Below, piece after piece: positions 1-64,000 of a stretch of 64,000 bases of DNA (position 1 is the stretch's first letter; each line of letters starts with the position of its first letter). The DNA comes from Actinomycetes bacterium. Its GTDB lineage: Bacteria > Actinomycetota > Actinomycetes > Streptosporangiales > Streptosporangiaceae. Below the pieces are notes generated by a model. The model was given only the letters and a program-made list of their open reading frames with translations. It had not been told where the DNA came from and searched no databases. The stretch lies in NCBI GenBank assembly GCA_021793235.1, contig JAJYTD010000001.1, positions 248,001 through 312,000 on the forward strand, given 5' to 3'. Position numbers and translations under genes: made by a program.

Positions 1-975
1 AACGGCTTCATCACGTCGATCATGATGCGCGCCACCCCTGACGAGGTACGGCTCATCCTCGTCGACCCCAAGCGGGTGGAGCTCACCATGTACGAGGGCA
101 TCCCGCACCTGATCACGCCGATCATCACCAGCCCGAAGAAAGCCGCGGACGCACTGCAGTGGGTGGTCGGCGAGATGGACCGCCGCTACGACGACCTCGC
201 CGCGTCCGGCTACCGGCACATCGACGACTTCAACGCCGCCGTGCGCGCGGGCGAGCTCACCGCTCCGCCGGGCAGCGAACGCGAGTACGAGGCCTACCCC
301 TACCTGCTGGTCATCGTGGATGAACTGGCCGACCTGATGATGGTCGCGCCGCGCGACGTCGAGGACGCCATCGTCCGCATCACCCAGCTCGCCCGCGCGG
401 CGGGCATCCACCTGGTACTGGCCACCCAGCGGCCCAGCGTCGACGTCGTCACCGGGTTGATCAAGGCGAATGTCCCCTCCCGGCTCGCGTTCGCCACCTC
501 CAGCCTCTCCGACAGCCGGGTCATCCTGGATCAGCCGGGAGCCGAGAAGCTCGTCGGCAAGGGCGACGCGCTCTTCCTGCCCATGGGCGCGGGCAAGCCG
601 ATCCGGTTGCAGAACGCGTGGGTCACCGAGAAGGAGATCCGGGCGATCGTCGACCACTGCAAGAAACAGGCCGCGCCCAGCTACCGGGATGATGTCGGTA
701 CCGCCGAGGCGAAGAAGAAGGAGATCGACGAGGAGGTCGGCGACGACCTCGACCTACTGCTCCAGGCCATCGAACTCGTGGTCACCACCCAGTTCGGTTC
801 CACATCGATGCTGCAGCGCAAACTGCGGGTCGGTTTCGCCAAGGCCGGGCGCCTCATGGACCTTATGGAAAGCCGCGGCGTCGTGGGTCCCAGCGAGGGT
901 TCCAAAGCCCGCGACGTCCTTGTCAAACCCGACGACCTCCCCGGCGTCCTCGCGGAGCTGCGCGGGAGCGGATGA
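1..975 (+). CDS. ftsK: DNA translocase FtsK, C-terminal part (5' end outside window)
   Basis: Carboxy-terminal 324 codons of an FtsK/SpoIIIE-type DNA translocase; the frame is open from base 1, so the start lies upstream of the window. The family forms septum-anchored hexameric ATPases that pump chromosomal DNA through the closing division site. Visible parts are the second half of the RecA-like motor, with Walker B VIVDE at bases 310-324 followed by [15 protein letters not shown], and a winged-helix gamma domain at about 780-930 ([18 protein letters not shown]), which in this family reads DNA polarity sequences. The N-terminal membrane domain and Walker A cannot be seen. A small helix-turn-helix gene and rimO follow on the same strand. 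Confidence 0.95.
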
Positions 976-1192
976 GATAGTTCAGCAGCAAACGCCCGGG
1001 TTGACCGATTTTTCACCCTTTCCTGGACTGCGCCATGGTGCCCTGCCACGACAGGAACACGCAGAGTGGGGTGAGGAGGCACGCAACGGTTCGCCCGGGA
1101 GCGTTCCGCGGGCCCGGTTTCCCCGCCCACACCGCCTCGGTCGGGGAGGATCCGCGGGAAGCGCCCCGGCATCCTTGAACAAGGGGGCGGGA

Positions 1193-1597
1193 ATGGCGAC
1201 GATAGGCCACACCCTGGCCACGGCCCGAGAGCAGTCCGGGTACGCGCTTGCCGAGCTGAGCGCGCGGACGTGTATCCGCAAAGCGATTCTCGCGGCAATG
1301 GAGAACGACGACTTCAGCCCGTGCGGCGGGGATTTCTACGCCCGGGGGCACATTCGGGCGGTGTGCAAGGAACTGGGCACCGATCCCGAGCCGCTGATCG
1401 AGCGCTTCGAACGGGATGGCGACCGCCCCAGGCCGAAGCCGTCGTTTCCGGACCGCGCGGTGCTGGCGCGGCCCTGGATCGACCGCGAAACCGAGAAAGG
1501 ACCGAAACCGTCCGATCCCTGTGAACACGTCCATGTGCTGACCTCGGAGGAACCGCAGAAGCCACCGGCGTTCCTGGCCGACGGGGATGCCGTGTGA
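1193..1597 (+). CDS. Small helix-turn-helix protein (RodZ N-domain-like)
   Basis: 134-residue protein with an N-terminal Cro/RodZ-type helix-turn-helix (residues about 4-65: IGHTLATAREQSGYALAELS, then YARGHIRAVCKEL). It resembles the HTH_25 domain of RodZ but has no transmembrane segment and no periplasmic domain; the second half is a charged, proline-rich tail without a recognised fold. The ATG at 1193 follows a purine-rich AAGGGGGCGGG, and the HTH begins at once, so this start is preferred although the frame is open much further upstream. Lying between ftsK and rimO it may have a cell-division or DNA-binding role; that is inference only. A perfect palindrome follows its stop and probably ends its transcript. 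Confidence 0.75.
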   Translation: MATIGHTLATAREQSGYALAELSARTCIRKAILAAMENDDFSPCGGDFYARGHIRAVCKELGTDPEPLIERFERDGDRPRPKPSFPDRAVLARPWIDRETEKGPKPSDPCEHVHVLTSEEPQKPPAFLADGDAV

Positions 1598-1608
1598 GGG
1601 CGGCACCG

Positions 1609-1634
1609 TACCCGGCGGGCCGGCCCGCCGGGTA
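1609..1634 (+). terminator. 26-bp perfect palindrome after the HTH gene
   Basis: Bases 1609-1621 (TACCCGGCGGGCC) are the exact reverse complement of 1622-1634. Folded in RNA this gives a very GC-rich hairpin 11 bases after the stop of the helix-turn-helix gene. No U-tract follows, as is usual for actinobacterial terminators. It separates this gene from rimO. Confidence 0.65.
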
Positions 1635-1852
1635 TATGGAAGAGCGCGAGAACGCGCACGTCAGCAACCCCGAGCCGGGGCCCGGGCCTGCTGAAACGGG
1701 CGGTGGAGCAGCAATGGCGGGGGGAGCACGGCTACCCTGCGGCAGGTCGGCGGCCGTACCGGACACGCATCGGGCCGAAGCCCATGAACGGAGGATCTAC
1801 CCTGGTAACTGTGGCAACCGCCGCACACCAGTCCTCCCTTAGCTTGGAAGTC

Positions 1853-3292
1853 ATGTCATCGCGCCGTACTGTTTCGCTCGTCACGCTCGGATGCGCGCGA
1901 AATGAGGTTGATTCCGAAGAACTCGCCGGACGGCTCGCAGCCGACGGCTGGGATCTGGTCGACTCCGACAATGGAGAAAAGGCCGATGTCGTCGTCGTGA
2001 ACACGTGCGGGTTCATCGAAGCGGCCAAACGGGACTCCATCGAGGCGCTGCTGGACGCCGCGGACGAAGGCACCAAGGTCGTGGCGGCAGGGTGCATGGC
2101 CGAACGCTACGGCTCGGAATTGGCCACCGCGCTGCCCGAGGCGCAGGTCCTCGGATTCGACGACTACACCGAAATCTCCGATCGCCTGGACGATGTGCTG
2201 GAAGGCCGCACGCTCGTACCGCACGATCCGCGCGACCGGCGCACCCTGCTGCCGATCTCGCCGGCAGAGCGGCCGGGCCGACAGGCGGCCCATGTCCCCG
2301 GGCACTCCGGCTTCGAGCCGCTGCCTGACGGTGTCGCACCGGCCTCCGGCCCGCCCGTTGCCCGCCGCCGACTCGGCGGCGGACCGGTGGCCAACCTCAA
2401 GATCGCCTCCGGCTGCGACCGCCGCTGCACCTTCTGCGCGATCCCGGCCTTCCGCGGCGCCTACATCTCACGTCGCCCCGACGACGTCGTGCGCGAGGCC
2501 GAATGGCTGTCCGGACAGGGAGTTCGGGAGCTGTTCCTCGTCAGCGAGAACTCCACGTCCTACGGAAAGGACCTCGGCGATCTGCGGGCGTTGGAGGCGC
2601 TGCTGCCCCGGCTCTCCGCGGTGGAGGGGATCGAGCGGGTCCGCGTCAGCTACCTCCAGCCGGCGGAGGTGCGGCCGGGGCTGATCGAGGTGCTGGCCGG
2701 CACGCCGGGTGTGGTGCCCTACTTCGACCTCTCGTTCCAGCACGCCAGTGGACCGCTGCTGCGCAGGATGCGCCGCTTCGGCGACCGGAAGCGCTTCCTG
2801 GAGCTGCTGGCGGCCGTGCGCGCACAGGCACCCGAGGCCGGGATCCGATCCAACTTCATCGTCGGGTTCCCCGGCGAGACAGAGGAGGAGTTCGCCGAAC
2901 TCGTCTCCTTCCTTGAGGACGCCCGCTTGGACGCCATCGGCGTCTTCGGCTACTCCGACGAGGACGGTACCGAGGCGGCGGGGCTGGAGGGGAAACTGCC
3001 GGAGGAGATCGTCGCCGAACGGGTCGAACGCCTCAGCCGGCTGGCGGAGGAACTCATGGCACAACGCTCAGAAGAGCGGATCGGCTCCACCGTGGAGGTT
3101 CTCATCGAAGCCGAACTGGACGACGGAACCTTCGAGGGGCGAGCCGCGCACCAGGCCCCCGAGGTCGACGGCAGCACGATCGTGTACGGCCACGGCCTCA
3201 CGGTCGGCGACATGGCCACGGCCACGGTGACCGCTGCGCTGGGCGCCGACCTCGTCGCCGAGACGGCCACGGACCTGCCGGACGCGCCATGA
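1853..3292 (+). CDS. rimO: Ribosomal protein S12 methylthiotransferase RimO
   Basis: Radical-SAM methylthiotransferase that methylthiolates an aspartate of ribosomal protein S12. The N-terminal MTTase domain shows three cluster cysteines in [19 protein letters not shown] and [10 protein letters not shown]. The radical SAM CxxxCxxC is CDRRCTFC at residues 188-195, followed by AIPAFRG. The C-terminus carries a TRAM-type domain. At 479 residues it has normal family length. The frame is open from 1703, but the ATG at 1853 puts [14 protein letters not shown] at the usual family start; a GTG at 1811 with GGAGG 16 bases before it is a weaker alternative. Its stop overlaps the pgsA start in an ATGA, so the two are translationally coupled. 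Confidence 0.93.
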
Positions 3293-3867
3293 ATTCCGCG
3301 TCCGCGCACCAGAACGCCCCCGTGTGGAACATCGCGAACGTCTTGACGGTCAGTCGGCTCGTCATGGTGCCGCTGTTCGTCACGTTCATGTTCCTGGAGC
3401 ACCCCGCCTGGCGGTTCGCCGCCTTCGGAGTCTTCGTCATCGCCGCCATCACCGACCGGATCGACGGTGAACTGGCCCGGCGGCGCAACCTGGTGACCGA
3501 CTTCGGCAAGGTCGCCGACCCGATCGCGGACAAGGCCCTCACCGGGGCCGCCCTGGTCGTTCTATCCATGCTCGGGGAACTGTGGTGGTGGGTCACCATC
3601 GCGATCCTGGTCCGCGAATGGGGGATCACCGCCCTGCGGTTCGCCGTCATCAGGCACGGGGTGATCCCGGCCAGCAGGGGCGGCAAACTCAAAACGGTAC
3701 TGCAGGTCGTCGCGATCAGCGTCTACCTGTTCCCGCTGCCCGACCCGCTGCACATCATCGCCCATGCGATCATGGCGGCCGCGCTCATCGTCACCGTGTG
3801 GACCGGGGGCGATTATGTCGTGCAGGCGATCCGGCTGCGTCGCTCATCGGGCAGGACGCAGGCATGA
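3289..3867 (+). CDS. pgsA: CDP-diacylglycerol-glycerol-3-phosphate 3-phosphatidyltransferase PgsA
   Basis: 192-residue integral membrane CDP-alcohol phosphotransferase, the first committed step of phosphatidylglycerol synthesis (CDP-diacylglycerol plus glycerol-3-phosphate). The signature D-x2-D-G-x2-A-R-x8-G-x3-D-x3-D is complete, with Asp56, Asp59, Asp77 and Asp81 as metal ligands and catalytic base. Several hydrophobic helices flank it. The ATG overlaps the rimO stop by four bases, and its own stop overlaps the next ATG in the same way, so rimO, pgsA and the CinA-domain gene form one coupled operon. The CDP-OH family also includes phosphatidylinositol phosphate synthases; placement and the [10 protein letters not shown] start favour PgsA. 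Confidence 0.92.
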
Positions 3868-4349
3868 ATCCGGCTGCCGAGGCCGTGCACCGTGCGCTCA
3901 AGGAGCGCGGTGCGACCGTCGCGACCGCCGAGTCCCTCACCGGGGGACTGATCGGGGCGGCGCTCACCGCGGTTCCGGGCGCATCGGCCACCTACCGGGG
4001 CGGTGTGGTGGCCTACGCCACCGACCTCAAGGCGGAGCTGCTGGGAGTGCCCCGTGACCTGCTGGCCGAGCACGGCGCGGTTCACCCTGACGTCGCCCTC
4101 GCCATGGCCCACGGGGTGCGCCACGCCCTGACCGCGTCATTCGGGCTCTCCGTGACCGGGGTGGCCGGTCCCGACCCGCAGGACGGCCGTCCCGCGGGGA
4201 CCGTCTTCGCGGCGGTCGCCGGGGGCGCCGGGCAGAACCGGGTGACAGAGCTTCACCTCACCGGCGGCCGGGACCACATTCGAAGCGGCACGGTCGAGCA
4301 GGCGCTTCACCTGCTCAATGCTGTGGTGTTGGGCACCATGCGCAATTAA
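3864..4349 (+). CDS. CinA C-terminal domain protein (nicotinamide-nucleotide amidase, PncC type)
   Basis: 161-residue protein made only of the CinA C-terminal domain. The family deamidates nicotinamide mononucleotide to nicotinate mononucleotide in pyridine nucleotide salvage. Family blocks are [20 protein letters not shown] near residue 20, [19 protein letters not shown], and [20 protein letters not shown]. The N-terminal MoaB-like pyrophosphatase domain of full CinA is absent, as in most actinobacteria. The ATG overlaps the pgsA stop (ATGA). A hairpin follows, then an Xre regulator: the familiar actinobacterial order pgsA, cinA, clgR. The name cinA is often used although only the amidase half is present. 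Confidence 0.9.
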
Positions 4350-4352
4350 CCC

Positions 4353-4387
4353 GTTCCCGGCTGTTCGAAGCGCCGGTTCCGGGGAAC
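4353..4387 (+). terminator. Hairpin after the CinA-domain gene
   Basis: GTTCCCGG at 4353-4360 pairs with CCGGGGAAC at 4379-4387 with one bulged base, across an 18-base loop. It starts four bases after the stop and is a plausible end for the rimO-pgsA-cinA transcript. No U-tract. Confidence 0.5.
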
Positions 4388-4507
4388 AAACCGTCACCAA
4401 GATCGTGTTATCCCTCCAGCGAACAGAAAGCCATGAGGTGCGACGATCGGGCTTCGGACAGGTACGGTGTTTTTTATGATGGTCGCTACCGGTGGGAGGG
4501 AGCGCGA

Positions 4508-4867
4508 ATGATGGTCCTGCTTCGTCACCTACTTGGTGACGTGCTACGACGGCTACGGCAGCGACAGGGCCGCACCCTCCGCGAAGTGTCGGCCGATGCG
4601 CGGGTCTCATTGGGCTATCTGTCGGAGGTCGAACGAGGGCAGAAGGAGGCGTCCTCTGAGCTGCTCTCCTCGATCTGCGGCGCGTTGGGGGTCCCCCTGT
4701 CCCAGGTGCTGCGTGAGGTCGCCGACCAATTGGCACTTGCCGAGCTGCAGGAGGCCGCCCTGCTCAGCGGGTCGGTACCCGCCGACTCCGTCCCCGAACC
4801 CGACCGACTCGGCATCGATTCGGTACCCGACCGCGTCCCCGAGGTCGTCGACATGGTGGGAGTCTGA
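4508..4867 (+). CDS. clgR: Xre-family transcriptional regulator, ClgR-like
   Basis: 119-residue protein with one Cro/CI-type helix-turn-helix at residues about 5-60. The run [20 protein letters not shown] followed by [16 protein letters not shown] is diagnostic of ClgR, the actinobacterial activator of clp protease and related proteostasis genes. The C-terminal tail is acidic and unstructured. The ATG at 4508 (or 4511) is chosen because GGGAGGG ends seven bases before it and homologues begin MILLRRLLGDVLR; the reading frame extends further upstream without a ribosome binding site. The neighbourhood (cinA before, recA after) matches the usual clgR locus. No clear ClgR operator was found in the 158 bases upstream. 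Confidence 0.85.
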
Positions 4868-5067
4868 GCCCATCAGCCCCCGCTGAGGCAGTAAAGAGTA
4901 CAGACTGAAGAGTGCACAGTGCGCGTGCACGGCCGTCGACCGCTCCTTGAGCGTTCGGCGGCCGTCGTCTGCACCGCGTCCCGGCTTCGGCCGTGTGTTT
5001 CCCCGTGTCTCCCAAGGGCAGAGGCATCCAGAAACGGCAGAGGACGTCGTTTCGGGGGATGATCAAA

Positions 5068-5544
5068 ATGGCGAAGATTCACGGGCCGTTGAGCGATGAC
5101 GCCCGCAAGACAACGGGACAGGCCCTCCAGGCAGCGGTGGTGGACCTCATCGACCTGTCGCTGGTCGCGAAGCAGACGCACTGGAACGTTGTGGGGCGCA
5201 ACTTCCGTTCCGTCCATCTGCAGCTCGACGAGCTCGTCGACGCCGCGCGCAGCCACACCGACACGCTGGCCGAGCGCGCCGTGGCCATCGGTGTCACGCC
5301 TGACGGGCGCTCGGCCAAGGTCGCGGCCGACACCCGGCTCCCGCAACCCGACCGCGGCTACCTCCAGGACGACAAGGTCGTCGCGCTGGTCACCGACGCC
5401 CTGAGCGGGACGGTGCAGCGCTTCAGGGAGCACGTCGACGCGACCAGCGAGGCCGACCCCGTGTCCCAGGACCTGCTGATCGCCGCATCCGAGGATCTGG
5501 AGCAGCAGCACTGGATGTTCGAGGCCATGCACGACAATCGGTGA
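5068..5544 (+). CDS. dps: Dps-family ferritin-like DNA-protection protein
   Basis: 158-residue mini-ferritin. Dps dodecamers oxidise Fe(II) with peroxide, store iron and can coat DNA. All inter-subunit ferroxidase residues are present and correctly spaced: His38, His50, Asp54, Asp65 and Glu69, in THWNV, FRSVHLQLDE and DTLAER. The spacings equal those of the E. coli enzyme (51, 63, 67, 78, 82). The ATG at 5068 is chosen because GGGGG sits nine bases upstream; an in-frame ATG at 5059 has no room for one. There is no long Lys-rich N-terminal tail for DNA binding. It converges on the Rrf2 gene with a shared terminator between. Confidence 0.92.
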   Translation: MAKIHGPLSDDARKTTGQALQAAVVDLIDLSLVAKQTHWNVVGRNFRSVHLQLDELVDAARSHTDTLAERAVAIGVTPDGRSAKVAADTRLPQPDRGYLQDDKVVALVTDALSGTVQRFREHVDATSEADPVSQDLLIAASEDLEQQHWMFEAMHDNR

Positions 5545-5549
5545 CAGGC

Positions 5550-5573
5550 CCGGCGGCCCGTGCGGGCCGCCGG
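5550..5573. terminator. Bidirectional terminator between dps and the Rrf2 gene
   Basis: Perfect 11-bp inverted repeat, CCGGCGGCCCG at 5550-5560 and its complement at 5563-5573, with a two-base centre. It lies between the stops of two convergent genes and can end transcripts from both sides. Confidence 0.8.
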
Positions 5574-5577
5574 CAGA

Positions 5578-6030
5578 TCAACTCGCCCAGGCGTCGGGGT
5601 CTTCGGCCAGAGCGCGTACCGTATCGGGTAGTTTCCCGGCGGTGAGATGGCCCAGGGTGACGCTTTCCAGAATGGAGCGCTCGCTGGCCCGCAGCGCGAT
5701 CCACACTTGCTGGAGGCTGCGCGCCGCGCCGTCGTAGTCCACGTGCTCGGGGCGCTCCCCGCGCACGTTGGCCAACGGGCCGTCGACAGCCCGGATGATG
5801 TCGGCCAGCGAGATCTCCTCGGCGGGCCGGGCCAGCCAGTAGCCCCCGACGGGCCCTCGTTGGCTGCGCACCAGGCCGGCGCGGCGCAGTTGAGTAAGGA
5901 TGTTCTCCAGGAACTTTCCGGGGATGGCCTGGGCGCGCGCGAGCTGTTCGGCCGTGATGGGGCCGCCGCTGGCGGCTGCGAGTTCGGCCGCGGCGCGCAG
6001 CGCGTAGTCGACCCGGGCAGAAAGGCGCAT
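5578..6030 (-). CDS. Rrf2-family transcriptional regulator lacking cysteines
   Basis: 150-residue winged-helix regulator beginning MRLSARVDYALRAAAELA, the classic Rrf2 start, with the recognition region LARAQAIPGKFLENILTQLR and the wing RSQRGPVGGYWLARP. Rrf2 proteins include the iron-sulfur sensors IscR, NsrR and RsrR and the cysteine regulator CymR. There is no cysteine anywhere in this protein, so it cannot hold a Cys-ligated cluster and must sense by another route, as CymR does through a partner. The start codon has a CATAAT box six bases upstream, suggesting a leaderless mRNA. Its target genes are unknown. Confidence 0.85.
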   Translation of the reverse strand: MRLSARVDYALRAAAELAAASGGPITAEQLARAQAIPGKFLENILTQLRRAGLVRSQRGPVGGYWLARPAEEISLADIIRAVDGPLANVRGERPEHVDYDGAARSLQQVWIALRASERSILESVTLGHLTAGKLPDTVRALAEDPDAWAS

Positions 6031-6036
6031 GCTGCG

Positions 6037-6042
6037 ATTATG
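6037..6042 (-). promoter_or_regulatory. -10 box of a leaderless promoter for the Rrf2 gene
   Basis: Minus-strand CATAAT ends six bases before the ATG at 6030, so transcription should begin at or next to the A of the start codon. No clear -35 box or ribosome binding site is visible. Confidence 0.5.
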
Positions 6043-6307
6043 CCGCGTACCGAGGGGAGCACGGGGCAGAGGGGCAGTGCGGTGGCACTGTGGCGCTGCG
6101 GATCATCGGCACTTCTCCTACCGGTATTGCGGGTTGCCGGCGCACCCGGGGCCCTGGACGGGGCTTTCCGGGGCGCCCTGGATGTCCAGGCCTTTAGCGT
6201 ACCGATGTGGCGGCGGCCGTGCTGAGAAGCTCCGCCGCGCCATCTGTTCCCGGGCCGGGCCGTCGCCGCGGGTGACATCGGGCCATGGGTCGCCGATACT
6301 GGTAAGG

Positions 6308-6502
6308 ATGAGACTCTCCCAGTTCTGGGCCCGTATGCACGACCAGTTCGGCGAGGCCTATGCCGAGAGCCTGGCCCGGGACTACGTGTTCGACGCCCTG
6401 GGTTCGCGGACGGTGCACCAGGCACTCGCTGACGGCATCAGCGCCAAGGAGGTGTGGCGCGCGGTCTGCGACACCTTCGACCTTCCGGCCACAGTGCGCT
6501 GA
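6308..6502 (+). CDS. DUF3046 protein upstream of recA
   Basis: 64-residue protein of the actinobacterial DUF3046 family (MRLSQFWARMHDQFGEAYAE), with the conserved GISAKEVWRAVCDTFDLP end. No enzymatic motif is visible and no function is established. It is almost always found just before recA in actinobacteria, which alone suggests a link to recA expression or DNA repair. The ATG at 6308 follows an AAGG and agrees with the conserved family start. The ATG is 310 bases before the end of the recA leader and outside the LexA box, so it is probably transcribed separately from the SOS promoter. Confidence 0.85.
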   Translation: MRLSQFWARMHDQFGEAYAESLARDYVFDALGSRTVHQALADGISAKEVWRAVCDTFDLPATVR

Positions 6503-6812
6503 TCCCGGTGGCCGACACGCCCATCGGGGACGGTGGCTCGCGGGCGAAGCCGTGCGGGCCCGGCCGGTCAGCGCCCATCGGCCATCACCTCTTCGAGTAA
6601 TCGAACAGAAGTTCGGGTATTGTGGAGTGCAACCGGAGTCACGGAAGTGGCGCGAGGCGCTCAGCGGACGCGAGACGCCCGAAGGGCCCGGCGTATGGCG
6701 GCCGCTCGGCGGCCGTCCACAGGGTGGCGCAAGCCGTCGCGAATTGTCCTAGCGGCCGCGTAGCGTCAATCCCGAGATGAAGAAGAAGACACCGACCCAA
6801 CAGGGGTTCCCC
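6503..6812 (+). other. Intergenic region carrying the recA control sequences
   Basis: 310 bases between DUF3046 and recA. It holds a perfect LexA box at 6603-6614, a TATTGT box at 6618-6623 that could be a -10, and about 180 bases of likely untranslated leader with only short, imperfect GC-rich inverted repeats. No small gene is supported. Confidence 0.6.
6603..6614. promoter_or_regulatory. LexA (SOS) box of recA
   Basis: GAACAGAAGTTC is a perfect match to the Gram-positive/actinobacterial LexA half-site pattern GAAC-N4-GTTC and extends outward as TCGAAC and GTTCGG. It sits about 200 bases upstream of recA and overlaps the region just before a TATTGT -10 candidate. Established knowledge: LexA represses recA through such boxes until DNA damage. 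Confidence 0.85.
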
Positions 6813-9038
6813 GTGGCAGCTGCTGACCGAGACAAGGCTCTCGAAACCGCGCTCGCGCAGATCGAGCGCCAGTTCGGCAAGGGCTCCGTCATGCGCCTCG
6901 GCGATGACGACCGCCCGCCGATCGAGTCGATCCCCACCGGCGCGATCTCCTTGGACATCGCCCTGGGAATCGGCGGAATCCCGCGCGGTCGGATCGTGGA
7001 GGTCTACGGTCCCGAGTCGTCGGGAAAGACGACCGTCGCCCTGCACGCGGTCGCGAACGCGCAGAAGGCGGGGGGCATCGCCGCCTTCATCGACGCCGAG
7101 CACGCGCTCGATCCCGAGTACGCCAAGAAGATCGGGGTGAACACCGACGACCTCCTCCTCTCGCAGCCCGACACGGGGGAGCAGGCGCTGGAGATCGCCG
7201 ACATGCTGATCCGCTCCGGCGCGGTCTCCATCCTCGTGATCGACTCCGTCGCCGCACTGGTCCCGCGCGCCGAGATCGAGGGCGAGATGGGCGACAGCCA
7301 TGTCGGCCTCCAGGCCCGGCTGATGTCCCAGGCGCTCCGCAAGATCGCGGGCGCCCTGCACCAGACCGGCACCACGGCCGTCTTCATCAACCAGCTCCGT
7401 GAGAAGGTCGGAGTGATGTTCGGGTGCATGCATTACGACACCCGCGTCACCCTGGCGGACGGGTCGCAGGAGAAGATCGGCGAGATCGTCGACCAGAAGA
7501 TGGACGTCGAAGTCCTCTCCTATGACCCCGATCGCGACGAGGTGGTCCCTCGGCGCATCGTCAACTGGTTCGACAATGGGCCGACCGACGCATTCCTCCA
7601 GTTCACCGTCGCCAAGTCCGGAGAAAACGGGCGCGCGCGGTTCGCCGCCACTCCCAACCACCTCATCCGCACTCCTGGCGGCTGGCGAGAGGCCGGGGAG
7701 CTGCTGCCCGGCGACCGCGTCCTCACCCGGGAGGCGCACTACCTGAACGAGCAGCAGCGCCAGATCGTCTATGGCTCGCTCATGGGCGGCGGCGCGCTCT
7801 CACCGAACACCCGGGGCCGCACCGGCACCCGGTTCCGGATGGAACACGGCGCGCAGCAGACCGACTACCTGGACTGGAAGGTGTCGCTGCTCGGTAACAT
7901 CGGCAATACGCGCAGCGGCAACGGCAAGGGCGCCTCCGTTGTGGATTTCACGCCGCTCCCGGAGCTGCACGAACTGCGTGAGGTGATGTACTTCGGTGCC
8001 GGGTACAAGCACCTGACGTGGGAGTTCCTCAAGTCGCTCACCCCGCTTGCCCTCGCTGTCTGGTACATGGACGGCGGCTTCCTCGCGGTGGACTCCACGG
8101 GTGTGCGGCAGCGGACACAGGGGGGCAGCGGCCGCATCGAGATCTGTGTGGAGGCGATGAGCCCGGGATCGCGGGAGCGATTGACCCGGCACTTGCGCGA
8201 CACCTTCGGCCTCGACGTCCGCGTTCGGCGGGCGGGCACGGCGGGCAAGCACGTCATGGTGTTCTCCACGGCGGCCAGCGCGCGCTTCCAGGAGATCGTC
8301 GCACCGTACGTGCACGAGTCGATGGCCGACAAGCTGCTTCCCCGTTACCAGGGGCGCTGCGAAGTCCAGCCGGAGTTCAGTGCGCCCGTGGACCGGCTGG
8401 TCGCCGCAGAGGTCCTCGACATCCACCGCAAGCCGGAGACGCGGGGCATGCACCGCTTCGACATCGAAGTGGAGGGCGACCACAACTACTTCGTCGACGG
8501 CGTGATGGTGCACAACAGCCCGGAGACCACCACGGGCGGGCGGGCGCTGAAGTTCTACTCGTCGGTCCGGCTGGATGTGCGGCGAATCGAGACGCTGAAG
8601 GACGGAACCGACCCCGTCGGGAACCGCACCCGGGTCAAGGTCGTGAAGAACAAGGTCGCACCGCCCTTCAAGCAGGCGGAGTTCGACATCCTCTACGGGG
8701 TCGGGGTCTCCCGCGAAGGCGGGCTGATCGACCTCGGAGTGGAGCAGGGCATCGTGCGCAAGTCCGGTGCCTGGTACACCTACGAGGGAACCCAGCTGGG
8801 CCAGGGCAAGGAGAACGCGCGGAACTTCCTGCGCGAGAACGCCGACATGGCCAACGAGATCGAGAAGAAGATCAGGGAGAAGCTGGGTGTGCCCGGTGCG
8901 GGCGATGACAGCGCCGACTCCGGGGCCGCGGCCAAGGACGCCGCGGCCAAGGACGCGGCCGTCAAGGACCCGAGTGCGGCTCCGGCACCCGCCAAGCGCA
9001 CCACCAAGGCCAAGGCGGCTTCGGCACCGGATGCCTGA
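6813..9038 (+). CDS. recA: Recombinase RecA precursor containing an intein
   Basis: 741-codon precursor: RecA interrupted by a 364-residue intein, leaving a 377-residue mature recombinase. RecA forms filaments on single-stranded DNA, drives strand exchange and triggers LexA cleavage. Walker A is GPESSGKT; the segment before the intein ends [13 protein letters not shown] and RecA resumes at [14 protein letters not shown], inside the DNA-binding L2 region. The C-terminus has a low-complexity [14 protein letters not shown] tail. The GTG at 6813 is preferred because AGGGG ends six bases before it and homologues begin (M)[10 protein letters not shown]; an in-frame ATG at 6777 would add 12 residues and has no ribosome binding site. 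A LexA box lies upstream; recX overlaps the last eight bases. Confidence 0.95.
7425..8516 (+). mobile_element. RecA intein with an inactivated LAGLIDADG endonuclease
   Basis: Protein-splicing element of 364 residues. Splicing residues are intact: Cys1 (7425), block B TPNH in [11 protein letters not shown], block [17 protein letters not shown], the terminal His-Asn (8511-8516) and Ser+1 of the host (8517). Insertion between MFG and SPETTTGG, and the sequence itself, correspond to the Mycobacterium leprae RecA intein as I recall it, not to the M. tuberculosis one. Both LAGLIDADG motifs lack their catalytic aspartate: VYGSLMGGG (intein residue 122, GGC at 7788) and LAVWYMDGG (residue 217, GGC at 8073), where active relatives have Asp. 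Splicing should work; homing should not. Confidence 0.93.
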
Positions 9039-9600
9039 TCCGCTGGACGACCCGGAGGACACGCACGACGCTCCTCTGGCCGGGGCGCCCCGGCCAGAGG
9101 CCGACCCTGAGGAAAAGGCCCGCGGAATCTGCTTGCGGATGCTCACCGCGGCGCCGCGGACGCGTGCGCAACTGGCTCAGGCGCTGGCGCAGCGCGGTAT
9201 CGACGACCACGTCGCCGAGTCGGTTCTGGGCCGGTTCAGCGAAGCCGGACTGATCGACGATGCTGCTTTCGCCAGTGCCTGGGTCGATTCCCGGCACGCC
9301 GGGCGCGGGCTCGGCCGCACGGCGCTCGCGGCCGAACTACGCAGGCGCGGCGTTGCCGAGGACACGGTGCGCGGCGCCGTCGAGGAGATCAGCGGCGACC
9401 AGGAAGAGGCCACAGCCCGGCGGCTGGTCCGGCGCAAGCTCGACTCCACCCGTGGTAAGGCCGACGAGGCACGGGTACGCCGGGTCATGGGGATGCTGGC
9501 ACGCAAGGGATACTCAGCGGGCCTGGCCTACCGGCTGGTTCGCGAGGAACTGGAAGCCGAAGGCGCCGACATCGACCTTCCCGACCCCGACCTGGAGTGA
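9031..9600 (+). CDS. recX: Regulatory protein RecX
   Basis: 189-residue helical protein of the RecX family, which caps RecA filaments and restrains recombinase and co-protease activity. Three tandem three-helix repeats are recognisable: [20 protein letters not shown], then [16 protein letters not shown] and [14 protein letters not shown], then [20 protein letters not shown]. The first 30 residues are acidic and disordered. The ATG overlaps the recA stop by eight bases, so recX is made by coupled translation from the SOS-controlled recA message, the standard bacterial arrangement. A hairpin follows the stop. Confidence 0.93.
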
Positions 9601-9606
9601 GGGGAG

Positions 9607-9646
9607 CGGCCGGTTCATCCGGTGCGGGAAGCCGCGCACCCGGCCG
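9607..9646 (+). terminator. Hairpin after recX
   Basis: CGGCCGG at 9607-9613 pairs with CCGGCCG at 9640-9646, and GGTGCG at 9621-9626 can pair internally with CGCACC at 9635-9640; the two pairings compete at one base. It begins seven bases after the recX stop and probably ends the recA-recX transcript. Confidence 0.55.
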
Positions 9647-9654
9647 GGCCTCGA

Positions 9655-9686
9655 CCGTGATACTTCGGTATCCGTGATACTTCGGT
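9655..9686 (+). repeat. Two copies of a 15-bp direct repeat upstream of rny
   Basis: CCGTGATACTTCGGT occurs at 9655-9669 and again, identical, at 9672-9686, a 17-bp period. It lies in the gene-free region between recX and rny. Possible reading: a tandem operator for an unknown regulator. No matching repeat was noticed elsewhere in the window. Confidence 0.7.
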
Positions 9687-10017
9687 GTTCTGTGCTTGCA
9701 GATCAACGTTTTTCCAGGTAAAGGAACGTGGGTGAAGCCAGAACCCGCAGTTTTCCTGCTGCTGGAGTGCGCGCCGGGTCGTCGGGGTGGTTGCCCGTGC
9801 GCGCTGCCGGCCCTAGCCTCACCGCAGTGGCGTATTAACTCCGCACGCTGCGGGTAGCCCTACCCGCAGGGGACGATGCACGTATCAGCGGGCATCGGCC
9901 GCTGTGGTCCCGTCGTCGCGGCAGCGGCCATCGTCGGCGGCCCCTGTGGCCTGGCCGCCGCAGCCGGGAGCGGACGAGGACCGGTCGACGGCCGCGGGTA
10001 CGGTTGGGGGTAGGGCC
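9687..10017 (+). other. Upstream region of rny
   Basis: Gene-free stretch that, with the preceding 86 bases, makes 417 bases between recX and rny. It contains a perfect 10-bp-arm palindrome at 9848-9869 with CGTATTAACT just before it. The rny reading frame is open from 9904, but this part (9904-10017) has no ribosome binding site of its own and does not look like RNase Y. Confidence 0.5.
9848..9869. promoter_or_regulatory. 22-bp palindrome upstream of rny
   Basis: CTGCGGGTAG at 9848-9857 and its exact complement CTACCCGCAG at 9860-9869, separated by two bases. The tight centre fits a dimeric repressor site better than an RNA hairpin. It is 149 bases before the rny start, and an AT-rich CGTATTAACT at 9831-9840 could be part of a promoter. 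Confidence 0.5.
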
Positions 10018-11601
10018 ATGGAGGGGGCGACCAGCCTGCTGATCGCGGGAGTATCGGCGCTGCTGGTCGTGGCCGGGGCCGCGGTCATCCTCACCAAGCT
10101 ATTCTTTGCCGCCCGGGAACGGCGCTCGGCCGCAATCCGCACGGAGTTGGCCACAGCCCGGGATCAGGCCGAACGCATCCGTTTCGAAGCGGATACCGCA
10201 GCCGCCGAGAAGCTCCGCGCCGCCGAGGAGCGAGCGGTAAAACACCAAGCAGAAACCGAGAAGGAGCGGTCGGCCCTCCGGGCCGAACTGGCGGAGCAGC
10301 GTAGCGAACTGGAGCGGCGGGAAGCGCGGCTGGCAGAACGTGAGCAGCGGTTCGACACGGAGATGCGCAGGTTCATGGAGGCCGGTCGGCGTGCTGAGGA
10401 GCGCGCCGCCTCCCTGGATGAACGCGAGCAGCGGCTGGCCCGCCTCGAAGAGGAGCGCAGGGAGGTGCTGGCCTCTTCTGCGGCCCTCACCGCGGAGGAG
10501 GCCAAGGCCGAACTCGTCGCCGCGGTGGAAGGGCAGGCCAAGCGCGAGGCGGCGCTGATCGCCCGCGATATCGAGAAGGACGCCCGCAAGAACGGGGAGG
10601 CACGGGCACGCAAGATCATCACGCTGGCCATCCAGCGGTTGGCCGCCGAACAGACGGCGGAGTCGGTGGTCTCAGTGTTCCATCTGCCCAGCGATGACAT
10701 GAAGGGGCGCATCATCGGCCGCGAAGGGCGCAACATTCGCGCCTTCGAGACGGTCACCGGAGTCAATCTGATCATCGATGACACTCCGGAGGCGGTGCTG
10801 CTCTCGTGTTTTGATCCGGTGCGTCGCGAAATGGGCCGGATCACGCTGGAGAAGCTGGTTCTCGACGGGCGCATCCACCCGCACCGCATCGAAGAGGTCT
10901 ACGAGGCCAGCCGGGCCGAGGTGAACCAGTTGTGCGTGCGTGCCGGCGAGGACGCCCTGGTCGAGACGGGTATCACCGACATGCATCCGGAGCTGGTGAC
11001 GCTGCTGGGGCGGTTGCGGTACCGGACCTCCTACGGGCAGAACGTGCTCAAGCACCTTATCGAGTCGGCGCACCTGGCCGGGATGATGGCCAGTGAACTC
11101 GGTATGGACTGCACACTGCTCAAGCGGTGCGCGCTGCTGCACGACATCGGCAAGGCGCTCACACATGAGGTGGAGGGCAGTCACGCTCTGATCGGAGCCG
11201 AGATCGCCCGTAGGTACGGCGAGTCCGAGGACGTGGTGCACGCGATCGAGGCGCACCACAACGAGGTCGAGGTGCGCACTCTGGAGGCCGTGCTGACCCA
11301 GGCCGCCGACGCGATCAGCGGCAGCCGTCCCGGGGCGCGCCGGGAGTCGCTGGAATCCTATGTCGAACGGTTGGAACGGCTGGAGGAGATCGCCCGCTCC
11401 AACGAAGGCGTGGAGAAGGTCTTCGCGATGCAGGCCGGCCGGGAGGTGCGGATCATGGTGCGCCCGGAAGCGGTCGACGACGTCCAGGCCCAGGTGATCG
11501 CCCGCGACGTCGCCAAACGGGTCGAGGAGGAACTGACCTACCCGGGGCAGATCCGAGTGACCGTGATCAGGGAGTCGAGAGCCACCGAAACAGCGCGCTG
11601 A
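10018..11601 (+). CDS. rny: Ribonuclease Y
   Basis: 527-residue membrane-anchored endoribonuclease that starts mRNA decay. Domains in order: one N-terminal transmembrane helix (residues about 5-28), a long Arg/Glu coiled coil (about 35-200, rich in [15 protein letters not shown]-like heptads), a KH RNA-binding domain with GREG at 234-237, and an HD hydrolase domain with His375-Asp376 in [20 protein letters not shown]. The ATG at 10018 follows GGGGGTAGGG and places the membrane helix at the very N-terminus, as in the family; the upstream in-frame stretch is discarded. It stands alone behind a region with a direct repeat and a palindrome. Confidence 0.93.
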
Positions 11602-11822
11602 CCGGGCTCGGGCATCTGTGGATTCTCCAGCCGCGGAGTGCTTTTCCGTATTGCCGGCCGCGGCCCACTCCATTGGCGCGGAAGCGATCGTCTCCGCGGA
11701 TAAGGGATTCGGCCAGTTCGCTGACATTTCGCAGGTATTCCCCGATGAACAAGGGTGAACGGCCTCCTTGGGGGCTGAGGCACGGCGGTGGCAGAGGAGG
11801 GCGCGGGCTGTTGCAGGCCGCC

Positions 11823-13946
11823 TCAGGCCTGTTCTGCTGCGGGCGCTTCCCCGCTCGCCCGGGTTTCGGTGGGTCGTGCCGGGACCGGTTGCTCCGCGGT
11901 GTCGGACGGGTCTTTGGCCTCCAGGGGCGGCAGCGGTTCCGCGACCAGGTCGGGCTCAGGATCGGGCTCGGACCGAGGGGGCTCTGTCACCAGTTCGATG
12001 CCGGGCACATCGGGCGGGGTGAAGCCGAAGATCTCGCCGTAGAACGCGAGTTCCGCCTCCAGCGCCCGCTGCCGCGCCTCGTCGGTGCGGAAACCGTGCC
12101 CTTCCCCCTCGAACTCGATGTAGGCGTGGCGGATTCCCCGTTCGGCGAGGGAGGTGGCGAATGCGGTGGCCTGGCTCGGCGGCACCACCAGATCCTGCGA
12201 CCCCTGCAGCAGCAGGACCGGGACGTCGACATCCTCGACCCGGTTGATCGGGGAACGTTCGCGGTAGGTGGCCCAGTAGCCCGGGAGCGGGCCGATCAGG
12301 GAGTCCAGGAAGTGCGATTCGAAGTCATGGGTCTTCTCGGCCAAGCGGAGCAGGTCGGTGACACCGTAGAGGGAGGTTCCGCACGCGAACATGTCGCCAC
12401 CCAGCGCGAGGAGGGTGGTCAGCCCTCCGGCGCTGCCGCCGCGGACCGCCAGCCGCTCGGGATCGGCCTTTCCTTCGTCCACTAGGGCCTGGGCCGCCGC
12501 TGTGACGTCCTCGACATCGACTACGCCCCACTGCTGCTGCAGCCGCTTCCGGTAGGTGCGGCCGTACCCTGTCGATCCGCCGTAGTTGACGTCGATGATC
12601 CCGATCCCCCGGCTGGTGAAGTAGGCCTTGGCCAGGTCCGGTTCGGTTGTGGCGTGCGCGACCGGGCCGCCGTGGACCCACACGACGTAGGGGGCAGGGC
12701 CCTCGCCGGTGACGTGGGGGTTGGCCGGCGGGTAGACGTTGGCGTGGACGGTGCTGCCGTAGCGCCCGCTCATCGTGGTCGGACGCGCCTTGGGCAGATA
12801 TGCGGCGCCGGGGAGATCGGCCCGCGAACTGCGCAGCGTATCGACTCGGCCGCTGTCGGGGTTGAGCCGGACAAGGCTTTGGGGGGTGCCGGGGCCTGCG
12901 GCGAGCGCGACGATGGCGTGCCCGTTGGTGCTGAGGGTCTGCCACGTGTTCAGGGCGGTCGATACGGGGGTGAGGGCGGCGGTGTCCGGATCGTAGATAC
13001 TCGGCCGCAGGTCCGCGTGGCCGTGCAGGGCGACCAGGCGGCCATCGTCGAGCTGCCGGTAGGGCTGCGTACCGAGTGCGAATCCGCCGGCGAATTCCTC
13101 CTCTGCCGGGTACAGCGCTATGGCCTGACCGGTCAGTCCGATCTCGTAGAGGTTCCACCAACCGGGCCAGTCGGAGACGAAGTACAGATGGGTGTTGTCG
13201 CGCCAGGCGGGGAACAGCACGGACTCGTTGACGCCGCCCTTGAGGGTGTAGGCCCCGTTGACACCGTTCTTGTCGAGGGCGCCCACGCGTAGTTCGGTGC
13301 CGTCCCAGGGCATACGCGGATGGTTCCAGGCGATCCAGGCCAGGTGCCGCCCGTCGGGGGAGGGCAGGGGAGAGGCATAGAAGTCGGCACCTGTGACGAG
13401 TTCGGTGATGGCGTCGGCGTCCTCGGCCGCGCGTCCGGAGAGCGGAAGGGAGACGATGGACCGGGTGGGGCGGCCGTTCTCCCCGTGGCTCTCCTGGACG
13501 CAGATGATCCGCTTGCCGTCCGGGCTGAGTGCCAGGTCGGCGTAGCGCAGGGCGCCTGCCGAGGCGGGTTCGGGGGTGAGCGGCCGGGGCTTTTTGGCCC
13601 CCTTGTCCAGTAGATAGAGGCGCTGGTCGGTGAAGTTCGCGAAGACGATGCCGTGGCGGGTGATGGCCTTGTCGTCGCGGCGCGGCACCGGAAGGTAGGA
13701 GCGGCCGCCGTACTCGTGAACGCGTGTCCGAGCGCTCCAGGGGGCGCCCAGCAGTTCGGTCGTGGTGCCGTCAGCGTCTCTGCGCATGACAGTGGTGCGT
13801 CCGCCCTCGTGGGGGCGGGACTCCTCCCACCAGATCTGCTCGCCCACGGCGGTGGGAAACCCCATGCGTCGTTCTCCTCGGGCGACGTCGCTCGCTGAGA
13901 TCGGCGATGGCCAGGCGCCGTAAGGCGCCGTCACACGGTCGGTCAT
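11823..13946 (-). CDS. S9 family prolyl oligopeptidase-like serine peptidase
   Basis: 707-residue dipeptidyl-aminopeptidase/acylaminoacyl-peptidase type enzyme, cytoplasmic (no signal peptide). An N-terminal beta-propeller is followed by an alpha/beta-hydrolase whose catalytic triad is Ser505 (RGGSAGG), Asp585 (GSQDLVVP) and His617 (GEGHGF). The oxyanion region YVVWVHGGP is present. After the hydrolase comes an unusual proline- and acid-rich tail of about 70 residues (EPPRSEPDPEPDLVAEP). The start at 13946 is chosen because homologues begin with the APYGAWPSPI block; an ATG at 13865 has a better ribosome binding site (GAGGAG) but would remove it. The frame is open far upstream into gluD territory, which is not coding in this frame. 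Confidence 0.88.
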   Translation of the reverse strand: MTDRVTAPYGAWPSPISASDVARGERRMGFPTAVGEQIWWEESRPHEGGRTTVMRRDADGTTTELLGAPWSARTRVHEYGGRSYLPVPRRDDKAITRHGIVFANFTDQRLYLLDKGAKKPRPLTPEPASAGALRYADLALSPDGKRIICVQESHGENGRPTRSIVSLPLSGRAAEDADAITELVTGADFYASPLPSPDGRHLAWIAWNHPRMPWDGTELRVGALDKNGVNGAYTLKGGVNESVLFPAWRDNTHLYFVSDWPGWWNLYEIGLTGQAIALYPAEEEFAGGFALGTQPYRQLDDGRLVALHGHADLRPSIYDPDTAALTPVSTALNTWQTLSTNGHAIVALAAGPGTPQSLVRLNPDSGRVDTLRSSRADLPGAAYLPKARPTTMSGRYGSTVHANVYPPANPHVTGEGPAPYVVWVHGGPVAHATTEPDLAKAYFTSRGIGIIDVNYGGSTGYGRTYRKRLQQQWGVVDVEDVTAAAQALVDEGKADPERLAVRGGSAGGLTTLLALGGDMFACGTSLYGVTDLLRLAEKTHDFESHFLDSLIGPLPGYWATYRERSPINRVEDVDVPVLLLQGSQDLVVPPSQATAFATSLAERGIRHAYIEFEGEGHGFRTDEARQRALEAELAFYGEIFGFTPPDVPGIELVTEPPRSEPDPEPDLVAEPLPPLEAKDPSDTAEQPVPARPTETRASGEAPAAEQA

Positions 13947-14067
13947 ATCGAAGCTTCGCACTCTGTGGAACTGAAAGGACGGCCATATCGACCTTAGTGG
14001 TACTGGGAGAGTTCGGCGCCTTTTGCGGCACACCGCTGTGCGACCCGCCTTGTTCGGTGCCGGGGCT

Positions 14068-14106
14068 TTCGGTGTTCCCGCCGTTGTGAACGGCGGGAAC
14101 ACCGAA
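14068..14106 (-). terminator. Terminator of the glu operon
   Basis: Perfect 18-bp inverted repeat (14068-14085 and 14089-14106) around a three-base centre. It lies ten bases beyond the gluD stop in the direction of transcription, before the next minus-strand gene. No U-tract; long perfect GC stems are typical here. Confidence 0.8.
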
Positions 14107-14116
14107 GACCGTTCGG

Positions 14117-15118
14117 CTAGTCCTTCGGGTCCGCGGCCGGGCCGCGGACGCCGCCGGGGGAGGCGCCGACACCGCCGGGAGCAGCGGTCGCTTTCGCTGA
14201 GGCCTTGCCGCGCTGGGCGTTGCGGCGCTCCAGTGCGATGGCCAGGCGGCTCAGCGAGATGTTGATGATGATGTAGATCGCGGCACAGATGATCGCCGCT
14301 GGGATCACATTCTGAAACCGCGTGCCGATCAGCGAGAATTCGCGCAGCAGTTCGGGGAAGGCCACGATGTAGCCGAGCGCGGAGTCCTTCAGCAGTACTA
14401 CGAGCTGGGCGACGATCGCCGGCATCATGCTGCTGACCGCCTGCGGGACCAGGATGAGCGACATGACTTGCGTCTTGCGCATGCCCAGTGAGTACGCCGC
14501 CTCGGACTGGCCTTTGGGGACGGCGTTGATGCCGGCGCGGAACACCTCGGCGAGGACGGACCCGTTGTACAGCGTGAGGCCGGTGATCACCGCGGTGAGG
14601 GGGTCGACCAGGAAGGTCCCGAAGGGAACGCCCAGTAGCTGGTTGGCCGCCAGCGGCATCGCCAGGGTGAAGAAGATCAGCATCAGCAGCGGGATGCCGC
14701 GGAAGAACTCCACGACCGCGCCGCAGATGAGCCGTATCCACAGGTGGTCGGAGAGTCGGCCGATGCCGAAGACCAGCCCGAAGACGATGGCCAGCACGAT
14801 GGAGATCCCCGCGGCCTGCAGGGTGTTCCCCATGCCGGGAAGGACCATGCCGGTCCACAATGTGGGGTCGAGGAAAGGCGACCACTTGTCTCCCGACCAC
14901 TGGCCGGTCTCGTTGATCGCCCACACCGACGGGTCGACGAGTTCGCCAGGGTTCGCGCGTACGTCCGCCCAGGTCCGATTGAATCCCAGGTAGATCCATG
15001 CGGCCACGGCGAGCCCGAGCAGCAGCGCGAACGCGCTGTAGATCCGCTGCCGGGCGGCGGCCTTCGGGCCGGGGGTGTCAAAGAGCCGACTGGGTTCCTT
15101 CTGCCGCAGAATGCTCAC
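14117..15118 (-). CDS. gluD: Glutamate-type ABC transporter permease GluD
   Basis: 333-residue inner-membrane permease of the polar amino acid (HisM/GlnP) family. The permease domain is in the second two thirds, with the EAA loop motif seen as EVFRAGINAVPKGQSEAAYSLG. An extra N-terminal transmembrane helix and a loop of about 60 residues (FNRTWADVRANPGE) precede the domain, as is typical of actinobacterial GluD. The C-terminal tail is Ala/Gly/Pro-rich. The GTG start overlaps the gluC stop by four bases (GTGA), indicating coupled translation. Last gene of gluABCD; a strong terminator follows. Confidence 0.9.
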   Translation of the reverse strand: MSILRQKEPSRLFDTPGPKAAARQRIYSAFALLLGLAVAAWIYLGFNRTWADVRANPGELVDPSVWAINETGQWSGDKWSPFLDPTLWTGMVLPGMGNTLQAAGISIVLAIVFGLVFGIGRLSDHLWIRLICGAVVEFFRGIPLLMLIFFTLAMPLAANQLLGVPFGTFLVDPLTAVITGLTLYNGSVLAEVFRAGINAVPKGQSEAAYSLGMRKTQVMSLILVPQAVSSMMPAIVAQLVVLLKDSALGYIVAFPELLREFSLIGTRFQNVIPAAIICAAIYIIINISLSRLAIALERRNAQRGKASAKATAAPGGVGASPGGVRGPAADPKD

Positions 15119-15789
15119 CGGACCACCGCCAGTCGCTTGCTCAGCCAGCCGAAAACGTAGCCCATCGGCAGGCAGAGGGCGAGGAAACCGAGCGCGAACC
15201 CGATGAACGTCGGGATGACCGGAACGACGCCCTGGTCGAACATGAGTTTCATCTCTCGTGATGCTTCCTGTACGCCGAGTGCCGCGACCGAGGCCACGGT
15301 GGTGTTCTTGGTGAGGGCGATCAGTACGCTGCCCAGGGGACCGATCACCGACCGCAGCGCTTGCGGCAGCACGATCAGCCGCATGTTCTGCATGAAGGTC
15401 AGCCCCAGCGATCGGGCCGCCTCGATCTGGCCGAATGGGATGGTGTTGATGCCCGAACGCAGCGCCTCGGAGACGAAGCAGGCGGTGTAGGCGGACAGGC
15501 CCAGGACAGCGAGCCAGTAGACGTTCCACTGCGTGGTCTCGGCGAAGCTCACCCCCAGGGCGCTGTTGAGCCCCAGTCCGCAGAAGAGCAGCACCAGCGT
15601 GAGAGGTGTGTTCCGGAGGGTCTCGACATACACCGCGGCCATGCCCCGCAGCAGCGGCACCGGGGACACCCGCATGGCGGTGAGAACGATTCCGATGAGG
15701 AAGGCGAAGAGTGCGCTGACCGCTGTCAGGCGTATTGTCCAAGTGAAACCGTCGATGACGGCGCCGGAATTGTTGAGAAAGGCTTCCAT
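15115..15789 (-). CDS. gluC: Glutamate-type ABC transporter permease GluC
   Basis: 224-residue polar amino acid ABC permease with about five transmembrane helices. The EAA motif is SEALRSGINTIPFGQIEAAR, the cytoplasmic loop that docks with the ATPase, and the family block VLPQALRSVIGPLGSVLI follows. It should form the membrane channel as a heterodimer with GluD. The stop overlaps the gluD start. A 34-bp perfect palindrome separates it from the binding-protein gene upstream, so its expression is probably lower than that of gluB. Confidence 0.92.
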   Translation of the reverse strand: MEAFLNNSGAVIDGFTWTIRLTAVSALFAFLIGIVLTAMRVSPVPLLRGMAAVYVETLRNTPLTLVLLFCGLGLNSALGVSFAETTQWNVYWLAVLGLSAYTACFVSEALRSGINTIPFGQIEAARSLGLTFMQNMRLIVLPQALRSVIGPLGSVLIALTKNTTVASVAALGVQEASREMKLMFDQGVVPVIPTFIGFALGFLALCLPMGYVFGWLSKRLAVVR

Positions 15790-15809
15790 GTATCCAAGCC
15801 GGTCAGGGC

Positions 15810-15843
15810 GGCCGCTGGGGGACCGGCCGGTCCCCCAGCGGCC
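15810..15843 (-). terminator. Intercistronic hairpin between gluB and gluC
   Basis: A 34-bp perfect palindrome: 15810-15826 is the exact complement of 15827-15843. It lies between the stop of the binding-protein gene and the start of the first permease gene. Such hairpins commonly act as partial terminators or RNA stabilisers that keep the binding protein in excess. Confidence 0.75.
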
Positions 15844-15859
15844 TCAGGCGAGCGGGTGA

Positions 15860-16675
15860 TCAGGCGCAGTCGTCGAATTCCGGCTGCTCTGTGGAGTACT
15901 CGAAGTCCGCGTCACCGAAGTGCTTGTCCAGGTACTCTTCCGCGGTACCGTCCTCGTACATCTTGGTGATGGCGGCGTTGATCTCTTCGCAGCGTTCGGT
16001 TGAGCCCTTGGGCAGGCCGACACCGTACCGCTCCTCCTGCAGGTCCAGGCCGAGCAGTTCGAATTCGCCCGGCTGCTGGGCGGCGTAGCCGGCCAGGATG
16101 GTGTTGTCCGTGGTCACCGCGTCGATCTGGCCGTCGGTGAGCAACTGCAGGCATTCGGAGTAGTTCTGCGTCTCGCGGAGTTCGGCGCCGATCTCCAACG
16201 TATCGGTGATGGTGTAGGCCGACCGGGAGCCGGACGCGGAGCAGAGCCCCTTGCCTTCCAGGTCCTCGGCCGTTGAGATGTCGTCCGTGCCCGACTGGAC
16301 CAGGATGTCCTGGGTGGCGACGTAGTAGGGGCCGGCGAAGTCGACGACATCCCGGCGTTCGTCGGTGATGGAGTAGGTCGCGACGATCATGTCGACCGTG
16401 TTCTGCTGGAGGAAGGTCTCCCGGTTGGCCGAGGCGGATTCGGTCCACTCGATCTGGTCTTCGGTGTAGCCGAGCTCCTGGGCGATATAGGAGGCGACGT
16501 CGACATCGAACCCGACGGGTTTGCCGCCGCCCTCCTCGAGGCCGAGGCCGGGCTGGTCGTACTTGACGCCGATGGTGATCGTGTTCTCGTCGCCACCTCC
16601 TCCGCCGCACGCGGTGAGAGCGAGTGTCAGAGCGGCTGCTCCGGCCAGAGCCGTACTGATGGAGCGAACTCGCAT
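15860..16675 (-). CDS. gluB: Glutamate-type ABC transporter substrate-binding lipoprotein GluB
   Basis: 271-residue solute-binding protein of family 3. It begins with a lipoprotein signal peptide ending LTLALTAC, with Cys23 as the lipidated residue, followed by a glycine-rich linker. The mature part has the family start ITIGVKYDQPG and GFDVDVASYIAQELG, and the hinge-region block DMIVATYSITDERRDVVDFAGPYY (quoted in part) that contacts the amino acid. Two cysteines late in the protein may form a disulfide. The ATG at 16675 has GGAGAGG eight bases upstream; a TTG two codons earlier is less likely. Substrate (glutamate) is assigned by similarity and operon order. Confidence 0.9.
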   Translation of the reverse strand: MRVRSISTALAGAAALTLALTACGGGGGDENTITIGVKYDQPGLGLEEGGGKPVGFDVDVASYIAQELGYTEDQIEWTESASANRETFLQQNTVDMIVATYSITDERRDVVDFAGPYYVATQDILVQSGTDDISTAEDLEGKGLCSASGSRSAYTITDTLEIGAELRETQNYSECLQLLTDGQIDAVTTDNTILAGYAAQQPGEFELLGLDLQEERYGVGLPKGSTERCEEINAAITKMYEDGTAEEYLDKHFGDADFEYSTEQPEFDDCA

Positions 16676-16701
16676 GGGCAATACCTCTCCATTGTGGTGT
16701 A

Positions 16702-16725
16702 CTCCCCGCTGGGTGATGCGGGGAG
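16702..16725 (-). terminator. Intercistronic hairpin between gluA and gluB
   Basis: CTCCCCGC at 16702-16709 and its complement at 16718-16725 with an eight-base loop, just before the gluB ribosome binding site. It could limit read-through or shield the gluB message from decay. Confidence 0.55.
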
Positions 16726-16752
16726 CCGAGAAGACGGGGCGGTGACCCCGGT

Positions 16753-17496
16753 CTAATGGCTCAGGATTTTGGACAGGAAGTCCTTGGCACGGGCGGAACC
16801 GGGCTCGGTGAAGAACCGGTCGGGGGTGTTCTCCTCGACGATCTCACCGTCGGCCATGAAGAGGACGCGGTTGGCGGCGCGCCGCGCGAACCCCATCTCA
16901 TGGGTGACGACGACCATCGTCATGCCCTCCTGCGCCAGCGAAGTCATGACGTCCAGGACCTCCTGGACCATCTCCGGGTCCAGAGCGGAGGTGGGCTCGT
17001 CGAACATGAGGACCTTGGGTTCCATCGCCAGCGCACGGGCGATCGCCACGCGCTGCTGCTGGCCCCCGGAGAGCTGTGCGGGGTACTTTTCTGCCTGGTC
17101 GACGATGCCTACTCGGTCGAGCAATTCCAGTGCGTGCTTGTCCGCTTCGGCTTTTGACTTCCTGCGGACTTTGATGGGGCCCAGGGTCACGTTCTGCAGC
17201 ACCGTTTTGTGCGAGAAGAGGTTGAACGATTGAAAGACCATTCCGACGTCGCTGCGCAGGCGGGCCAGACCGCGTCCTTCTTTCGGCAGCGGCTGTCCGT
17301 CGATGGTGATCACGCCGCTGTCGATGGTCTCCAGGCGGTTGATGGTGCGGCACAGTGTGGACTTGCCGGAACCGGACGGGCCGATGACGACGACCACCTC
17401 ACCGCGGTCGACGGTGACATTGATATCGCGCAGGACATGGAGATCGCCGAAGTGCTTGTTGACGTTCTCCAACGCGACGAGAGAAGTAGCGGCCAT
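16753..17496 (-). CDS. gluA: Glutamate-type ABC transporter ATP-binding protein GluA
   Basis: 247-residue polar amino acid ABC ATPase. Walker A GPSGSGKS is at residues 39-46, the Q-loop in [10 protein letters not shown], the signature LSGGQQQ at 142-148, Walker B VLMFDEP at 163-169, and the H-loop in [10 protein letters not shown]. It powers uptake through GluC/GluD. First gene of the operon gluABCD. There is no ribosome binding site before the ATG; instead a -10 box ends seven bases upstream, so the message is probably leaderless. The neighbouring divergent gene is miaB, as in other actinobacteria. Confidence 0.95.
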
Positions 17497-17502
17497 GGCC
17501 GG

Positions 17503-17532
17503 AACCTAGCCCCACAGGTATGTGTTTGTCAT
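17503..17532 (-). promoter_or_regulatory. Promoter of gluABCD, probably leaderless
   Basis: Minus strand: ATGACA at 17532-17527, an 18-base spacer, and TAGGTT at 17508-17503. The -10 box ends six bases before the next position that precedes the ATG at 17496, so transcription should start at or beside the first codon. Confidence 0.6.
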
Positions 17533-17762
17533 CAGCGGAACCGTCGTAGTTCCTGGCGGTAGCGGATCTGTTATAGACGAGTTATGGGGCGATACCGGAT
17601 AATTCGGTCGGTTTCGCCGCTTAACTGCGGTTGACGTCGGAGTATGCGGCGTAGCGGTAATCGGGGGCCAATAGGGGGAGCGGTATAGGGCGCTCGGTAT
17701 TCGGGCTTGCCCCTGACGCGATTACGGTCAGGACCAGCGCGGGCAGCGATTAACCTGGAGTG

Positions 17763-19259
17763 GTGAGCCAGAGTCGTACCTACCAAGTGCGGACCTACGG
17801 CTGCCAGATGAACGTCCACGACTCCGAGCGCCTGTCCGGTCTGCTGGAGAACGCGGGCTATGAGCGCGCAGCCGAGGGCAGTACCGCAGACGTCGTCGTT
17901 TTCAACACGTGCGCGGTCCGGGAGAACGCGGACAACCGCCTGTACGGCAACCTCGGGCACCTCCGTCCGGTGAAGGACGCCCACCCGGGCATGCAGATCG
18001 CGGTCGGCGGCTGTCTCGCCCAGAAGGACCGCGGTGAGATCGTGCGCCGTGCGCCGTGGGTGGACGTCGTGTTCGGCACGCACAACATCGGGTCGCTGCC
18101 GACCCTGCTGGAGCGTGCGCGTGTGCAGCGCGAGGCCCAGGTGGAGATCGAGGAGGCGTTGCAGACGTTCCCCTCGACCCTGCCCACGCGCCGGGAGTCC
18201 GCCTACGCGGCATGGGTCGCGATCTCGGTGGGCTGCAACAACACGTGCACCTTCTGCATCGTCCCCGCGCTGCGCGGCAAGGCGAAGGACCGCCGTCCCG
18301 GCGACGTACTGGCCGAAGTACGCGCGCTGGTCGCCGAAGGCGTGGTCGAGGTCACTCTCCTCGGGCAGAACGTCAATGCCTACGGCAGTGAGTTCGGCGA
18401 CCGGCAGGCGTTCTCCAAGCTGCTGCGCGCCTGCGGGGAGATCGACGGCTTGGAACGCGTGCGGTTCACCTCTCCGCACCCGCGGGACTTCACCGACGAC
18501 GTCATCGAGGCCATGGCCGAGACCCCCAATGTCATGCCCCAGCTGCACATGCCGCTGCAATCGGGGTCCAGCCGGGTGCTGAAGTCGATGCGCCGCTCCT
18601 ACCGGCAGGAGCGCTACCTCGGGATCGTGGAACGGGTCCGCGAGGCGATGCCGGAGGCCGCCATCACCACCGACATCATCGTCGGCTTCCCCGGCGAGAC
18701 CGAGGCGGATTTCCAGGAGACCCTGCACGTGGTGCGGGAAGCCCGCTTCGCGGCCGCGTTCACCTTCCAGTACTCCAAGCGGCCCGGCACCCCCGCGGCG
18801 GCCATGGCGGAACAGATGCCCAAGGAGGTCGTGCAGGAGCGCTACGAGCGCCTCGTCGAGCTGCAGGAGGCCATCTCCTGGGAGGAGAACACCAAGCTCG
18901 TCGGCAGCGAGGTCGAGGTGCTGGTCGCCGAAGGCGAGGGGCGCAAGGACGGCGACCGCCGCAGGCTCTCCGGCCGGGCGCCCGACAACCGCCTCGTGCA
19001 CTTCTCGGCAGTGGAGGAAGACGGCGGTGCGGCCGAACCGCGCCCGGGCGACATGGCGACGGTCGGCATCACCTATGCCGCTCCGCACCACCTGGTGGCC
19101 GACTCCGGTGTCCGCGCGATACGCCGCACCCGCGCCGGGGACGCCTGGGCCGTGCGTAATGGCCGGGAACCGGACAAGCCCGGTGTGCTTCTGGGGATGC
19201 CCGCGATCGGAGCCCCTGCGCCAGGGGCCGCTGCCGTGGGCGGCTGCTGCGAGACCTGA
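17763..19259 (+). CDS. miaB: tRNA-2-methylthio-N6-dimethylallyladenosine synthase MiaB
   Basis: 498-residue radical-SAM methylthiotransferase that converts i6A to ms2i6A at position 37 of tRNAs reading UNN codons; it acts after MiaA, encoded 3 kb further on. The MTTase cysteines are in [22 protein letters not shown] and VGGCLAQKD; the radical SAM motif CNNTCTFC covers residues 158-165. A TRAM domain lies near residue 375-440, and a 50-residue tail ends GGCCET. The start is one of two adjacent GTGs (17760 or 17763); TAACCT at 17751-17756 suggests a leaderless message and favours 17763. Divergent from gluA, 266 bases away. Confidence 0.94.
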
Positions 19260-19276
19260 CGCCCGGCCACGCCCCT

Positions 19277-19306
19277 GACGGCCCCTGGATGCGTGTCGGG
19301 GCCGTC
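19277..19306 (+). terminator. Terminator after miaB
   Basis: GACGGCCCC at 19277-19285 and its complement GGGGCCGTC at 19298-19306 with a 12-base loop, starting 18 bases after the miaB stop. Confidence 0.7.
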
Positions 19307-19362
19307 GGCGTCGACCACCCGAGCGCGGCGGCGCAGGGGAAGCCCTCGAAGCCTTAGCGGTA

Positions 19363-19383
19363 AGGGAGGGCACGCCCCTCCCT
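19363..19383 (-). terminator. Terminator after the P450 gene
   Basis: AGGGAGGG at 19363-19370 pairs with CCCTCCCT at 19376-19383 across a five-base loop. It lies 19 bases beyond the stop of the minus-strand P450 gene. Confidence 0.65.
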
Positions 19384-19401
19384 CCCCGTACTAGGCCCGT
19401 A

Positions 19402-20673
19402 CTACGCCAACCGCACGGGCAACCGGACCAGGCGGCGCAGGCCCGGGCGGGGCAGCCACTCCAGTTCCTCCTCCGGTACGGCCAGCGCGAGGCCGGGGTA
19501 GCGGTCGAAGAGGCGGCCGAACGCGACCTCGCCCTCTTGGCGGGCCAGGGCCGCGCCCAGGCAGTAGTGGGCACCGTGCCCGAATCCGATGTGCTGCTCC
19601 CCGCGCCCCTCGGGGCGGCGGGTGATGTCCAGCCGGTCCGGGTCGGGGAAGTACCGCGGATCGCGGTTGGCCGACACCAGGACCGCCTCGACGGTGTCGC
19701 CCTGGCGGATCAGCGTGTCGGCGACCGTGACGTCCTCGGTGGCATACCGCGGCCGTGTCACCAGCACTGGACCGCACCAGCGCATCAGCTCGTGCACGGC
19801 CGCCGGGAGCAGCTGTGGATCCTCGCGGATGAGAGCCAGCTGGCCGGGATGGGTGAGCAGGGCCGCCGTGCCGTTGCCGATCAGGTGCGCGGTGGTCTCG
19901 TGCCCGGCGATGACCAGGGTGAGCACCATCGTGATCAGTTCGGTCTCGCTGAGCCGGTCACCCTCGTCGTCCCGTACCCGGATCAGCGCGTCGAGCAGGT
20001 CGTCTGAAGGGGCGGCGCGGCGCTGGTCGAGCATGTGCCGAATGTGCTCCACCATGTCGCGCACCGCGCCCCCCATCCTGTCGATGTCGTCGATCCGCGT
20101 CAGGGCGTCGCTCCACTCCCGCCACAGCGGCCGGTCCTCCTCAGGAACACCGACCAGTTCGCAGATGATGGTGATCGGCAGCGGGTAGGCGAAGTGCTCG
20201 ATCAGATCCACGACGCCGCCTTCGGCCTTCTCCGGGAGTGCGGTGAGCAGACCGTCGGTGATCTGCTCCACACGGGGCCGCAGCTCGTTGACGCGGCGGA
20301 CGGTGAAGGCGCGGGAGACGAGTTTGCGCAGCCGGGTGTGGTCGGGCGGGTCGGAGTCCAGGACCGACTGGACCATGTAGGGGACGTAGGCCTTGGGCAG
20401 GCCGAGCTGCTCCAGCATCGCGGCCCGCTCGTCGTGCTCCCGGCCCGGTACCGACAGGGAGCTGTTGGCAAAGCGCGGGTCGTTGAGCACAGTGCGCACA
20501 TCCTCGCGCCGCGTGACGATCCAGAAGGGGGAGCCGTCCAGCATGCTTCCGCGTACGACGGGCCCCTGCTCGCGGATGCGTCCGAAACCCGTGTAGGGGT
20601 CGGCCAGCAGTCCGGGGTCGGCCAGTGTGGTGCCCTCTCCCAGCCCCGTCGGGGCGGATTCGGTGCTGCTCAT
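19402..20673 (-). CDS. Cytochrome P450
   Basis: 423-residue soluble bacterial P450, similar in style to the CYP105/CYP107 groups; substrate unknown. The heme loop is FGHGAHYCLG with Cys371 as the axial ligand; the I-helix oxygen-activation motif AGHETT is near residue 250; the K-helix ExxR is ELMR near 290. No redox partner (ferredoxin or reductase) is encoded nearby, so electrons must come from elsewhere. The gene lies 18 bases after a TetR-family regulator and shares its 43-bp palindromic operator, so this is a two-gene inducible unit. It sits between miaB and the dioxygenase-like/miaA/dapF block, where it looks inserted. Confidence 0.93.
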   Translation of the reverse strand: MSSTESAPTGLGEGTTLADPGLLADPYTGFGRIREQGPVVRGSMLDGSPFWIVTRREDVRTVLNDPRFANSSLSVPGREHDERAAMLEQLGLPKAYVPYMVQSVLDSDPPDHTRLRKLVSRAFTVRRVNELRPRVEQITDGLLTALPEKAEGGVVDLIEHFAYPLPITIICELVGVPEEDRPLWREWSDALTRIDDIDRMGGAVRDMVEHIRHMLDQRRAAPSDDLLDALIRVRDDEGDRLSETELITMVLTLVIAGHETTAHLIGNGTAALLTHPGQLALIREDPQLLPAAVHELMRWCGPVLVTRPRYATEDVTVADTLIRQGDTVEAVLVSANRDPRYFPDPDRLDITRRPEGRGEQHIGFGHGAHYCLGAALARQEGEVAFGRLFDRYPGLALAVPEEELEWLPRPGLRRLVRLPVRLA

Positions 20674-20691
20674 GGCGGTTCTCCTCGCATG

Positions 20692-21438
20692 TCAGGTGAG
20701 TTTCTGTCTGCTGATTTCTTCGTTCATCCGCTCCAGCAGGCCCTGGAAGAGGCCGATGATCCGCGGCACCGCCTCGTTCAGGCGATCCTCGTGGTGACCG
20801 GTCTCGAATGAGGAGCGCACGGTGTGGGCGAGCATGTCGGCCGCCGTCTCGGTGTCGGGGGTGCTGTAGGGCGTGAGCGGGCCGATCACCAGGTAGCCCG
20901 TCAGAACCGCGCTCAGGGCGTGGCGTTGCAGGTGCACCGGCGGGGACGTGCGGACCAGGTCGTGTTCGCGCAGGACCTCGAAGTAGGTGTCCAGGGTGCG
21001 CTCGCGCGCTTCCAGCAGGTCGCCGACGTGGTCAGGGGCGGTCCTGCTCAGTGTGCCCAGAGTGTCGGTGTCCCCGGTGAGGATCGCGCGAATGATCGGC
21101 TCTTCGTGGATCCGGAGGTAGATCGACCGGGCGATGCTGCTGGGCAGGATGCGGGCCGGATCGGCCCGCATGTCCTGCAGGAGCCGTTCGGTCATCACAC
21201 TCTGCGCGCGCATCACCGCGGTCAAGAACAGCACTTCCTTGGTGTGGAAGTGCAGATAGACGGTGCCCTTCCCGACGCCAGAACGGCGGGCGACCTCCTC
21301 GATGGTGACGCGCCGGTACCCCCAGGCGACCAGTAGTTCGCTGGCGGTGTCGAGGATCCGCTCTGCTCTCCGGTCGCGTTCCGCGTCACCGGTGGCGGTC
21401 GCAGGATGATCGAGCCGCGTCACGTTCCCCGTCCTCAC
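20692..21438 (-). CDS. TetR-family transcriptional regulator of the P450 operon
   Basis: 248-residue regulator with a TetR helix-turn-helix at residues about 24-70: RILDTASELLVAWGYRRVTI, EEVARRSGVGKGTVYLHFHT and KEVLF follow the family pattern. The large C-terminal ligand domain is not specifically recognisable. It is the first gene of an operon with the P450 and has a 43-bp palindrome 13 bases upstream of its start, so autorepression is likely. Start codon is a GTG at 21438 or, equally possible, the GTG at 21423, which has GAGG nine bases before it. The inducer may be the P450 substrate; that is inference. Confidence 0.9.
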   Translation of the reverse strand: MRTGNVTRLDHPATATGDAERDRRAERILDTASELLVAWGYRRVTIEEVARRSGVGKGTVYLHFHTKEVLFLTAVMRAQSVMTERLLQDMRADPARILPSSIARSIYLRIHEEPIIRAILTGDTDTLGTLSRTAPDHVGDLLEARERTLDTYFEVLREHDLVRTSPPVHLQRHALSAVLTGYLVIGPLTPYSTPDTETAADMLAHTVRSSFETGHHEDRLNEAVPRIIGLFQGLLERMNEEISRQKLT

Positions 21439-21450
21439 TCGTCGGTGTTC

Positions 21451-21493
21451 GTTGACTTCATGACCAAATAGATCATTTGGTCATGAAGTCAAC
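21451..21493. promoter_or_regulatory. Operator palindrome (19-bp arms) of the TetR-P450 operon
   Basis: GTTGACTTCATGACCAAAT at 21451-21469 and its exact complement at 21475-21493 around AGATC. On the minus strand it holds TTGACT, a 16-base spacer and TATTTG, so promoter elements toward the tetR gene lie inside the palindrome. A bound TetR dimer (or pair of dimers) would block RNA polymerase. It is AT-rich against a GC-rich background. Confidence 0.85.
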
Positions 21494-21571
21494 GCTAGGC
21501 CAGGGGAGCGGCCCTGACAATCGCCCTGGGCGCTAGGAACGCGTCAAGAAAGGACCCGGTACCCTCACCGT

Positions 21572-22252
21572 GTGCTGATCGCTGCCGCTGTGTGCCCCCA
21601 CCCGCCGTTGCTGGTTCCCGAGATCGCCCAGGGAGCCGCCGAGGAGCTGGACGCGGTGCGCGCGGCCGGTGACCGCGCTGTGGCCGGGCTTCTCGGCTCA
21701 GGTGCCGACGATGTCGTCGTGATCGGGGCCGGTGAGCAAAACCGGGAGTACGGCCCCGACGCCGGCGGCGGACTGGCCGCTTATGGTCCACCCGTCGATG
21801 TTGGGCCGCCCCCGCCGGTGCTGCCGCTTTCGTTGACGATCGGCCGCTGGCTGGCCGAGCGTTCGGGGGGCCGTCCGTCGCGCTACGCCGAGATCGCCGC
21901 GGACACCCCGCCACAGGAATGCCTGGTACGCGGTGCGGAGCTGGCCGCGGCCGCGCCCCGAGTCGCCGCGCTGGTCATGGGTGACGGGAGCGCGCGGCGT
22001 ACGGAGGAGTCGCCCGGACGCGTCGACAGCCGGGCTCTAGCGTTCGACGAGTCCGTCGCCGAGGCGCTCGCCAAGGCGGATCTTCAGGCGCTGGCCTCGC
22101 TGGACCCCGGGGTCGCCGATGAGCTGATGGCCGCGGGACGCCCCGCCTGGCAGGTGCTGGCCGGGGCCGCGGAGGGCGCAGGCCTTCGGGGGCGGCTTCT
22201 CCGCCATGAGGCGCCCTACGGTGTGGGCTACTTCGTGGCGCTGTGGAGTTGA
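21572..22252 (+). CDS. Class III extradiol dioxygenase-like protein (LigB fold), conserved near miaA
   Basis: 226-residue protein that begins MLIAAAVCPHPPLLVPEI, the start of the LigB/class III extradiol dioxygenase superfamily, with the metal-site His in PHPP. Other superfamily features (LPLSLTIGRWLAERSG, VMGDGSARRTEESPG) are recognisable, but substrate and even enzymatic activity are not established; members with this architecture sit beside miaA and dapF across actinobacteria. The GTG start at 21572 has TACCCT ending six bases upstream, suggesting a leaderless message, and no ribosome binding site. It converges on miaA with a hairpin between. Confidence 0.75.
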   Translation: MLIAAAVCPHPPLLVPEIAQGAAEELDAVRAAGDRAVAGLLGSGADDVVVIGAGEQNREYGPDAGGGLAAYGPPVDVGPPPPVLPLSLTIGRWLAERSGGRPSRYAEIAADTPPQECLVRGAELAAAAPRVAALVMGDGSARRTEESPGRVDSRALAFDESVAEALAKADLQALASLDPGVADELMAAGRPAWQVLAGAAEGAGLRGRLLRHEAPYGVGYFVALWS

Positions 22253-22271
22253 GCACCCGCGGCGCTGTCGT

Positions 22272-22320
22272 GCTCCGCCGCGGTCCGCGTCCTTGCCGCC
22301 GGATCCGGCCGCGGAGCCTT
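22272..22320 (+). terminator. Hairpin between the dioxygenase-like gene and miaA
   Basis: GCTCCGC at 22272-22278 pairs with GCGGAGC at 22311-22317 over a long loop with its own GC-rich pairing, followed by CTTTT. It can serve the plus-strand gene that stops at 22252. Confidence 0.45.
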
Positions 22321-23268
22321 TTACCCCGCAGGGGTGTCCGTACCGACCGCGCTGATCAGCGCGAATGCCAGATCGGTCAGGTCGGGGGCATCGTAGGGGA
22401 GCCAGTGGATCCGCGGGTCGCGGCGGAACCAGGAATCCTGGCGGCGGGCGAACCGGCGGGTGGCCCGGATCGTCTCCTCGCGGGCGGCGTCCTCACTGCA
22501 TTCTCCGTTGAGGAAGCGCAGCACTTGGGCGTACCCGAGCGCACGGGAGGCGGTGCGGCCGTCGCGCAGGCCGTTGCGTTCGAGTTCGCGGACCTCCTCG
22601 ACGAGTCCGGACCGCCACATCCGGTCCACCCGCAGTGCGATGCGTTCGTCCAGCTCCGTTCGGGGAACCTCCAGCCCGATCTGCACACACGGGTAGCGGG
22701 ATACGTGCTCGGGCAGCGTCGCTGTGAACGGGCGGCCGGTGAGTTCGATGACCTCCAGCGCCCGCACGATACGGCGCCCGTTGCTCGGCAGGATGGCCTC
22801 GGCCGCGGCCGGGTCGCGCTCGGCGAGCCGCGCGTACAACGGTGCCGGCCCGGAGGCGGCGAGCTCGTCCTCCAACCGTGACCGAAGAGTCGGGTCGGTT
22901 CCAGGGAAGTCCAGATTGTCCAGGGCGCCGCGGACGTAGAGCCCCGAACCTCCCACCAGGATCGGGGTCCGCCCCTGCCGGCGGAGCCGGTCGATGAGTC
23001 CCCGCGCCATGCGCTGGTACTCGGCCACGTTGGCGGTCTCGGAGACGTCCCAGATGTCGAGTAGGTGGTGTGGTACGCCGCGGCGCTCGGAGACGGGCAG
23101 TTTGGCCGTGCCGATGTCCATACCGCGGTAGAGCTGCATGGAGTCGGCGTTGATGACCTCGCCCGCGGCCGAGGACTTCCCGAGCTCCAAGGCGAGGTCG
23201 ACGGCGAGATCGGACTTGCCCGCGGCGGTCGGTCCAACGACCGCGATCACAGTGCTCGTGCTCCCCAT
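22321..23268 (-). CDS. miaA: tRNA dimethylallyltransferase MiaA
   Basis: 315-residue enzyme that transfers a dimethylallyl group to N6 of A37 in tRNAs reading UNN codons, the substrate step for MiaB. The P-loop GPTAAGKS is at residues 12-19; INADSMQLYRGMDIGTAK and GGSGLYVRGALDNLDFPG are family blocks, and the tRNA-binding insertion is present (SRALGYAQVLRFL). The C-terminal FARRQDSWFRRDPRIHWL is typical. The ATG at 23268 gives the standard MGSTSTVIAVVGPTAAGK start; the open frame beyond is rejected. It converges with the dioxygenase-like gene and is divergent from dapF, 106 bases away. Confidence 0.95.
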   Translation of the reverse strand: MGSTSTVIAVVGPTAAGKSDLAVDLALELGKSSAAGEVINADSMQLYRGMDIGTAKLPVSERRGVPHHLLDIWDVSETANVAEYQRMARGLIDRLRRQGRTPILVGGSGLYVRGALDNLDFPGTDPTLRSRLEDELAASGPAPLYARLAERDPAAAEAILPSNGRRIVRALEVIELTGRPFTATLPEHVSRYPCVQIGLEVPRTELDERIALRVDRMWRSGLVEEVRELERNGLRDGRTASRALGYAQVLRFLNGECSEDAAREETIRATRRFARRQDSWFRRDPRIHWLPYDAPDLTDLAFALISAVGTDTPAG

Positions 23269-23361
23269 GCGTCCAGTGTGGCAGTGGTTCGGTCCGATTG
23301 CTCCCGCCGCGTCCGCCGCTTCGCGGGACCGCGGAGCGGCGGTTTCGTCCGTGCCCGCCCC

Positions 23362-23367
23362 TAAGAT
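23362..23367 (+). promoter_or_regulatory. -10 box of a leaderless promoter for dapF
   Basis: TAAGAT ends seven bases before the ATG at 23375. No ribosome binding site is present, so the transcript probably starts at the start codon. Confidence 0.5.
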
Positions 23368-23374
23368 GATCCTC

Positions 23375-24190
23375 ATGCGATTCGCCAAAGGCCACGGTAC
23401 CGAGAACGACTTCGTGATCCTTTCCGATCCCGATGCCGGGCTGGACCTGCGCCCCGAACTGGTCGCCGCGCTGTGCGACCGGCGGGCGGGGATCGGCGGC
23501 GACGGTGTCCTGCGCGTGGTCCGGACCGAGGCGCTACGGGAGGCGCTCCCGGATGCGGCCGCCGCCTCGGCGGACTGCGAGTGGTTCATGGATTACCGCA
23601 ACGCCGATGGCGGTATCGCGGAGATGTGCGGCAACGGGGTACGGGTGTTCGCCCGGTACCTCATCGAGCAGGGACTGGCCGAGCCCGGCTCGTTCGCGGT
23701 CGGCACCCGTGCCGGCGCGCGCCGGGTGACCGTCGAGAGCAACGGCGACATCACCGTGGACATGGGGGCGGTCCGGGTGCTGGGGGAGGGGGCGACGGTG
23801 CTGGCCGGCGAACGGCTGAGCGGCACCCGGATCTCGGTGGGCAATCCGCATCTGGCCTGCCAGGTGGACCGTCGGGTCGCCACCGTCGACCTGACCGAGC
23901 AGCCGCGCCTCGACCCCGCGCAGTTCCCCGAGGGCGCCAACGTCGAGGTGTTCACCGAGATCGCGCCCGGGACGCTGGAGATGCGCGTCTACGAACGGGG
24001 ATCGGGGGAGACCCGCTCCTGCGGCACCGGCATCGTGGCCGCCGCTGTGGCCGCGACCCCGCAGGGGGAAGGCGCCACATGGCGCGTCCGTGTCCCCGGA
24101 GGGGAGTGCACCGTGTTCCTCGATGCCGAGGGCGCCCGCCTGCGCGGCCCTGCCGTGATCGTAGCCGAAGGCCATACCCGCCTGATCTGA
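23375..24190 (+). CDS. dapF: Diaminopimelate epimerase
   Basis: 271-residue epimerase that converts LL- to meso-diaminopimelate for lysine and peptidoglycan synthesis. Both active-site cysteines are present and correctly placed: Cys85 in EMCGNGVRVFARY and Cys216 in RSCGTGIVAAAVAA. The N-terminus MRFAKGHGTENDFV is the classic substrate-binding start, which fixes the ATG at 23375; an ATG at 23366 is in frame but lies in the -10 box. Divergent from miaA. It converges with the glycolate oxidase operon, with 202 bases between in which no convincing terminator was found. Confidence 0.95.
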   Translation: MRFAKGHGTENDFVILSDPDAGLDLRPELVAALCDRRAGIGGDGVLRVVRTEALREALPDAAAASADCEWFMDYRNADGGIAEMCGNGVRVFARYLIEQGLAEPGSFAVGTRAGARRVTVESNGDITVDMGAVRVLGEGATVLAGERLSGTRISVGNPHLACQVDRRVATVDLTEQPRLDPAQFPEGANVEVFTEIAPGTLEMRVYERGSGETRSCGTGIVAAAVAATPQGEGATWRVRVPGGECTVFLDAEGARLRGPAVIVAEGHTRLI

Positions 24191-24392
24191 GTTTTCCAGC
24201 GGCGCAGATCCCGGTCGTGGCCGGGACCCACCACCAAGTGACCACGAAGCAACAATGCACGGAAATCGACACAGCAGGCACTGCACCGCCCGCTGACCCG
24301 CCCCGGATCAACGGCCCCGGCCGCTGCCGTGCCCGGGTCCACCGCGACCGCCCCCGCCGGCATGGAAGCGTCGGCGCAGCAAAACGGCCGCT

Positions 24393-25724
24393 TCAATCGG
24401 TGAGCAGCGACTCCGGCGCCAGTCCGCGGAGGGAAGCGTCGAGTACCTGGGCGGTGTGGGCGACAAAGAGCGTGCCGCCGGAGCGCTCGACCGCTGAGGC
24501 GATCTGCAGCGAGCACCCCGGATTGCCGGTCACCAGCAGCCGTGCCCCAGTGGAGCGCACGTCCTCGCCCTTGCGGTCGCCCAGTTCGCCGGCCGGCTGC
24601 GGGCGCAGCAGGTTGTAGACCCCCGCTGACCCGCAGCAGATCTCCGGATTGGGCAGATCGACCAGCTCCAGCCCGGGAATGGCGCGCAGCAGCGCGCGGG
24701 GCTGGCCGGTGACGCCCTGCCCGTGGGAGAGGTGGCACGCGTCGTGGTAGGCCGCGCGGACGGGCAGCGGGTGCCGCTCGGCACGCGGCCCCAGCACCAT
24801 CAGGTACTCGGAGAGGTCCATGACCCGCCGGGCCAGCGAATCGGCCCTGCGGACCTCTGCCGTACCGACGCCGGTCTCCCGCAGTAGCCGCGCGTAGTGC
24901 TTCATGCTGCCGCCGCAGCCGGCGGAGTTGACCACGACGGCCTCCACCCCGGCCTGCTCAAAAGTGTCGATGGTGGCCCGGGCGAAGTCCGCCGCCTCCT
25001 CTGCCCGTCCCGCGTGGGCGGACAGCGCACCGCAGCATCCCTGGGAACGGGGAATCACGACGTCGCACCCCTCACGCGCCAGGACCCGCGCAGTCGCCGT
25101 GTTGACCTGGGGAAAGAACGATCCCTGGACACACCCCGTGAGCATGCCGACGACCGCTCGCCGCCGGCCCACCGCCGGGAGCAGTTCCGGCAGGTCGGGC
25201 ACGCCGCCACGCAGCGGCGGCGCCAAGCGCTCCATCATCGCCAGCGACGGTGAGGTGCGCTCCAGCAGCCCGGAGCGCCGCACCAGGTGCGACAGGCCGC
25301 TGGCCTGGTAGGCGCGGAGGGGTGCGCGCAGCAGGTCCAGCCGCCGCCGGTAGGGGAACAGCGCAAAGACCGCCGAACGCAGGGCCTGTTCGCCGGGGCC
25401 GCGTTCGTGCTCCTTTTCGACGGTGGCCCGGGTGGTCTCGATCAGCGCATCGTAGGCCACCCCTGACGGGCAGGCGGTCACGCAGGCCAGGCAGCCCAGG
25501 CAGTTGTCGAAGTGCTGCACCGCTGCCTCGCTGAGGACGCCGTCGTCCCTGGTCTGCCCCATCAGGTGGATGCGCCCGCGGGGGGAGTCCATCTCCTCGC
25601 CCCAGAGGACGTAGGTGGGGCAGGTCGGCAGGCAGAACCCGCAGTGCACGCAGTCCCCGAGCAGGTCGCCGAACGAACGGGCGGCGCCGTCGTCGGCCTC
25701 GCGGGCGGTGTGGCCGTCAGTCAA
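24393..25724 (-). CDS. glcF: Glycolate oxidase iron-sulfur subunit GlcF
   Basis: 443-residue iron-sulfur subunit of glycolate oxidase, passing electrons from the flavin subunits to the quinone pool. Two [4Fe-4S] ferredoxin motifs are present, CVHCGFCLPTCP (residues about 26-37) and CLGCLACVTACP (about 76-87), then two CCG domains (QGCCGALSAHAG and EICCGSAGVYN). The start is a TTG at 25724, supported by AAGGAGG nine bases upstream. Third gene of glcD-glcE-glcF, 82 bases after glcE. The family also includes lactate-utilisation LutA-like proteins; the DEF order favours glycolate. Confidence 0.9.
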   Translation of the reverse strand: MTDGHTAREADDGAARSFGDLLGDCVHCGFCLPTCPTYVLWGEEMDSPRGRIHLMGQTRDDGVLSEAAVQHFDNCLGCLACVTACPSGVAYDALIETTRATVEKEHERGPGEQALRSAVFALFPYRRRLDLLRAPLRAYQASGLSHLVRRSGLLERTSPSLAMMERLAPPLRGGVPDLPELLPAVGRRRAVVGMLTGCVQGSFFPQVNTATARVLAREGCDVVIPRSQGCCGALSAHAGRAEEAADFARATIDTFEQAGVEAVVVNSAGCGGSMKHYARLLRETGVGTAEVRRADSLARRVMDLSEYLMVLGPRAERHPLPVRAAYHDACHLSHGQGVTGQPRALLRAIPGLELVDLPNPEICCGSAGVYNLLRPQPAGELGDRKGEDVRSTGARLLVTGNPGCSLQIASAVERSGGTLFVAHTAQVLDASLRGLAPESLLTD

Positions 25725-25806
25725 AGCGTGGTGCCTCCTTCAGCGGCGCGGGCGGTCGTGCTCCCTCGGCGGGCCGGTGCCGGGGCAGCGGTCGGTGGGC
25801 CGGGCA

Positions 25807-27090
25807 TCAGATGCCACCGGCGAAACGCCCGGGGGACAGTATGCGGTCCGGGTCGAACCGGTCTTTGATCGCGCGCATCAGGGGCAGGCCGGGGACCTCG
25901 CCCCACAGGTCGAGTCCTTGCTCCAGGACTCCAGGCGCGGCGCGGAGAACGGTCAGCGCGCCTTCGGTGATCGAGTGCCGCAGCCCGGTGACGGTATCGG
26001 CCGCCGTCCCGGCGTCGGCTGCGGCGGGCAGTGCGGCGTAGAGGACCCCGGCCCCGGCCGATCCGCGAATCGAGACGGGTATGCCGACGGCTTCTGCGGC
26101 CGTGCGAAGCGACGCGGCCGTCTCTGTCACCCGGCCCGGTGCAACCGCGATCTTGAGCAGGGTGTCATCGGGCGCCCCGGGCAGCATCCCCCAATCAGGT
26201 GGAAGCTCTGCGGCGGTGTCGGCCGCCCCGAGCAGGCCGGCGACTTCCGCGGCGCGGGCCTCGATGCCGCCCTCGGCTCCTTCGAGTAGAACATGCAGGC
26301 TCAGCGGCCCCTCGGCCGACCAGTCGAGTTCGACGGCCGCGGGTGCGGTGGTCGACCGCAGCACAGAGGCGCGCCAGGCGGCCGCGGTCGCGGCATCGCC
26401 GGTGGCGGCGCTGATGACGCGCAGCGCGGGCGGGAGAGGGTGCAGCCGAAACGTCACCGAGGCGATCAGGCCGAGTGTTCCCAGCGCTCCGGTATGCAGC
26501 TTTCCTAAGTCATAGCCTGCGACGTTTTTCACGACGCGGCCGCCGGAGGAGACGATGGCACCGTCTGCGCGAACGGTCGTCATCCCGATGATGAGGTCGC
26601 GCACGGTGCCGTGCAGCATCCGGCGCGGGCCGCACAACCCGGTCGCCACAACGCCCCCGACCGTTGATCCGGGCACAACGGGATCCACTGAGAGCCGCTG
26701 CCCGGCCCCGGCCAGAGCAGCGTCCAGATCGGCCATGGGTGTTCCGGCGCCCACCTGGACGATCAGGTCGCCGGCGGTGTGCTCGATCGTGGTGAGCAGG
26801 GTGGTGTCGACGACCAGATCGCACCGGCGCGGTGGGCGACCCCAGCCGACCGTGCTGCCATGGCCGCGGGGCACCGTGGCCAGTCCGTGCCGCGCGGCGG
26901 CCGCCAGGAGTGAGGACGCGGCACGGAGGTCGGGCGGGGTGGCGACGTAGCGGGGAGCGATGCCGGCGACGGCGTCACCGGGGGCCGCCGCGCGTACCGC
27001 TGATCCGCCGACGCCCAGGTCGGCCATGACCGGATCGTTCCCGGCGCGCGCGTGTTCCCCCTGTTCACGGGAATCGCCTTCGGTACTCAC
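25807..27090 (-). CDS. glcE: Glycolate oxidase FAD-binding subunit GlcE
   Basis: 427-residue FAD-binding type 4 protein. FAD-domain features are VPRGHGSTVGWG, the pyrophosphate-binding DPVVPGSTVGGVVATGLCGP and RVVKNVAGYDLGKLHTGALG. It lacks the large catalytic C-terminal domain of GlcD, as GlcE normally does; both are needed for activity in E. coli. The GTG at 27090 has GGAGGGAG seven bases upstream; the frame continues another 320 bases upstream inside glcD and is rejected there. Middle gene of the operon. Confidence 0.88.
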   Translation of the reverse strand: MSTEGDSREQGEHARAGNDPVMADLGVGGSAVRAAAPGDAVAGIAPRYVATPPDLRAASSLLAAAARHGLATVPRGHGSTVGWGRPPRRCDLVVDTTLLTTIEHTAGDLIVQVGAGTPMADLDAALAGAGQRLSVDPVVPGSTVGGVVATGLCGPRRMLHGTVRDLIIGMTTVRADGAIVSSGGRVVKNVAGYDLGKLHTGALGTLGLIASVTFRLHPLPPALRVISAATGDAATAAAWRASVLRSTTAPAAVELDWSAEGPLSLHVLLEGAEGGIEARAAEVAGLLGAADTAAELPPDWGMLPGAPDDTLLKIAVAPGRVTETAASLRTAAEAVGIPVSIRGSAGAGVLYAALPAAADAGTAADTVTGLRHSITEGALTVLRAAPGVLEQGLDLWGEVPGLPLMRAIKDRFDPDRILSPGRFAGGI

Positions 27091-27164
27091 GCTTTCGCTC
27101 CCTCCGCCTCTGCTGTGCTGTGCGGCTCGCGCTCCGGCGATGGCCCCGGCTCTGCTCCGCGCGT

Positions 27165-28628
27165 TCAGAACAGTTCCGCGGCGCCTTCGGCCACCAGGGG
27201 GTGCTCGCCCTTGCGCACACCGGGGCGCTCGCCGCACAGCCGCGGTGTGGGCAGCAGCTTCTCGGGATTGGCGATCCCGTCGGGATCGAAGGCGCTTCGC
27301 AGCAGGTCCATGGTCTGCAGGTCGTCGGGGCCGAACATCCGCGGCATCTGGCACGCCTTGTCCACTCCGACGCCGTGTTCGCCGGTGATGGAGCCGCCGT
27401 GCTCGATGCACAAGTCGAGGATGGCCCCCGACACCTGGGCCGCGCGCTCACCGGCACCGGGCTCGGTGTCGTCGAACAGCACGAGCGGGTGCAGGTTGCC
27501 GTCTCCGGCGTGGAACACGTTGGCGACGCGGATCCCTGAGCGCGCCGATAGCTCCGCGATCCGCCGCAGGACCTCCGGCAGCGCGGTGCGCGGGACGACA
27601 CCGTCCTGGACGATGTAGGCCGGGCTGATGCGGCCGACAGCGGCGAACGCCGACTTGCGCCCCTTCCAGATGCGGGCGCGCTCCGCGGCGTCACTGGCGG
27701 TGCGGATCTCGAATGCGCCGGATGCCCGGCACAGCGCGGTCACCGCGTCGAACTGGGCGTCGACGTCGGCGGCCGGCCCGTCGAGTTCCACGATCAGCAC
27801 GGCACCGGCGCCGGGCGGGTAGCCGCAGGCGACCGCGGACTCGGCGGCCTCGATTGACAGGGCGTCCATCATCTCGATGGCGGCGGGCAGGACGCCCGCG
27901 CCGATGATCGCCGAGACCGCGGCGCCTCCCGCGTCCATCGTTTCGAACGCGGCGAGCATGGTGCGCACCTTCTGAGGGCTGCGCAGCAGCCGGACGGTGA
28001 TCTCGGTGGCGATCCCCAGGGTGCCCTCCGAACCGACGAACGTACCGATCAGGTCGTAGCCGGGAGCGTCGGCGGCCTTGCCGCCCAGGCGCACGATCTC
28101 GCCTTGGGGGGTGACGACGACCAGGCCGAGCACATGGTTGACGGTGAAGCCGTACTTCAGGCAGTGCGCCCCGCCGGAGTTCTCGGCGATGTTGCCGCCC
28201 ACCGAGCACACCTGCTGGCTGGAGGGGTCGGGAGCGTAGTAGTAGCCGCGGGGCGCGGCCGCTTTCGTGATGTCGAGGTTGGCCACCCCCGGTTCGACCA
28301 CGGCACGCTCGTTCTCGATGTCGATCTCGAGGATGCGCCGCATGCGCGAGGTGACGATCAGGACGCCGTCGGTCCGCGGCAGCGCCCCGGCGGACAGGCC
28401 GGTGCCCGCGCCGCGGGGAACGAACGGGACACCGTGGTCAGCGCACAGCCGCACGACCGCGGCGACCTGTTCGGTGGTGGTGGGCAGCACCACCACACCC
28501 GGTAGAGCCGCGTGGTAGGTGAGCCCGTCGCTCTCATAGGTGCGTCGGCGGGCGGTGTCGGTGATGACACCGTCGCCGCCGCAGATGTCGCGCAGGCGCG
28601 GAACCAGCGCGAGGAGCGGTTCCGGCAT
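27165..28628 (-). CDS. glcD: Glycolate oxidase catalytic subunit GlcD
   Basis: 487-residue FAD-linked oxidase that oxidises glycolate (or D-lactate) to glyoxylate. The FAD_binding_4 domain shows VPRGAGTGLSAGALP, PDPSSQQVCSVGGNIAENSG and GTFVGSEGTLGIATEITVRL. The C-terminal catalytic domain has NVFHAGDGNLHPLVLFDD and the substrate-site GGSITGEHGVGVDKA. The ATG at 28628 is preceded by GGGAGG at nine bases. First gene of glcDEF. Malate synthase lies directly upstream on the same strand across a terminator, so glyoxylate made here can be condensed with acetyl-CoA to malate. Confidence 0.9.
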   Translation of the reverse strand: MPEPLLALVPRLRDICGGDGVITDTARRRTYESDGLTYHAALPGVVVLPTTTEQVAAVVRLCADHGVPFVPRGAGTGLSAGALPRTDGVLIVTSRMRRILEIDIENERAVVEPGVANLDITKAAAPRGYYYAPDPSSQQVCSVGGNIAENSGGAHCLKYGFTVNHVLGLVVVTPQGEIVRLGGKAADAPGYDLIGTFVGSEGTLGIATEITVRLLRSPQKVRTMLAAFETMDAGGAAVSAIIGAGVLPAAIEMMDALSIEAAESAVACGYPPGAGAVLIVELDGPAADVDAQFDAVTALCRASGAFEIRTASDAAERARIWKGRKSAFAAVGRISPAYIVQDGVVPRTALPEVLRRIAELSARSGIRVANVFHAGDGNLHPLVLFDDTEPGAGERAAQVSGAILDLCIEHGGSITGEHGVGVDKACQMPRMFGPDDLQTMDLLRSAFDPDGIANPEKLLPTPRLCGERPGVRKGEHPLVAEGAAELF

Positions 28629-28650
28629 TGGGGTCGCCCTCCCCAGTCGT

Positions 28651-28683
28651 GTCCTACCGGGGTCAGGTGGGCCCCGGTAGGAC
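28651..28683 (-). terminator. Terminator between malate synthase and glcD
   Basis: GTCCTACCGGGG at 28651-28662 and its complement CCCCGGTAGGAC at 28672-28683 with a nine-base loop. It follows the aceB stop at 28749 and precedes glcD, separating the two transcripts or attenuating read-through. Confidence 0.75.
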
Positions 28684-28748
28684 CGTACTCTCCCCTATCG
28701 CCACTGCGCGGGGCAAGGGAGCCGGGGCCGCTACCGGTGCGGACCCGG

Positions 28749-30353
28749 TCAGGGCATCTGCTCGTAGGCGGGCAGGGTCAGAAAGTCCACGTACTTGTCG
28801 GCCAGCGCGACCTCCGTGAAGAGCTCCACGGCCTGGTCGTAGAGCTTGGCGTCGAACGCGCCGCCGCTCGCCTCGCGGATGGCGGCGAGTTCTTCGCCGA
28901 TGACGCGCTGGACGAGTTCCGGGGTGACCTTGGGGCCGTCGTCGAGGGTGACGTCGTTGTGCAGCCACTGCCAGATCTGGGAGCGGGAGATCTCTGCGGT
29001 GGCGGCGTCCTCCATCAGGTTGTGGATGGCCACGGCGCCGTTGCCGCCCAGCCACGCCGCGAGGTACTGCAGGGCGACGTTGATGTTGCTGCGCAGGCCG
29101 TTCTCGGTGACGCCGCCTTCGGTGGCGTCCACCGCGAGCAGGTCACTGGCCTTGACCACGACGTCGTCGCGCAGTTTGTCGAGCTGGTTGGGGCGGTCAC
29201 CGAGAACGCCGTCGAAGACCTCTTGGGCGACGGGGACCAGGTCGGGATGGGCCACCCAGGATCCGTCGAAGCCGTCGCCGGATTCGCGGGCCTTGTCGTC
29301 GCGCACCTTGGCCAGCGCGCGCGTGTTGACCTCGGCGTCGCGGCGGCTGGGGATGAACGCGGCCATGCCCCCGATCGCGAACGCGCCGCGCCGGTGGCAG
29401 GTGGCCACCAGTAGTTCGGTGTAGGCGCGCATGAACGGGGCGGTCATCGTGACGGAGTTGCGTTCCGGCAGCAGGAAGCGGCGGCCACGGGTCCGGTGCG
29501 TCTTGATGATGCTGAAAAGGTAGTCCCAGCGGCCCGCGTTCAGCCCGGCGGAGTGCTCACGCAGCTCGTAGAGGATCTCCTCCATCTCGAACGCCGCGGG
29601 GATGGTTTCGATCAGCACCGTGGCGCGGATGGTGCCGCGCGGAATCCGCAGCCGCTCCTGGGCGGCGATGAAGATGTCGTTCCACAGGCGGGCTTCGAGG
29701 TGGCTCTCCAGCTTGGGAAGGTAGAAGTAGGGCCCCTTCCCCTTGGCGAGCTGCCGCTGCGCGCAGTGGAAGAAGTAGAGCGCGAAGTCGACGATCCCGC
29801 CGGAGGTGCGCGCGCCGTCGACCAGGATGTGCTTTTCGTCCAGGTGCCAGCCGCGCGGGCGGACGATGATGGTGGCGAGCTCGGAGTCCTCCTTGAGGGA
29901 GTAGCTCTTGCCCTCGGGGGTGCTGAAGTCGATCGTGCGGTCCAGCGCGTCGCGCAGGTTGAGCTGACCGCCGATCATGTTCTCCCACAGCGGCGTGTTG
30001 GCGTCCTCGAAGTCGGCCAGCCAGACCTTCGCGCCGGAGTTGAGCGCGTTGATCGTCATCTTCCGGTCGGTGGGGCCGGTGATCTCGACCCGTCGGTCGG
30101 TGATGCCCGGCGCGGGCGGGGCGACCTTCCACGTCGGATCCTCGCGGATCGCCCGGGTTTCGGGGAGGAAGTCCAGGTCAACGCCTGCGGAGAGCTGCTC
30201 CTGCCGGCGCGTGCGCGCGGCCAGCAGCTCCTGGCGCCGGGCTTCGAACCTGCGGTGCAGGTCGGCGATGAGCGCGAGGGCGTCATCGGTGAGGATCTGG
30301 TCGTACCGGTCGTGCAAGGGTCCGGTGATCTCGACCCCGTTCGTGGTACCCAT
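28749..30353 (-). CDS. aceB: Malate synthase
   Basis: 534-residue malate synthase A, condensing glyoxylate and acetyl-CoA to malate. The signature [20 protein letters not shown] with the following [14 protein letters not shown] is intact, as are the catalytic-region [13 protein letters not shown] and [10 protein letters not shown] blocks. Length is normal. No isocitrate lyase is encoded in the window; the next genes are glcDEF, so the local supply of glyoxylate is glycolate oxidation. The ATG has AAGG seven bases upstream. A near-palindrome of IclR style, TTCCAC-N3-GCGGAA, lies just upstream and may be the operator. Confidence 0.95.
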
Positions 30354-30361
30354 AAGAAACC

Positions 30362-30396
30362 TTCCACAAAGCGGAAATTTGTTTTGGTATGTGGAA
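30362..30396. promoter_or_regulatory. Putative operator upstream of aceB
   Basis: TTCCACAAAGCGGAA at 30362-30376 is an inverted repeat with one mismatch, nine bases before the aceB start, and a further half-site TGTGGAA occurs at 30390-30396. Its style fits IclR-family sites, and IclR proteins often control malate synthase; the regulator here is not known. Confidence 0.45.
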
Positions 30397-30670
30397 TTGA
30401 AGCTACTTGTCGGTCACATCGTGGTCAACGCCATCCACCCCTCACAGCGCGAAACTTTCCTCTATGCGAAAGGAATCACCTAATTTCCAGGGGATGACCG
30501 CGTGTCTTCCGACGTCTGCTTGTCCGCGCGGGAAGTGAGCGGGATGGGCCCCTTCCCAGGGAGGGCTCTGGCGGTAGACGATGCGAAAATCAGATGCCGT
30601 CCCCGGATCGGCGTGCCACCATCTCAGGGAACAACCTGCGTCAACGGGACGTTGCCCCTGCTGGAGGGAT
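30397..30670. other. Divergent intergenic region between aceB and hflX
   Basis: Together with the operator it makes 317 bases without a gene. It is less GC-rich near 30370-30490, as expected for promoters, and contains GGAA-N9-TTCC at about 30474-30490, related to the aceB half-sites. An in-frame extension of hflX (30581-30670) is open but does not resemble the family. Confidence 0.4.
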
Positions 30671-32188
30671 ATGAATACTGCTTACGACCACGGCCCGAAC
30701 ACCCCTGTCGAGGATGTCGACATGATGGGCGCGGGACGTGACGCGGTCACCGTCGGCGATCTTGACGCCGACGCGCTGCTCACCGACGGGACGGCACGCG
30801 ACAGCGGCGACCCCGACCAGGGCGAACTCGAGCTCGCCGACCGCCACGCGCTGCGCCGGGTAGCGGGCCTGTCCACAGAACTCACCGATATCACCGAGGT
30901 CGAGTACCGGTCGCTCCGTCTGGAGAGAGTAGTCCTCATCGGCGTCTGGACCAGCGGAACCCAGACCGACGCCGACAACTCGCTCGTCGAACTCAAGCAA
31001 CTCGCCGAGACCGCGGGTGCCATGGTGCTCGAAGGCCTCACCCAGCGCCGGCACAAGCCCGACCCGGCGACCTACGTCGGCCGCGGCAAGGCGGGCGAAC
31101 TGCGCGACATCGTCGAGAGCACCGGCGCGGACACCGTCATCTGCGACGGCGAGCTGACACCCGGCCAACTGCGCCGACTCGAAGAAGTCGCCAAGGCCAA
31201 GGTCATCGACCGCACCGCGCTGATCCTGGACATCTTCGCCCAGCACGCACGCAGCCGCGAAGGCAAGGCACAGGTCGAACTGGCACAGCTCACCTACCTG
31301 CTGCCGCGCCTGCGGGGCTGGGGTGAATCACTGTCCCGACAGGCAGGCGGCCGCGCCGGCGGCGGCAACGGCGGTGTGGGTCTGCGCGGCCCCGGTGAGA
31401 CCAAGATCGAAACCGATCGTCGGCGGATCAATACCAAGATGGCCAAGCTGCGCCGTCAACTGGCCCAGATGACCACGGTGCGCGACGTGAAACGCGATAA
31501 GCGCCGCACCCGCCAGGTGCCGGCGGTGGCCATCGCCGGCTACACCAACGCTGGTAAGTCCAGCCTGCTGAACCGGCTGACCGGAGCCGGTGTGCTGGTG
31601 GAGGACGCGCTGTTCGCCACACTGGACCCGACCGTCCGCCAGGCGCGCACGCCTGACGGGCGCGCGTTCACGCTCGGCGACACCGTGGGCTTCGTGCGGC
31701 ACCTTCCGCATCAGCTCGTCGAGGCGTTCCGCTCCACCCTGGACGAGGTCACCGACTCCGACCTGATCCTGCATGTGGTGGACGCTTCGCATGCAGACCC
31801 CGGGCAGCAGCTCGCCTCGGTGCGCGAAGTGTTCGCCGAGATCGGCGCGCAGGACGTTCCCGAACTCGTCGTCTTCAACAAGACCGATGCCGCCGATCCC
31901 GTCGTGCTCAGGCAACTGCGCACCAAGGAGCCGGAGGCCATCGAGGTCTCCGCCCGGACCGGTGCCGGCGTGGCGGAACTGATCGCGGCCATCTCCGGGG
32001 CGCTGCCGCAGCTGGATCGCGAAGTCCGCGTGGTCCTGCCCTACGAACGCGGCGATCTGGTATCCCGGGTACACGAAGAGGGGCGTATCCTCGGCGAGGA
32101 ACACACGGGTGATGGAACGGTGATCCACGCCTGGGTCCCCGAACTCCTTGCCGGGAAGCTGAACGAATTCGCTGCTCCGGTCGGCTGA
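30671..32188 (+). CDS. hflX: Ribosome-associated GTPase HflX
   Basis: 505-residue translational GTPase that binds and splits ribosomes under stress. The N-terminal HflX domain carries the glycine-rich segment GGRAGGGNGGVGLRGPGETK followed by a coiled coil; the G domain has G1 GYTNAGKSS, G3 DTVGFV and G4 NKTD. The acidic first 60 residues are variable. The ATG at 30671 gives the expected start, although GGAGGG sits unusually close (two to three bases), so a neighbouring start cannot be excluded. Conserved neighbours in actinobacteria are miaA and dapF; here they are separated from hflX by the glycolate/malate synthase block. A strong terminator follows. Confidence 0.93.
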   Translation: MNTAYDHGPNTPVEDVDMMGAGRDAVTVGDLDADALLTDGTARDSGDPDQGELELADRHALRRVAGLSTELTDITEVEYRSLRLERVVLIGVWTSGTQTDADNSLVELKQLAETAGAMVLEGLTQRRHKPDPATYVGRGKAGELRDIVESTGADTVICDGELTPGQLRRLEEVAKAKVIDRTALILDIFAQHARSREGKAQVELAQLTYLLPRLRGWGESLSRQAGGRAGGGNGGVGLRGPGETKIETDRRRINTKMAKLRRQLAQMTTVRDVKRDKRRTRQVPAVAIAGYTNAGKSSLLNRLTGAGVLVEDALFATLDPTVRQARTPDGRAFTLGDTVGFVRHLPHQLVEAFRSTLDEVTDSDLILHVVDASHADPGQQLASVREVFAEIGAQDVPELVVFNKTDAADPVVLRQLRTKEPEAIEVSARTGAGVAELIAAISGALPQLDREVRVVLPYERGDLVSRVHEEGRILGEEHTGDGTVIHAWVPELLAGKLNEFAAPVG

Positions 32189-32200
32189 TGAAACCGGCCT

Positions 32201-32237
32201 CCAACGGCGGAACACCGGCAGGGTGTTCCGCCGTTGG
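32201..32237 (+). terminator. Terminator after hflX
   Basis: Perfect 16-bp inverted repeat (32201-32216 and 32222-32237) with a five-base loop, 12 bases after the stop; followed by TGTCTTTG. Confidence 0.85.
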
Positions 32238-32448
32238 TGTCTTTGACGGTGGAGAGGTGTACACGGCGTCGGCGGATGAACTACGGTTTTTAACCACTCG
32301 AACGAGACCGTGAGTCGTCGGCCCCGGCCGCGCCACCCCCAGCCAGACCAGCCGAGATCTGAGGTCGCCTATGTCCGCCAGCCCGCTCCGAGCTACTGCG
32401 CCATCCGCTCTCGTGCGGCCATGATCGCCAAAGCGGGCCGGTGAGACG

Positions 32449-33657
32449 ATGACAGTACGACTACTGACGAACATCGGACGGCTGTGGACCGGGACCGATC
32501 TCCTCAGTAACGCCGCCATGCTCGTCAACCACGACCGCATCGCGTGGGTAGGGGCGGCCGCGGACCTCCCGCACAGCCTCCCGGGCGTGATCGACGACAT
32601 CGTGGACGTCGACGAGGTGGACAACCTCGGCGGCGGGCTGGTCACCCCGGGGCTGATCGACGCCCACTGCCACCCCGTCTACGCGGGCAACCGCTACGCC
32701 GAGATCGCGATGCGGGCCAGCGGCGCCTCCAAGTCAGAGATCATCGGAGCCGGCGGCGGGGTCGCCTCCACCGTGACCGTGACGCGCGGAACCGACCCGT
32801 GGACATTGTGCAACGCGGTACGCGAACGGCTCCGGCACTGGGTGCTGTCCGGCTGTACCACCGTCGAGGCGAAGACCGGATACCACCTCACCCGCGACGG
32901 CGAACTGTCCGACGTCCGGCTGCTGCGCTCGCTGGAGGAGGAGCCCGGCATGCCCCGCCTGCACGTCACCTTCTTCGCCGCCCACGCCGTACCGCCCGAG
33001 TACTTCGGTCGGCCTCAGGACTACGTCGACGCCGTGGGTTCGTGGTTGGGCGACGCCGCCCAGGCCGGTGCCGACGGGGTGGACGTCTACTGCGACAACC
33101 AGCAGTTCACGGCCGACGACGCGCGCCGGCTGCTGTTGGCGGGCCGTGCGGTGGGACTGCAGACCCACATGCACGCGTGCGCCAAACCACGCCACGGAGC
33201 CGTTCGGATGGCGGCCGACCTGCAGTGCTCCTCGGTCGATCTGGTGCACGACACCGACGAGGACGACATCCTCGCACTGGCCAAGACCAGCACACCGGTC
33301 GTGGTCTGTCCCACGACGTCACTGAACGAGCGCCGCACCCCGCCGGTTCGGGCGCTTCTCGACCACGGGGTCCCGGTCGGGCTCGGCACCGACCACAACC
33401 CCGGCCAATCGGGAACGATGTCGCTGCCGTTGGCGATCTCCATGGCCATTGCGATGTTCAACATGAGCGTCCTGGAAGCGCTGCGCGCCGCCACTGTCGG
33501 CGGTGCCTTCGCACTGGGCGCCAGCGACCGCGGCATGCTCGCACCGGGCCAGTACGCCGACATCGTCCAGTGGGACGCCGACCACGAAGGCGCCTTCGCC
33601 TGGTCCTACGGCCTCAAGACCCTCCGCGTCTGGCGCGGCGGCGAGACCATCCGCTAG
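32449..33657 (+). CDS. Imidazolonepropionase-like metal-dependent amidohydrolase
   Basis: 402-residue amidohydrolase related to HutI (imidazolonepropionase, histidine degradation). Metal-site elements are DAHCHPVYAGNR (HutI normally has HTH, here His-Cys-His), THMHAC and GTDHNPGQSGTMSL, and the block GGGVASTVTVTRGTDP plus GCTTVEAKTGYHL is strongly HutI-like. It may therefore open imidazolone or a similar cyclic amide. No other hut gene is present, so a role in histidine catabolism is not supported by context. The ATG has no strong ribosome binding site. About 260 gene-free bases separate it from hflX, the first 50 being a terminator. It converges with holA across a hairpin. Confidence 0.8.
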   Translation: MTVRLLTNIGRLWTGTDLLSNAAMLVNHDRIAWVGAAADLPHSLPGVIDDIVDVDEVDNLGGGLVTPGLIDAHCHPVYAGNRYAEIAMRASGASKSEIIGAGGGVASTVTVTRGTDPWTLCNAVRERLRHWVLSGCTTVEAKTGYHLTRDGELSDVRLLRSLEEEPGMPRLHVTFFAAHAVPPEYFGRPQDYVDAVGSWLGDAAQAGADGVDVYCDNQQFTADDARRLLLAGRAVGLQTHMHACAKPRHGAVRMAADLQCSSVDLVHDTDEDDILALAKTSTPVVVCPTTSLNERRTPPVRALLDHGVPVGLGTDHNPGQSGTMSLPLAISMAIAMFNMSVLEALRAATVGGAFALGASDRGMLAPGQYADIVQWDADHEGAFAWSYGLKTLRVWRGGETIR

Positions 33658-33662
33658 ATCGG

Positions 33663-33687
33663 CACCGGCAAGGCTGCTATGCCGGTG
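33663..33687. terminator. Terminator after the amidohydrolase gene
   Basis: CACCGGCA at 33663-33670 and TGCCGGTG at 33680-33687 form a perfect 8-bp stem with a nine-base loop, five bases after the stop codon and on the downstream side of convergent holA as well. Confidence 0.65.
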
Positions 33688-33799
33688 GGGTGGCGGCCGC
33701 AGGAGCTTCGGCGGGGTGCCCTTCGTCTGCCTTCGCCGCAGCCTGCAGGGAAACACCCCGGTACTCGGCCGACATCAGCACAGACCTTGGGCAACCAGG

Positions 33800-34774
33800 T
33801 CAACGCAGGACCGAGCCGCGGGCGGCCGCGATCTCGATGACGGCGCGTTCCAGGGCATAGGCCGGATCCCGGCCGGCGCCCTTGATCAGCGCGTCGGTCT
33901 CGGCGATGACGGCCATCGCGCGCGCCACCCCTTGCGGTGTCCAGCCGCGGGCCTGCTGGCGCAGCGTCCGGAGCTTCCACGGCGGCACTTTGGCGCGCTT
34001 GGCGAGTTCGGCATCGGCTACGCCCCGCTGCGGTTGCGCTACCACGGCCAGCCCGCGAACGGCCCCTGCCAGGGCGCTGTTGATCAACACCGGAGCGGTA
34101 CCCACCGCCAGAGACCAGCGCAACTGCTCCAGAGCTTCGGGCAGCCGCCCCTCTACGGTCCGGTCCGCGACGGTGAACCCGGAGGCCTCCGCCTTGCCCG
34201 TGTGGTACCGGGCCACCGCTGCGGCGTCGACACGGCCATCGGTGTCGACGACCAGCTGGGTGCAGGCGGCCGCGATCTCGCGCAGATCACTGCCCACGGC
34301 GTCGAGGAGGGCCTGGGCGGCGTCGGCGGTGATCTGCCGGTCGGCGCGGGAGAACTCGCCCTTGATGAACTGCAGGCGCTCGGCTGCCTTCGTGGGCTTC
34401 GCGCAGTTGATCCGGGTGGCGCCGGCCTTTGTCGCGGCCTCCAGCAGCGCCTTGCCCTTGGCGCCCCCGGCGTGCGCAAGGACCATGACGACGTCATCCG
34501 CCGGATCCTTGAGATAGCCGGTGACCTCGGCCACGAGGTCCTTGGTCAGGTCCTGGGCGGAGCGCAGTACCACCACGCGCCGCTCCCCGAACAGGGAAGG
34601 CGAGGTGACCTCGACGAGCTTTCCGGCCGTGACCTGGCTGGGCACCAGGTCGTGCACGTCCACTTCAAGATCCCCGGCGCGTACCGCCGCGACGAGTTCG
34701 GCCACGGCCCGGTCGACGAGGAGTTCCTCATCGCCGACGATGATGGAGAGCGGTGGAACAGAGGCGGAGCTCAT
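33800..34774 (-). CDS. holA: DNA polymerase III subunit delta
   Basis: 324-residue clamp-loader subunit that opens the beta sliding clamp during replication. The N-terminal RecA-like fold is typical: LSIIVGDEELLVDRAVAELV, then SLFGERRVVVLRSAQDL, the beta-contact region, followed by the helical C-terminal collar domain (LPEALEQLRWSLAVGTAPVL). The ATG at 34774 matches the family start. It is just four bases beyond the comEC stop and probably co-transcribed with comEA-comEC, the common actinobacterial order comEA-comEC-holA-rpsT. Confidence 0.92.
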   Translation of the reverse strand: MSSASVPPLSIIVGDEELLVDRAVAELVAAVRAGDLEVDVHDLVPSQVTAGKLVEVTSPSLFGERRVVVLRSAQDLTKDLVAEVTGYLKDPADDVVMVLAHAGGAKGKALLEAATKAGATRINCAKPTKAAERLQFIKGEFSRADRQITADAAQALLDAVGSDLREIAAACTQLVVDTDGRVDAAAVARYHTGKAEASGFTVADRTVEGRLPEALEQLRWSLAVGTAPVLINSALAGAVRGLAVVAQPQRGVADAELAKRAKVPPWKLRTLRQQARGWTPQGVARAMAVIAETDALIKGAGRDPAYALERAVIEIAAARGSVLR

Positions 34775-34778
34775 ACGA

Positions 34779-37181
34779 TCAGCATGCCACGCCGGGGGGA
34801 CGGTTGCGCACCGGCGGGTGTCGGCGCCGGGGGCCGCGGACGGTGGCGGAGGGGCCGTTCGGACCAGGGCTGACCGCGACATCGCCGTGCAGGTCGGTGC
34901 GGTAGTTCGCGGTGGTCAGGGATTCCAGCAGCGCCCACGTCTGTGGGGCGGGATGGCCGTAGGGGTTGTCGGCGCCCACAGAAGTCAGGGTGATGCGCGG
35001 CCGCGTCGCGGCGAGAAAGGCGGATTCCTGGGTCCCCGCGCCGTGGTGCGGTGTCTTCAGAACGTCCACGCCGCGGATCGCGTGCGAGTTGAGCAGCGCC
35101 CGTTGCGCGGACTCCTCGATGTCACCGGTGAGGAGAACGGTCATCGGCGACCCAACCGAGCCGGACGGGGGCGTCCAGCGCGCCAGCAGCACGATACTGG
35201 CGTCGTTGCCCTCCGGGTGCGCGCCTGGGCGGGGCCACAGCACGTCGAAGGTCCACGGCGGGACCTCCCACCGCTGTCCGGCCTCAGCGGTGTGCACAGG
35301 GACCGCCGCGTCATCCAGGGCCCGTGCGGTGTCGGGCGAGTCGTAGCCGTCCGGGACCAGCGCGGTCCGCACATCCCGGTGGGACAGCACCCCTGATGTG
35401 CCGCCATCGTGGTCGGCGTCACCATGGGTCAGTACCAGCAGGGCGATCTCGCGTACCCCCAGATCGGTCAGGCAGCGGTCGACCGCGATCGGGTCGAGCC
35501 CGGTATCGACCAGCACGGCGCGGCCATCGCCGGCGGACAGCGCGAGGGCGTCGCCCTGGCCGATGTCGCAGGCGACCAGTGCCCAGCGGCCGGGAGGCCA
35601 GCCCGGGGCGGCGCAGTGTACGACGAGGCCGGCGGCTACCACCGCCGCGCCGAGCGAGAGCACAATCCGGCGAGGGCGCCCGCGGACGGCCAACAGCAGG
35701 ATCAGCAGGACGGCCAGGATCCCCGCACCGGCGAGATCGCCACGCCAGGGAACGGCTCCGTGGGGAACCCGCGCTCCGACCGCGGCGACCGCGCTCACCC
35801 AGATGACCACCGCTCCCGGTATCCAGACGAGGACGGCAGCCGCGGCCGGCCACACCAGCGCCAGTCCCGCGATGGCGAAACCGCCTGTGGTGGCGATCGG
35901 CATGAGGGGGGTGGCCACGACGTTTGCGGGCACCGCGATCCAACTGACCTCGGCTGACACCAGCACCAGCACCGGTGCGCAGGCGACGTGGGCGGCGAGC
36001 GACACGGCCACCGCCTCGGCCAGCCACCGCGGCAGCCGTGCCGACCAGCGGTCCCGCCAACCCGGGGCGAGCACCATGATCCCGCCGGTGGCGGACACGG
36101 ACAGGGCGAACCCGTAGGACCTGGCGAGGCCGGGATCGAACAGCAGCAGAGCGACCACGGCGGCCGCGAGGGCCGCGAATCCGGCGCGCTGCCGGCCCAG
36201 GGCCAGAGCAAGGAGGGCGATCCCGCCCATGAAGGCGGCACGGAGCACACTCGGTTCTGGCCGCGCCACCAGAACGAACACCGCGATCATGACGGCGCCC
36301 GCGCAGGTGGTGCCCCATGGCGGCCAGCGCGACCACCGGCCGATTCCCAAGGCGACACCGGTCAGCACCGAGAGGTTGGCGCCGGATACGGTCAGCAAAT
36401 GTGTCATACCGGTGTCCCGGAACGCCTCGGCGGTGGCACGGTCAAGACCGGAGACATCGCCCACGACCATCGCGGGAAGCAGGCCCCGCGCCGGTGCGGG
36501 GAGCGCGGCGGAGGCCTCCCGGAGCCGGGCGCGCACCATTCCGGCCCAGGCCTGAGAGGGGGGCGGCGGGGCCGTACGCTCCGGCGGTCCGCGCACCAGG
36601 ACCAGACCGCCGACCAGACCGCCGTCCCCGGCGGGGACCACCTTTCCCGACAGCCGGACCTCCTGCCCCGGAAGCAGCCCGCGCCAGCGCGGCCCCGAGG
36701 CCAGCACCACCACCGGCACACGTGAGCGGAACGGCACCCCGTCAACCTCGGCCCACTCGCTGCGGGCATCGATGACATACTCGGCGCGCCCCGGCAGTAG
36801 AGGCTTCGCGCGCGGGCGGGGATCACCCGTGATGACAACCGCCATCGTCGTCGGTGTCTCCTGTTCGGCGAGCGCTGCGACCGGACTGGACTCCACTGCC
36901 GCGAGCCGCCCGCCGGTGGCGAGGGCCCCGCCCGCCGCACATATCAGGACGGCGACCACCGGAACGGCCCAGGACTCATGGAACGGTGACCGCAGCACCG
37001 GTGCAAGCACAGCGGCTACGCCGACGAGCACGGCGCCGACCACAGCAGCCGTCCGGGCATCGGATCCCAGCAGCAGAGCGGTGCACAGCCATATGCCGAC
37101 CGCGGGCCCGAGCAGGCGCAGGTCAGCGGGATTGGCCGCCGGCGCGTCGGTGCCCAGCAGGAATGTGCTTACGGGGGTCAT
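34779..37181 (-). CDS. comEC: ComEC/Rec2 DNA-uptake channel protein
   Basis: 800-residue polytopic membrane protein of natural competence. It has N-terminal membrane helices, an OB-like DUF4131 segment (GDPRPRAKPLLPG), the Competence domain with LTVSGANLSVLTG and many helices, and a C-terminal metallo-beta-lactamase-like domain with THGDADHDGG and TPHHGAG motifs. In competent bacteria ComEC moves single-stranded DNA into the cytoplasm. No comEB or pilus genes are in the window and competence in this organism is not shown. The start overlaps the comEA stop by four bases (ATGA), so they are coupled. Confidence 0.92.
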   Translation of the reverse strand: MTPVSTFLLGTDAPAANPADLRLLGPAVGIWLCTALLLGSDARTAAVVGAVLVGVAAVLAPVLRSPFHESWAVPVVAVLICAAGGALATGGRLAAVESSPVAALAEQETPTTMAVVITGDPRPRAKPLLPGRAEYVIDARSEWAEVDGVPFRSRVPVVVLASGPRWRGLLPGQEVRLSGKVVPAGDGGLVGGLVLVRGPPERTAPPPPSQAWAGMVRARLREASAALPAPARGLLPAMVVGDVSGLDRATAEAFRDTGMTHLLTVSGANLSVLTGVALGIGRWSRWPPWGTTCAGAVMIAVFVLVARPEPSVLRAAFMGGIALLALALGRQRAGFAALAAAVVALLLFDPGLARSYGFALSVSATGGIMVLAPGWRDRWSARLPRWLAEAVAVSLAAHVACAPVLVLVSAEVSWIAVPANVVATPLMPIATTGGFAIAGLALVWPAAAAVLVWIPGAVVIWVSAVAAVGARVPHGAVPWRGDLAGAGILAVLLILLLAVRGRPRRIVLSLGAAVVAAGLVVHCAAPGWPPGRWALVACDIGQGDALALSAGDGRAVLVDTGLDPIAVDRCLTDLGVREIALLVLTHGDADHDGGTSGVLSHRDVRTALVPDGYDSPDTARALDDAAVPVHTAEAGQRWEVPPWTFDVLWPRPGAHPEGNDASIVLLARWTPPSGSVGSPMTVLLTGDIEESAQRALLNSHAIRGVDVLKTPHHGAGTQESAFLAATRPRITLTSVGADNPYGHPAPQTWALLESLTTANYRTDLHGDVAVSPGPNGPSATVRGPRRRHPPVRNRPPGVAC

Positions 37182-38221
37182 GCGGGGCCGCCGCCGACCT
37201 GGACAAGCGGGCTGAGTTCAGCAAAGCGCTTATCGCCGATGCCGCTGACCTCCTGCAGTTGCTCGACCGAAGCGAATCCGCCGTTCTGCGTGCGATAGTC
37301 GATGATGCGTTCGGCCAGGACCGGGCCGATCCCCGGTAATTCCTCCAGCTGCTCAGGGGAAGCGGTGTTGAGGTCGATGAGCGTGCCCGGCTGCCCGGAT
37401 CCCGGATCAGAAGCGGGGCCCGGTTCGGGAGCGGCGGGGACCTCAGGAGACGGGGTGATGCCGACCAGCACCTGTTCACCGTCGACCAACGGCCGGGCCA
37501 GGTTGAGCGTGCCGGTGTCTGCGTCGGGGCTGACGCCGCCCGCAGCGTCGATGGCATCGGCCACACGTGCTCCCGCGGGCAGGGTGACGACACCGGGGTC
37601 CTCGACGTCCCCGCCGACATGCACCGTTACCTCACCCGCGGGCGCGGACGGTGACACCGCCGCTCCGCTCGCCGACGGCGCCGGGCTGGTGTCGGCCAGC
37701 AGTTGCGGAGGAGGTTCGGGACTGGGGCGTGCTTGGAGCAGGAACCACGAGGTGGCGATCACCGCGACGACGCACAACCCGATGAGCGCATGCAGGCCGG
37801 CCCGGCTCAGTCGGGGCCGGTCGCCGCGGATCGCGGCGAACCGGGCGGCCAGAGCGGAGTACCACGGACGGTGCAGGAGGTCGTCGCCGATCTCGGTGTA
37901 GCCGCGGGGCACCGTGTTGTCCGGGGAGGTGCCGGATTCCCCGCCGTCCATGTGCGCGCGCCGGTGCCGGTCCGGGGCGGAAGTGCCGGAACCGGTGTCC
38001 TGGCCCGCGGACGGTTCGGCGGTGCGGTCCGATCCCATGGCATAGGGAGGCATGGGAATCTGCCCGATGAGTGGGGGGTCGGGCAGGGGGTCCTCCTCCC
38101 GCCGCGAGACGTCGGCATCCTCGCGCGCACCCGCAGCGGATTCCTCGGCTGCGGTGAGTGCGTGCAACCGCTGGAGAGCGGTGCTGTGGGACGGGCGGCG
38201 GGGCTGAGACGAAGACGGCAT
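37178..38221 (-). CDS. comEA: ComEA-type helix-hairpin-helix DNA-binding protein
   Basis: 347-residue membrane-anchored DNA receptor. The N-terminal ~150 residues are disordered and cytoplasmic (PQRPS, EEDPLPDPP), then one transmembrane helix (ALIGLCVVAVIATSWFLL), a Pro/Ala/Ser linker, an SLBB domain (VTVHVGGDVEDPGVVTLPAG) and paired helix-hairpin-helix motifs (LNTASPEQLEELPGIGPVLA and SVEQLQEVSGIGDKRFAELS). The start at 38221 is chosen because a TAGCGT box ends seven bases before it, suggesting a leaderless message; the frame extends nine codons further. First gene of comEA-comEC-holA. Confidence 0.88.
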   Translation of the reverse strand: MPSSSQPRRPSHSTALQRLHALTAAEESAAGAREDADVSRREEDPLPDPPLIGQIPMPPYAMGSDRTAEPSAGQDTGSGTSAPDRHRRAHMDGGESGTSPDNTVPRGYTEIGDDLLHRPWYSALAARFAAIRGDRPRLSRAGLHALIGLCVVAVIATSWFLLQARPSPEPPPQLLADTSPAPSASGAAVSPSAPAGEVTVHVGGDVEDPGVVTLPAGARVADAIDAAGGVSPDADTGTLNLARPLVDGEQVLVGITPSPEVPAAPEPGPASDPGSGQPGTLIDLNTASPEQLEELPGIGPVLAERIIDYRTQNGGFASVEQLQEVSGIGDKRFAELSPLVQVGGGPA

Positions 38222-38228
38222 GCGACCA

Positions 38229-38234
38229 ACGCTA
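38229..38234 (-). promoter_or_regulatory. -10 box of a leaderless promoter for comEA
   Basis: Minus-strand TAGCGT ends seven bases before the ATG at 38221; no ribosome binding site precedes that ATG. Confidence 0.45.
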
Positions 38235-38254
38235 GGAAGGCACGCCATAAGGTG

Positions 38255-39106
38255 TCAGCCGAGATCTCCCGGCTGTGGACAAGTCCGCGGGGTGTGGCAG
38301 GCGCTGTGCGGTCGGCTGTAGAGATCCGGGGGACGGTCAGGGCGCAGCGATGTGTCGACCCCCGGAGACCACAGTGCCCACGGTGCGGCCGCGGAGCCGA
38401 TGGGGACGCCCGCCGCGTCCACCAGCTCGCCCTCGTAGCTGGTGAGGTCGGCGGAGTACAGCTCCCACTGCTGGTGGAGGATGCGGATCCACCGGGTGCC
38501 GCCGGTGTGGTGCGCGTGCAGTCCCCACCGTGCGGTGACGAACCGCTGGGCGGGGCAGGGGACACGGATCCGACCCCCCACACGAATACGGAAGCGCACC
38601 CCGGCGCCCGCCATGGGGCAGCGCCGCTGTACCGCATACCCCCGCCTGCCGTCCGCGTCGCGACCGAGGGACACGTCCGACCACATGTAGGGCAGCCGGA
38701 CCAGGAGGCGGGCGGCCAGGACGTTGTGCAGCGAGTCCGCGTCCATGGACAGGAACACGACACCTTGGCGCCCCTGGCGGTCGACAGAGTACAGCCGCAC
38801 GTTCACCTCGTTGAACGCCCCGACAGGCAGGAATCCGGCTACACGCGTGGCCGTCGCCTGGAACGCCACGACACCGACGTAGGTGACGCCGCCGAGTACA
38901 TCCGGCCACGTACCCTCAGGCAGCAGCGGGGCGACGTGTTCGGGGGCCGCGGGCCAGTGCAGGAACGCGACATCGCGCCACTTCTGTGTGAGGAATGGGG
39001 CCCCCGGAAGCGGGGGTGCCGCGGCGGGCGGCGGCCGACCGGCCGCTCTCCACGGGCGGTGCGGGTCCGCGGCGGCCTTCCCGGGATCGGGATCAATCGG
39101 AGGCAT
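38255..39106 (-). CDS. DUF2071 (YqjF-like) protein
   Basis: 283-residue protein of the DUF2071/YqjF family: LTQKWRDVAFLHWPAAPEHV, then LLPEGTWPDVLGGVTYVGVV and GAFNEVNVRLYSVDRQG are the conserved blocks. Function is not established; the fold resembles acetoacetate decarboxylase. The first 45 residues are proline-rich and variable. The ATG at 39106 overlaps the upstream gene by 14 bases, so translation is probably coupled; there is no separate ribosome binding site. The stop lies 34 bases before comEA, the next gene on the same strand. Confidence 0.8.
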   Translation of the reverse strand: MPPIDPDPGKAAADPHRPWRAAGRPPPAAAPPLPGAPFLTQKWRDVAFLHWPAAPEHVAPLLPEGTWPDVLGGVTYVGVVAFQATATRVAGFLPVGAFNEVNVRLYSVDRQGRQGVVFLSMDADSLHNVLAARLLVRLPYMWSDVSLGRDADGRRGYAVQRRCPMAGAGVRFRIRVGGRIRVPCPAQRFVTARWGLHAHHTGGTRWIRILHQQWELYSADLTSYEGELVDAAGVPIGSAAAPWALWSPGVDTSLRPDRPPDLYSRPHSACHTPRTCPQPGDLG

Positions 39107-39572
39107 CAGCTTCGACCACGGGGCGTCGACCGCGCAGCACACGCAGCGTACCCGCCAGCACCATCCCGTAGACCACGTGCGCGGCGGCCATCGTCCAGGC
39201 CCGCCCCGGCGCGTCCCGATGCGCCGGGGGCTGCGCTCCGATCACCGGCGCCCACCCCTCATAGCCGGCCAGCCACACGGCCAGGCCATAGAGGGCCCCG
39301 CTGATTCGGCGGGGCCGCCGCTGACCGGTGAGGAGCCCGAACACCGCGCCCGCGCTCATACCGATGCCCAGGTGTACGGCCGTGGTCGCAGCGTCCTCCC
39401 CGCGGCGCGGCCGTGAGGGGAAGCCGCTCGGGAGGAGTGTGCGGGTGATGAGCTTCGGCGGGTGCCGTCCTATCGTGCCGGACCGGCGGCCCACCTCCAC
39501 GAACGCCGACATCGCCACTGTCGCGGCGGCGCCGGCGATCGCCCCCTGCAATGCGGATCGCACTGGTCGCAT
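39093..39572 (-). CDS. Small membrane protein, DUF1440-like
   Basis: 159-residue membrane protein with about four hydrophobic helices (GAIAGAAATVAMSAFVEVGR, HLGIGMSAGAVFGLLTG, ALYGLAVWLAGYEGWAPVIG, AAHVVYGMVLAGTLRVL). It resembles DUF1440/YagU-type inner-membrane proteins; no function is known. AAGGG lies six bases before the ATG. It overlaps the DUF2071 gene by 14 bases, so the two form a small coupled pair of unknown purpose between rpsT and the com operon. Confidence 0.65.
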   Translation of the reverse strand: MRPVRSALQGAIAGAAATVAMSAFVEVGRRSGTIGRHPPKLITRTLLPSGFPSRPRRGEDAATTAVHLGIGMSAGAVFGLLTGQRRPRRISGALYGLAVWLAGYEGWAPVIGAQPPAHRDAPGRAWTMAAAHVVYGMVLAGTLRVLRGRRPVVEADASD

Positions 39573-39709
39573 GGGCTGCCCTTCGTCAGGAGGGACGGAG
39601 TCGTCGACGGGCCGCCTACCGCACCATCCTCAGGTCAAACCCTGGTGTGCCCCAGAAGGGGCGCACAGCACCCCCGTCCTCCTGCCGTCGCGGCCCGGGC
39701 AGGGCAGCA

Positions 39710-39766
39710 CGAAGCCTCCGGTGGCAATGGCCGACATGGGAGTCGACACATGCGCCGGAGGCTTCG
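39710..39766 (-). terminator. Long hairpin downstream of rpsT
   Basis: CGAAGCCTCCGG at 39710-39721 pairs exactly with 39755-39766 across a 33-base loop. It begins 66 bases past the rpsT stop in the direction of transcription. The long loop is unusual for a terminator, so a structured RNA element is an alternative. Confidence 0.55.
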
Positions 39767-39832
39767 TTCATGTTCTGGCCGGCGCGCCGGGACCGTTCCG
39801 ACGTCGGCCGCCCTCACCTCGGAGGTTTGCTC

Positions 39833-40105
39833 CTAGGCGGCTTTCTGCACCTGGTCCAAGCGCTTGGCGATGGCGCTCTTGCGGTTGGCCGCCTGGTTCT
39901 TGTGGATAACGCCCTTGCTCACGGCCTTGTCCAACTGCCGCGCGGCGGTGCGCTGCAGCACAACGGCCTGCTCGACGTTTCCAGCTTCGGCCGCCTCGCG
40001 GAACTTGCGGATCGCCGTCTTCAGGGACGAGCGCACCGCCTGGTTGCGCATGCGGCGCTTCTCGTTCTGCCGGTTGCGCTTTTCCTGCGACTTGATGTTC
40101 GCCAT
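39833..40105 (-). CDS. rpsT: 30S ribosomal protein S20
   Basis: 90-residue basic, three-helix ribosomal protein that binds 16S rRNA. The start [20 protein letters not shown] and the central [15 protein letters not shown] are diagnostic. It is the usual actinobacterial neighbour of holA and lepA. The 228 bases upstream contain no gene; they hold an inverted repeat at 40240-40265 that could lie in its leader. In E. coli S20 controls its own translation; whether this happens here is not known. Confidence 0.97.
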
Positions 40106-40239
40106 GCGAAAACGTGCTCCAGTTACTTCTGAATCAGTGCGTCGACGACGCGGGCCGTGCGCCGCGGGCAGCCGATCCGCGGGAGGGCCCGAGCGTGCCG
40201 ACGCCGGGTGTGAGAGACCAAGGGCTCAAAAACCGAACG

Positions 40240-40265
40240 TGGAACGTCCGAGACACGGACTTCCA
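40240..40265 (-). promoter_or_regulatory. Inverted repeat in the rpsT upstream region
   Basis: TGGAACGTCCG at 40240-40250 pairs with CGGACTTCCA at 40256-40265 with one bulged base and a five-base loop. ATTATG at 40265-40270 (CATAAT on the minus strand) could be the rpsT -10 box, which would put the hairpin at the 5' end of the message. Confidence 0.4.
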
Positions 40266-40333
40266 TTATGCATCCGGCCGAGGAGTGCTTGTGCCGTCGC
40301 GGTAGGGGGGCGGGGTTCCTCGGCGGCTGCGGG

Positions 40334-41338
40334 TCAGTCGCCGTCCTTGCCGCCGGGCCGCACCCAGCCGCGCTGGTAAGCCTCCCACTGCTCGTCTGTG
40401 GCCGTGAAGTCGACGTAGACGGCCGTGCCGAACCGCTCCCGGCGTTCCGGCTCATCGGACAGCCCGAGGCGGATGGCCCGGGTCGCGACCTCGGGAACCT
40501 CCGCGTCCGGATCCCGTGTCGCGTGGTCGTCGGGGTAGGCGGGGACCCCCATGAACACCTGCACATCCTCTGGTACGGCGTCGAGCACCGACCTCGTCTG
40601 CCGGGCCACGAACCCGCCGTACAGGCCTTTCGTGGGCATGGCCGTGTCATAGGACATGACGGCCACCTGGTCGACCAGTTCGGCCACACGCCCCAGATAG
40701 CCGGAAGACCAGTACTTGGGCGCGCCGATCAGGGTGAGCGGGAAGGCCAGACCGCCTAGCGGTTCGATCTGCGGTACGGCGGTGGACAGCAGCGCGTCAT
40801 CGGGGAGCGCCTCGCGAGTCTCCTCTAGCAGGGAGATCAGTCCGGGGTCGTTGTTGGGGACCGGTTCGAAGTTGTAGTGCACCCCGTCGAACCCGGCCGC
40901 CGCGACGTCACTCGCGCCTTCGACGACGCGTTCCCGGCTCGCCTCGTCGGACAGGTCCAGTTCCCCGGCCTCGACGCGCTGACCGACCCAGGCCGACACC
41001 CGCACATCGGGCAGTTCGTCGCGGAACATCCGGAGGAACTCGTCGGCCTCGGCGTACTTCGACGCCTTCAACGTCCCGTCGAGCTCCAGCGGGCCGACAT
41101 GTACGTACACGTCGCTGATCTCGCCGGAAATGATGCGGGGAGCCAGTTCTGCCAGTTCGTCGGCACCGTTGCGGCCGTCCACCCACGCGTGGCCCATCCA
41201 CAGGGCGTTGGTGCCGTTGGAGACCGCCCATGGTCGCGGATCACCGGTGTACTGCAGGCGCAGCAGCACGGCCCCTGCCGCCGCGACCACAAGGAGCGCC
41301 GCAAGACCTGCGAAGACGCGTTTCAGTAGCCATTTCAC
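40334..41338 (-). CDS. Membrane-anchored GH18-like (TIM-barrel) protein of unknown function
   Basis: 334-residue protein with an N-terminal signal anchor (LLKRVFAGLAALLVVAAAGAV) and an extracytoplasmic domain resembling glycoside hydrolase family 18. The strand-4 motif reads GFDGVHYNFEPV, where chitinases have DxxDxDxE: the final Glu is kept, but the other acids are replaced (His, Asn). Further barrel strands are seen in DVRVSAWVGQRV, QVAVMSYDTAMPT and DVQVFMGVPAYP. Enzymatic activity is therefore doubtful; sugar binding is possible. The GTG at 41338 has CTGGAG six bases upstream. Divergent from lepA. Confidence 0.65.
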   Translation of the reverse strand: MKWLLKRVFAGLAALLVVAAAGAVLLRLQYTGDPRPWAVSNGTNALWMGHAWVDGRNGADELAELAPRIISGEISDVYVHVGPLELDGTLKASKYAEADEFLRMFRDELPDVRVSAWVGQRVEAGELDLSDEASRERVVEGASDVAAAGFDGVHYNFEPVPNNDPGLISLLEETREALPDDALLSTAVPQIEPLGGLAFPLTLIGAPKYWSSGYLGRVAELVDQVAVMSYDTAMPTKGLYGGFVARQTRSVLDAVPEDVQVFMGVPAYPDDHATRDPDAEVPEVATRAIRLGLSDEPERRERFGTAVYVDFTATDEQWEAYQRGWVRPGGKDGD

Positions 41339-41505
41339 AGTTGTCTCCAGCTCCGCCGCCGTCGCATAACCTGATACCTGCCGCGTGTCCCATTCTCTAC
41401 CGTGGCGGCGCCGCTGCGGGGGACATGGGATCATGGAAGGCAATGCCCGCCGCCCGCGTCGCGGCCGCGCCCCCTGCCATCTGAGAGAAACGTGAACGGA
41501 GCACG

Positions 41506-43347
41506 GTGCCACAGCCGAACCGGACCGATCCCGCGCTGATCCGAAACTTCTGCATCATCGCGCACATCGACCATGGCAAGTCGACACTGGCCGACCGCAT
41601 GCTTCAGTTGACCGGGATCGTCGAAGACCGGCAGATGCGGGCACAGTACCTCGACCGGATGGACATCGAGCGTGAGCGCGGCATCACCATCAAATCGCAG
41701 GCGGTGCGGTTGCCGTTCACGGCGCTCGACGACCGGACCTACGTCCTCAACCTCATCGACACACCCGGCCACGTCGACTTCAGCTACGAGGTCTCGCGAT
41801 CGCTGGCTGCGTGTGAGGGCGCCATCCTGCTGGTCGACGCAGCCCAGGGGATCGAGGCGCAGACGCTGGCCAACCTCTACCTCGCACTGGAGAACGACCT
41901 CGCGATCATCCCGGTGCTCAACAAGATCGACCTTCCCGCGGCCCAGCCCGAGAAGTACGCCGCCGAGCTCGCGGGCATCATCGGCTGTGAGCCTTCCGAC
42001 GTCCTCAGGGTCAGCGCCAAGACGGGCGCCGGTGTCGAGGAGCTGCTCAACGAGGTCGTGCGGCAGGTCCCGCCTCCCGTCGGCGACGCCGACGCCCCCG
42101 CTCGCGCGATGATCTTCGACTCGGTCTATGACACCTACCGCGGTGTCGTGACCTATGTGCGGGTCGTCGACGGCTCGCTGAGCACTCGGGAACGCATCCA
42201 GATGATGTCGACCGGCGCGACCCACGAGATGCTGGAAGTCGGCGTGATCTCTCCGGAGCCGACCAAGGTCGAGGGCCTGGGGGTAGGCGAGGTCGGCTTT
42301 CTCATCACCGGTGTGAAGGACGTCCGGCAGTCGCGGGTCGGCGACACCGTGACCTCGGCGAATCGTGGCGCCGGCGAGATGCTGCCCGGGTATCGAGACC
42401 CCAAGCCCATGGTGTTCTCCGGGCTGTACCCGATCGATGGCACCGACTACCCGGTGCTGCGCGATGCCCTGGACAAGCTCCAGCTCAACGATGCCGCCTT
42501 GGTGTTCGAGCCGGAGACGTCGGCCGCCCTGGGCTTCGGTTTCCGCTGCGGCTTCCTCGGCCTGCTGCACCTGGAGATCACGCGCGCGCGGCTGGAGCGC
42601 GAGTTCAACCTCGACCTGATCTCCACCGCGCCCAATGTGGTCTACCAGGTGATCATGGAGGACGGCATCGAGCACACGGTGACCAACCCCAGCGAATTCC
42701 CCGAGGGAAAGATCGCCGAGATCCACGAACCGATCGTCAAGGCGACCCTGTTGGCTCCCTCCGACTTCGTCGGACCGATCATGGAGCTATGCCAAGCCCG
42801 GCGCGGCTCGCTGCAGGGTATGGATTACCTGTCCGAGGATCGCGTGGAGATGCGCTACACGCTTCCGCTCGCCGAGATCGTGTTCGACTTCTTCGACCAG
42901 CTCAAATCGCGCACCAAGGGGTATGCGTCGCTGGACTACGAGCCTTCGGGCGAGCAGGTCTCCGACCTGGTGAAGGTCGACATCCTGCTGCAGGGCGAGA
43001 CGGTCGATGCCTTCTCCGCGATCGTGCACAAGGACAAGGCGTACTCCTACGGTGTGGAGATGACCAAGAAGCTGCGTGAGCTTATTCCGCGCCAGCAGTT
43101 CGAGGTTCCGGTCCAGGCGGCCATCGGCTCCCGGATCATCGCTCGCGAGAACATCCGCGCGATCCGCAAGGACGTGCTCTCCAAGTGCTACGGCGGTGAC
43201 ATCAGCCGCAAACGCAAGCTGCTGGAGAGGCAGAAGGAGGGCAAGAAGCGGATGAAGATGGTGGGCCGTGTGGAGGTTCCGCAGGAAGCGTTCATCACCG
43301 CCCTGTCCACCGAAGAGAGCAGCGATAAGGAGACCAAGAAGAAGTAG
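41506..43347 (+). CDS. lepA: Elongation factor 4 (LepA)
   Basis: 613-residue translational GTPase, back-translocation/initiation factor EF4. G1 is [10 protein letters not shown]2 region [11 protein letters not shown]3 [11 protein letters not shown] and G4 NKIDLP; the LepA-specific C-terminal domain is present ([20 protein letters not shown], then [20 protein letters not shown]). Start is a GTG with GGAG about six bases upstream. Length is the family norm. It is monocistronic here, divergent from the GH18-like gene. Weak pairing of CCACCG with CGGTGG after the stop might terminate it. Confidence 0.97.
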
Positions 43348-43528
43348 ACCGAAGTCCACCGGCCACGGTCGGGCATCGGTGGGGCGGTTGATGCTCGGCT
43401 CCGTGTGTCCCTAAGATCGCGCTACGCGGTTCGCCTTTCCTGCCCTCCTTATATCTTTTATGAATAGGTTGATCCGCAGGCGCCCATCTTTTCTCCAGCA
43501 TGCCCGCTACCGGTGTAGAGGAGCACTC

Positions 43529-44089
43529 ATGGCTCGCCTGGCCCCCGTACCGCCGCTGCCGGAGGCGGCGATTCCGCCCGATCTCATGATCCCCGCCGGG
43601 TACGAGCACTATTTCAACCGCACCCCTGACCGCCGCTACTACACCCGCCGCAGCTACGAATTCCCGGGGGATCCGGTGTGCATGCCGCTGGTGCACGCCT
43701 TCCTCGACACCTGTGCGGCGGCGCGCGACGACGAGTACCGTTATGTCTTCGACCTGCTCGGCACCGAGCTGGCCACCAACGCCATCAAGCACTCCCGCTC
43801 CGGAGAGCCCGGCAACACGTTCACCCTCAAGGTCGAGCGTTCTGTCCATGGTCTGACGCTCACGTGTCGGGACGGCGGGGCCACGGACGGGGCGAGCCGC
43901 GATCCACAGGACCGCCACTTCCTATTCGCCGCGTCGTTTGCCGAACGGCTCACCGCCGACTCCGGGCGCGGCCTTGCCCTGGTGGACAGCCTCGCCACCG
44001 CCTGGGGCGACAACGGCCATCCCAGTCTCCGCCAGGTCTGGTTCTACCTCGCCTACGACCTCACCGACAGTTCCTGGCCCGCGGCCTGA
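43529..44089 (+). CDS. RsbW-like serine-kinase-type ATP-binding protein
   Basis: 186-residue GHKL ATPase of the single-domain anti-sigma/regulatory type common in actinomycetes. The N box is LLGTELATNAIKHS, G1 is CRDGGA and G2 is SGRGLALVDSLATAWG. Such proteins phosphorylate anti-anti-sigma factors or act as regulators; no partner gene is adjacent, so its target is unknown. GAGGAG lies five bases before the ATG. AT-rich sequence (TATATCTTTTATGAAT, about 43450-43465) upstream may be its promoter. It converges with the remnant of a sugar permease gene. Confidence 0.8.
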   Translation: MARLAPVPPLPEAAIPPDLMIPAGYEHYFNRTPDRRYYTRRSYEFPGDPVCMPLVHAFLDTCAAARDDEYRYVFDLLGTELATNAIKHSRSGEPGNTFTLKVERSVHGLTLTCRDGGATDGASRDPQDRHFLFAASFAERLTADSGRGLALVDSLATAWGDNGHPSLRQVWFYLAYDLTDSSWPAA

Positions 44090-44118
44090 CACCCTCGTTC
44101 TTCCCGGCGCAGCCGGAT

Positions 44119-44153
44119 GCGGCCGTGCCGGGGGAGGAACCCGGCACGGCCGC
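44119..44153. terminator. Terminator shared by the RsbW-like gene and the permease remnant
   Basis: Perfect 14-bp inverted repeat (44119-44132 and 44140-44153), loop GGAGGAA. It lies 30 bases after the plus-strand stop and 15 bases after the stop of the minus-strand remnant, and probably was the original terminator of the lost transporter operon. Confidence 0.85.
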
Positions 44154-44167
44154 TAGATCGGCGTTGT

Positions 44168-44305
44168 TCAGCCCTTGACCGATCCGCTGGTCAGACCCTC
44201 CACGATGAAGCGCTGCAGGAACCAGGACACCGACAGCACCGGGATCGCCAGCACCGGGGTCACCAACGGGAGCATGATACGGAACCCGCGAGGACGCGAT
44301 CTCAT
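44168..44305 (-). pseudogene. Remnant of a MalG-type sugar ABC permease (45 codons)
   Basis: A 45-codon frame whose end, WFLQRFIVEGLTSGSVKG, is the characteristic C-terminus of carbohydrate ABC permeases of the MalG family, preceded by LPLVTPVLAIPVLS, which resembles the permease EAA-loop region. The first residues (MRSRPRGFRI) have the look of a signal-peptide start rather than of MalG. It has its own ribosome binding site (AGGGAG five bases before the ATG). Best explanation: an internal deletion joined the 5' end of a mal-type operon to the 3' end of its last gene, removing nearly all of malE, malF and malG. It is downstream of the alpha-glucosidase gene on the same strand. Confidence 0.7.
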
Positions 44306-44395
44306 GAATCTCCCTCTTCGGGGCCCACTGCCGTGGGCACCCCCACGCGGACACGGCTTGTCGAGAATGTGCGGTGGTGAAACGCGAGCAAGTTA

Positions 44396-44420
44396 CTGCA
44401 AATTTTGAAAGAATTTGCAG
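44396..44420. promoter_or_regulatory. Orphan operator palindrome upstream of the permease remnant
   Basis: CTGCAAATT at 44396-44404 and its exact complement AATTTGCAG at 44412-44420, seven bases apart. LacI-family regulators of sugar operons use such TTGCA-containing palindromes. It now controls only the 45-codon remnant. Confidence 0.65.
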
Positions 44421-44489
44421 AAAACTTCCATCTTGATAGGGAAAAGCGCCGGAAACCGACGTGACCCGTGTTCCCGACCCGGTCCGCGG

Positions 44490-46130
44490 TCAATAACCAA
44501 TGCTGAGCCACGCGGTGGTGTCGGCCGGCAGCACCAGCGCGCCGCCGCGCAGCTCGACCTTTCCGCTGGCGAGCAGCAGTTCGCCCGTCAGGGCCAGCAC
44601 GGCCTCGTCCTCCGAGAGGTTGATCGCGCACGCGAAGCCGGGTTCGCGGCGAAACGCCAAGACCCCGGGCGGAGCGTCGATCCAGGTAAGCGCCCCGTCG
44701 CCGAGGGCGGCGAATCCGCGGCGCGCCCGCAGGGCCGCGGTGTACATCGACAGCGTCGAGTCCGGGTCCTCCCGCTGGGCCTCGCGGGTGAGCCCGGCCC
44801 ATTCCGCCGGGACGGGAAGCCACGGAACGGTGCCGTCGGGACCGAACCCGAACGGCGGCTCGGACCCCTCCCAGGGCAGCGGCACCCGGCAGCCGTCACG
44901 CCCCCGCTCGGTCCGGCCCGAGCGCTCCCATGTGGGGTCCTGCAGTGCGTCGTCGGGCAGGTCGGTGACCTCGGGCAGGCCCAACTCCTCGCCCTGGTAG
45001 AGGTAGGCCGACCCGGGCAGCGCGAGGGTGAGCAGGGTGGCCGCCCGTGCCCGCCGCAGCCCGTCCTCTCCGCCGCCGAAGCGTGTCACGTGCCGTGTCA
45101 CATCGTGGTTGGACAGCACCCACGTCGTCGGCGCGCCGACGACGCCGTTGGCGGCGAGCGACCCGTCGATGACCTGACGCAGCACATCGGAGTCCCACTC
45201 GGCGTTCAGGTACTCGAAGTTGAACGCCTGGTGCAGTTCGTCGGGGCGCAGGTAGCGTGCCACGCGTTGCGCGTCCTCCACCCACGCCTCTGCGACCAGG
45301 GCGCGCTCGCCCGGGTAGGAGTCGGCGATCGCGCTCCAGCGCCGGTAGATCTCGTGTACGCCGTCCTGGTCGAAGTAGGGCAGCCGGTTGGTGCCGTTGA
45401 GCAGACCGGCCTTCTGGCCCTCGGGGATGTCGGGCAGCCCCGGATCCTTGACCAGGCCGTGCGCGACATCGATGCGGAACCCGTCCACCCCGCGGTCCAG
45501 CCAGAAGCGCAGCACGTCGTCGAACTCGTCGTGCACCTCCTGCCGGGTCCAGTCCAGGTCGGGCTGTTCCGGGTCGAACAGGTGCAGGTACCACTCCTCG
45601 GGAGTGCCGTCGGGCCGCTTCAGCCGGGTCCAGGCCGGGCCGCCGAAGATCGATTCCCAGTTGTTCGGCGGCTCGTCACCGTCGGGGCCGCGCCCCGGGC
45701 GGAAGATGTAGCGGGAGCGGGCCGGGGCGCCGGGCTCGGCGGCCACGGCTTCGGCGAACCACCGGTGGGCCGAGGAGGTGTGGTTGGGGACGATGTCGAT
45801 GATCACCCGCAGCCCCAGTTCATGGGCGGTGGCGGTCAGGTCGTCGAAGTCGGCCAGAGTGCCGAAGCGCGGATCGACGCCGCGGTAGTCGGCCACGTCG
45901 TAGCCGCCATCGGCGAGCGGGGAGACGTAGAAGGGGGTGAGCCAGACGGCGTCGACTCCGAGTTCGGCGAGTTCGGGGAGCCGCTCGCGGATGCCGGGCA
46001 GATCGCCCTCGCCGTCGCCGTTGGAGTCGGCGAAGCTGCGGACATAGATCTGGTAGATGACGGCGTCGCGCCACCACTCCCGCTGAGCGGTGGTAGGTGA
46101 CGGGCTCCCGGACTCGGGGGCGGTCGGCAT
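44490..46130 (-). CDS. Alpha-glucosidase, glycoside hydrolase family 13
   Basis: 546-residue cytoplasmic GH13 enzyme that hydrolyses short alpha-glucosides such as maltose or isomaltose. Conserved regions are DIVPNHTS (region I), GFRIDVAHG with the nucleophile Asp (II), LVAEAWVED with the acid/base Glu (III) and VLSNHDVTRH (IV). The start MPTAPESGSPSPTTAQREWW has GGAGGG six bases before the ATG. It is transcribed divergently from a LacI regulator with two operator-like sites between, a typical maltose-type module, but the transporter genes that normally accompany it have been deleted. Confidence 0.92.
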   Translation of the reverse strand: MPTAPESGSPSPTTAQREWWRDAVIYQIYVRSFADSNGDGEGDLPGIRERLPELAELGVDAVWLTPFYVSPLADGGYDVADYRGVDPRFGTLADFDDLTATAHELGLRVIIDIVPNHTSSAHRWFAEAVAAEPGAPARSRYIFRPGRGPDGDEPPNNWESIFGGPAWTRLKRPDGTPEEWYLHLFDPEQPDLDWTRQEVHDEFDDVLRFWLDRGVDGFRIDVAHGLVKDPGLPDIPEGQKAGLLNGTNRLPYFDQDGVHEIYRRWSAIADSYPGERALVAEAWVEDAQRVARYLRPDELHQAFNFEYLNAEWDSDVLRQVIDGSLAANGVVGAPTTWVLSNHDVTRHVTRFGGGEDGLRRARAATLLTLALPGSAYLYQGEELGLPEVTDLPDDALQDPTWERSGRTERGRDGCRVPLPWEGSEPPFGFGPDGTVPWLPVPAEWAGLTREAQREDPDSTLSMYTAALRARRGFAALGDGALTWIDAPPGVLAFRREPGFACAINLSEDEAVLALTGELLLASGKVELRGGALVLPADTTAWLSIGY

Positions 46131-46173
46131 GGATGTCCCTCCATATCGGCTGGGTGATGAGCGGTACGAAAGT

Positions 46174-46204
46174 TCTTGCGCAAGATTACCTTCTTATTGC
46201 GCAG
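46174..46204. promoter_or_regulatory. Paired LacI-type operator cores between aglA and lacI
   Basis: TCTTGCGCAAGA at 46174-46185 is a perfect 12-bp palindrome with core TTGCGCAA at 46176-46183; a second core TTGCGCAG is at 46197-46204. The centres are 21 bp apart, two helical turns, so two dimers could bind on one face. The region serves both the alpha-glucosidase and lacI promoters. Confidence 0.65.
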
Positions 46205-46224
46205 ATGTGACAGTAGTTTTCCAT

Positions 46225-46230
46225 TAGAGT
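46225..46230 (+). promoter_or_regulatory. -10 box of a leaderless promoter for the LacI gene
   Basis: TAGAGT ends six bases before the ATG at 46237, with no ribosome binding site between. The operator pair lies 21 bases upstream, placed to repress this promoter. Confidence 0.45.
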
Positions 46231-46236
46231 GCTGGT

Positions 46237-47274
46237 ATGGGTCCACGATTGGCCGACATCGCCCGGCACGCCGGCGTGAGTGAGGCGACGGTTTCCCGGG
46301 TGCTGAACGACAAACCCGGTGTAGGAGCGGACACGCGCACGGCGGTGCTGACCGCGCTCGACGTTCTGGGATATGAACGCCCCGCACGGTTGCGGCAGCG
46401 CTCTGCAGGATTGGTCGGCATGGTCGTGCCCGAACTGGAGAACCCGGTGTTCCCGATGTTCGCCCAGGCCGCCGAAGGAGCGCTGGCGCAGTACGGGTAC
46501 ACCCCCGTCCTGTGCACGCAGACCCCTGGCGGGATCGCCGAGGACGAGTACGTCGAAATGCTCATGGAGCGCAACGTCTCCGGCATCATCTTCGTCTCCG
46601 GACTGCACGCCGACACCACCGCGTCCCACGAGCGCTACCGCCGACTGGTCTCTCGGAAACTGCCCATCGTGCTGGTCAACGGCTATTCCGAGAGCATCCC
46701 GGCCGCGTTCGTCTCCTGCGACGACCGCGAAGCCGGCCGGCTGGCCGTCAACCACCTCGTGGCGCTCGGCCATACCAGGATCGGCTTCACCAGCGGCCCC
46801 GACCGCTACGTGCCCGTCCGGCGCAAGCTGGAGGGCTACCACGAGGCCATGGCCGCCAACGGGCTGCCGCCTGAGGGCAAGGTGGAGCTGTCGCTGTTCG
46901 GTGTCGAGGGCGGGCACGCGGCCGCCGTGCGGCTGCTCGACCGCGGCGTCACCGCCATCGTCTGCGGTTCGGACCTCATGGCGCTCGGAGCGATCCGCGC
47001 CGCGCGCCAGCGGGGCCTGTCCGTCCCCCACGACTTCTCTGCCATCGGCTACGACGACTCCCAGCTCATCGCCTTCACCGACCCGCCGCTGACCACGGTC
47101 CGCCAGCCGGTCCAGGCCATGGCCCTCGCGGCGGTGCGCACCCTGTACGACGAGATCGCCGGGCACCCGGTGTCCCGTGCGGAATACCTGTTCGACCCGG
47201 AGCTCGTGGTGCGGGGCTCCACCGGAACGGCGCCCATCCCCGCCGTTGGTACCGGCCCGCTGCCCGCAATGTGA
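46237..47274 (+). CDS. LacI-family transcriptional regulator
   Basis: 345-residue regulator with an N-terminal LacI helix-turn-helix (RLADIARHAGVSEATVSRVL, residues 4-23), hinge (RLRQRSAGLVGMVVP) and a periplasmic-binding-like effector domain ending in PPLTTVRQPVQAMALAAV. Expected to repress the divergent alpha-glucosidase and itself until an alpha-glucoside-derived sugar appears; the paired TTGCGCAA sites in between support this. Message probably leaderless. A perfect terminator follows. With the transport operon gone, the inducer must enter by another route. Confidence 0.92.
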   Translation: MGPRLADIARHAGVSEATVSRVLNDKPGVGADTRTAVLTALDVLGYERPARLRQRSAGLVGMVVPELENPVFPMFAQAAEGALAQYGYTPVLCTQTPGGIAEDEYVEMLMERNVSGIIFVSGLHADTTASHERYRRLVSRKLPIVLVNGYSESIPAAFVSCDDREAGRLAVNHLVALGHTRIGFTSGPDRYVPVRRKLEGYHEAMAANGLPPEGKVELSLFGVEGGHAAAVRLLDRGVTAIVCGSDLMALGAIRAARQRGLSVPHDFSAIGYDDSQLIAFTDPPLTTVRQPVQAMALAAVRTLYDEIAGHPVSRAEYLFDPELVVRGSTGTAPIPAVGTGPLPAM

Positions 47275-47339
47275 CCGGTACCCGTTCTCGCGAGCATCGC
47301 TGCCGCTCCACCCTGTTCCGCACCCCACCCGGTGTCCCA

Positions 47340-47367
47340 GGCCCGGCCGGAAGGGACCGGCCGGGCC
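47340..47367 (+). terminator. Terminator after the LacI gene
   Basis: GGCCCGGCCGG at 47340-47350 and its exact complement at 47357-47367, loop AAGGGA. It separates lacI from hemW. Confidence 0.8.
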
Positions 47368-47439
47368 GAACGCCTCGCCCAAACGCGCGCCCAGGACCCA
47401 CCGGACCATCCGGTCACCGGCATGACCCACACTGGGAGC

Positions 47440-48672
47440 ATGCCTTCTGTTGCCCTCGACGGCGAGCCTGTGCCCAAGGACGGCGCACTACCCGATCGAG
47501 CGACCGCGGGAGTGGGGCAGCGGCCCTTCGGCGTGTACGTCCACGTCCCGTTCTGCGTCACCCGCTGCGGCTACTGCGATTTCAACACCTACACCGCGAG
47601 CGAACTCCGCTCGCGCGGCGGGGACGCCACGGTTTCGCGGGAGACCTACGCCGGACTCGCCGCTGCCGAGGTGCGCTTCGCCCGCCGTGTTCTGGGTACC
47701 GCCGACATCCCCGTCAGCACCGTTTTCGTCGGCGGGGGCACGCCGACCCTGCTGTCACCCGCCGACCTCGGACAGATCCTCGCGGCGATCGACGCCGAGT
47801 TCGGTCTGGAGCCCGGGGCCGAGGTCACCACAGAGGCCAACCCGGAGACGGTCGACCGGGACAGCCTGCTGCGGCTACGCGACGCCGGGTTCACCCGGAT
47901 CTCCTTCGGCATGCAGAGCTCGCGGCAGCACGTCCTGCGGGTCCTCGACCGCACGCACACCCCCGGACGGCCCGAGGCATGCGCGGCCTGGGCCCGCGAC
48001 GCCGGGTTCGAACACGTCAACCTGGACCTCATCTACGGGACACCCGGCGAGAGCGACGCCGACTGGGAGGACTCCCTGCGGGCCGCGATCGACGCGGAGC
48101 CCGATCACATATCGGCCTACTCGCTGATTGTGGAGGATGGTACGCGGCTCGCGGCGCGGGTCCGCCGGGGCGAACTGGACCCGCCTGACGATGACACCAT
48201 GGCCGACCGCTATCTGATGGCCGACGACGCCCTCACGGCCGCGGGCTTCCACGCCTATGAGGTATCCAACTGGGCCCGTGGTGAGACCGCGCGCAGTCGG
48301 CACAACCGGTTGTACTGGACGGGCGGCGACTGGTGGGGGGTCGGCCCGGGAGCGCACAGCCACATCGGCGGAACACGCTGGTGGAACATCAAACACCCCG
48401 CGGCCTATGCTGCGCGGATCGCCGATGGGATCTCCCCGGGACAGGCGCGCGAGGTCCTGAGTGAGGCCGACCGCCGCTTCGAGCGGATCCTGTTGGAGCT
48501 GCGTCTTGCCGAAGGCTGCCCGTTGGAGTTGCTGGACGGCGCCGGCCGGCGGGCGGCGGCCCGCGCGGTCGCTGACGGGCTGCTCGAATCAGGGCCCCAC
48601 GCCGACGGCCGCGCCGTTCTCACACGACGCGGCCGTCTCCTGGCCGACGCGGTGGTGCGCGACCTCACTTGA
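47440..48672 (+). CDS. hemW: Heme chaperone HemW (HemN-like radical SAM protein)
   Basis: 410-residue radical SAM protein of the HemW family, a heme chaperone earlier misnamed oxygen-independent coproporphyrinogen oxidase. The cluster motif is CVTRCGYCDFNTYT; GGGTPTLLSPADLG and TEANPETVDRDSL follow, and a HemN C-terminal domain is present. It lacks the extra N-terminal cysteine of true HemN, having only the CxxxCxxC. The ATG at 47440 gives MPSVALDGEPVPKDGALP, matching actinobacterial homologues; other in-frame ATGs lie upstream. In many actinobacteria hemW lies between lepA and hrcA, as here. Confidence 0.93.
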   Translation: MPSVALDGEPVPKDGALPDRATAGVGQRPFGVYVHVPFCVTRCGYCDFNTYTASELRSRGGDATVSRETYAGLAAAEVRFARRVLGTADIPVSTVFVGGGTPTLLSPADLGQILAAIDAEFGLEPGAEVTTEANPETVDRDSLLRLRDAGFTRISFGMQSSRQHVLRVLDRTHTPGRPEACAAWARDAGFEHVNLDLIYGTPGESDADWEDSLRAAIDAEPDHISAYSLIVEDGTRLAARVRRGELDPPDDDTMADRYLMADDALTAAGFHAYEVSNWARGETARSRHNRLYWTGGDWWGVGPGAHSHIGGTRWWNIKHPAAYAARIADGISPGQAREVLSEADRRFERILLELRLAEGCPLELLDGAGRRAAARAVADGLLESGPHADGRAVLTRRGRLLADAVVRDLT

Positions 48673-48697
48673 GGGGGTGGGGGGCAAAGGAGCTCGG

Positions 48698-49243
48698 TCA
48701 GCTCAGCATAGGGATGGCCAGCCAGCCCGGGTAGCGGAACCACTCGCCCTTGTTCGCCGCCACGGCCCCCATGATGCTGTAGACCAGGGCCAGGATGATG
48801 ACGGCGAACCAGGTGAGGAAGCCGATGAAGACGAACATCAGCACCCACGAGACGATATGCCCGATCGTCATCGTGATCTGGAAGTTGAATGCCCGGGCCG
48901 CCTGGTCCCGGACGAACGGGGACTCGTCCTTCTTCACGAAGTAGATGATCAGCGGGGCGAGGAAGCCGAACAGGATTCCGCCGAGGTGGGCGAGCATCGC
49001 CATCGTGCGGTCATCGGAGGACGCCGGGCCGCCGGGCTGCTGGTACTGCTGCCCAGGGTAGGGCTGCTGGTACTGCCCGGGGTAGGGCTGCTGCGGTCCC
49101 GACGGGGCCGCGGGCCAGCCCTGAGCCGGCTGCTGCCCGGAAGGGGGGCCGTAGCCGGGGTCTCCTCCCGGGAGCGGACTGTATCCGCCGGGGTACTGGT
49201 TGGGGTCGTTGGGGCCGCCATAGGGGGGCTGCGGGTAACTCAT
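48698..49243 (-). CDS. DUF4870 membrane protein with Pro/Gly/Gln/Tyr-rich N-terminus (first copy)
   Basis: 181-residue protein: a disordered N-terminal 75 residues rich in PYGGP, YPGQQYQQP repeats, then a DUF4870 domain with three hydrophobic helices (MAMLAHLGGILFGFLAPLII, HIVSWVLMFVFIGFLTWFAV, and the end GWLAIPML). The conserved loop VKKDESPFVRDQAARAFNFQ is clear. Function of DUF4870 is unknown. A paralogue follows upstream on the same strand. The ATG lies after a GAGG. It converges with hemW with just 25 bases between. Confidence 0.8.
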   Translation of the reverse strand: MSYPQPPYGGPNDPNQYPGGYSPLPGGDPGYGPPSGQQPAQGWPAAPSGPQQPYPGQYQQPYPGQQYQQPGGPASSDDRTMAMLAHLGGILFGFLAPLIIYFVKKDESPFVRDQAARAFNFQITMTIGHIVSWVLMFVFIGFLTWFAVIILALVYSIMGAVAANKGEWFRYPGWLAIPMLS

Positions 49244-49379
49244 GATCTCCTCGGTTTCTACTTCCCTGACATCGTGACCTGTGCACTCACAGTAGCGGGT
49301 GGGTTCCGGCCGTGGCCGTACGGGCTGTTCCGCCCGTGAAGCGTTCCGGTCGGCAAGGGGGTGCGCGGCCGGGTCCGGA

Positions 49380-50231
49380 TTACCGCACCATGCGGATCGC
49401 TACCGGATAGCGGTACCAGGTGCCCTTGTTCGCCCCCAGAGAGGCGAGTACCCCGAACAGAATGGACAGCACCCAGATCACCGCGATCAGGATGGACCCG
49501 ATCGAGGAGATGTCCGGGTAGTACACCCCGAGCCCGATGAAGACGGCCCATGCGATGAAGTACGGAATGAGCAGGGTCAACTGGAAATTGAGGGCCTCGC
49601 TCGCGTGGTGCCGGACGAAGGGGGAGGTGTTCTTCTTGACGGAGAAGACGATCAGAGCCGGCAGCCAGCCGAAGCACGACAGGATGACCCCTGACAGATG
49701 GGCGATCATCGCCCATGTGGGGTCGTCAGAGGCGCCACCTGGCTGCGCGTAGCCCTGCTGGGGGAACGCCTGCTGCGCATACCCCTGCTGGGCGGAGGTC
49801 TGCTCATAACCGGGCTGGGGCTGTCCGGGCTGGGGCTGTCCGAGTTGGGGTTGCTGGCCTGGTTGGAGTTGTCCGGGGTGGGGCTGTGCTGGTTGGGGTT
49901 GCCGGCCCGGTTGGGGCTGCCAGGGCTGTTGCTGCTGCGGGTAGGCCTGCCCATAGTCGAGCTGCTGAACCGGTTGCCCTGGCTGAGGTTGCTGTCCGGG
50001 GTGGGGTTGCTGTCCGGGTTGGGGCTGTTGGTCGGGCGGGGCGTAGCCGGGCTGTGGCGGCCCTGGCTGGGGCTGCTGCGGGTAGGGCTGCGCGGCCCCG
50101 TATCCCGGTTGTCCACCGGTTACCGCCTGCCCCTGGCCAGGCTGTCCGCCAGAAGGAGTACGGCCAGGCGCAGGCTGACCGCCAGCAGGCAGGTCCTGAG
50201 GCTGTGGTTGGTGTGGCGGGGTCTCGCTCAT
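49380..50231 (-). CDS. DUF4870 membrane protein with a long Pro/Gln repeat region (second copy)
   Basis: 283-residue paralogue of the preceding protein. Residues 50-162 are a low-complexity array of PGQPQPGQ-like units; the DUF4870 domain follows, with WAMIAHLSGVILSCFGWLPA, the loop VKKNTSPFVRHHASEALNFQ and two further helices. The tail region is expected to be cytoplasmic and disordered. The ATG at 50231 (MSETPPHQ) has AAGGGA four bases upstream; an ATG one codon earlier is possible. The array is coded on the minus strand at 49746-50084. Confidence 0.8.
   Translation of the reverse strand: MSETPPHQPQPQDLPAGGQPAPGRTPSGGQPGQGQAVTGGQPGYGAAQPYPQQPQPGPPQPGYAPPDQQPQPGQQPHPGQQPQPGQPVQQLDYGQAYPQQQQPWQPQPGRQPQPAQPHPGQLQPGQQPQLGQPQPGQPQPGYEQTSAQQGYAQQAFPQQGYAQPGGASDDPTWAMIAHLSGVILSCFGWLPALIVFSVKKNTSPFVRHHASEALNFQLTLLIPYFIAWAVFIGLGVYYPDISSIGSILIAVIWVLSILFGVLASLGANKGTWYRYPVAIRMVR
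49746..50084 (-). repeat. Imperfect tandem repeat coding for Pro/Gln-rich units
   Basis: Inside the second DUF4870 gene: repeated short units read PGQQPQP, PGQPQPG and similar in the protein. DNA units diverge, so it is an old, slowly expanding minisatellite rather than a recent array. Length may vary between strains. Confidence 0.6.
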
Positions 50232-50350
50232 CATGTCCCTTGGCTGTGCCGATTGCGTTGAGCCGATTATGCCGTCCGGCGCCGGGGGCAGGCCGCACGT
50301 CGTTACCGCGGCGTTCTCTTGGCCGAGCATAGGACGGACGGGTGTCGTCC

Positions 50351-51187
50351 CTAATCTCGCGCCGTGTACGGTGCGGTAACAAAGTCGATCAGTTCTTCGA
50401 CGCGCCCGAGGAGTTCTGGTTCCAGGTCGGCGAAGGAATGTACCGATCCCAGGATGTGCCGCCACGCCTCGCTGGGATCTTCACGGCGGCCCAGCGCATG
50501 CAGCACCCCCTCCTTCCACGGGATACCACGCGGCACATCGGGCCAGGCCGCGAAGCCGAGCACGGACGGTTTCACCGCCTGCCAGATATCGATGAACGGA
50601 TGGCCGGTGACCAGCACGTGCGGGGAGGAGATCCGGTCGGCGATCCGGCTCTCCTTGGACCCGGGTACCAGATGGTCCACGAGAACGCCGAGTCGGCGCC
50701 GCGGTCCCGGCCCGAACTCCTCGACGATCTCCGGCAGGTGGTCGACGCCTTCCAGGTACTCCACGACCACTCCCTCGACCCGGAGGTCATGGCCCCAGAT
50801 CTTCTCTACGAGTTCGGCGTCATGCGCGCCTTCCACGTAGATCCGGCTCTCCTTGGCGACCTGTGCCTTTGCTCCTCGCACAGCGATCGATCCGGAGGCG
50901 CTGCGCGCTGCGCCGGCGGGCGCAGCCACAGGCCGCACCACCGTGACGGGCCTGCCGTCGATCAGGAAGGCCGCCGGTGCGAGGTCGAACACGCGGCACT
51001 TGCCGTGGCGGTCCTCCAGAGTGACGGTCGACTTGTCCCAGCCGATGATGGCCCCGCAGAATCCCTCATCGGCGGATTCCACGACCAGGCCCTGCTCGGC
51101 GTGGACCTCGGGGACGGGGTTCCTTCGGGGAAGCCGATCACCGGAGAGTACGTCGTTGCCGTACCTCCTACCGGAATTCGAGTGCAC
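50351..51187 (-). CDS. DUF3097 protein (TOPRIM-like fold)
   Basis: 278-residue actinobacterial DUF3097 protein. Conserved blocks: GFCGAIIGWDKSTVTLEDRH, then RIYVEGAHDAELVEKIWGHD with the acidic residues of a TOPRIM-like core, VLVDHLVPGSKESRIA and GHPFIDIWQAVKPSVLGFAA. The TOPRIM-like motifs (a Glu in YVEG, an Asp in LVDH) suggest a nucleic-acid or phosphate-transfer role, unproven. The GTG at 51187 is preceded by TACAAT eight bases upstream, so the message is likely leaderless. It is divergent from hrcA-dnaJ. Confidence 0.82.
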   Translation of the reverse strand: MHSNSGRRYGNDVLSGDRLPRRNPVPEVHAEQGLVVESADEGFCGAIIGWDKSTVTLEDRHGKCRVFDLAPAAFLIDGRPVTVVRPVAAPAGAARSASGSIAVRGAKAQVAKESRIYVEGAHDAELVEKIWGHDLRVEGVVVEYLEGVDHLPEIVEEFGPGPRRRLGVLVDHLVPGSKESRIADRISSPHVLVTGHPFIDIWQAVKPSVLGFAAWPDVPRGIPWKEGVLHALGRREDPSEAWRHILGSVHSFADLEPELLGRVEELIDFVTAPYTARD

Positions 51188-51195
51188 GACCCGCG

Positions 51196-51201
51196 ATTGT
51201 A
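51196..51201 (-). promoter_or_regulatory. -10 box of the DUF3097 promoter
   Basis: Minus-strand TACAAT, close to consensus, ends eight bases before the GTG at 51187; a TTTCCG lies 17 bases upstream of it as a poor -35 candidate. Leaderless transcript expected. Confidence 0.5.
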
Positions 51202-51313
51202 GTGCTGAAGCAGCGACGCGGAAACGGTGTTCGCGGCTTCTCCGCCGCCCTTGGGCACGAGGGTGCCCGCGTTCCGCGGGGCCCGGGTTCGAAGGAGGCC
51301 TTGCGCAGCGGCA

Positions 51314-51345
51314 TAGAATTAGCACTTAAGACCACGGAGTGCCAG
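51314..51345 (+). promoter_or_regulatory. hrcA promoter with a degenerate CIRCE element
   Basis: TAGAAT at 51314-51319 is a good -10 box. Overlapping its end, TTAGCACTT (51319-51327), nine bases, GAGTGCCAG (51337-51345) matches the CIRCE operator TTAGCACTC-N9-GAGTGCTAA with exact spacing and three changed bases. HrcA binding here would give autorepression of hrcA-dnaJ. Confidence 0.75.
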
Positions 51346-51356
51346 GAGGTGAGGGC

Positions 51357-52370
51357 ATGCTGGACGATCGGAAGCTCTCGGTCCTGCGTGCCATCGTCGA
51401 GGACTACGTGTCCACGAATGAGCCCGTGGGATCAAAGTCGCTCGCTGACCGGCACAGCCTCGGCGTGTCGCCGGCGACGATCCGCAACGATATGGTGGCT
51501 CTCGAAGAGGAGGGCTACATCACCCAACCGCACACCAGCGCCGGCCGGATCCCCACGGACAAGGGCTACCGCCTTTTCGTAGACCGGCTGTCGACGGTGA
51601 AGCCCTTGTCGGCGGCAGAGCGGCGGGCGATCGAGACGTTTCTGAGCGGGGCTGTCGACCTCGATGAGATCGTGGCCCGGACAGTGCGGCTGCTGGCGCA
51701 GTTGACCCGCCAGGTCGCGATCGTCCAGTACCCTTCGCTCACTCGCTCCTCTGTGCAGCACATAGAACTCGTACCGCTCGGTCAGCAGCGCGTGATGATG
51801 GTACTGATCACCAACACCGGCAGAGTGGAGCAGCGGGTCATCGACGGCCTCGACCAGGTCTCAGAGGAGGCGGTGGAGAACCTCCGGCAGATGCTGAACC
51901 GGGCGCTGGTCGGCAAATGGCTCACCGACGTCCCGCCCTCGGTGGAAGACCTGCCGGCGCAGGTCCCACCGGACGACCGCAGGATGGCGGTGTCGGTGCT
52001 GTCGGTGCTGCTGGAAAGCCTGGTAGAGGGGCACGAAGAAAAGATCGTTCTCGGGGGCACCGCGAATCTCGCGGCGATGGGTTTCTCCGCTAGCCTTCGA
52101 GACGTACTGGAGGCGCTGGAAGAAAACGTGGTCCTCATCCGTTTGCTCGGTGAGGCGGGTGACCCGTCCATGCTCACGGTACGCATCGGCGCCGAGAACT
52201 CCCATGAGGGCCTTAGATCCACATCGATCGTGTCCGCCGGCTACGGCTTTGGCGACCAGGCATTGGCCAAACTCGGTGTGGTCGGTCCGACCCGGATGGA
52301 CTACCCGGGGACGATGGGAGCGGTACGCGCTGTGGCTCGGTACGTTGGATCGATTTTGGCGGGGCAGTAA
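51357..52370 (+). CDS. hrcA: Heat-inducible transcription repressor HrcA
   Basis: 337-residue repressor of class I heat-shock genes, acting at CIRCE and refolded by GroEL. The N-terminal winged helix reads [20 protein letters not shown], then [20 protein letters not shown] and [20 protein letters not shown]; the C-terminal GAF-like domain contains [17 protein letters not shown]. The ATG at 51357 has AGGAGG seven bases before it; a GTG six codons upstream lies inside the CIRCE element and is rejected. It is immediately followed by dnaJ (no gap), forming an hrcA-dnaJ-rsmE unit. Confidence 0.95.
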
Positions 52371-53513
52371 GTGGCCAGAGACTATTACCAAATCCTCGGG
52401 GTGCGTCGCGACGCGACCAAGGACGAGATCAAGAAGGCCTACCGGCGGCTCGCCCGCGAACTCCACCCGGATGTCAACCCGGACCCGGCCACACAGGAGC
52501 GCTTCAAAGAAGTGACTCAGGCCTATGAGGTCCTCTCCGATGAGAACAAGCGCCGCATGTTCGACATGGGAGCGGACCCGTTCGCCCCCGCGGGCGGTGG
52601 CGGAGGCGGGGGCTTCGGTACGGCCGGCTTCCCCTTCGACGACATCATGAACGCGTTCTTCGGCGGGGGGCAGCCGGGCGGTGGGCGCGCCCCTCGCGAC
52701 CGGATGCGCCGCGGGCGCAGTATCAAGGTCAGGGTCGAACTGGACCTGGCCGAAACCGCGTTCGGCGTTACCAAGGACGTCACCTTCCCGACCGCTGTCC
52801 TGTGCACTACGTGCCAGGGTGAGGGAACAGCCAAGGGGACTCAGCGCCACACCTGCGACATGTGCCAGGGACGCGGTGAGGTCTCCCAGGTGACGCGTTC
52901 CTTCCTGGGCCAGGTGATGACCACGCGCCCGTGCCCGCAGTGCTCGGGACAGGGCAGCGTCATCACCGACCCCTGCCCGGACTGCACCGGTGAGGGCCGC
53001 GTTCGGGAGAAAGTGACCCGCAAGGTGCAGATCCCCGCGGGCGTCGAGGACGGAACCCAGATTCAGCTCGCCGGCGAGGGAGAGGTCGGCCCTAACGGTG
53101 GGCCGCGCGGTGACATCTTCCTGGAGATCGTGCAGCGCCCGCACCCCATATTCGAACGGCGCGGCGATGACCTGCACTGCACCATCACCGTCCCGATGAC
53201 CGCCGCCGCCCTGGGCGCCTCATTCACCTTCGAGACACTCGACGGTGAAGAGGAGATCGACCTGCGCCCCGGTACCAGCTCCGGGCACGTCATCACCCTC
53301 AGCGGGCGGGGCAGCAAGCACCTCGACGGCGGTGGCCGCGGTGACCTGATGATCCAGGTGGACGTCGAGACGCCGAGCAAGCTGGACGAGGAGCAGGAGG
53401 CCCTGCTGCGCAAGTTCGCGGAGCTGCGCGGTGAAAACCACCCACCGGGCAAGTTCAGCCCGGGGCACGGCGGGCTCTTCTCTCGCCTGCGCGACGCGTT
53501 CGGCGCCCGCTGA
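52371..53513 (+). CDS. dnaJ: Chaperone DnaJ
   Basis: 380-residue type I DnaJ, the DnaK co-chaperone. The J domain (residues 2-66) has YYQILGVRRDATKDEIKKAY and the HPD motif in ELHPDVNPD; a Gly/Phe-rich linker GGGGGGGFG follows; four zinc-binding repeats CTTCQGEG, CDMCQGRG, CPQCSGQG and CPDCTGEG are complete; the C-terminal substrate-binding domain follows. This corresponds to actinobacterial DnaJ2, the copy linked to hrcA rather than dnaK. Start is a GTG directly after the hrcA stop, so it is translationally coupled. Confidence 0.95.
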   Translation: MARDYYQILGVRRDATKDEIKKAYRRLARELHPDVNPDPATQERFKEVTQAYEVLSDENKRRMFDMGADPFAPAGGGGGGGFGTAGFPFDDIMNAFFGGGQPGGGRAPRDRMRRGRSIKVRVELDLAETAFGVTKDVTFPTAVLCTTCQGEGTAKGTQRHTCDMCQGRGEVSQVTRSFLGQVMTTRPCPQCSGQGSVITDPCPDCTGEGRVREKVTRKVQIPAGVEDGTQIQLAGEGEVGPNGGPRGDIFLEIVQRPHPIFERRGDDLHCTITVPMTAAALGASFTFETLDGEEEIDLRPGTSSGHVITLSGRGSKHLDGGGRGDLMIQVDVETPSKLDEEQEALLRKFAELRGENHPPGKFSPGHGGLFSRLRDAFGAR

Positions 53514-53564
53514 CACGAGCACCCGACGGCGAGCAACCCGGAAAACGCCTGACAGGGGGGATAT

Positions 53565-54308
53565 GTGACGCCTCCGGTCTTTCTGACCGAAACGGGAGGG
53601 CTCGACCAGGATCACGTGGTGCTCTCGGGGGCCGAAGGGCGGCATGCCGCCACCGTCCGCCGGATCACCGTCGGTGAGACCGTGCATCTGGTGGACGGTG
53701 GCGGGACACGGGCTCGGTGTGTCGTCACCGATGTCGGCAAGGACACGGTGGTCTGCGCGGTCAGCGAACGCGATACCGATCCGCTGCCGAGTCCGCGCTT
53801 GACCGTCGTACAGGCGCTGCCCAAGGGGGACCGGGGAGAGCTGGCCGTGGAGGTCATGACAGAAGCCGGTGTCGACGCGATCATCCCGTGGGCGGCTGAG
53901 CGCTGCATCACCCGGTGGAAGGCCGAGCGTGCGGCCAAATCCCTGGCCAAATGGCGGGCCACCGCCCGGGAAGCGACCAAGCAGGCGCGGCGCAGCCGAA
54001 TCCCCGATGTCGGTGACCTCGCCACCACGCACGGCGTCACAGCGCTGATATCCGATGCGGAACTGGGTGTCGTGCTGCACGAGGACGCAACGGAACGTCT
54101 GTCGTCTCTGCCGCTGCCCGCAGCCTCGGCCGAGACCAGCGGCATTGTCGTCGTGGTCGGGCCCGAAGGCGGATTCACCGAATCCGAGCTCCATGTGTTC
54201 GAGGCGGCCGGCGCCGTGCGGGCACTGCTTGGTCCGACAGTGCTGCGTACGTCCACGGCAGGGGTGGCCGCGCTCGCCGTGCTGCAGTCCCGCTGCGGAC
54301 GCTGGTGA
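53565..54308 (+). CDS. rsmE: 16S rRNA (uracil-1498-N3)-methyltransferase RsmE
   Basis: 247-residue SPOUT methyltransferase that methylates U1498 of 16S rRNA. The N-terminal PUA-like domain includes HVVLSGAEGRHAATVRRITV; the SPOUT knot has QALPKGDRGELAVEVMTEAG, VVVVGPEGGFTESEL and LLGPTVLRTSTAGVAAL. GTG start after GGGGGG. It follows dnaJ by 51 bases and is part of the same unit, the standard actinobacterial order. Small hairpins follow the stop. Confidence 0.93.
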   Translation: MTPPVFLTETGGLDQDHVVLSGAEGRHAATVRRITVGETVHLVDGGGTRARCVVTDVGKDTVVCAVSERDTDPLPSPRLTVVQALPKGDRGELAVEVMTEAGVDAIIPWAAERCITRWKAERAAKSLAKWRATAREATKQARRSRIPDVGDLATTHGVTALISDAELGVVLHEDATERLSSLPLPAASAETSGIVVVVGPEGGFTESELHVFEAAGAVRALLGPTVLRTSTAGVAALAVLQSRCGRW

Positions 54309-54314
54309 AGCACC

Positions 54315-54346
54315 GGGCCTACCCAAAGGCCCTGCGGGAGGCCCGC
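54315..54346 (+). terminator. Double hairpin after rsmE
   Basis: GGGCCT (54315-54320) pairs with AGGCCC (54327-54332), and GCGGG (54334-54338) with CCCGC (54342-54346). The two small stems lie just past the rsmE stop and before AATGGTCTTTAAG. Confidence 0.45.
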
Positions 54347-54403
54347 AATGGTCTTTAAGAGAGCTCGCCGAGGATCGGTGGGCAGGCGCCTCGCCGCTCG
54401 CCG

Positions 54404-55135
54404 TCAATCCGTCTGCGAGGGGGCGTCTCCGGTAGCGGTGTCGTCTTGGCCGGAGTCGGAACCCGGCGAGGGGGGACTGCCGGTGCCGCCGTCCCCGCTG
54501 CCGCTGTCGCCGCTCCCGTTGCCATCACCCGGTTCGATGCCGTCTTCATCGGTGCCGTCGCCGGGGTCGGTGGAGGTGCCGTCGGGATCGGTGGAGTCGC
54601 CGGTGGGAGAGCATGCCGGCGAATCGTCGGCGCTCTCCGCGGACTCCTCGTCTTCGGCAGAGGAAGCCGCGGCCTGCCTCGGGTCCTCAGGGGCGGAAGA
54701 ACTGGCGCAGGAGGCCGCCGTTTCGGCGCCGTCCCCGGATCCTTCCTCCTCGGGGGCCGCGGTCGCCGCGTCGTCCTTCGATGCCTGGCTGTCCTCCGGG
54801 GACGGCTTCTGGGGCTCGACGCCGTCGCTGGCGTGGCCGCCGCCGTTCCCATCGGCGGAGCCGTCCTCGCTCGACGCCGTTGTCAACGATTGCGGCAGGA
54901 CCTGGTCACGGAGTTGCGGCGTGCCGAGCAGAACCGAGCCGGCGATCAGCGCTGCGGCCCCGACGGCTAGGGCGGGACGCAGCCAAGGAGCGCCGAACCA
55001 CGCCGCGAACCGGTTGTTCTCAGTGCGCGCGCGGATCTGCGTCAAAGCTTCGGGGGACGGGTCCACGGAGTCGGCTTCGGCGCTCAGGATCGTGCGCAGC
55101 CGCTCTTCGAGTGCGTCGTCGGATGGTTCGGTCAT
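54404..55135 (-). CDS. Membrane partner (probable anti-sigma factor) of the ECF sigma factor
   Basis: 243-residue single-pass membrane protein. A cytoplasmic N-terminal segment (DALEERLRTILSAEADSVDP) is followed by one helix (PALAVGAAALIAGSVLLG, near residues 54-71) and an extracytoplasmic tail of about 165 residues made almost only of Asp, Glu, Ser, Gly, Pro and Thr, with two cysteines (ASCASSS, SPACSPTG). It has no HxxxCxxC zinc motif. The start overlaps the stop of the ECF sigma gene (ATGA), which is the main argument for an anti-sigma role. The true function is not proven. Confidence 0.7.
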   Translation of the reverse strand: MTEPSDDALEERLRTILSAEADSVDPSPEALTQIRARTENNRFAAWFGAPWLRPALAVGAAALIAGSVLLGTPQLRDQVLPQSLTTASSEDGSADGNGGGHASDGVEPQKPSPEDSQASKDDAATAAPEEEGSGDGAETAASCASSSAPEDPRQAAASSAEDEESAESADDSPACSPTGDSTDPDGTSTDPGDGTDEDGIEPGDGNGSGDSGSGDGGTGSPPSPGSDSGQDDTATGDAPSQTD

Positions 55136-55719
55136 GTCGTCTGCTCCAGAACAGAGCGGAGCGCGGCGATGCCACGCGCTGTGTGGCTCTTCACGGCGCC
55201 ACGGCTGATGCCCATGGCGTCGGCTATCTGCGCCTCGGACAGATCACCGTAGTACCTGAGCACGATGGCCTCCCGCTGGCGGGTGGGGAGCCGGCGCAGG
55301 GCGGCGATGACCGCTGCGCGCTCCAATTCGCCCAGTGCGCCGTGTTCGGCGCTGGGGGCGTCAGGAAGCGCCTTGGGGGCGTGCTTCTCCACAACCGCCC
55401 GATGCCGCAATACGGATCGGGCGCGATTGACGACCGACTGACGAAGGTAGGACAGCGCCTTGTTCGGATCCCGTAGACGCCTCCATGCCCCGTGCATGGC
55501 CACGAACGCGTCCTGTACGACTTCTTCGGCGGTCGCGTGGTCGCGGACAAGGAGCGCCGCCAGCCTGACCAGAGGGCGGTAGTGCGCGCTGTAGAGCTGT
55601 GTCACGGCTTGGTCGGCGTCCCACTCGACCGTCACTGCCGCCGCGGAGGCCTCCGCGACCATTGTTTCAGCCACGTCCGTAGGACGCGCGCCCTTGTCGC
55701 CGGGTTTACGAAAGGGCAT
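55132..55719 (-). CDS. ECF-type RNA polymerase sigma factor (SigE family of actinobacteria)
   Basis: 195-residue sigma-70-related factor. Region 2 is LYSAHYRPLVRLAALLVRDH, ATAEEVVQDAFVAMHGAWRR; region 4 is RLPTRQREAIVLRYYGDLSE and AQIADAMGISRGAVKSHTAR, a good sigma-4 helix-turn-helix. The N-terminus (about 30 residues) is basic/variable. The signal and target genes are unknown; it is transcribed upstream of and overlapping a membrane protein likely to be its anti-sigma factor. No GGAAC-type autoregulatory promoter was recognised; TAGTAT about 30 bases upstream is a candidate -10. Confidence 0.9.
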   Translation of the reverse strand: MPFRKPGDKGARPTDVAETMVAEASAAAVTVEWDADQAVTQLYSAHYRPLVRLAALLVRDHATAEEVVQDAFVAMHGAWRRLRDPNKALSYLRQSVVNRARSVLRHRAVVEKHAPKALPDAPSAEHGALGELERAAVIAALRRLPTRQREAIVLRYYGDLSEAQIADAMGISRGAVKSHTARGIAALRSVLEQTT

Positions 55720-56142
55720 ACCTGTTCTTCTCGCTCAGATGTGAAGTCCGATACTAGGCCGACCGTCCGGGACGATTGGGCCTCTTCGGGCGTGCGATCC
55801 GTCCATGTCTCTCGGTGATTGGATTATTACTGTAGGAAAACAGGGTTGCGCTGGTACAGCCGCGCGGAACAAACAGGGTAGTCCGCACCGTCGCCCTGGG
55901 GCGGCGCCTTCGGACGAAGCCGCCCTGCCCGTACGGACCGAAATCCCTGCGCGCCGGGTGACACGAATGATCGCGCACCGTGGCCACCGTAGAAGATCAG
56001 CGGCCGTAATGACAGCCGGACGGGGACCGCCGTGCCGCCCTGTCGCCTGATGTGCGCAGATGCTGAGGCATCATGGTGGCCGCGAAACGAATCGGGCGCG
56101 AGGATGGATGCGCGCCGGGAATCCTGAGAGAGGGGTCGACTG
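55720..56142. other. Divergent gene-free region between the sigma factor and HIT genes
   Basis: 423 bases. Minus-strand TAGTAT at about 55751-55756 may be the sigma-gene -10. An AT-rich patch (GGATTATTACTG, near 55823) stands out from the GC-rich surroundings. Short open frames are present on both strands but none has a ribosome binding site or recognisable product. Confidence 0.4.
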
Positions 56143-56499
56143 TTGACCACTAGTGAACCCGATTGCCTGTTCTGCAAGATTGTCGCAGGAGAGGTCCCAG
56201 CCGAGATCGTCCGGGAAGGGGGGAGCACGGTTGCCTTCCGCGACATCAACCCGCAGGCACCCACCCACGTGCTGGTCATCCCCAGGGATCACTACCCCGA
56301 TGCCGGGGCGGCAGGCCGGGCGGGCGTCGGGATCATGGACGAGATAGCGCGTGAGGCCCATGAGGTCGCCGAGGCCGAGGGAATCGCGGCGAGCGGTTAC
56401 CGGCTCGTCTTCAATACGGGACCGGGGGCCGGCCAGACCGTATTCCATGTCCACGGGCATGTACTCGGCGGACGCGGCCTGGAATGGCCTCCCGGGTAA
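56143..56499 (+). CDS. HIT-family nucleotide-binding protein
   Basis: 118-residue histidine-triad hydrolase. The active-site loop is FHVHGHVLGG (H-x-H-x-H), preceded by NTGPGAGQTV; the N-terminus DCLFCKIVAGEVPAEIV and PTHVLVIPRDHYPD are typical of the HinT group, which hydrolyses adenosine phosphoramidates. A TTG start at 56143 is supported by GAGGGG seven bases upstream; no ATG or GTG is in frame near the conserved beginning. It is upstream of phoH, as in many actinobacteria. Confidence 0.9.
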   Translation: MTTSEPDCLFCKIVAGEVPAEIVREGGSTVAFRDINPQAPTHVLVIPRDHYPDAGAAGRAGVGIMDEIAREAHEVAEAEGIAASGYRLVFNTGPGAGQTVFHVHGHVLGGRGLEWPPG

Positions 56500-56645
56500 A
56501 AAAGCTTCGGGGCGGGGAGCGCCCCGTTGGTAGTATCCAGTCGGCAACACGGTTTGCTGTGACCACGGCGATCATGGCGATCACAGATCGGGCGAACCGT
56601 GGACGGACGCGAAAGGCAGGGGCGAGACGGCCGCAAGGCCACACC

Positions 56646-57698
56646 ATGGTCGAGTCAACACGCAACAGCACCCAGGTGAAGATCGTCGTGCCGGAAGAGC
56701 ACATGATGGTCAACCTGCTCGGATCCGGCGACGAGCTGCTCAGGACAGTCGAGCGCTCCTTCGACAGCGACATCCACGTCCGCGGCAACGAGATCACGAT
56801 CAGCGGAAGTCCCGAAGAGACCGCACTGGTGGTGCGGCTGATCGAAGAGTTGCTGGAGCTCGTCAAGAACGGCACCCATGTCACGCCTGACGCCATCGAC
56901 CGGACGTTGGGCATGCTGCGCTCATCGGGTACCGGCAGCGAGCGCCCCGCTGACGTTCTGACCACCAACATCCTGTCGGCTCGGGGACGCACCATCCGTC
57001 CCAAGACGCTCAACCAGAAGCGCTACGTCGACGCCATCGACAAGCACACCATCGTCTTCGGCATCGGCCCGGCAGGTACCGGAAAGACGTATCTGGCCAT
57101 GGCCAAGGCGGTCAAGGCACTGCAGAACAAGCAGGTCAACCGGATCATCCTGACTCGTCCGGCCGTCGAGGCGGGCGAGCGGCTGGGGTTTTTGCCAGGG
57201 ACGCTCTACGAGAAGATCGACCCCTATCTGCGGCCGCTCTATGACGCGCTCCACGACATGCTCGACCCCGACTCGATCCCCAAACTCATGTCGGCGGGGA
57301 CGATCGAGGTGGCGCCGTTGGCCTACATGCGCGGGCGTACCCTCAACGACTCCTTCATCATCCTCGACGAGGCGCAGAACACCTCGCCCGAACAGATGAA
57401 GATGTTCCTGACCCGGTTGGGTTTCGATTCGAAGATCGTGGTCACCGGTGACGTCACACAGGTCGACCTGCCGACCGGGCAGTCCAGTGGGCTGGGTACG
57501 ATCCAGAAGATCCTCGAGGGGATCGACGACATCGGGTTCTGCCGCCTGAGCAGTCAGGACGTCGTGCGGCACAAGCTGGTCAGCGCCATCGTCGACGCCT
57601 ATGGCCGTCATGAGGACCGGGAACAGAACCGATCCCAGGGTTCGCGCGGCCGGTTCGCCCCGGCTCGCTCCAACGGCGCGGCCGGCAGCGTCGGATGA
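56646..57698 (+). CDS. phoH: PhoH-family ATPase
   Basis: 350-residue PhoH-like P-loop ATPase. Walker A GPAGTGKT is at residues 141-148, Walker B is FIILDEAQN, and the block NKQVNRIILTRPAVEAGERL is characteristic. An N-terminal single-stranded-nucleic-acid-binding-like (KH/R3H type) domain covers residues 8-75. PhoH proteins may be RNA helicase/ribonuclease factors; their adjacency to ybeY and era, as here, points to rRNA maturation. The ATG at 56646 has AAGG eight bases upstream; the frame is open upstream without homology. Confidence 0.92.
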   Translation: MVESTRNSTQVKIVVPEEHMMVNLLGSGDELLRTVERSFDSDIHVRGNEITISGSPEETALVVRLIEELLELVKNGTHVTPDAIDRTLGMLRSSGTGSERPADVLTTNILSARGRTIRPKTLNQKRYVDAIDKHTIVFGIGPAGTGKTYLAMAKAVKALQNKQVNRIILTRPAVEAGERLGFLPGTLYEKIDPYLRPLYDALHDMLDPDSIPKLMSAGTIEVAPLAYMRGRTLNDSFIILDEAQNTSPEQMKMFLTRLGFDSKIVVTGDVTQVDLPTGQSSGLGTIQKILEGIDDIGFCRLSSQDVVRHKLVSAIVDAYGRHEDREQNRSQGSRGRFAPARSNGAAGSVG

Positions 57699-57797
57699 CC
57701 CTGGCATGTGCTCGACGGGTCACGGCAAGCGGGGAAACCCGTGAACGGCCCGGCGGGACGGTATTGGTCGGGCACCACAGATAAGGCGTGCTGAGTA

Positions 57798-58289
57798 ATG
57801 AGCATTGACGTCGCGAACGAATCCGGCGTCCCCGCGGATGAGAAGCGGCTGTCCCGGCTGGCCCGCTATGTGCTTGATGCCATGCGGGTCCATCCCTTGG
57901 CAGAGCTGTCCGTCGTGCTGGTCGATGAGGAGCCGATGACCGAGCTCCACGTTCGTTGGATGGACGAGCCCGGGCCGACCGACGTGCTGTCGTTCCCCAT
58001 GGACGAGCTGCGCCCCGGCGGTCAGGACCAGCCTTCCCAGCCGGGGATCCTCGGCGATGTGATCATCTGCCCGCAGGTGGCCGCGCGCCAGGCCGAAAAG
58101 GCGGGCCATGCCGCGCAGGACGAGATCGACCTGCTGTGCACGCACGGCATTCTGCACCTGCTGGGCTATGACCATGCCGAGCCTGATGAGCACAGGGAGA
58201 TGTTCGGCTTGCAGGGCGAACTCCTCGCGGGCTGGCGGAACAGCCTGGAGACCGCGGAGGAGACCGCCGACCAAGACCCGACCCGATGA
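57798..58289 (+). CDS. ybeY: Endoribonuclease YbeY
   Basis: 163-residue zinc-dependent endoribonuclease required for 16S rRNA 3'-end maturation and ribosome quality control. The metal-binding H-x3-H-x5-H motif is HGILHLLGYDH (followed by EHREMF), and TDVLSFPMDE is conserved. It sits between phoH and corC, the classic phoH-ybeY-corC-era order. Its stop overlaps the corC start by four bases (ATGA). Confidence 0.95.
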   Translation: MSIDVANESGVPADEKRLSRLARYVLDAMRVHPLAELSVVLVDEEPMTELHVRWMDEPGPTDVLSFPMDELRPGGQDQPSQPGILGDVIICPQVAARQAEKAGHAAQDEIDLLCTHGILHLLGYDHAEPDEHREMFGLQGELLAGWRNSLETAEETADQDPTR

Positions 58290-59653
58290 TTCTCGGCCAT
58301 CCAGACCCGGCCGGATACGCCGCCGTGATGCACATGGTCGAGCCTATGCTGGCGGCTCCTGGCCGGGGTGGCATGGGAGCGGTCGGCGCTATCGCGGCTG
58401 CGGCGGTGTTCTCACTGGTCTCGGCGTTCTTTGTGAGCGCCGAGGTGGCGATCACCCGGATGACGGGGCTGAGTGAGGCAGAGCTCGCCGGTGCCGAGCA
58501 GCGTGGGACGCAGCGGCTGCGGGCTGTCGCAGCCGATCCGGAACGCCACCTCAACCTGGTCCTGCTGCTGCGGGTGGCCTGTGAGGTACTGGCGGTCCTG
58601 GCGCTGTCGGTGGGGATCACCGGCATGCTCGGGTTCGGCTGGCCGGCTGTCGTTCTTACGGCGCTGGTGATGATCCTGGTCGAGTACGTGCTCATCGGAG
58701 TCACCCCGCGGATCCTGGGCCGCCAGTTCTCCAGGGGCATCGCTTCGGCCAGCGTGAACATCCTTGCTCCCGTGGCACCGGTACTCAGCCCGCTGGCCCA
58801 GTTGCTGGTCCGGCTGGGTCGGTCGCTCACCCCCCGCGGGAAGGGCGACCGCAGCGGCCCTTTCAGCAGTGAGAGCGAACTGCGCCGACTGGTCGACCTG
58901 GCCGAACGCGGGCACGTGATCGACGCCGAGGAACGGCAGATGATCCACTCGGTGTTCAAACTCGACGACACATCGGTGCGCGAGGTCATGGTGCCGCGTA
59001 CCGACATCGTCTTCGTCGACCGCGAGACCAAGGTGGACGACTGTCTGTCCCTGGCGCTGCGCAGCGGGTTCTCCCGCATCCCGGTGACGGGCGAGGACGA
59101 GGACGATGTCGTGGGAATCCTCTACCTCAAGGACGTGGTCGCACGCATGCGGCAGGAATGGGCGCGGCAACGAGACGAGAACGGCGGCGCCGACCAGCTC
59201 GCTGCGGGCGACATCATGCGAACGGCGTCCTATGTGCCCGACTCCAAGCCCATCGACGGACTGTTGCGGGACATGCAGCAGCAGCGCATCCACGTGGCCG
59301 TGGTGATCGACGAGTACGGCGGTACAGCGGGGCTGGTGACGATCGAGGACATTGTCGAGGAGATCGTCGGGGAGATCACCGACGAATACGACGACGAGAT
59401 CCCGCCGATCGAGCGCTTGGGCGAGGGGCGCGCCCGTGTTACCGCCCGGCTTCCGCTGGGCGAACTCGCCGGACTGTTCGAGGTGGAGCTGGATGTCGCG
59501 GATGTGGAGACAGTGGGCGGGCTGCTGGCGTACGCGCTGGGCCGGGTGCCGATCACCGGTTCCGAGGCCGTCTACGCTGGGCTCAAACTGACCGCCGAGG
59601 ACTCGGCGGGACGCCGCAACCGGACCGCCACGGTGCTGGTGGAGAAGGTGTGA
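58286..59653 (+). CDS. CorC/HlyC-family CNNM-CBS membrane protein
   Basis: 455-residue protein of the hemolysin C/CorC group, involved in magnesium or cobalt transport. It has an N-terminal DUF21/CNNM domain with four hydrophobic helices (VGAIAAAAVFSLVSAFFVSA, LLLRVACEVLAVLALSVGIT), two CBS domains with VREVMVPRTDIVFVDRETKV and DIMRTASYVPDSKPIDGLLR, the conserved VVIDEYGGTAGLVTIEDIVE, and a C-terminal transporter-associated domain. It overlaps ybeY by four bases. Confidence 0.92.
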   Translation: MILGHPDPAGYAAVMHMVEPMLAAPGRGGMGAVGAIAAAAVFSLVSAFFVSAEVAITRMTGLSEAELAGAEQRGTQRLRAVAADPERHLNLVLLLRVACEVLAVLALSVGITGMLGFGWPAVVLTALVMILVEYVLIGVTPRILGRQFSRGIASASVNILAPVAPVLSPLAQLLVRLGRSLTPRGKGDRSGPFSSESELRRLVDLAERGHVIDAEERQMIHSVFKLDDTSVREVMVPRTDIVFVDRETKVDDCLSLALRSGFSRIPVTGEDEDDVVGILYLKDVVARMRQEWARQRDENGGADQLAAGDIMRTASYVPDSKPIDGLLRDMQQQRIHVAVVIDEYGGTAGLVTIEDIVEEIVGEITDEYDDEIPPIERLGEGRARVTARLPLGELAGLFEVELDVADVETVGGLLAYALGRVPITGSEAVYAGLKLTAEDSAGRRNRTATVLVEKV

Positions 59654-59737
59654 GCAGACGGGCGAGGGGCGCTGCGGCCCCGCCCGTGGCCGGTAGGCAC
59701 GACGACAGGACCACCACGCTGCCAAGGAGACAGACCT

Positions 59738-60073
59738 GTGACCGACCTCAGCGCTGAAGACGCGAAGCTCGTCACCCTCGCCCGCGCCTCTCGCGCCCGT
59801 ACCGGCGCAGCCGAGGGCGCGGCCGTGCGCGATGACACGGGGCGGACTTATACCGCGGCCACCGTCGGCCTGCCTTCCCTGAGGCTTTCGGCATTGCAGG
59901 CGGCCATCGCCGCCGCTGTGTCCAGTGAAGCGGACCGGCTCGAAGCCGCGGCCGTCGTCACCGCGGCGGACACGCTGACCGGAGAGGACCTGGCGGTGGC
60001 CGCCGACCTGAAGACGGCGGCCATAGTGCTCGCCGCTCCTGACGGGACCCCCAAGGACATCACCCGGTCCTGA
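59738..60073 (+). CDS. Cytidine deaminase-like protein without zinc ligands
   Basis: 111-residue protein annotated in actinobacteria as cytidine deaminase because of its fold: EDAKLVTLARASRARTGAAE, then GAAVRDDTGRTYTAATVGLP. The catalytic HAE/CAE and PCxxC motifs are missing; the protein contains neither cysteine nor histidine and cannot bind the catalytic zinc. It therefore cannot be an active deaminase of the known mechanism. Its retention between corC and era in actinobacteria, as I recall, suggests a non-catalytic role. GTG start with AAGGAG about eight bases upstream. Confidence 0.75.
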   Translation: MTDLSAEDAKLVTLARASRARTGAAEGAAVRDDTGRTYTAATVGLPSLRLSALQAAIAAAVSSEADRLEAAAVVTAADTLTGEDLAVAADLKTAAIVLAAPDGTPKDITRS

Positions 60074-60154
60074 GGCACGGCGCCCCGCGCCGTGCCCCGG
60101 CAGGCAGCGGCGGCACTGGTTCGTTCCACTGCTGGAGCAGGCGAGACTGGAGAG

Positions 60155-61123
60155 ATGGACGACCTCGACCTCGAGAAACTGCGGGCGCCGCTTTCGATGC
60201 CCTCCTACCCGGAGGGTTTCCGCAGCGGATTCGCCTGTTTTGTCGGTCGGCCCAACGTGGGCAAATCGACGCTGATGAACGCGCTGGTGGGGCAGAAAGT
60301 CGCCATTACCAGCAACCGCCCGCAGACAACGCGGCGTACTGTGCGCGGCATCGTGCACCGCGACGATGCACAGTTGATCATCGTGGACACCCCCGGCCTG
60401 CACAAGCCGCGCACTCTGCTCGGGGAGCGGTTGGACAGTCTGGCGCGCTCCACACTGGTCGAGGTCGACGTGATCGGGTTCTGCGTCCCGGCCGACGAGC
60501 CGATCGGCCGGGGCGATACCTACATCGCCCGGGAGCTCGCGGCGCAGCGGGACACACCGGTCGTCGCTCTGGTCACCAAGACCGACCTGGTCGGTCGCCG
60601 ACAGGTCAGTGAGCAGTTGATGGCTGTGGACCGACTGGGCGAATGGGCCGATATCGTTCCGGTATCGGCTGAGGGGGGGTTCCAGCTCGATGCCGTCGCC
60701 GATGTGCTGTGCGGGCATCTGCCGGAGGGGCCACCGCTCTATCCTGACGGTGACCTCACTGACGAGCCCGACGAGATGCTGGTCGCCGAACTCATCCGGG
60801 AGGCGTCCCTGGAAGGCGTCCGCGATGAACTGCCGCACTCCATCGCGGTGGTGGTGGATGAGATGGCAGAGCGGGAGAATACCCGGCCGGGCCGGGAACT
60901 CGTCGATATCTACGCTTCCCTGTATGTGGAGCGCCCGAGCCAGAAGGCCATCGTGATCGGCGCCAAAGGGGCACGGCTGCGCGAGGTCGGTTCGGCCGCC
61001 CGCAAGCAGATCGAGGCGCTTCTGGGCACCCGGGTCTATCTGGACCTGCGGGTGCGCGTCGCCAAAGACTGGCAGCGCGACCCCAAACAGCTACGTCGGC
61101 TCGGGTTCGACCAGCAGGTGTGA
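60155..61123 (+). CDS. era: GTPase Era
   Basis: 322-residue GTPase with a KH domain, acting in 16S rRNA processing and 30S assembly. G1 is GRPNVGKST, G2 TTRRTVRGI, G3 DTPGLHKP and G4 TKTDLV; the C-terminal KH has RLREVGSAARKQIEALLGTR. The ATG at 60155 (MDDLDLEKLR) precedes a variable N-terminal extension of about 20 residues; GGAG is only two bases before it, so a start elsewhere in this extension is possible. Adjacent corC, ybeY and phoH are functional partners. It converges with the IclR gene. Confidence 0.94.
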   Translation: MDDLDLEKLRAPLSMPSYPEGFRSGFACFVGRPNVGKSTLMNALVGQKVAITSNRPQTTRRTVRGIVHRDDAQLIIVDTPGLHKPRTLLGERLDSLARSTLVEVDVIGFCVPADEPIGRGDTYIARELAAQRDTPVVALVTKTDLVGRRQVSEQLMAVDRLGEWADIVPVSAEGGFQLDAVADVLCGHLPEGPPLYPDGDLTDEPDEMLVAELIREASLEGVRDELPHSIAVVVDEMAERENTRPGRELVDIYASLYVERPSQKAIVIGAKGARLREVGSAARKQIEALLGTRVYLDLRVRVAKDWQRDPKQLRRLGFDQQV

Positions 61124-61127
61124 AAGG

Positions 61128-61156
61128 TCCGCCCCGTGTCGCCGGTACGGGGCGGA
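61128..61156. terminator. Bidirectional terminator between era and the IclR gene
   Basis: TCCGCCCCGT at 61128-61137 and ACGGGGCGGA at 61147-61156 form a perfect 10-bp stem, nine-base loop, between two convergent stops. Confidence 0.8.
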
Positions 61157-61161
61157 TCCGG

Positions 61162-61977
61162 TCAACTCTGGTGGTTGAGGTCGTTGGCCAAGGCGACCGC
61201 GGTTCGCTGCACGATCGGTGCCGCCTTCTCGACGAAGTCCCAACTCACCCGCGCTTCCGGCCCGGAGATCGAGATCGCCATCATCGACGGGCCGCCCTGG
61301 ACCGGTACGGCGAGGCAGCGGACGCCGATCTCCTGCTCGCCGTCGTCGATCGCATAGCCCCGACCGCGGATACGGTCCAGCTCTTCGGCGAAGTCCTCGG
61401 GGGTGGTGATGGTGCGGTCGGTGGCGGCCGGCATACCGGCCCGCCGCACGGTGGAGAGCGCCTCGTGTTCGGGGAGCTGGGCGAGCAGAGCCTTGCCGAC
61501 GCCCGCGGAGTGCGGCAGTACGCGGCGGCCGACCTCGGTGAACATCCGCATGGCGTGTGGTGAGGGCACCTGGGCGACGTAGACGACCTTGTCGCCGTCG
61601 AGCATCGCCAGGTTCGCGGTCTCGCCGAGATCCTCGACGAGCTGGGCGAGGTGGGGGCGGGCCCACGTGCCCAGCATTCGAGAGGCGCTCTCCCCGAGTC
61701 CGATCAGGCGGGGGCCGAGCGCGTAGCGGCGCGACGGCAGTTGGCGCACGTATCCGTTGCCGACCAGAGTGCGGATGATGCGGTGGATCGTGGGCAGTGG
61801 CAGACCCGAAGCGTCGGCGAGTTGGCTTAGCGAGACCTCCCCCCCGGCATCGGCCATGATCTCCAGTAGTGAGAAGGCGCGGTCCAGGGACTGGACACCG
61901 CCGGAGCGGGCACGGGCCGCGGGTCCGGCGGCGGATTCGCCGGCGTCTTCGCCCGTCGCTGTCTGTGGGGTTGCCAA
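61162..61977 (-). CDS. IclR-family transcriptional regulator
   Basis: 271-residue regulator with an N-terminal winged helix (VQSLDRAFSLLEIMADAGGE, VSLSQLADASGLPLPTIHRI) and an IclR effector domain containing VYVAQVPSPHAMRMFTEVGR, SAGVGKALLAQLPEHEA and GYAIDDGEQEIGVRCLAVPV. The target operon is unknown: the 683 bases upstream contain no gene. Many family members control glyoxylate or aromatic metabolism, and aceB lies 31 kb away. The start is uncertain; a TTG at 61977 with GGAG four bases upstream is preferred to a GTG at 62070 with no good ribosome binding site. Confidence 0.85.
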   Translation of the reverse strand: MATPQTATGEDAGESAAGPAARARSGGVQSLDRAFSLLEIMADAGGEVSLSQLADASGLPLPTIHRIIRTLVGNGYVRQLPSRRYALGPRLIGLGESASRMLGTWARPHLAQLVEDLGETANLAMLDGDKVVYVAQVPSPHAMRMFTEVGRRVLPHSAGVGKALLAQLPEHEALSTVRRAGMPAATDRTITTPEDFAEELDRIRGRGYAIDDGEQEIGVRCLAVPVQGGPSMMAISISGPEARVSWDFVEKAAPIVQRTAVALANDLNHQS

Positions 61978-62660
61978 AGGTCTCCAGCTCCCATCATGTG
62001 ACCCCTCCGGCGGTCTGCAGGCGGCCACGTTCTTCGGAGTTCGCAATCTGTGGCACGGAAGAGGGCGCACCCTTTCTGTGGTCTGGGGCTCTCCGGCACC
62101 GGTTCGCCCTCCGTGCGTGCCGGGTACTCGTCTTCTTTGCCGCGGATCCAGCGCTGTGGCGGGGCGGCAGCCGCCATGCCCTGTTGTTTCGGATTGTAGA
62201 AGTCAGTGTTCACTATGCAGAAGGGGGAGCTCGCGTGTTTCCTCCCGGTCGGCTTGCCTGCCGCTCCGGAGGAGAAGGGACGTCAATGGGTACGCGGGTA
62301 TCTGTGGAGGGTGAAACCCGTCTGTCCGGAATCGGCCATGGTTAATTTCAGGTGCCCCGTGGCTTGCGGCGAGCCGGTGCCGGTACCCGGCCGCTGCAGC
62401 GGCGCAGGGCATGCTCGGCGCCGAGGCGGCCCTTGGCCGCGGAGCCCTCCTGGTGGACATGTCCGGTGCCGGAGGACTCCGCGGCCGCTCAGATGCCGCG
62501 GCGTATCGAGTGCGCGCCCAGGCGATGCGGTATATGCCGGGCAGAGGGGTTCGGGAGGCAAGGGTGCCGCCTTGGGAGTGCTGCTCCCGGGGCGGCACCG
62601 GTCGTTGTGGGGCCGGGTGCCGCTAGGGAGTGGTTGACGAAATGATTCGGCGAACACGAC
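61978..62660. other. 683-base gene-free region between IclR and the carboxypeptidase
   Basis: The longest gap in the window. It contains AGTG-TT-CACT at 62207-62216 region within GTCAGTGTTCACTATG, a likely small palindromic site, and a terminator near its end (62592-62623). A frame of 143 codons at 62206-62637 lacks a ribosome binding site and any recognisable sequence and is not accepted. Nothing else is seen. Confidence 0.45.
62592..62623 (-). terminator. Terminator after the zinc carboxypeptidase gene
   Basis: GCGGCACC at 62592-62599 pairs with GGTGCCGC at 62616-62623 across a 16-base loop, 38 bases beyond the minus-strand stop. Confidence 0.6.
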
Positions 62661-63983
62661 CTAACCGCCGCAGTGGTCGGCTTCCTTGCCGATGGCGCGC
62701 TGGGGGCAGTCGGCGTGGTCGAGCAGGTCGAGTACGGCCTCCCGGTTGCGCGATGTCTCGGCGGGGATCACCTCGTCAGGCGGGTAGAAGCCGCCGCCGA
62801 CGGCGCTTCCCGGATACATCTCGAAGGTGAACGAGAAGATGCCCTGGTCGCCCCACAGCCAGTCGTTGATCGACCCGTCGGTGATGTAGAGGTCGCTCGA
62901 CTGCTGCGGCGTGTACCCGTTGGACTCCGCCATCAATTCGCCCAATGCGGCGTGCGTGTCGTACTCGTCCTGCGACATGCCCGGTGCGGTCTCGTCGTAG
63001 GTGTAGCCGTAGGGCCACAGGACCAGTTCGCCGTAAGTGTGGAAGTCGATTCCGACCGTGATCTGCTGCTCGCCGTCGACCACCCGACCGCGGACGAAGT
63101 CGGCCACGGCGCCCACCTCGGGTGCGGACTCCCCGGCGGGTCCGCGGTAGGTGGGGGAGGAGGGGACGCTGGATGAGCCGCCGCAGCATCCCCACTGGTG
63201 GCCCCAGTTGCGGTTGAGGTCGGTTCCCTTCGCCCGGGCTTCCGGGCTGGGCTGGCGGTTCTTGCGCCAGTTCCGGTAGGAGCCGGTGGCGGTGTCGTAC
63301 TCGCTGCCGTCGGGATTCAGGTTGGGCAGGATCCAGATCTCCCGGCTGTCCAGCAGCTCGGTGATCCGCTCGTCGGAGCCGTACTCACCGGTGAATGTCC
63401 GCAGCAGGTAGACCGCCATTTCGACGGTCAGGTGCTCGCGGGCGTGCTGGGCGTGGGTGAGCAGCACCTCCGGCTCGTCCTCGTCGGTGCCGGCGTTGTC
63501 GCTGAGCTTGACCGCCATGAGATCGCGGCCCTCGTAGGAGGAGCCGATGGTGGCCTTCCGCGCGATACCGGGGTGGTCGGCGACCACCGTGTCCACGACC
63601 TCGGTCAGCTCATCGAAGTTGTGGTAGCCGGAATCCTCCGGCGGGAAGTCCTGGGCGCGCTGTGCTTCGGTCTTTGGCGGCGGCAGCGCGGTGACTTCGT
63701 ATCCGAGATCGCCGACGGCCTCCGCCTCGGTGGGCGTTGCGGTGATGAACACCGCTGTCTCCTCGACCCCGTCGATGGCGGCTCCGGTATCGGTCACCTC
63801 GGTGCGCTCCTGAGCGGTGGCCGGGCCGACGACCTCGTACCGCTCGTGGGCCCGGTCTGCTGTAGCGGTGTCCGCGAAGGCGTCGCCGGCCGTGGTGGTG
63901 AACAGCGGTATGAGGAGTGCCGCGGTGAGCAGTCGGCGGGTGGAGCCTCCGGTAAAGAAGGGGGATGAGATGCGGATCGGCAT
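62661..63983 (-). CDS. Secreted M14-family zinc carboxypeptidase
   Basis: 440-residue secreted metallocarboxypeptidase of the carboxypeptidase T/SG type. A Sec signal peptide ([20 protein letters not shown]) precedes a propeptide, then the catalytic domain. Zinc ligands are in [13 protein letters not shown] (HxxE) and [10 protein letters not shown]; the substrate residues are NPDG, LNRNWG (Asn-Arg) and the general base Glu in [10 protein letters not shown] cysteine-rich WGCCGGSS loop and a late DCP...DHC pair could form disulfides. It should trim C-terminal residues from extracellular peptides. GAGG lies five bases before the ATG at 63983, so the gene is complete. Confidence 0.93.
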
Positions 63984-64000
63984 ACTGTCCTCACGGAAAT

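Follow-up and report, generated by a model that had tools for sequence, protein, structure and literature searches.

The minus-strand feature at positions 44119 to 44420 of the window (the whole 64-kb stretch of DNA that was analysed) is, with a probability of about nine in ten, a natural remnant of a maltose/maltodextrin ABC importer operon, malEFG, which was lost by at least two deletions. As a trace of gene loss it is of a known kind and unusually readable. The features are listed below, where L052 is the locus of a relative with an intact operon (numbers beginning with L denote loci of relatives).

44119..44153, minus strand: perfect hairpin with 14-bp arms (44119-44132/44140-44153), a probable terminator without a T tract
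44168..44305, minus strand: remnant frame composed of the malE start, mid malG and the malG end, stop codon included (from the open reading frame and alignment)
44171..44242, minus strand: C-terminal malG piece, PVLSVSWFLQRFIVEGLTSGSVKG, within an 86-bp match to L052 10223-10308
44243..44284, minus strand: mid-malG piece, FRIMLPLVTPVLAI, within a 58-bp match to L052 10024-10081 (also 86 % to L060, E-value 6e-13)
44285..44305, minus strand: malE start codon and first codons, 3 to 7 codons (codons 4-7 of putative malE origin)
44306..44395, minus strand: malE leader with the ribosome binding site AGGGAG (BLASTn against L052)
44396..44420, minus strand: malE-type operator, a 25-bp palindrome CTGCAAATT-CTTTCAA-AATTTGCAG with 9-bp arms and a 7-nt spacer, starting 115 nt before the ATG
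44490..46130, minus strand: intact GH13 alpha-glucosidase-type gene, aglA (PF00128, E-value 1e-98; 73-82 % identical in 18 close loci)
46237..47274, plus strand: LacI-family regulator, MalR type by position, divergent from aglA (domain and locus comparison)

Composition and origin of the remnant frame

When the scar was compared with L052 using BLASTn, three pieces were observed. Query positions 57-201 match the malE leader (window 44444-44300 against L052 6444-6587; 74 % over 146 columns, E-value 1e-16), positions 217-274 the middle of malG (83 %, E-value 3e-10) and positions 248-333 the end of malG (89.5 %, E-value 2e-26). A significant DNA match to the leader was listed for L052 and L063 only. 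Judged by these alignments, the leader and both malG pieces are derived from the malEFG operon.

The 45-codon frame extends from an ATG at 44305-44303, with AGGGAG directly upstream, to a TGA at 44170-44168 and encodes the peptide MRSRPRGFRIMLPLVTPVLAIPVLSVSWFLQRFIVEGLTSGSVKG, as the sequence-only reading had described. The same reading took the beginning of the peptide for a signal peptide, which was not borne out. Codon-level alignment places residues 8-21 (FRIMLPLVTPVLAI) in mid malG and residues 22-45 in the last 24 residues of malG. As residues 8-45 thus align with malG, only the first three to seven residues can be of malE origin, and a MalE signal peptide was ruled out as the source of the hydrophobic stretch.

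In all 14 relatives with an intact operon, the residues that follow the mid-malG piece in malG are V(G/A), and 56 codons (168 bp) separate the two malG pieces. Thus at least two deletions are required, and the single in-frame deletion from the start of malE to the end of malG that had been proposed is refuted. In L035 the C-terminal malG match extends slightly upstream by similarity, and a separate mid-malG match is also present.

We propose that a malE-malF-malG maltose/maltodextrin ABC importer operon once lay downstream of aglA. One deletion (A) would have removed about 3.4 kb from the first malE codons to mid malG (3413-3473 bp in the 13 relatives measured, assuming that seven malE codons were retained), and another (B) 168 bp (56 codons) within malG. 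With both junctions in frame, the malE operator, leader, ribosome site and start would have been placed ahead of 45 codons closed by the original malG stop codon, with the hairpin after them. The order and mechanism of the deletions are as we infer them. A further small deletion may have occurred within the first malE codons, where an 11-nt stretch is an exact malE match in one of the 14 relatives (L063; P 0.0035 against random 60-mers of the locus), with P of at least 0.07 in the other 13. Slipped pairing between TGCTGGCG repeats was also considered for the 168-bp deletion. Of the two copies, one at each end of deletion B, the first was found in seven of the 14 relatives and the second in two; as only L035 has both, this candidate is weak.

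When the peptide was compared with the NCBIfam MalG model NF008231, it matched positions 270-296 of 296 with an E-value of 0.0024. The score of 17.5 bits is far below the curated cut-off of 261, as is to be expected of a match of 27 residues. The intact MalG of L052 likewise stays below that cut-off (214 bits); MalE and MalG of L052 match the respective NCBIfam models, each below the curated cut-off, and a comparison of this MalG with structure 2r6g gave a match to the E. coli MalG (E-value 6.5e-50). The remnant tail is 80 % identical to L052 malG over 30 residues (tblastn, E-value 2e-11), and the MalG-like ending noted before is therefore confirmed. Membership in the MalG family was taken as a full-length permease scoring above the NF008231 cut-off and carrying a BPD_transp_1 domain, which the remnant peptide is not, and a Pfam search of its 45 residues gave no match; the predicted product is a MalG fragment and not a member protein of that family. 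Plasmid records contained 55 weak matches to the peptide. Among the eight matches listed (best E-value 4e-3), five lie over carbohydrate ABC permease genes and three over unannotated DNA.

The operon in relatives and its repeated loss

Eighteen close loci (L032-L037 and L052-L063) were compared, and L038 was excluded as the second aglA copy of one genome (70 % identity). All loci were found through aglA, and its presence is thus no evidence. The nearest named relatives by aglA are Nocardiopsis and similar actinobacteria. In 14 of the 18 loci malE-malF-malG lies downstream of aglA, the MalF of the 13 intact relatives other than L052 being 63-74 % identical to L052 MalF over nearly its full length. 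In 11 of the 14, malG is followed by a convergent lepA. The malG stop and the LepA match are 77-163 bp apart in ten of the 11 and 741 bp apart in L063, where the LepA match covers only residues 1-378. L035 has lepA on the other side of the locus, and L052 and L058 gave no LepA match among those listed for the locus. A frame ending in the searched MalG-type tail was observed in 45 of 99 loci (L032-L130).

In the other four close loci (L032, L036, L037 and L054) aglA runs directly toward lepA. No MalE, MalF or MalG match was obtained there at the cut-offs used, and by this search the operon is fully absent from them. The lacI adjoining aglA is kept in three of the four, and the L037 locus gave no LacI match. 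In the window both the alpha-glucosidase and the LacI regulator are intact, as had been claimed.

A tree was drawn for AglA, LacI and LepA with L037 left out. L054 (operon lost) grouped with L033 (operon kept) at a bootstrap of 98, and L036 (lost) with L063 (kept) at 87 (66 without LepA). The window joined L034 and L052, which still have the operon, at only 63 (73 without LepA). On this tree several independent losses of malEFG are likely, the L054-L033 grouping being the sole well-supported one.

The genome of the window is a 4.8-Mb draft of 119 contigs rated 99.97 % complete. L052 MalG, MalE and the last 379 of the 538 residues of MalF were searched in eight genomes. Orthologues were found in G022, G029 and G008 (MalG 75-78 %, MalE 68 %, MalF 70-72 %), and the best MalG in G020, G017, G007 and the genome of L054 reached 35-38 %. 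The search of the window's genome yielded no orthologous malE, malF or malG. Its best paralogues (MalG 36 %, MalE 24 %, MalF 32 %) sit together on contig C52 and were rejected as the missing operon, as they belong to a different sugar-type importer. The MalG search recovered the scar itself as the last 33 MalG residues. A malE-like match of 32 residues at 16577-16675 was also rejected, being the signal peptide of another ABC importer's binding protein (15860-16681, minus strand), whose signal-peptide region is 66 % identical over 32 residues to L052 MalE.

The draft state of the genome, with its 119 contigs, might be taken to favour an assembly artefact, that is, a misjoined contig in a genome that carries an intact malEFG. 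We give this explanation hardly any weight, since the two clean in-frame junctions lie about 292 kb into a 525-kb contig and the search of this nearly complete genome found no orthologous genes.

Some DNA match to the scar was present in 148 of 341 family genomes. Among the matches listed, a leader joined to malG (a match starting before query position 197) was seen in the window's genome only. This genome is the sole one of its genus among the 341 compared, and the deletions are therefore not datable.

Taken together, the core of the sequence-only reading, a deletion scar of a maltose-type ABC operon, stands. Relatives have malEFG at the same place, the upstream part matches the malE control region, the downstream part matches the malG end, and no orthologue was found elsewhere in the genome. 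As for the findings set beforehand as grounds for rejecting it, the relatives do carry transporter genes here, the tail does resemble a sugar permease, and the joined peptide occurs in no other family genome among the matches listed.

Three further observations were made at these loci. In the Nocardiopsis loci L059, L060 and L062, a second MalE-like binding protein gene (48-52 % to L052 MalE) lies after aglA and before malE. In L037 (G007), from which malEFG is absent, positions 9818-10382 of the aglA-lepA gap contain a 147-bp unit resembling the lepA end, in 3.9 repeats at 98 %. In the window, lepA is separated from the scar by a HATPase-domain (anti-sigma-like) gene (43460-44089, plus strand). 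This gene has apparently arrived next to the scar from another place, because ten relatives have only the short malG-LepA distance given above and the sequences closest to it are found at other sites, one in G022 at 2.33 Mb (73 %) and one on contig C49 of its own genome (63 %).

Operator, leader and hairpin

The perfect palindrome reported at 44396-44420 is the sole match to the pattern CTGCAA-N11..13-TTGCAG in the 64 kb, and 100 shuffles gave none. In 13 of the 14 relatives, the 420 nt preceding the MalE match contain an operator-like 25-mer (at least 16 of 25 positions), a level reached by 2 of 1400 single-base shuffles. The exception is L033 (best match 14 of 25), and L035 and L062 are weaker cases among the 13, as their best site is off the aligned position. 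The site starts 114 nt ahead of malE in L052 and 115 nt ahead of the ATG in the window.

The operator itself might be what was retained, serving as an additional site for a MalR-type regulator close to aglA, with the frame as a by-product. The palindrome is perfect, its type is conserved upstream of malE, and LacI and aglA are intact. However, the site follows aglA, so that about 1.7 kb separate it from the lacI-aglA intergenic region, and no malE-type operator is present between aglA and lepA in the four loss loci (best 9-13 of 25). We consider this explanation very unlikely.

In PMC5526262, the MalR core site of S. lividans is given as CTTGCAG, in an inverted and direct repeat upstream of malE; the palindrome of the window carries TTTGCAG, which is one base off that core. 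The same paper describes an Actinoplanes MalR-type regulator that does not control the malEFG it adjoins, and MalR-type control is for this reason putative here. The remnant is perhaps still under such control, and we infer that its transcription may continue under the adjacent LacI regulator. A promoter scan of 44090-44520 gave no sigma-70-type promoter.

A perfect 14-bp terminator had been claimed after the frame. The perfect 14-bp inverted repeat is there, and the region 44100-44170 folds strongly (-43.2 kcal/mol, z -4.49; 1 of 200 shuffles as good). The hairpin at 44119-44153 has no T run and is absent from the list of the terminator scan; its role as a terminator is probable.

Decay, possible function and comparison with known systems

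In the 38 malG-derived codons two amino-acid replacements are unique to the window, one of Phe and one of Ala by Ser, each at a site invariant in the 14 relatives; three synonymous codons are unique as well. In the 14 intact relatives the number of unique amino-acid changes ranges from 0 to 3; L035 has three, two of them at otherwise invariant sites. As L035 with its intact malG has as many, the two changes are no proof of relaxed constraint. The frame has a GC3 of 0.92, and at the DNA level its malG part shares 85-90 % identity with six of the 14 relatives. Decay thus appears slight, and the high GC3 together with the open frame suggests that the remnant is probably young. The best reading is that it is neutral, without a selected function.

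Under a contrasting explanation, the remnant was retained because it encodes a small membrane protein under maltose control, consisting of one hydrophobic segment and the MalG tail. The frame is open through two junctions, has operator, ribosome site, start and stop, and shows little decay at its GC3. On the other hand, the joined scar is found in 1 of the 341 family genomes among the matches listed, the four loss loci yielded nothing similar to MalE, MalF or MalG at the thresholds applied, and a young deletion would look alike without selection. Such a protein is very unlikely. Two independent junctions would both be in frame with a probability of about 1 in 9, which could hint at selection and is too weak to argue for it. 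It would be a long shot that a maltodextrin-induced 45-residue membrane peptide acts on a shared sugar-importer ATPase, or that the operator re-times aglA. The two MalG parts of the peptide near the ATPase are presumably the end of the EAA loop and the C-terminal tail, after the E. coli contacts.

If the feature is read as a neutral remnant of malEFG, the loci represent stages in the loss of a sugar importer: 14 are intact, the window is half-way, and four are finished, with aglA straight toward lepA. It is plausible that the pathway is being eroded or rewired. Through deletions an operon can become a minigene that retains its control elements, a kind of raw material that might give rise to small proteins. 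Perfect control elements around a short frame are also no guarantee that it is a functional gene. Among the titles listed by a limited literature search, none dealt with a malEFG remnant.

Compared with the actinobacterial malEFG operons next to aglA and a MalR-type LacI (Nocardiopsis-type L052-L063; Streptomyces), the window has the same neighbourhood, malE operator type, leader and malG end. It differs in being without malF and nearly all of malE and malG, so that the control region and 45 codons are left. When bacterial genes are lost by internal deletion, the promoter-side and terminator-side ends remain. Unlike the usual remnants of this kind, the window has two in-frame junctions, which leave an open, well-formed minigene.
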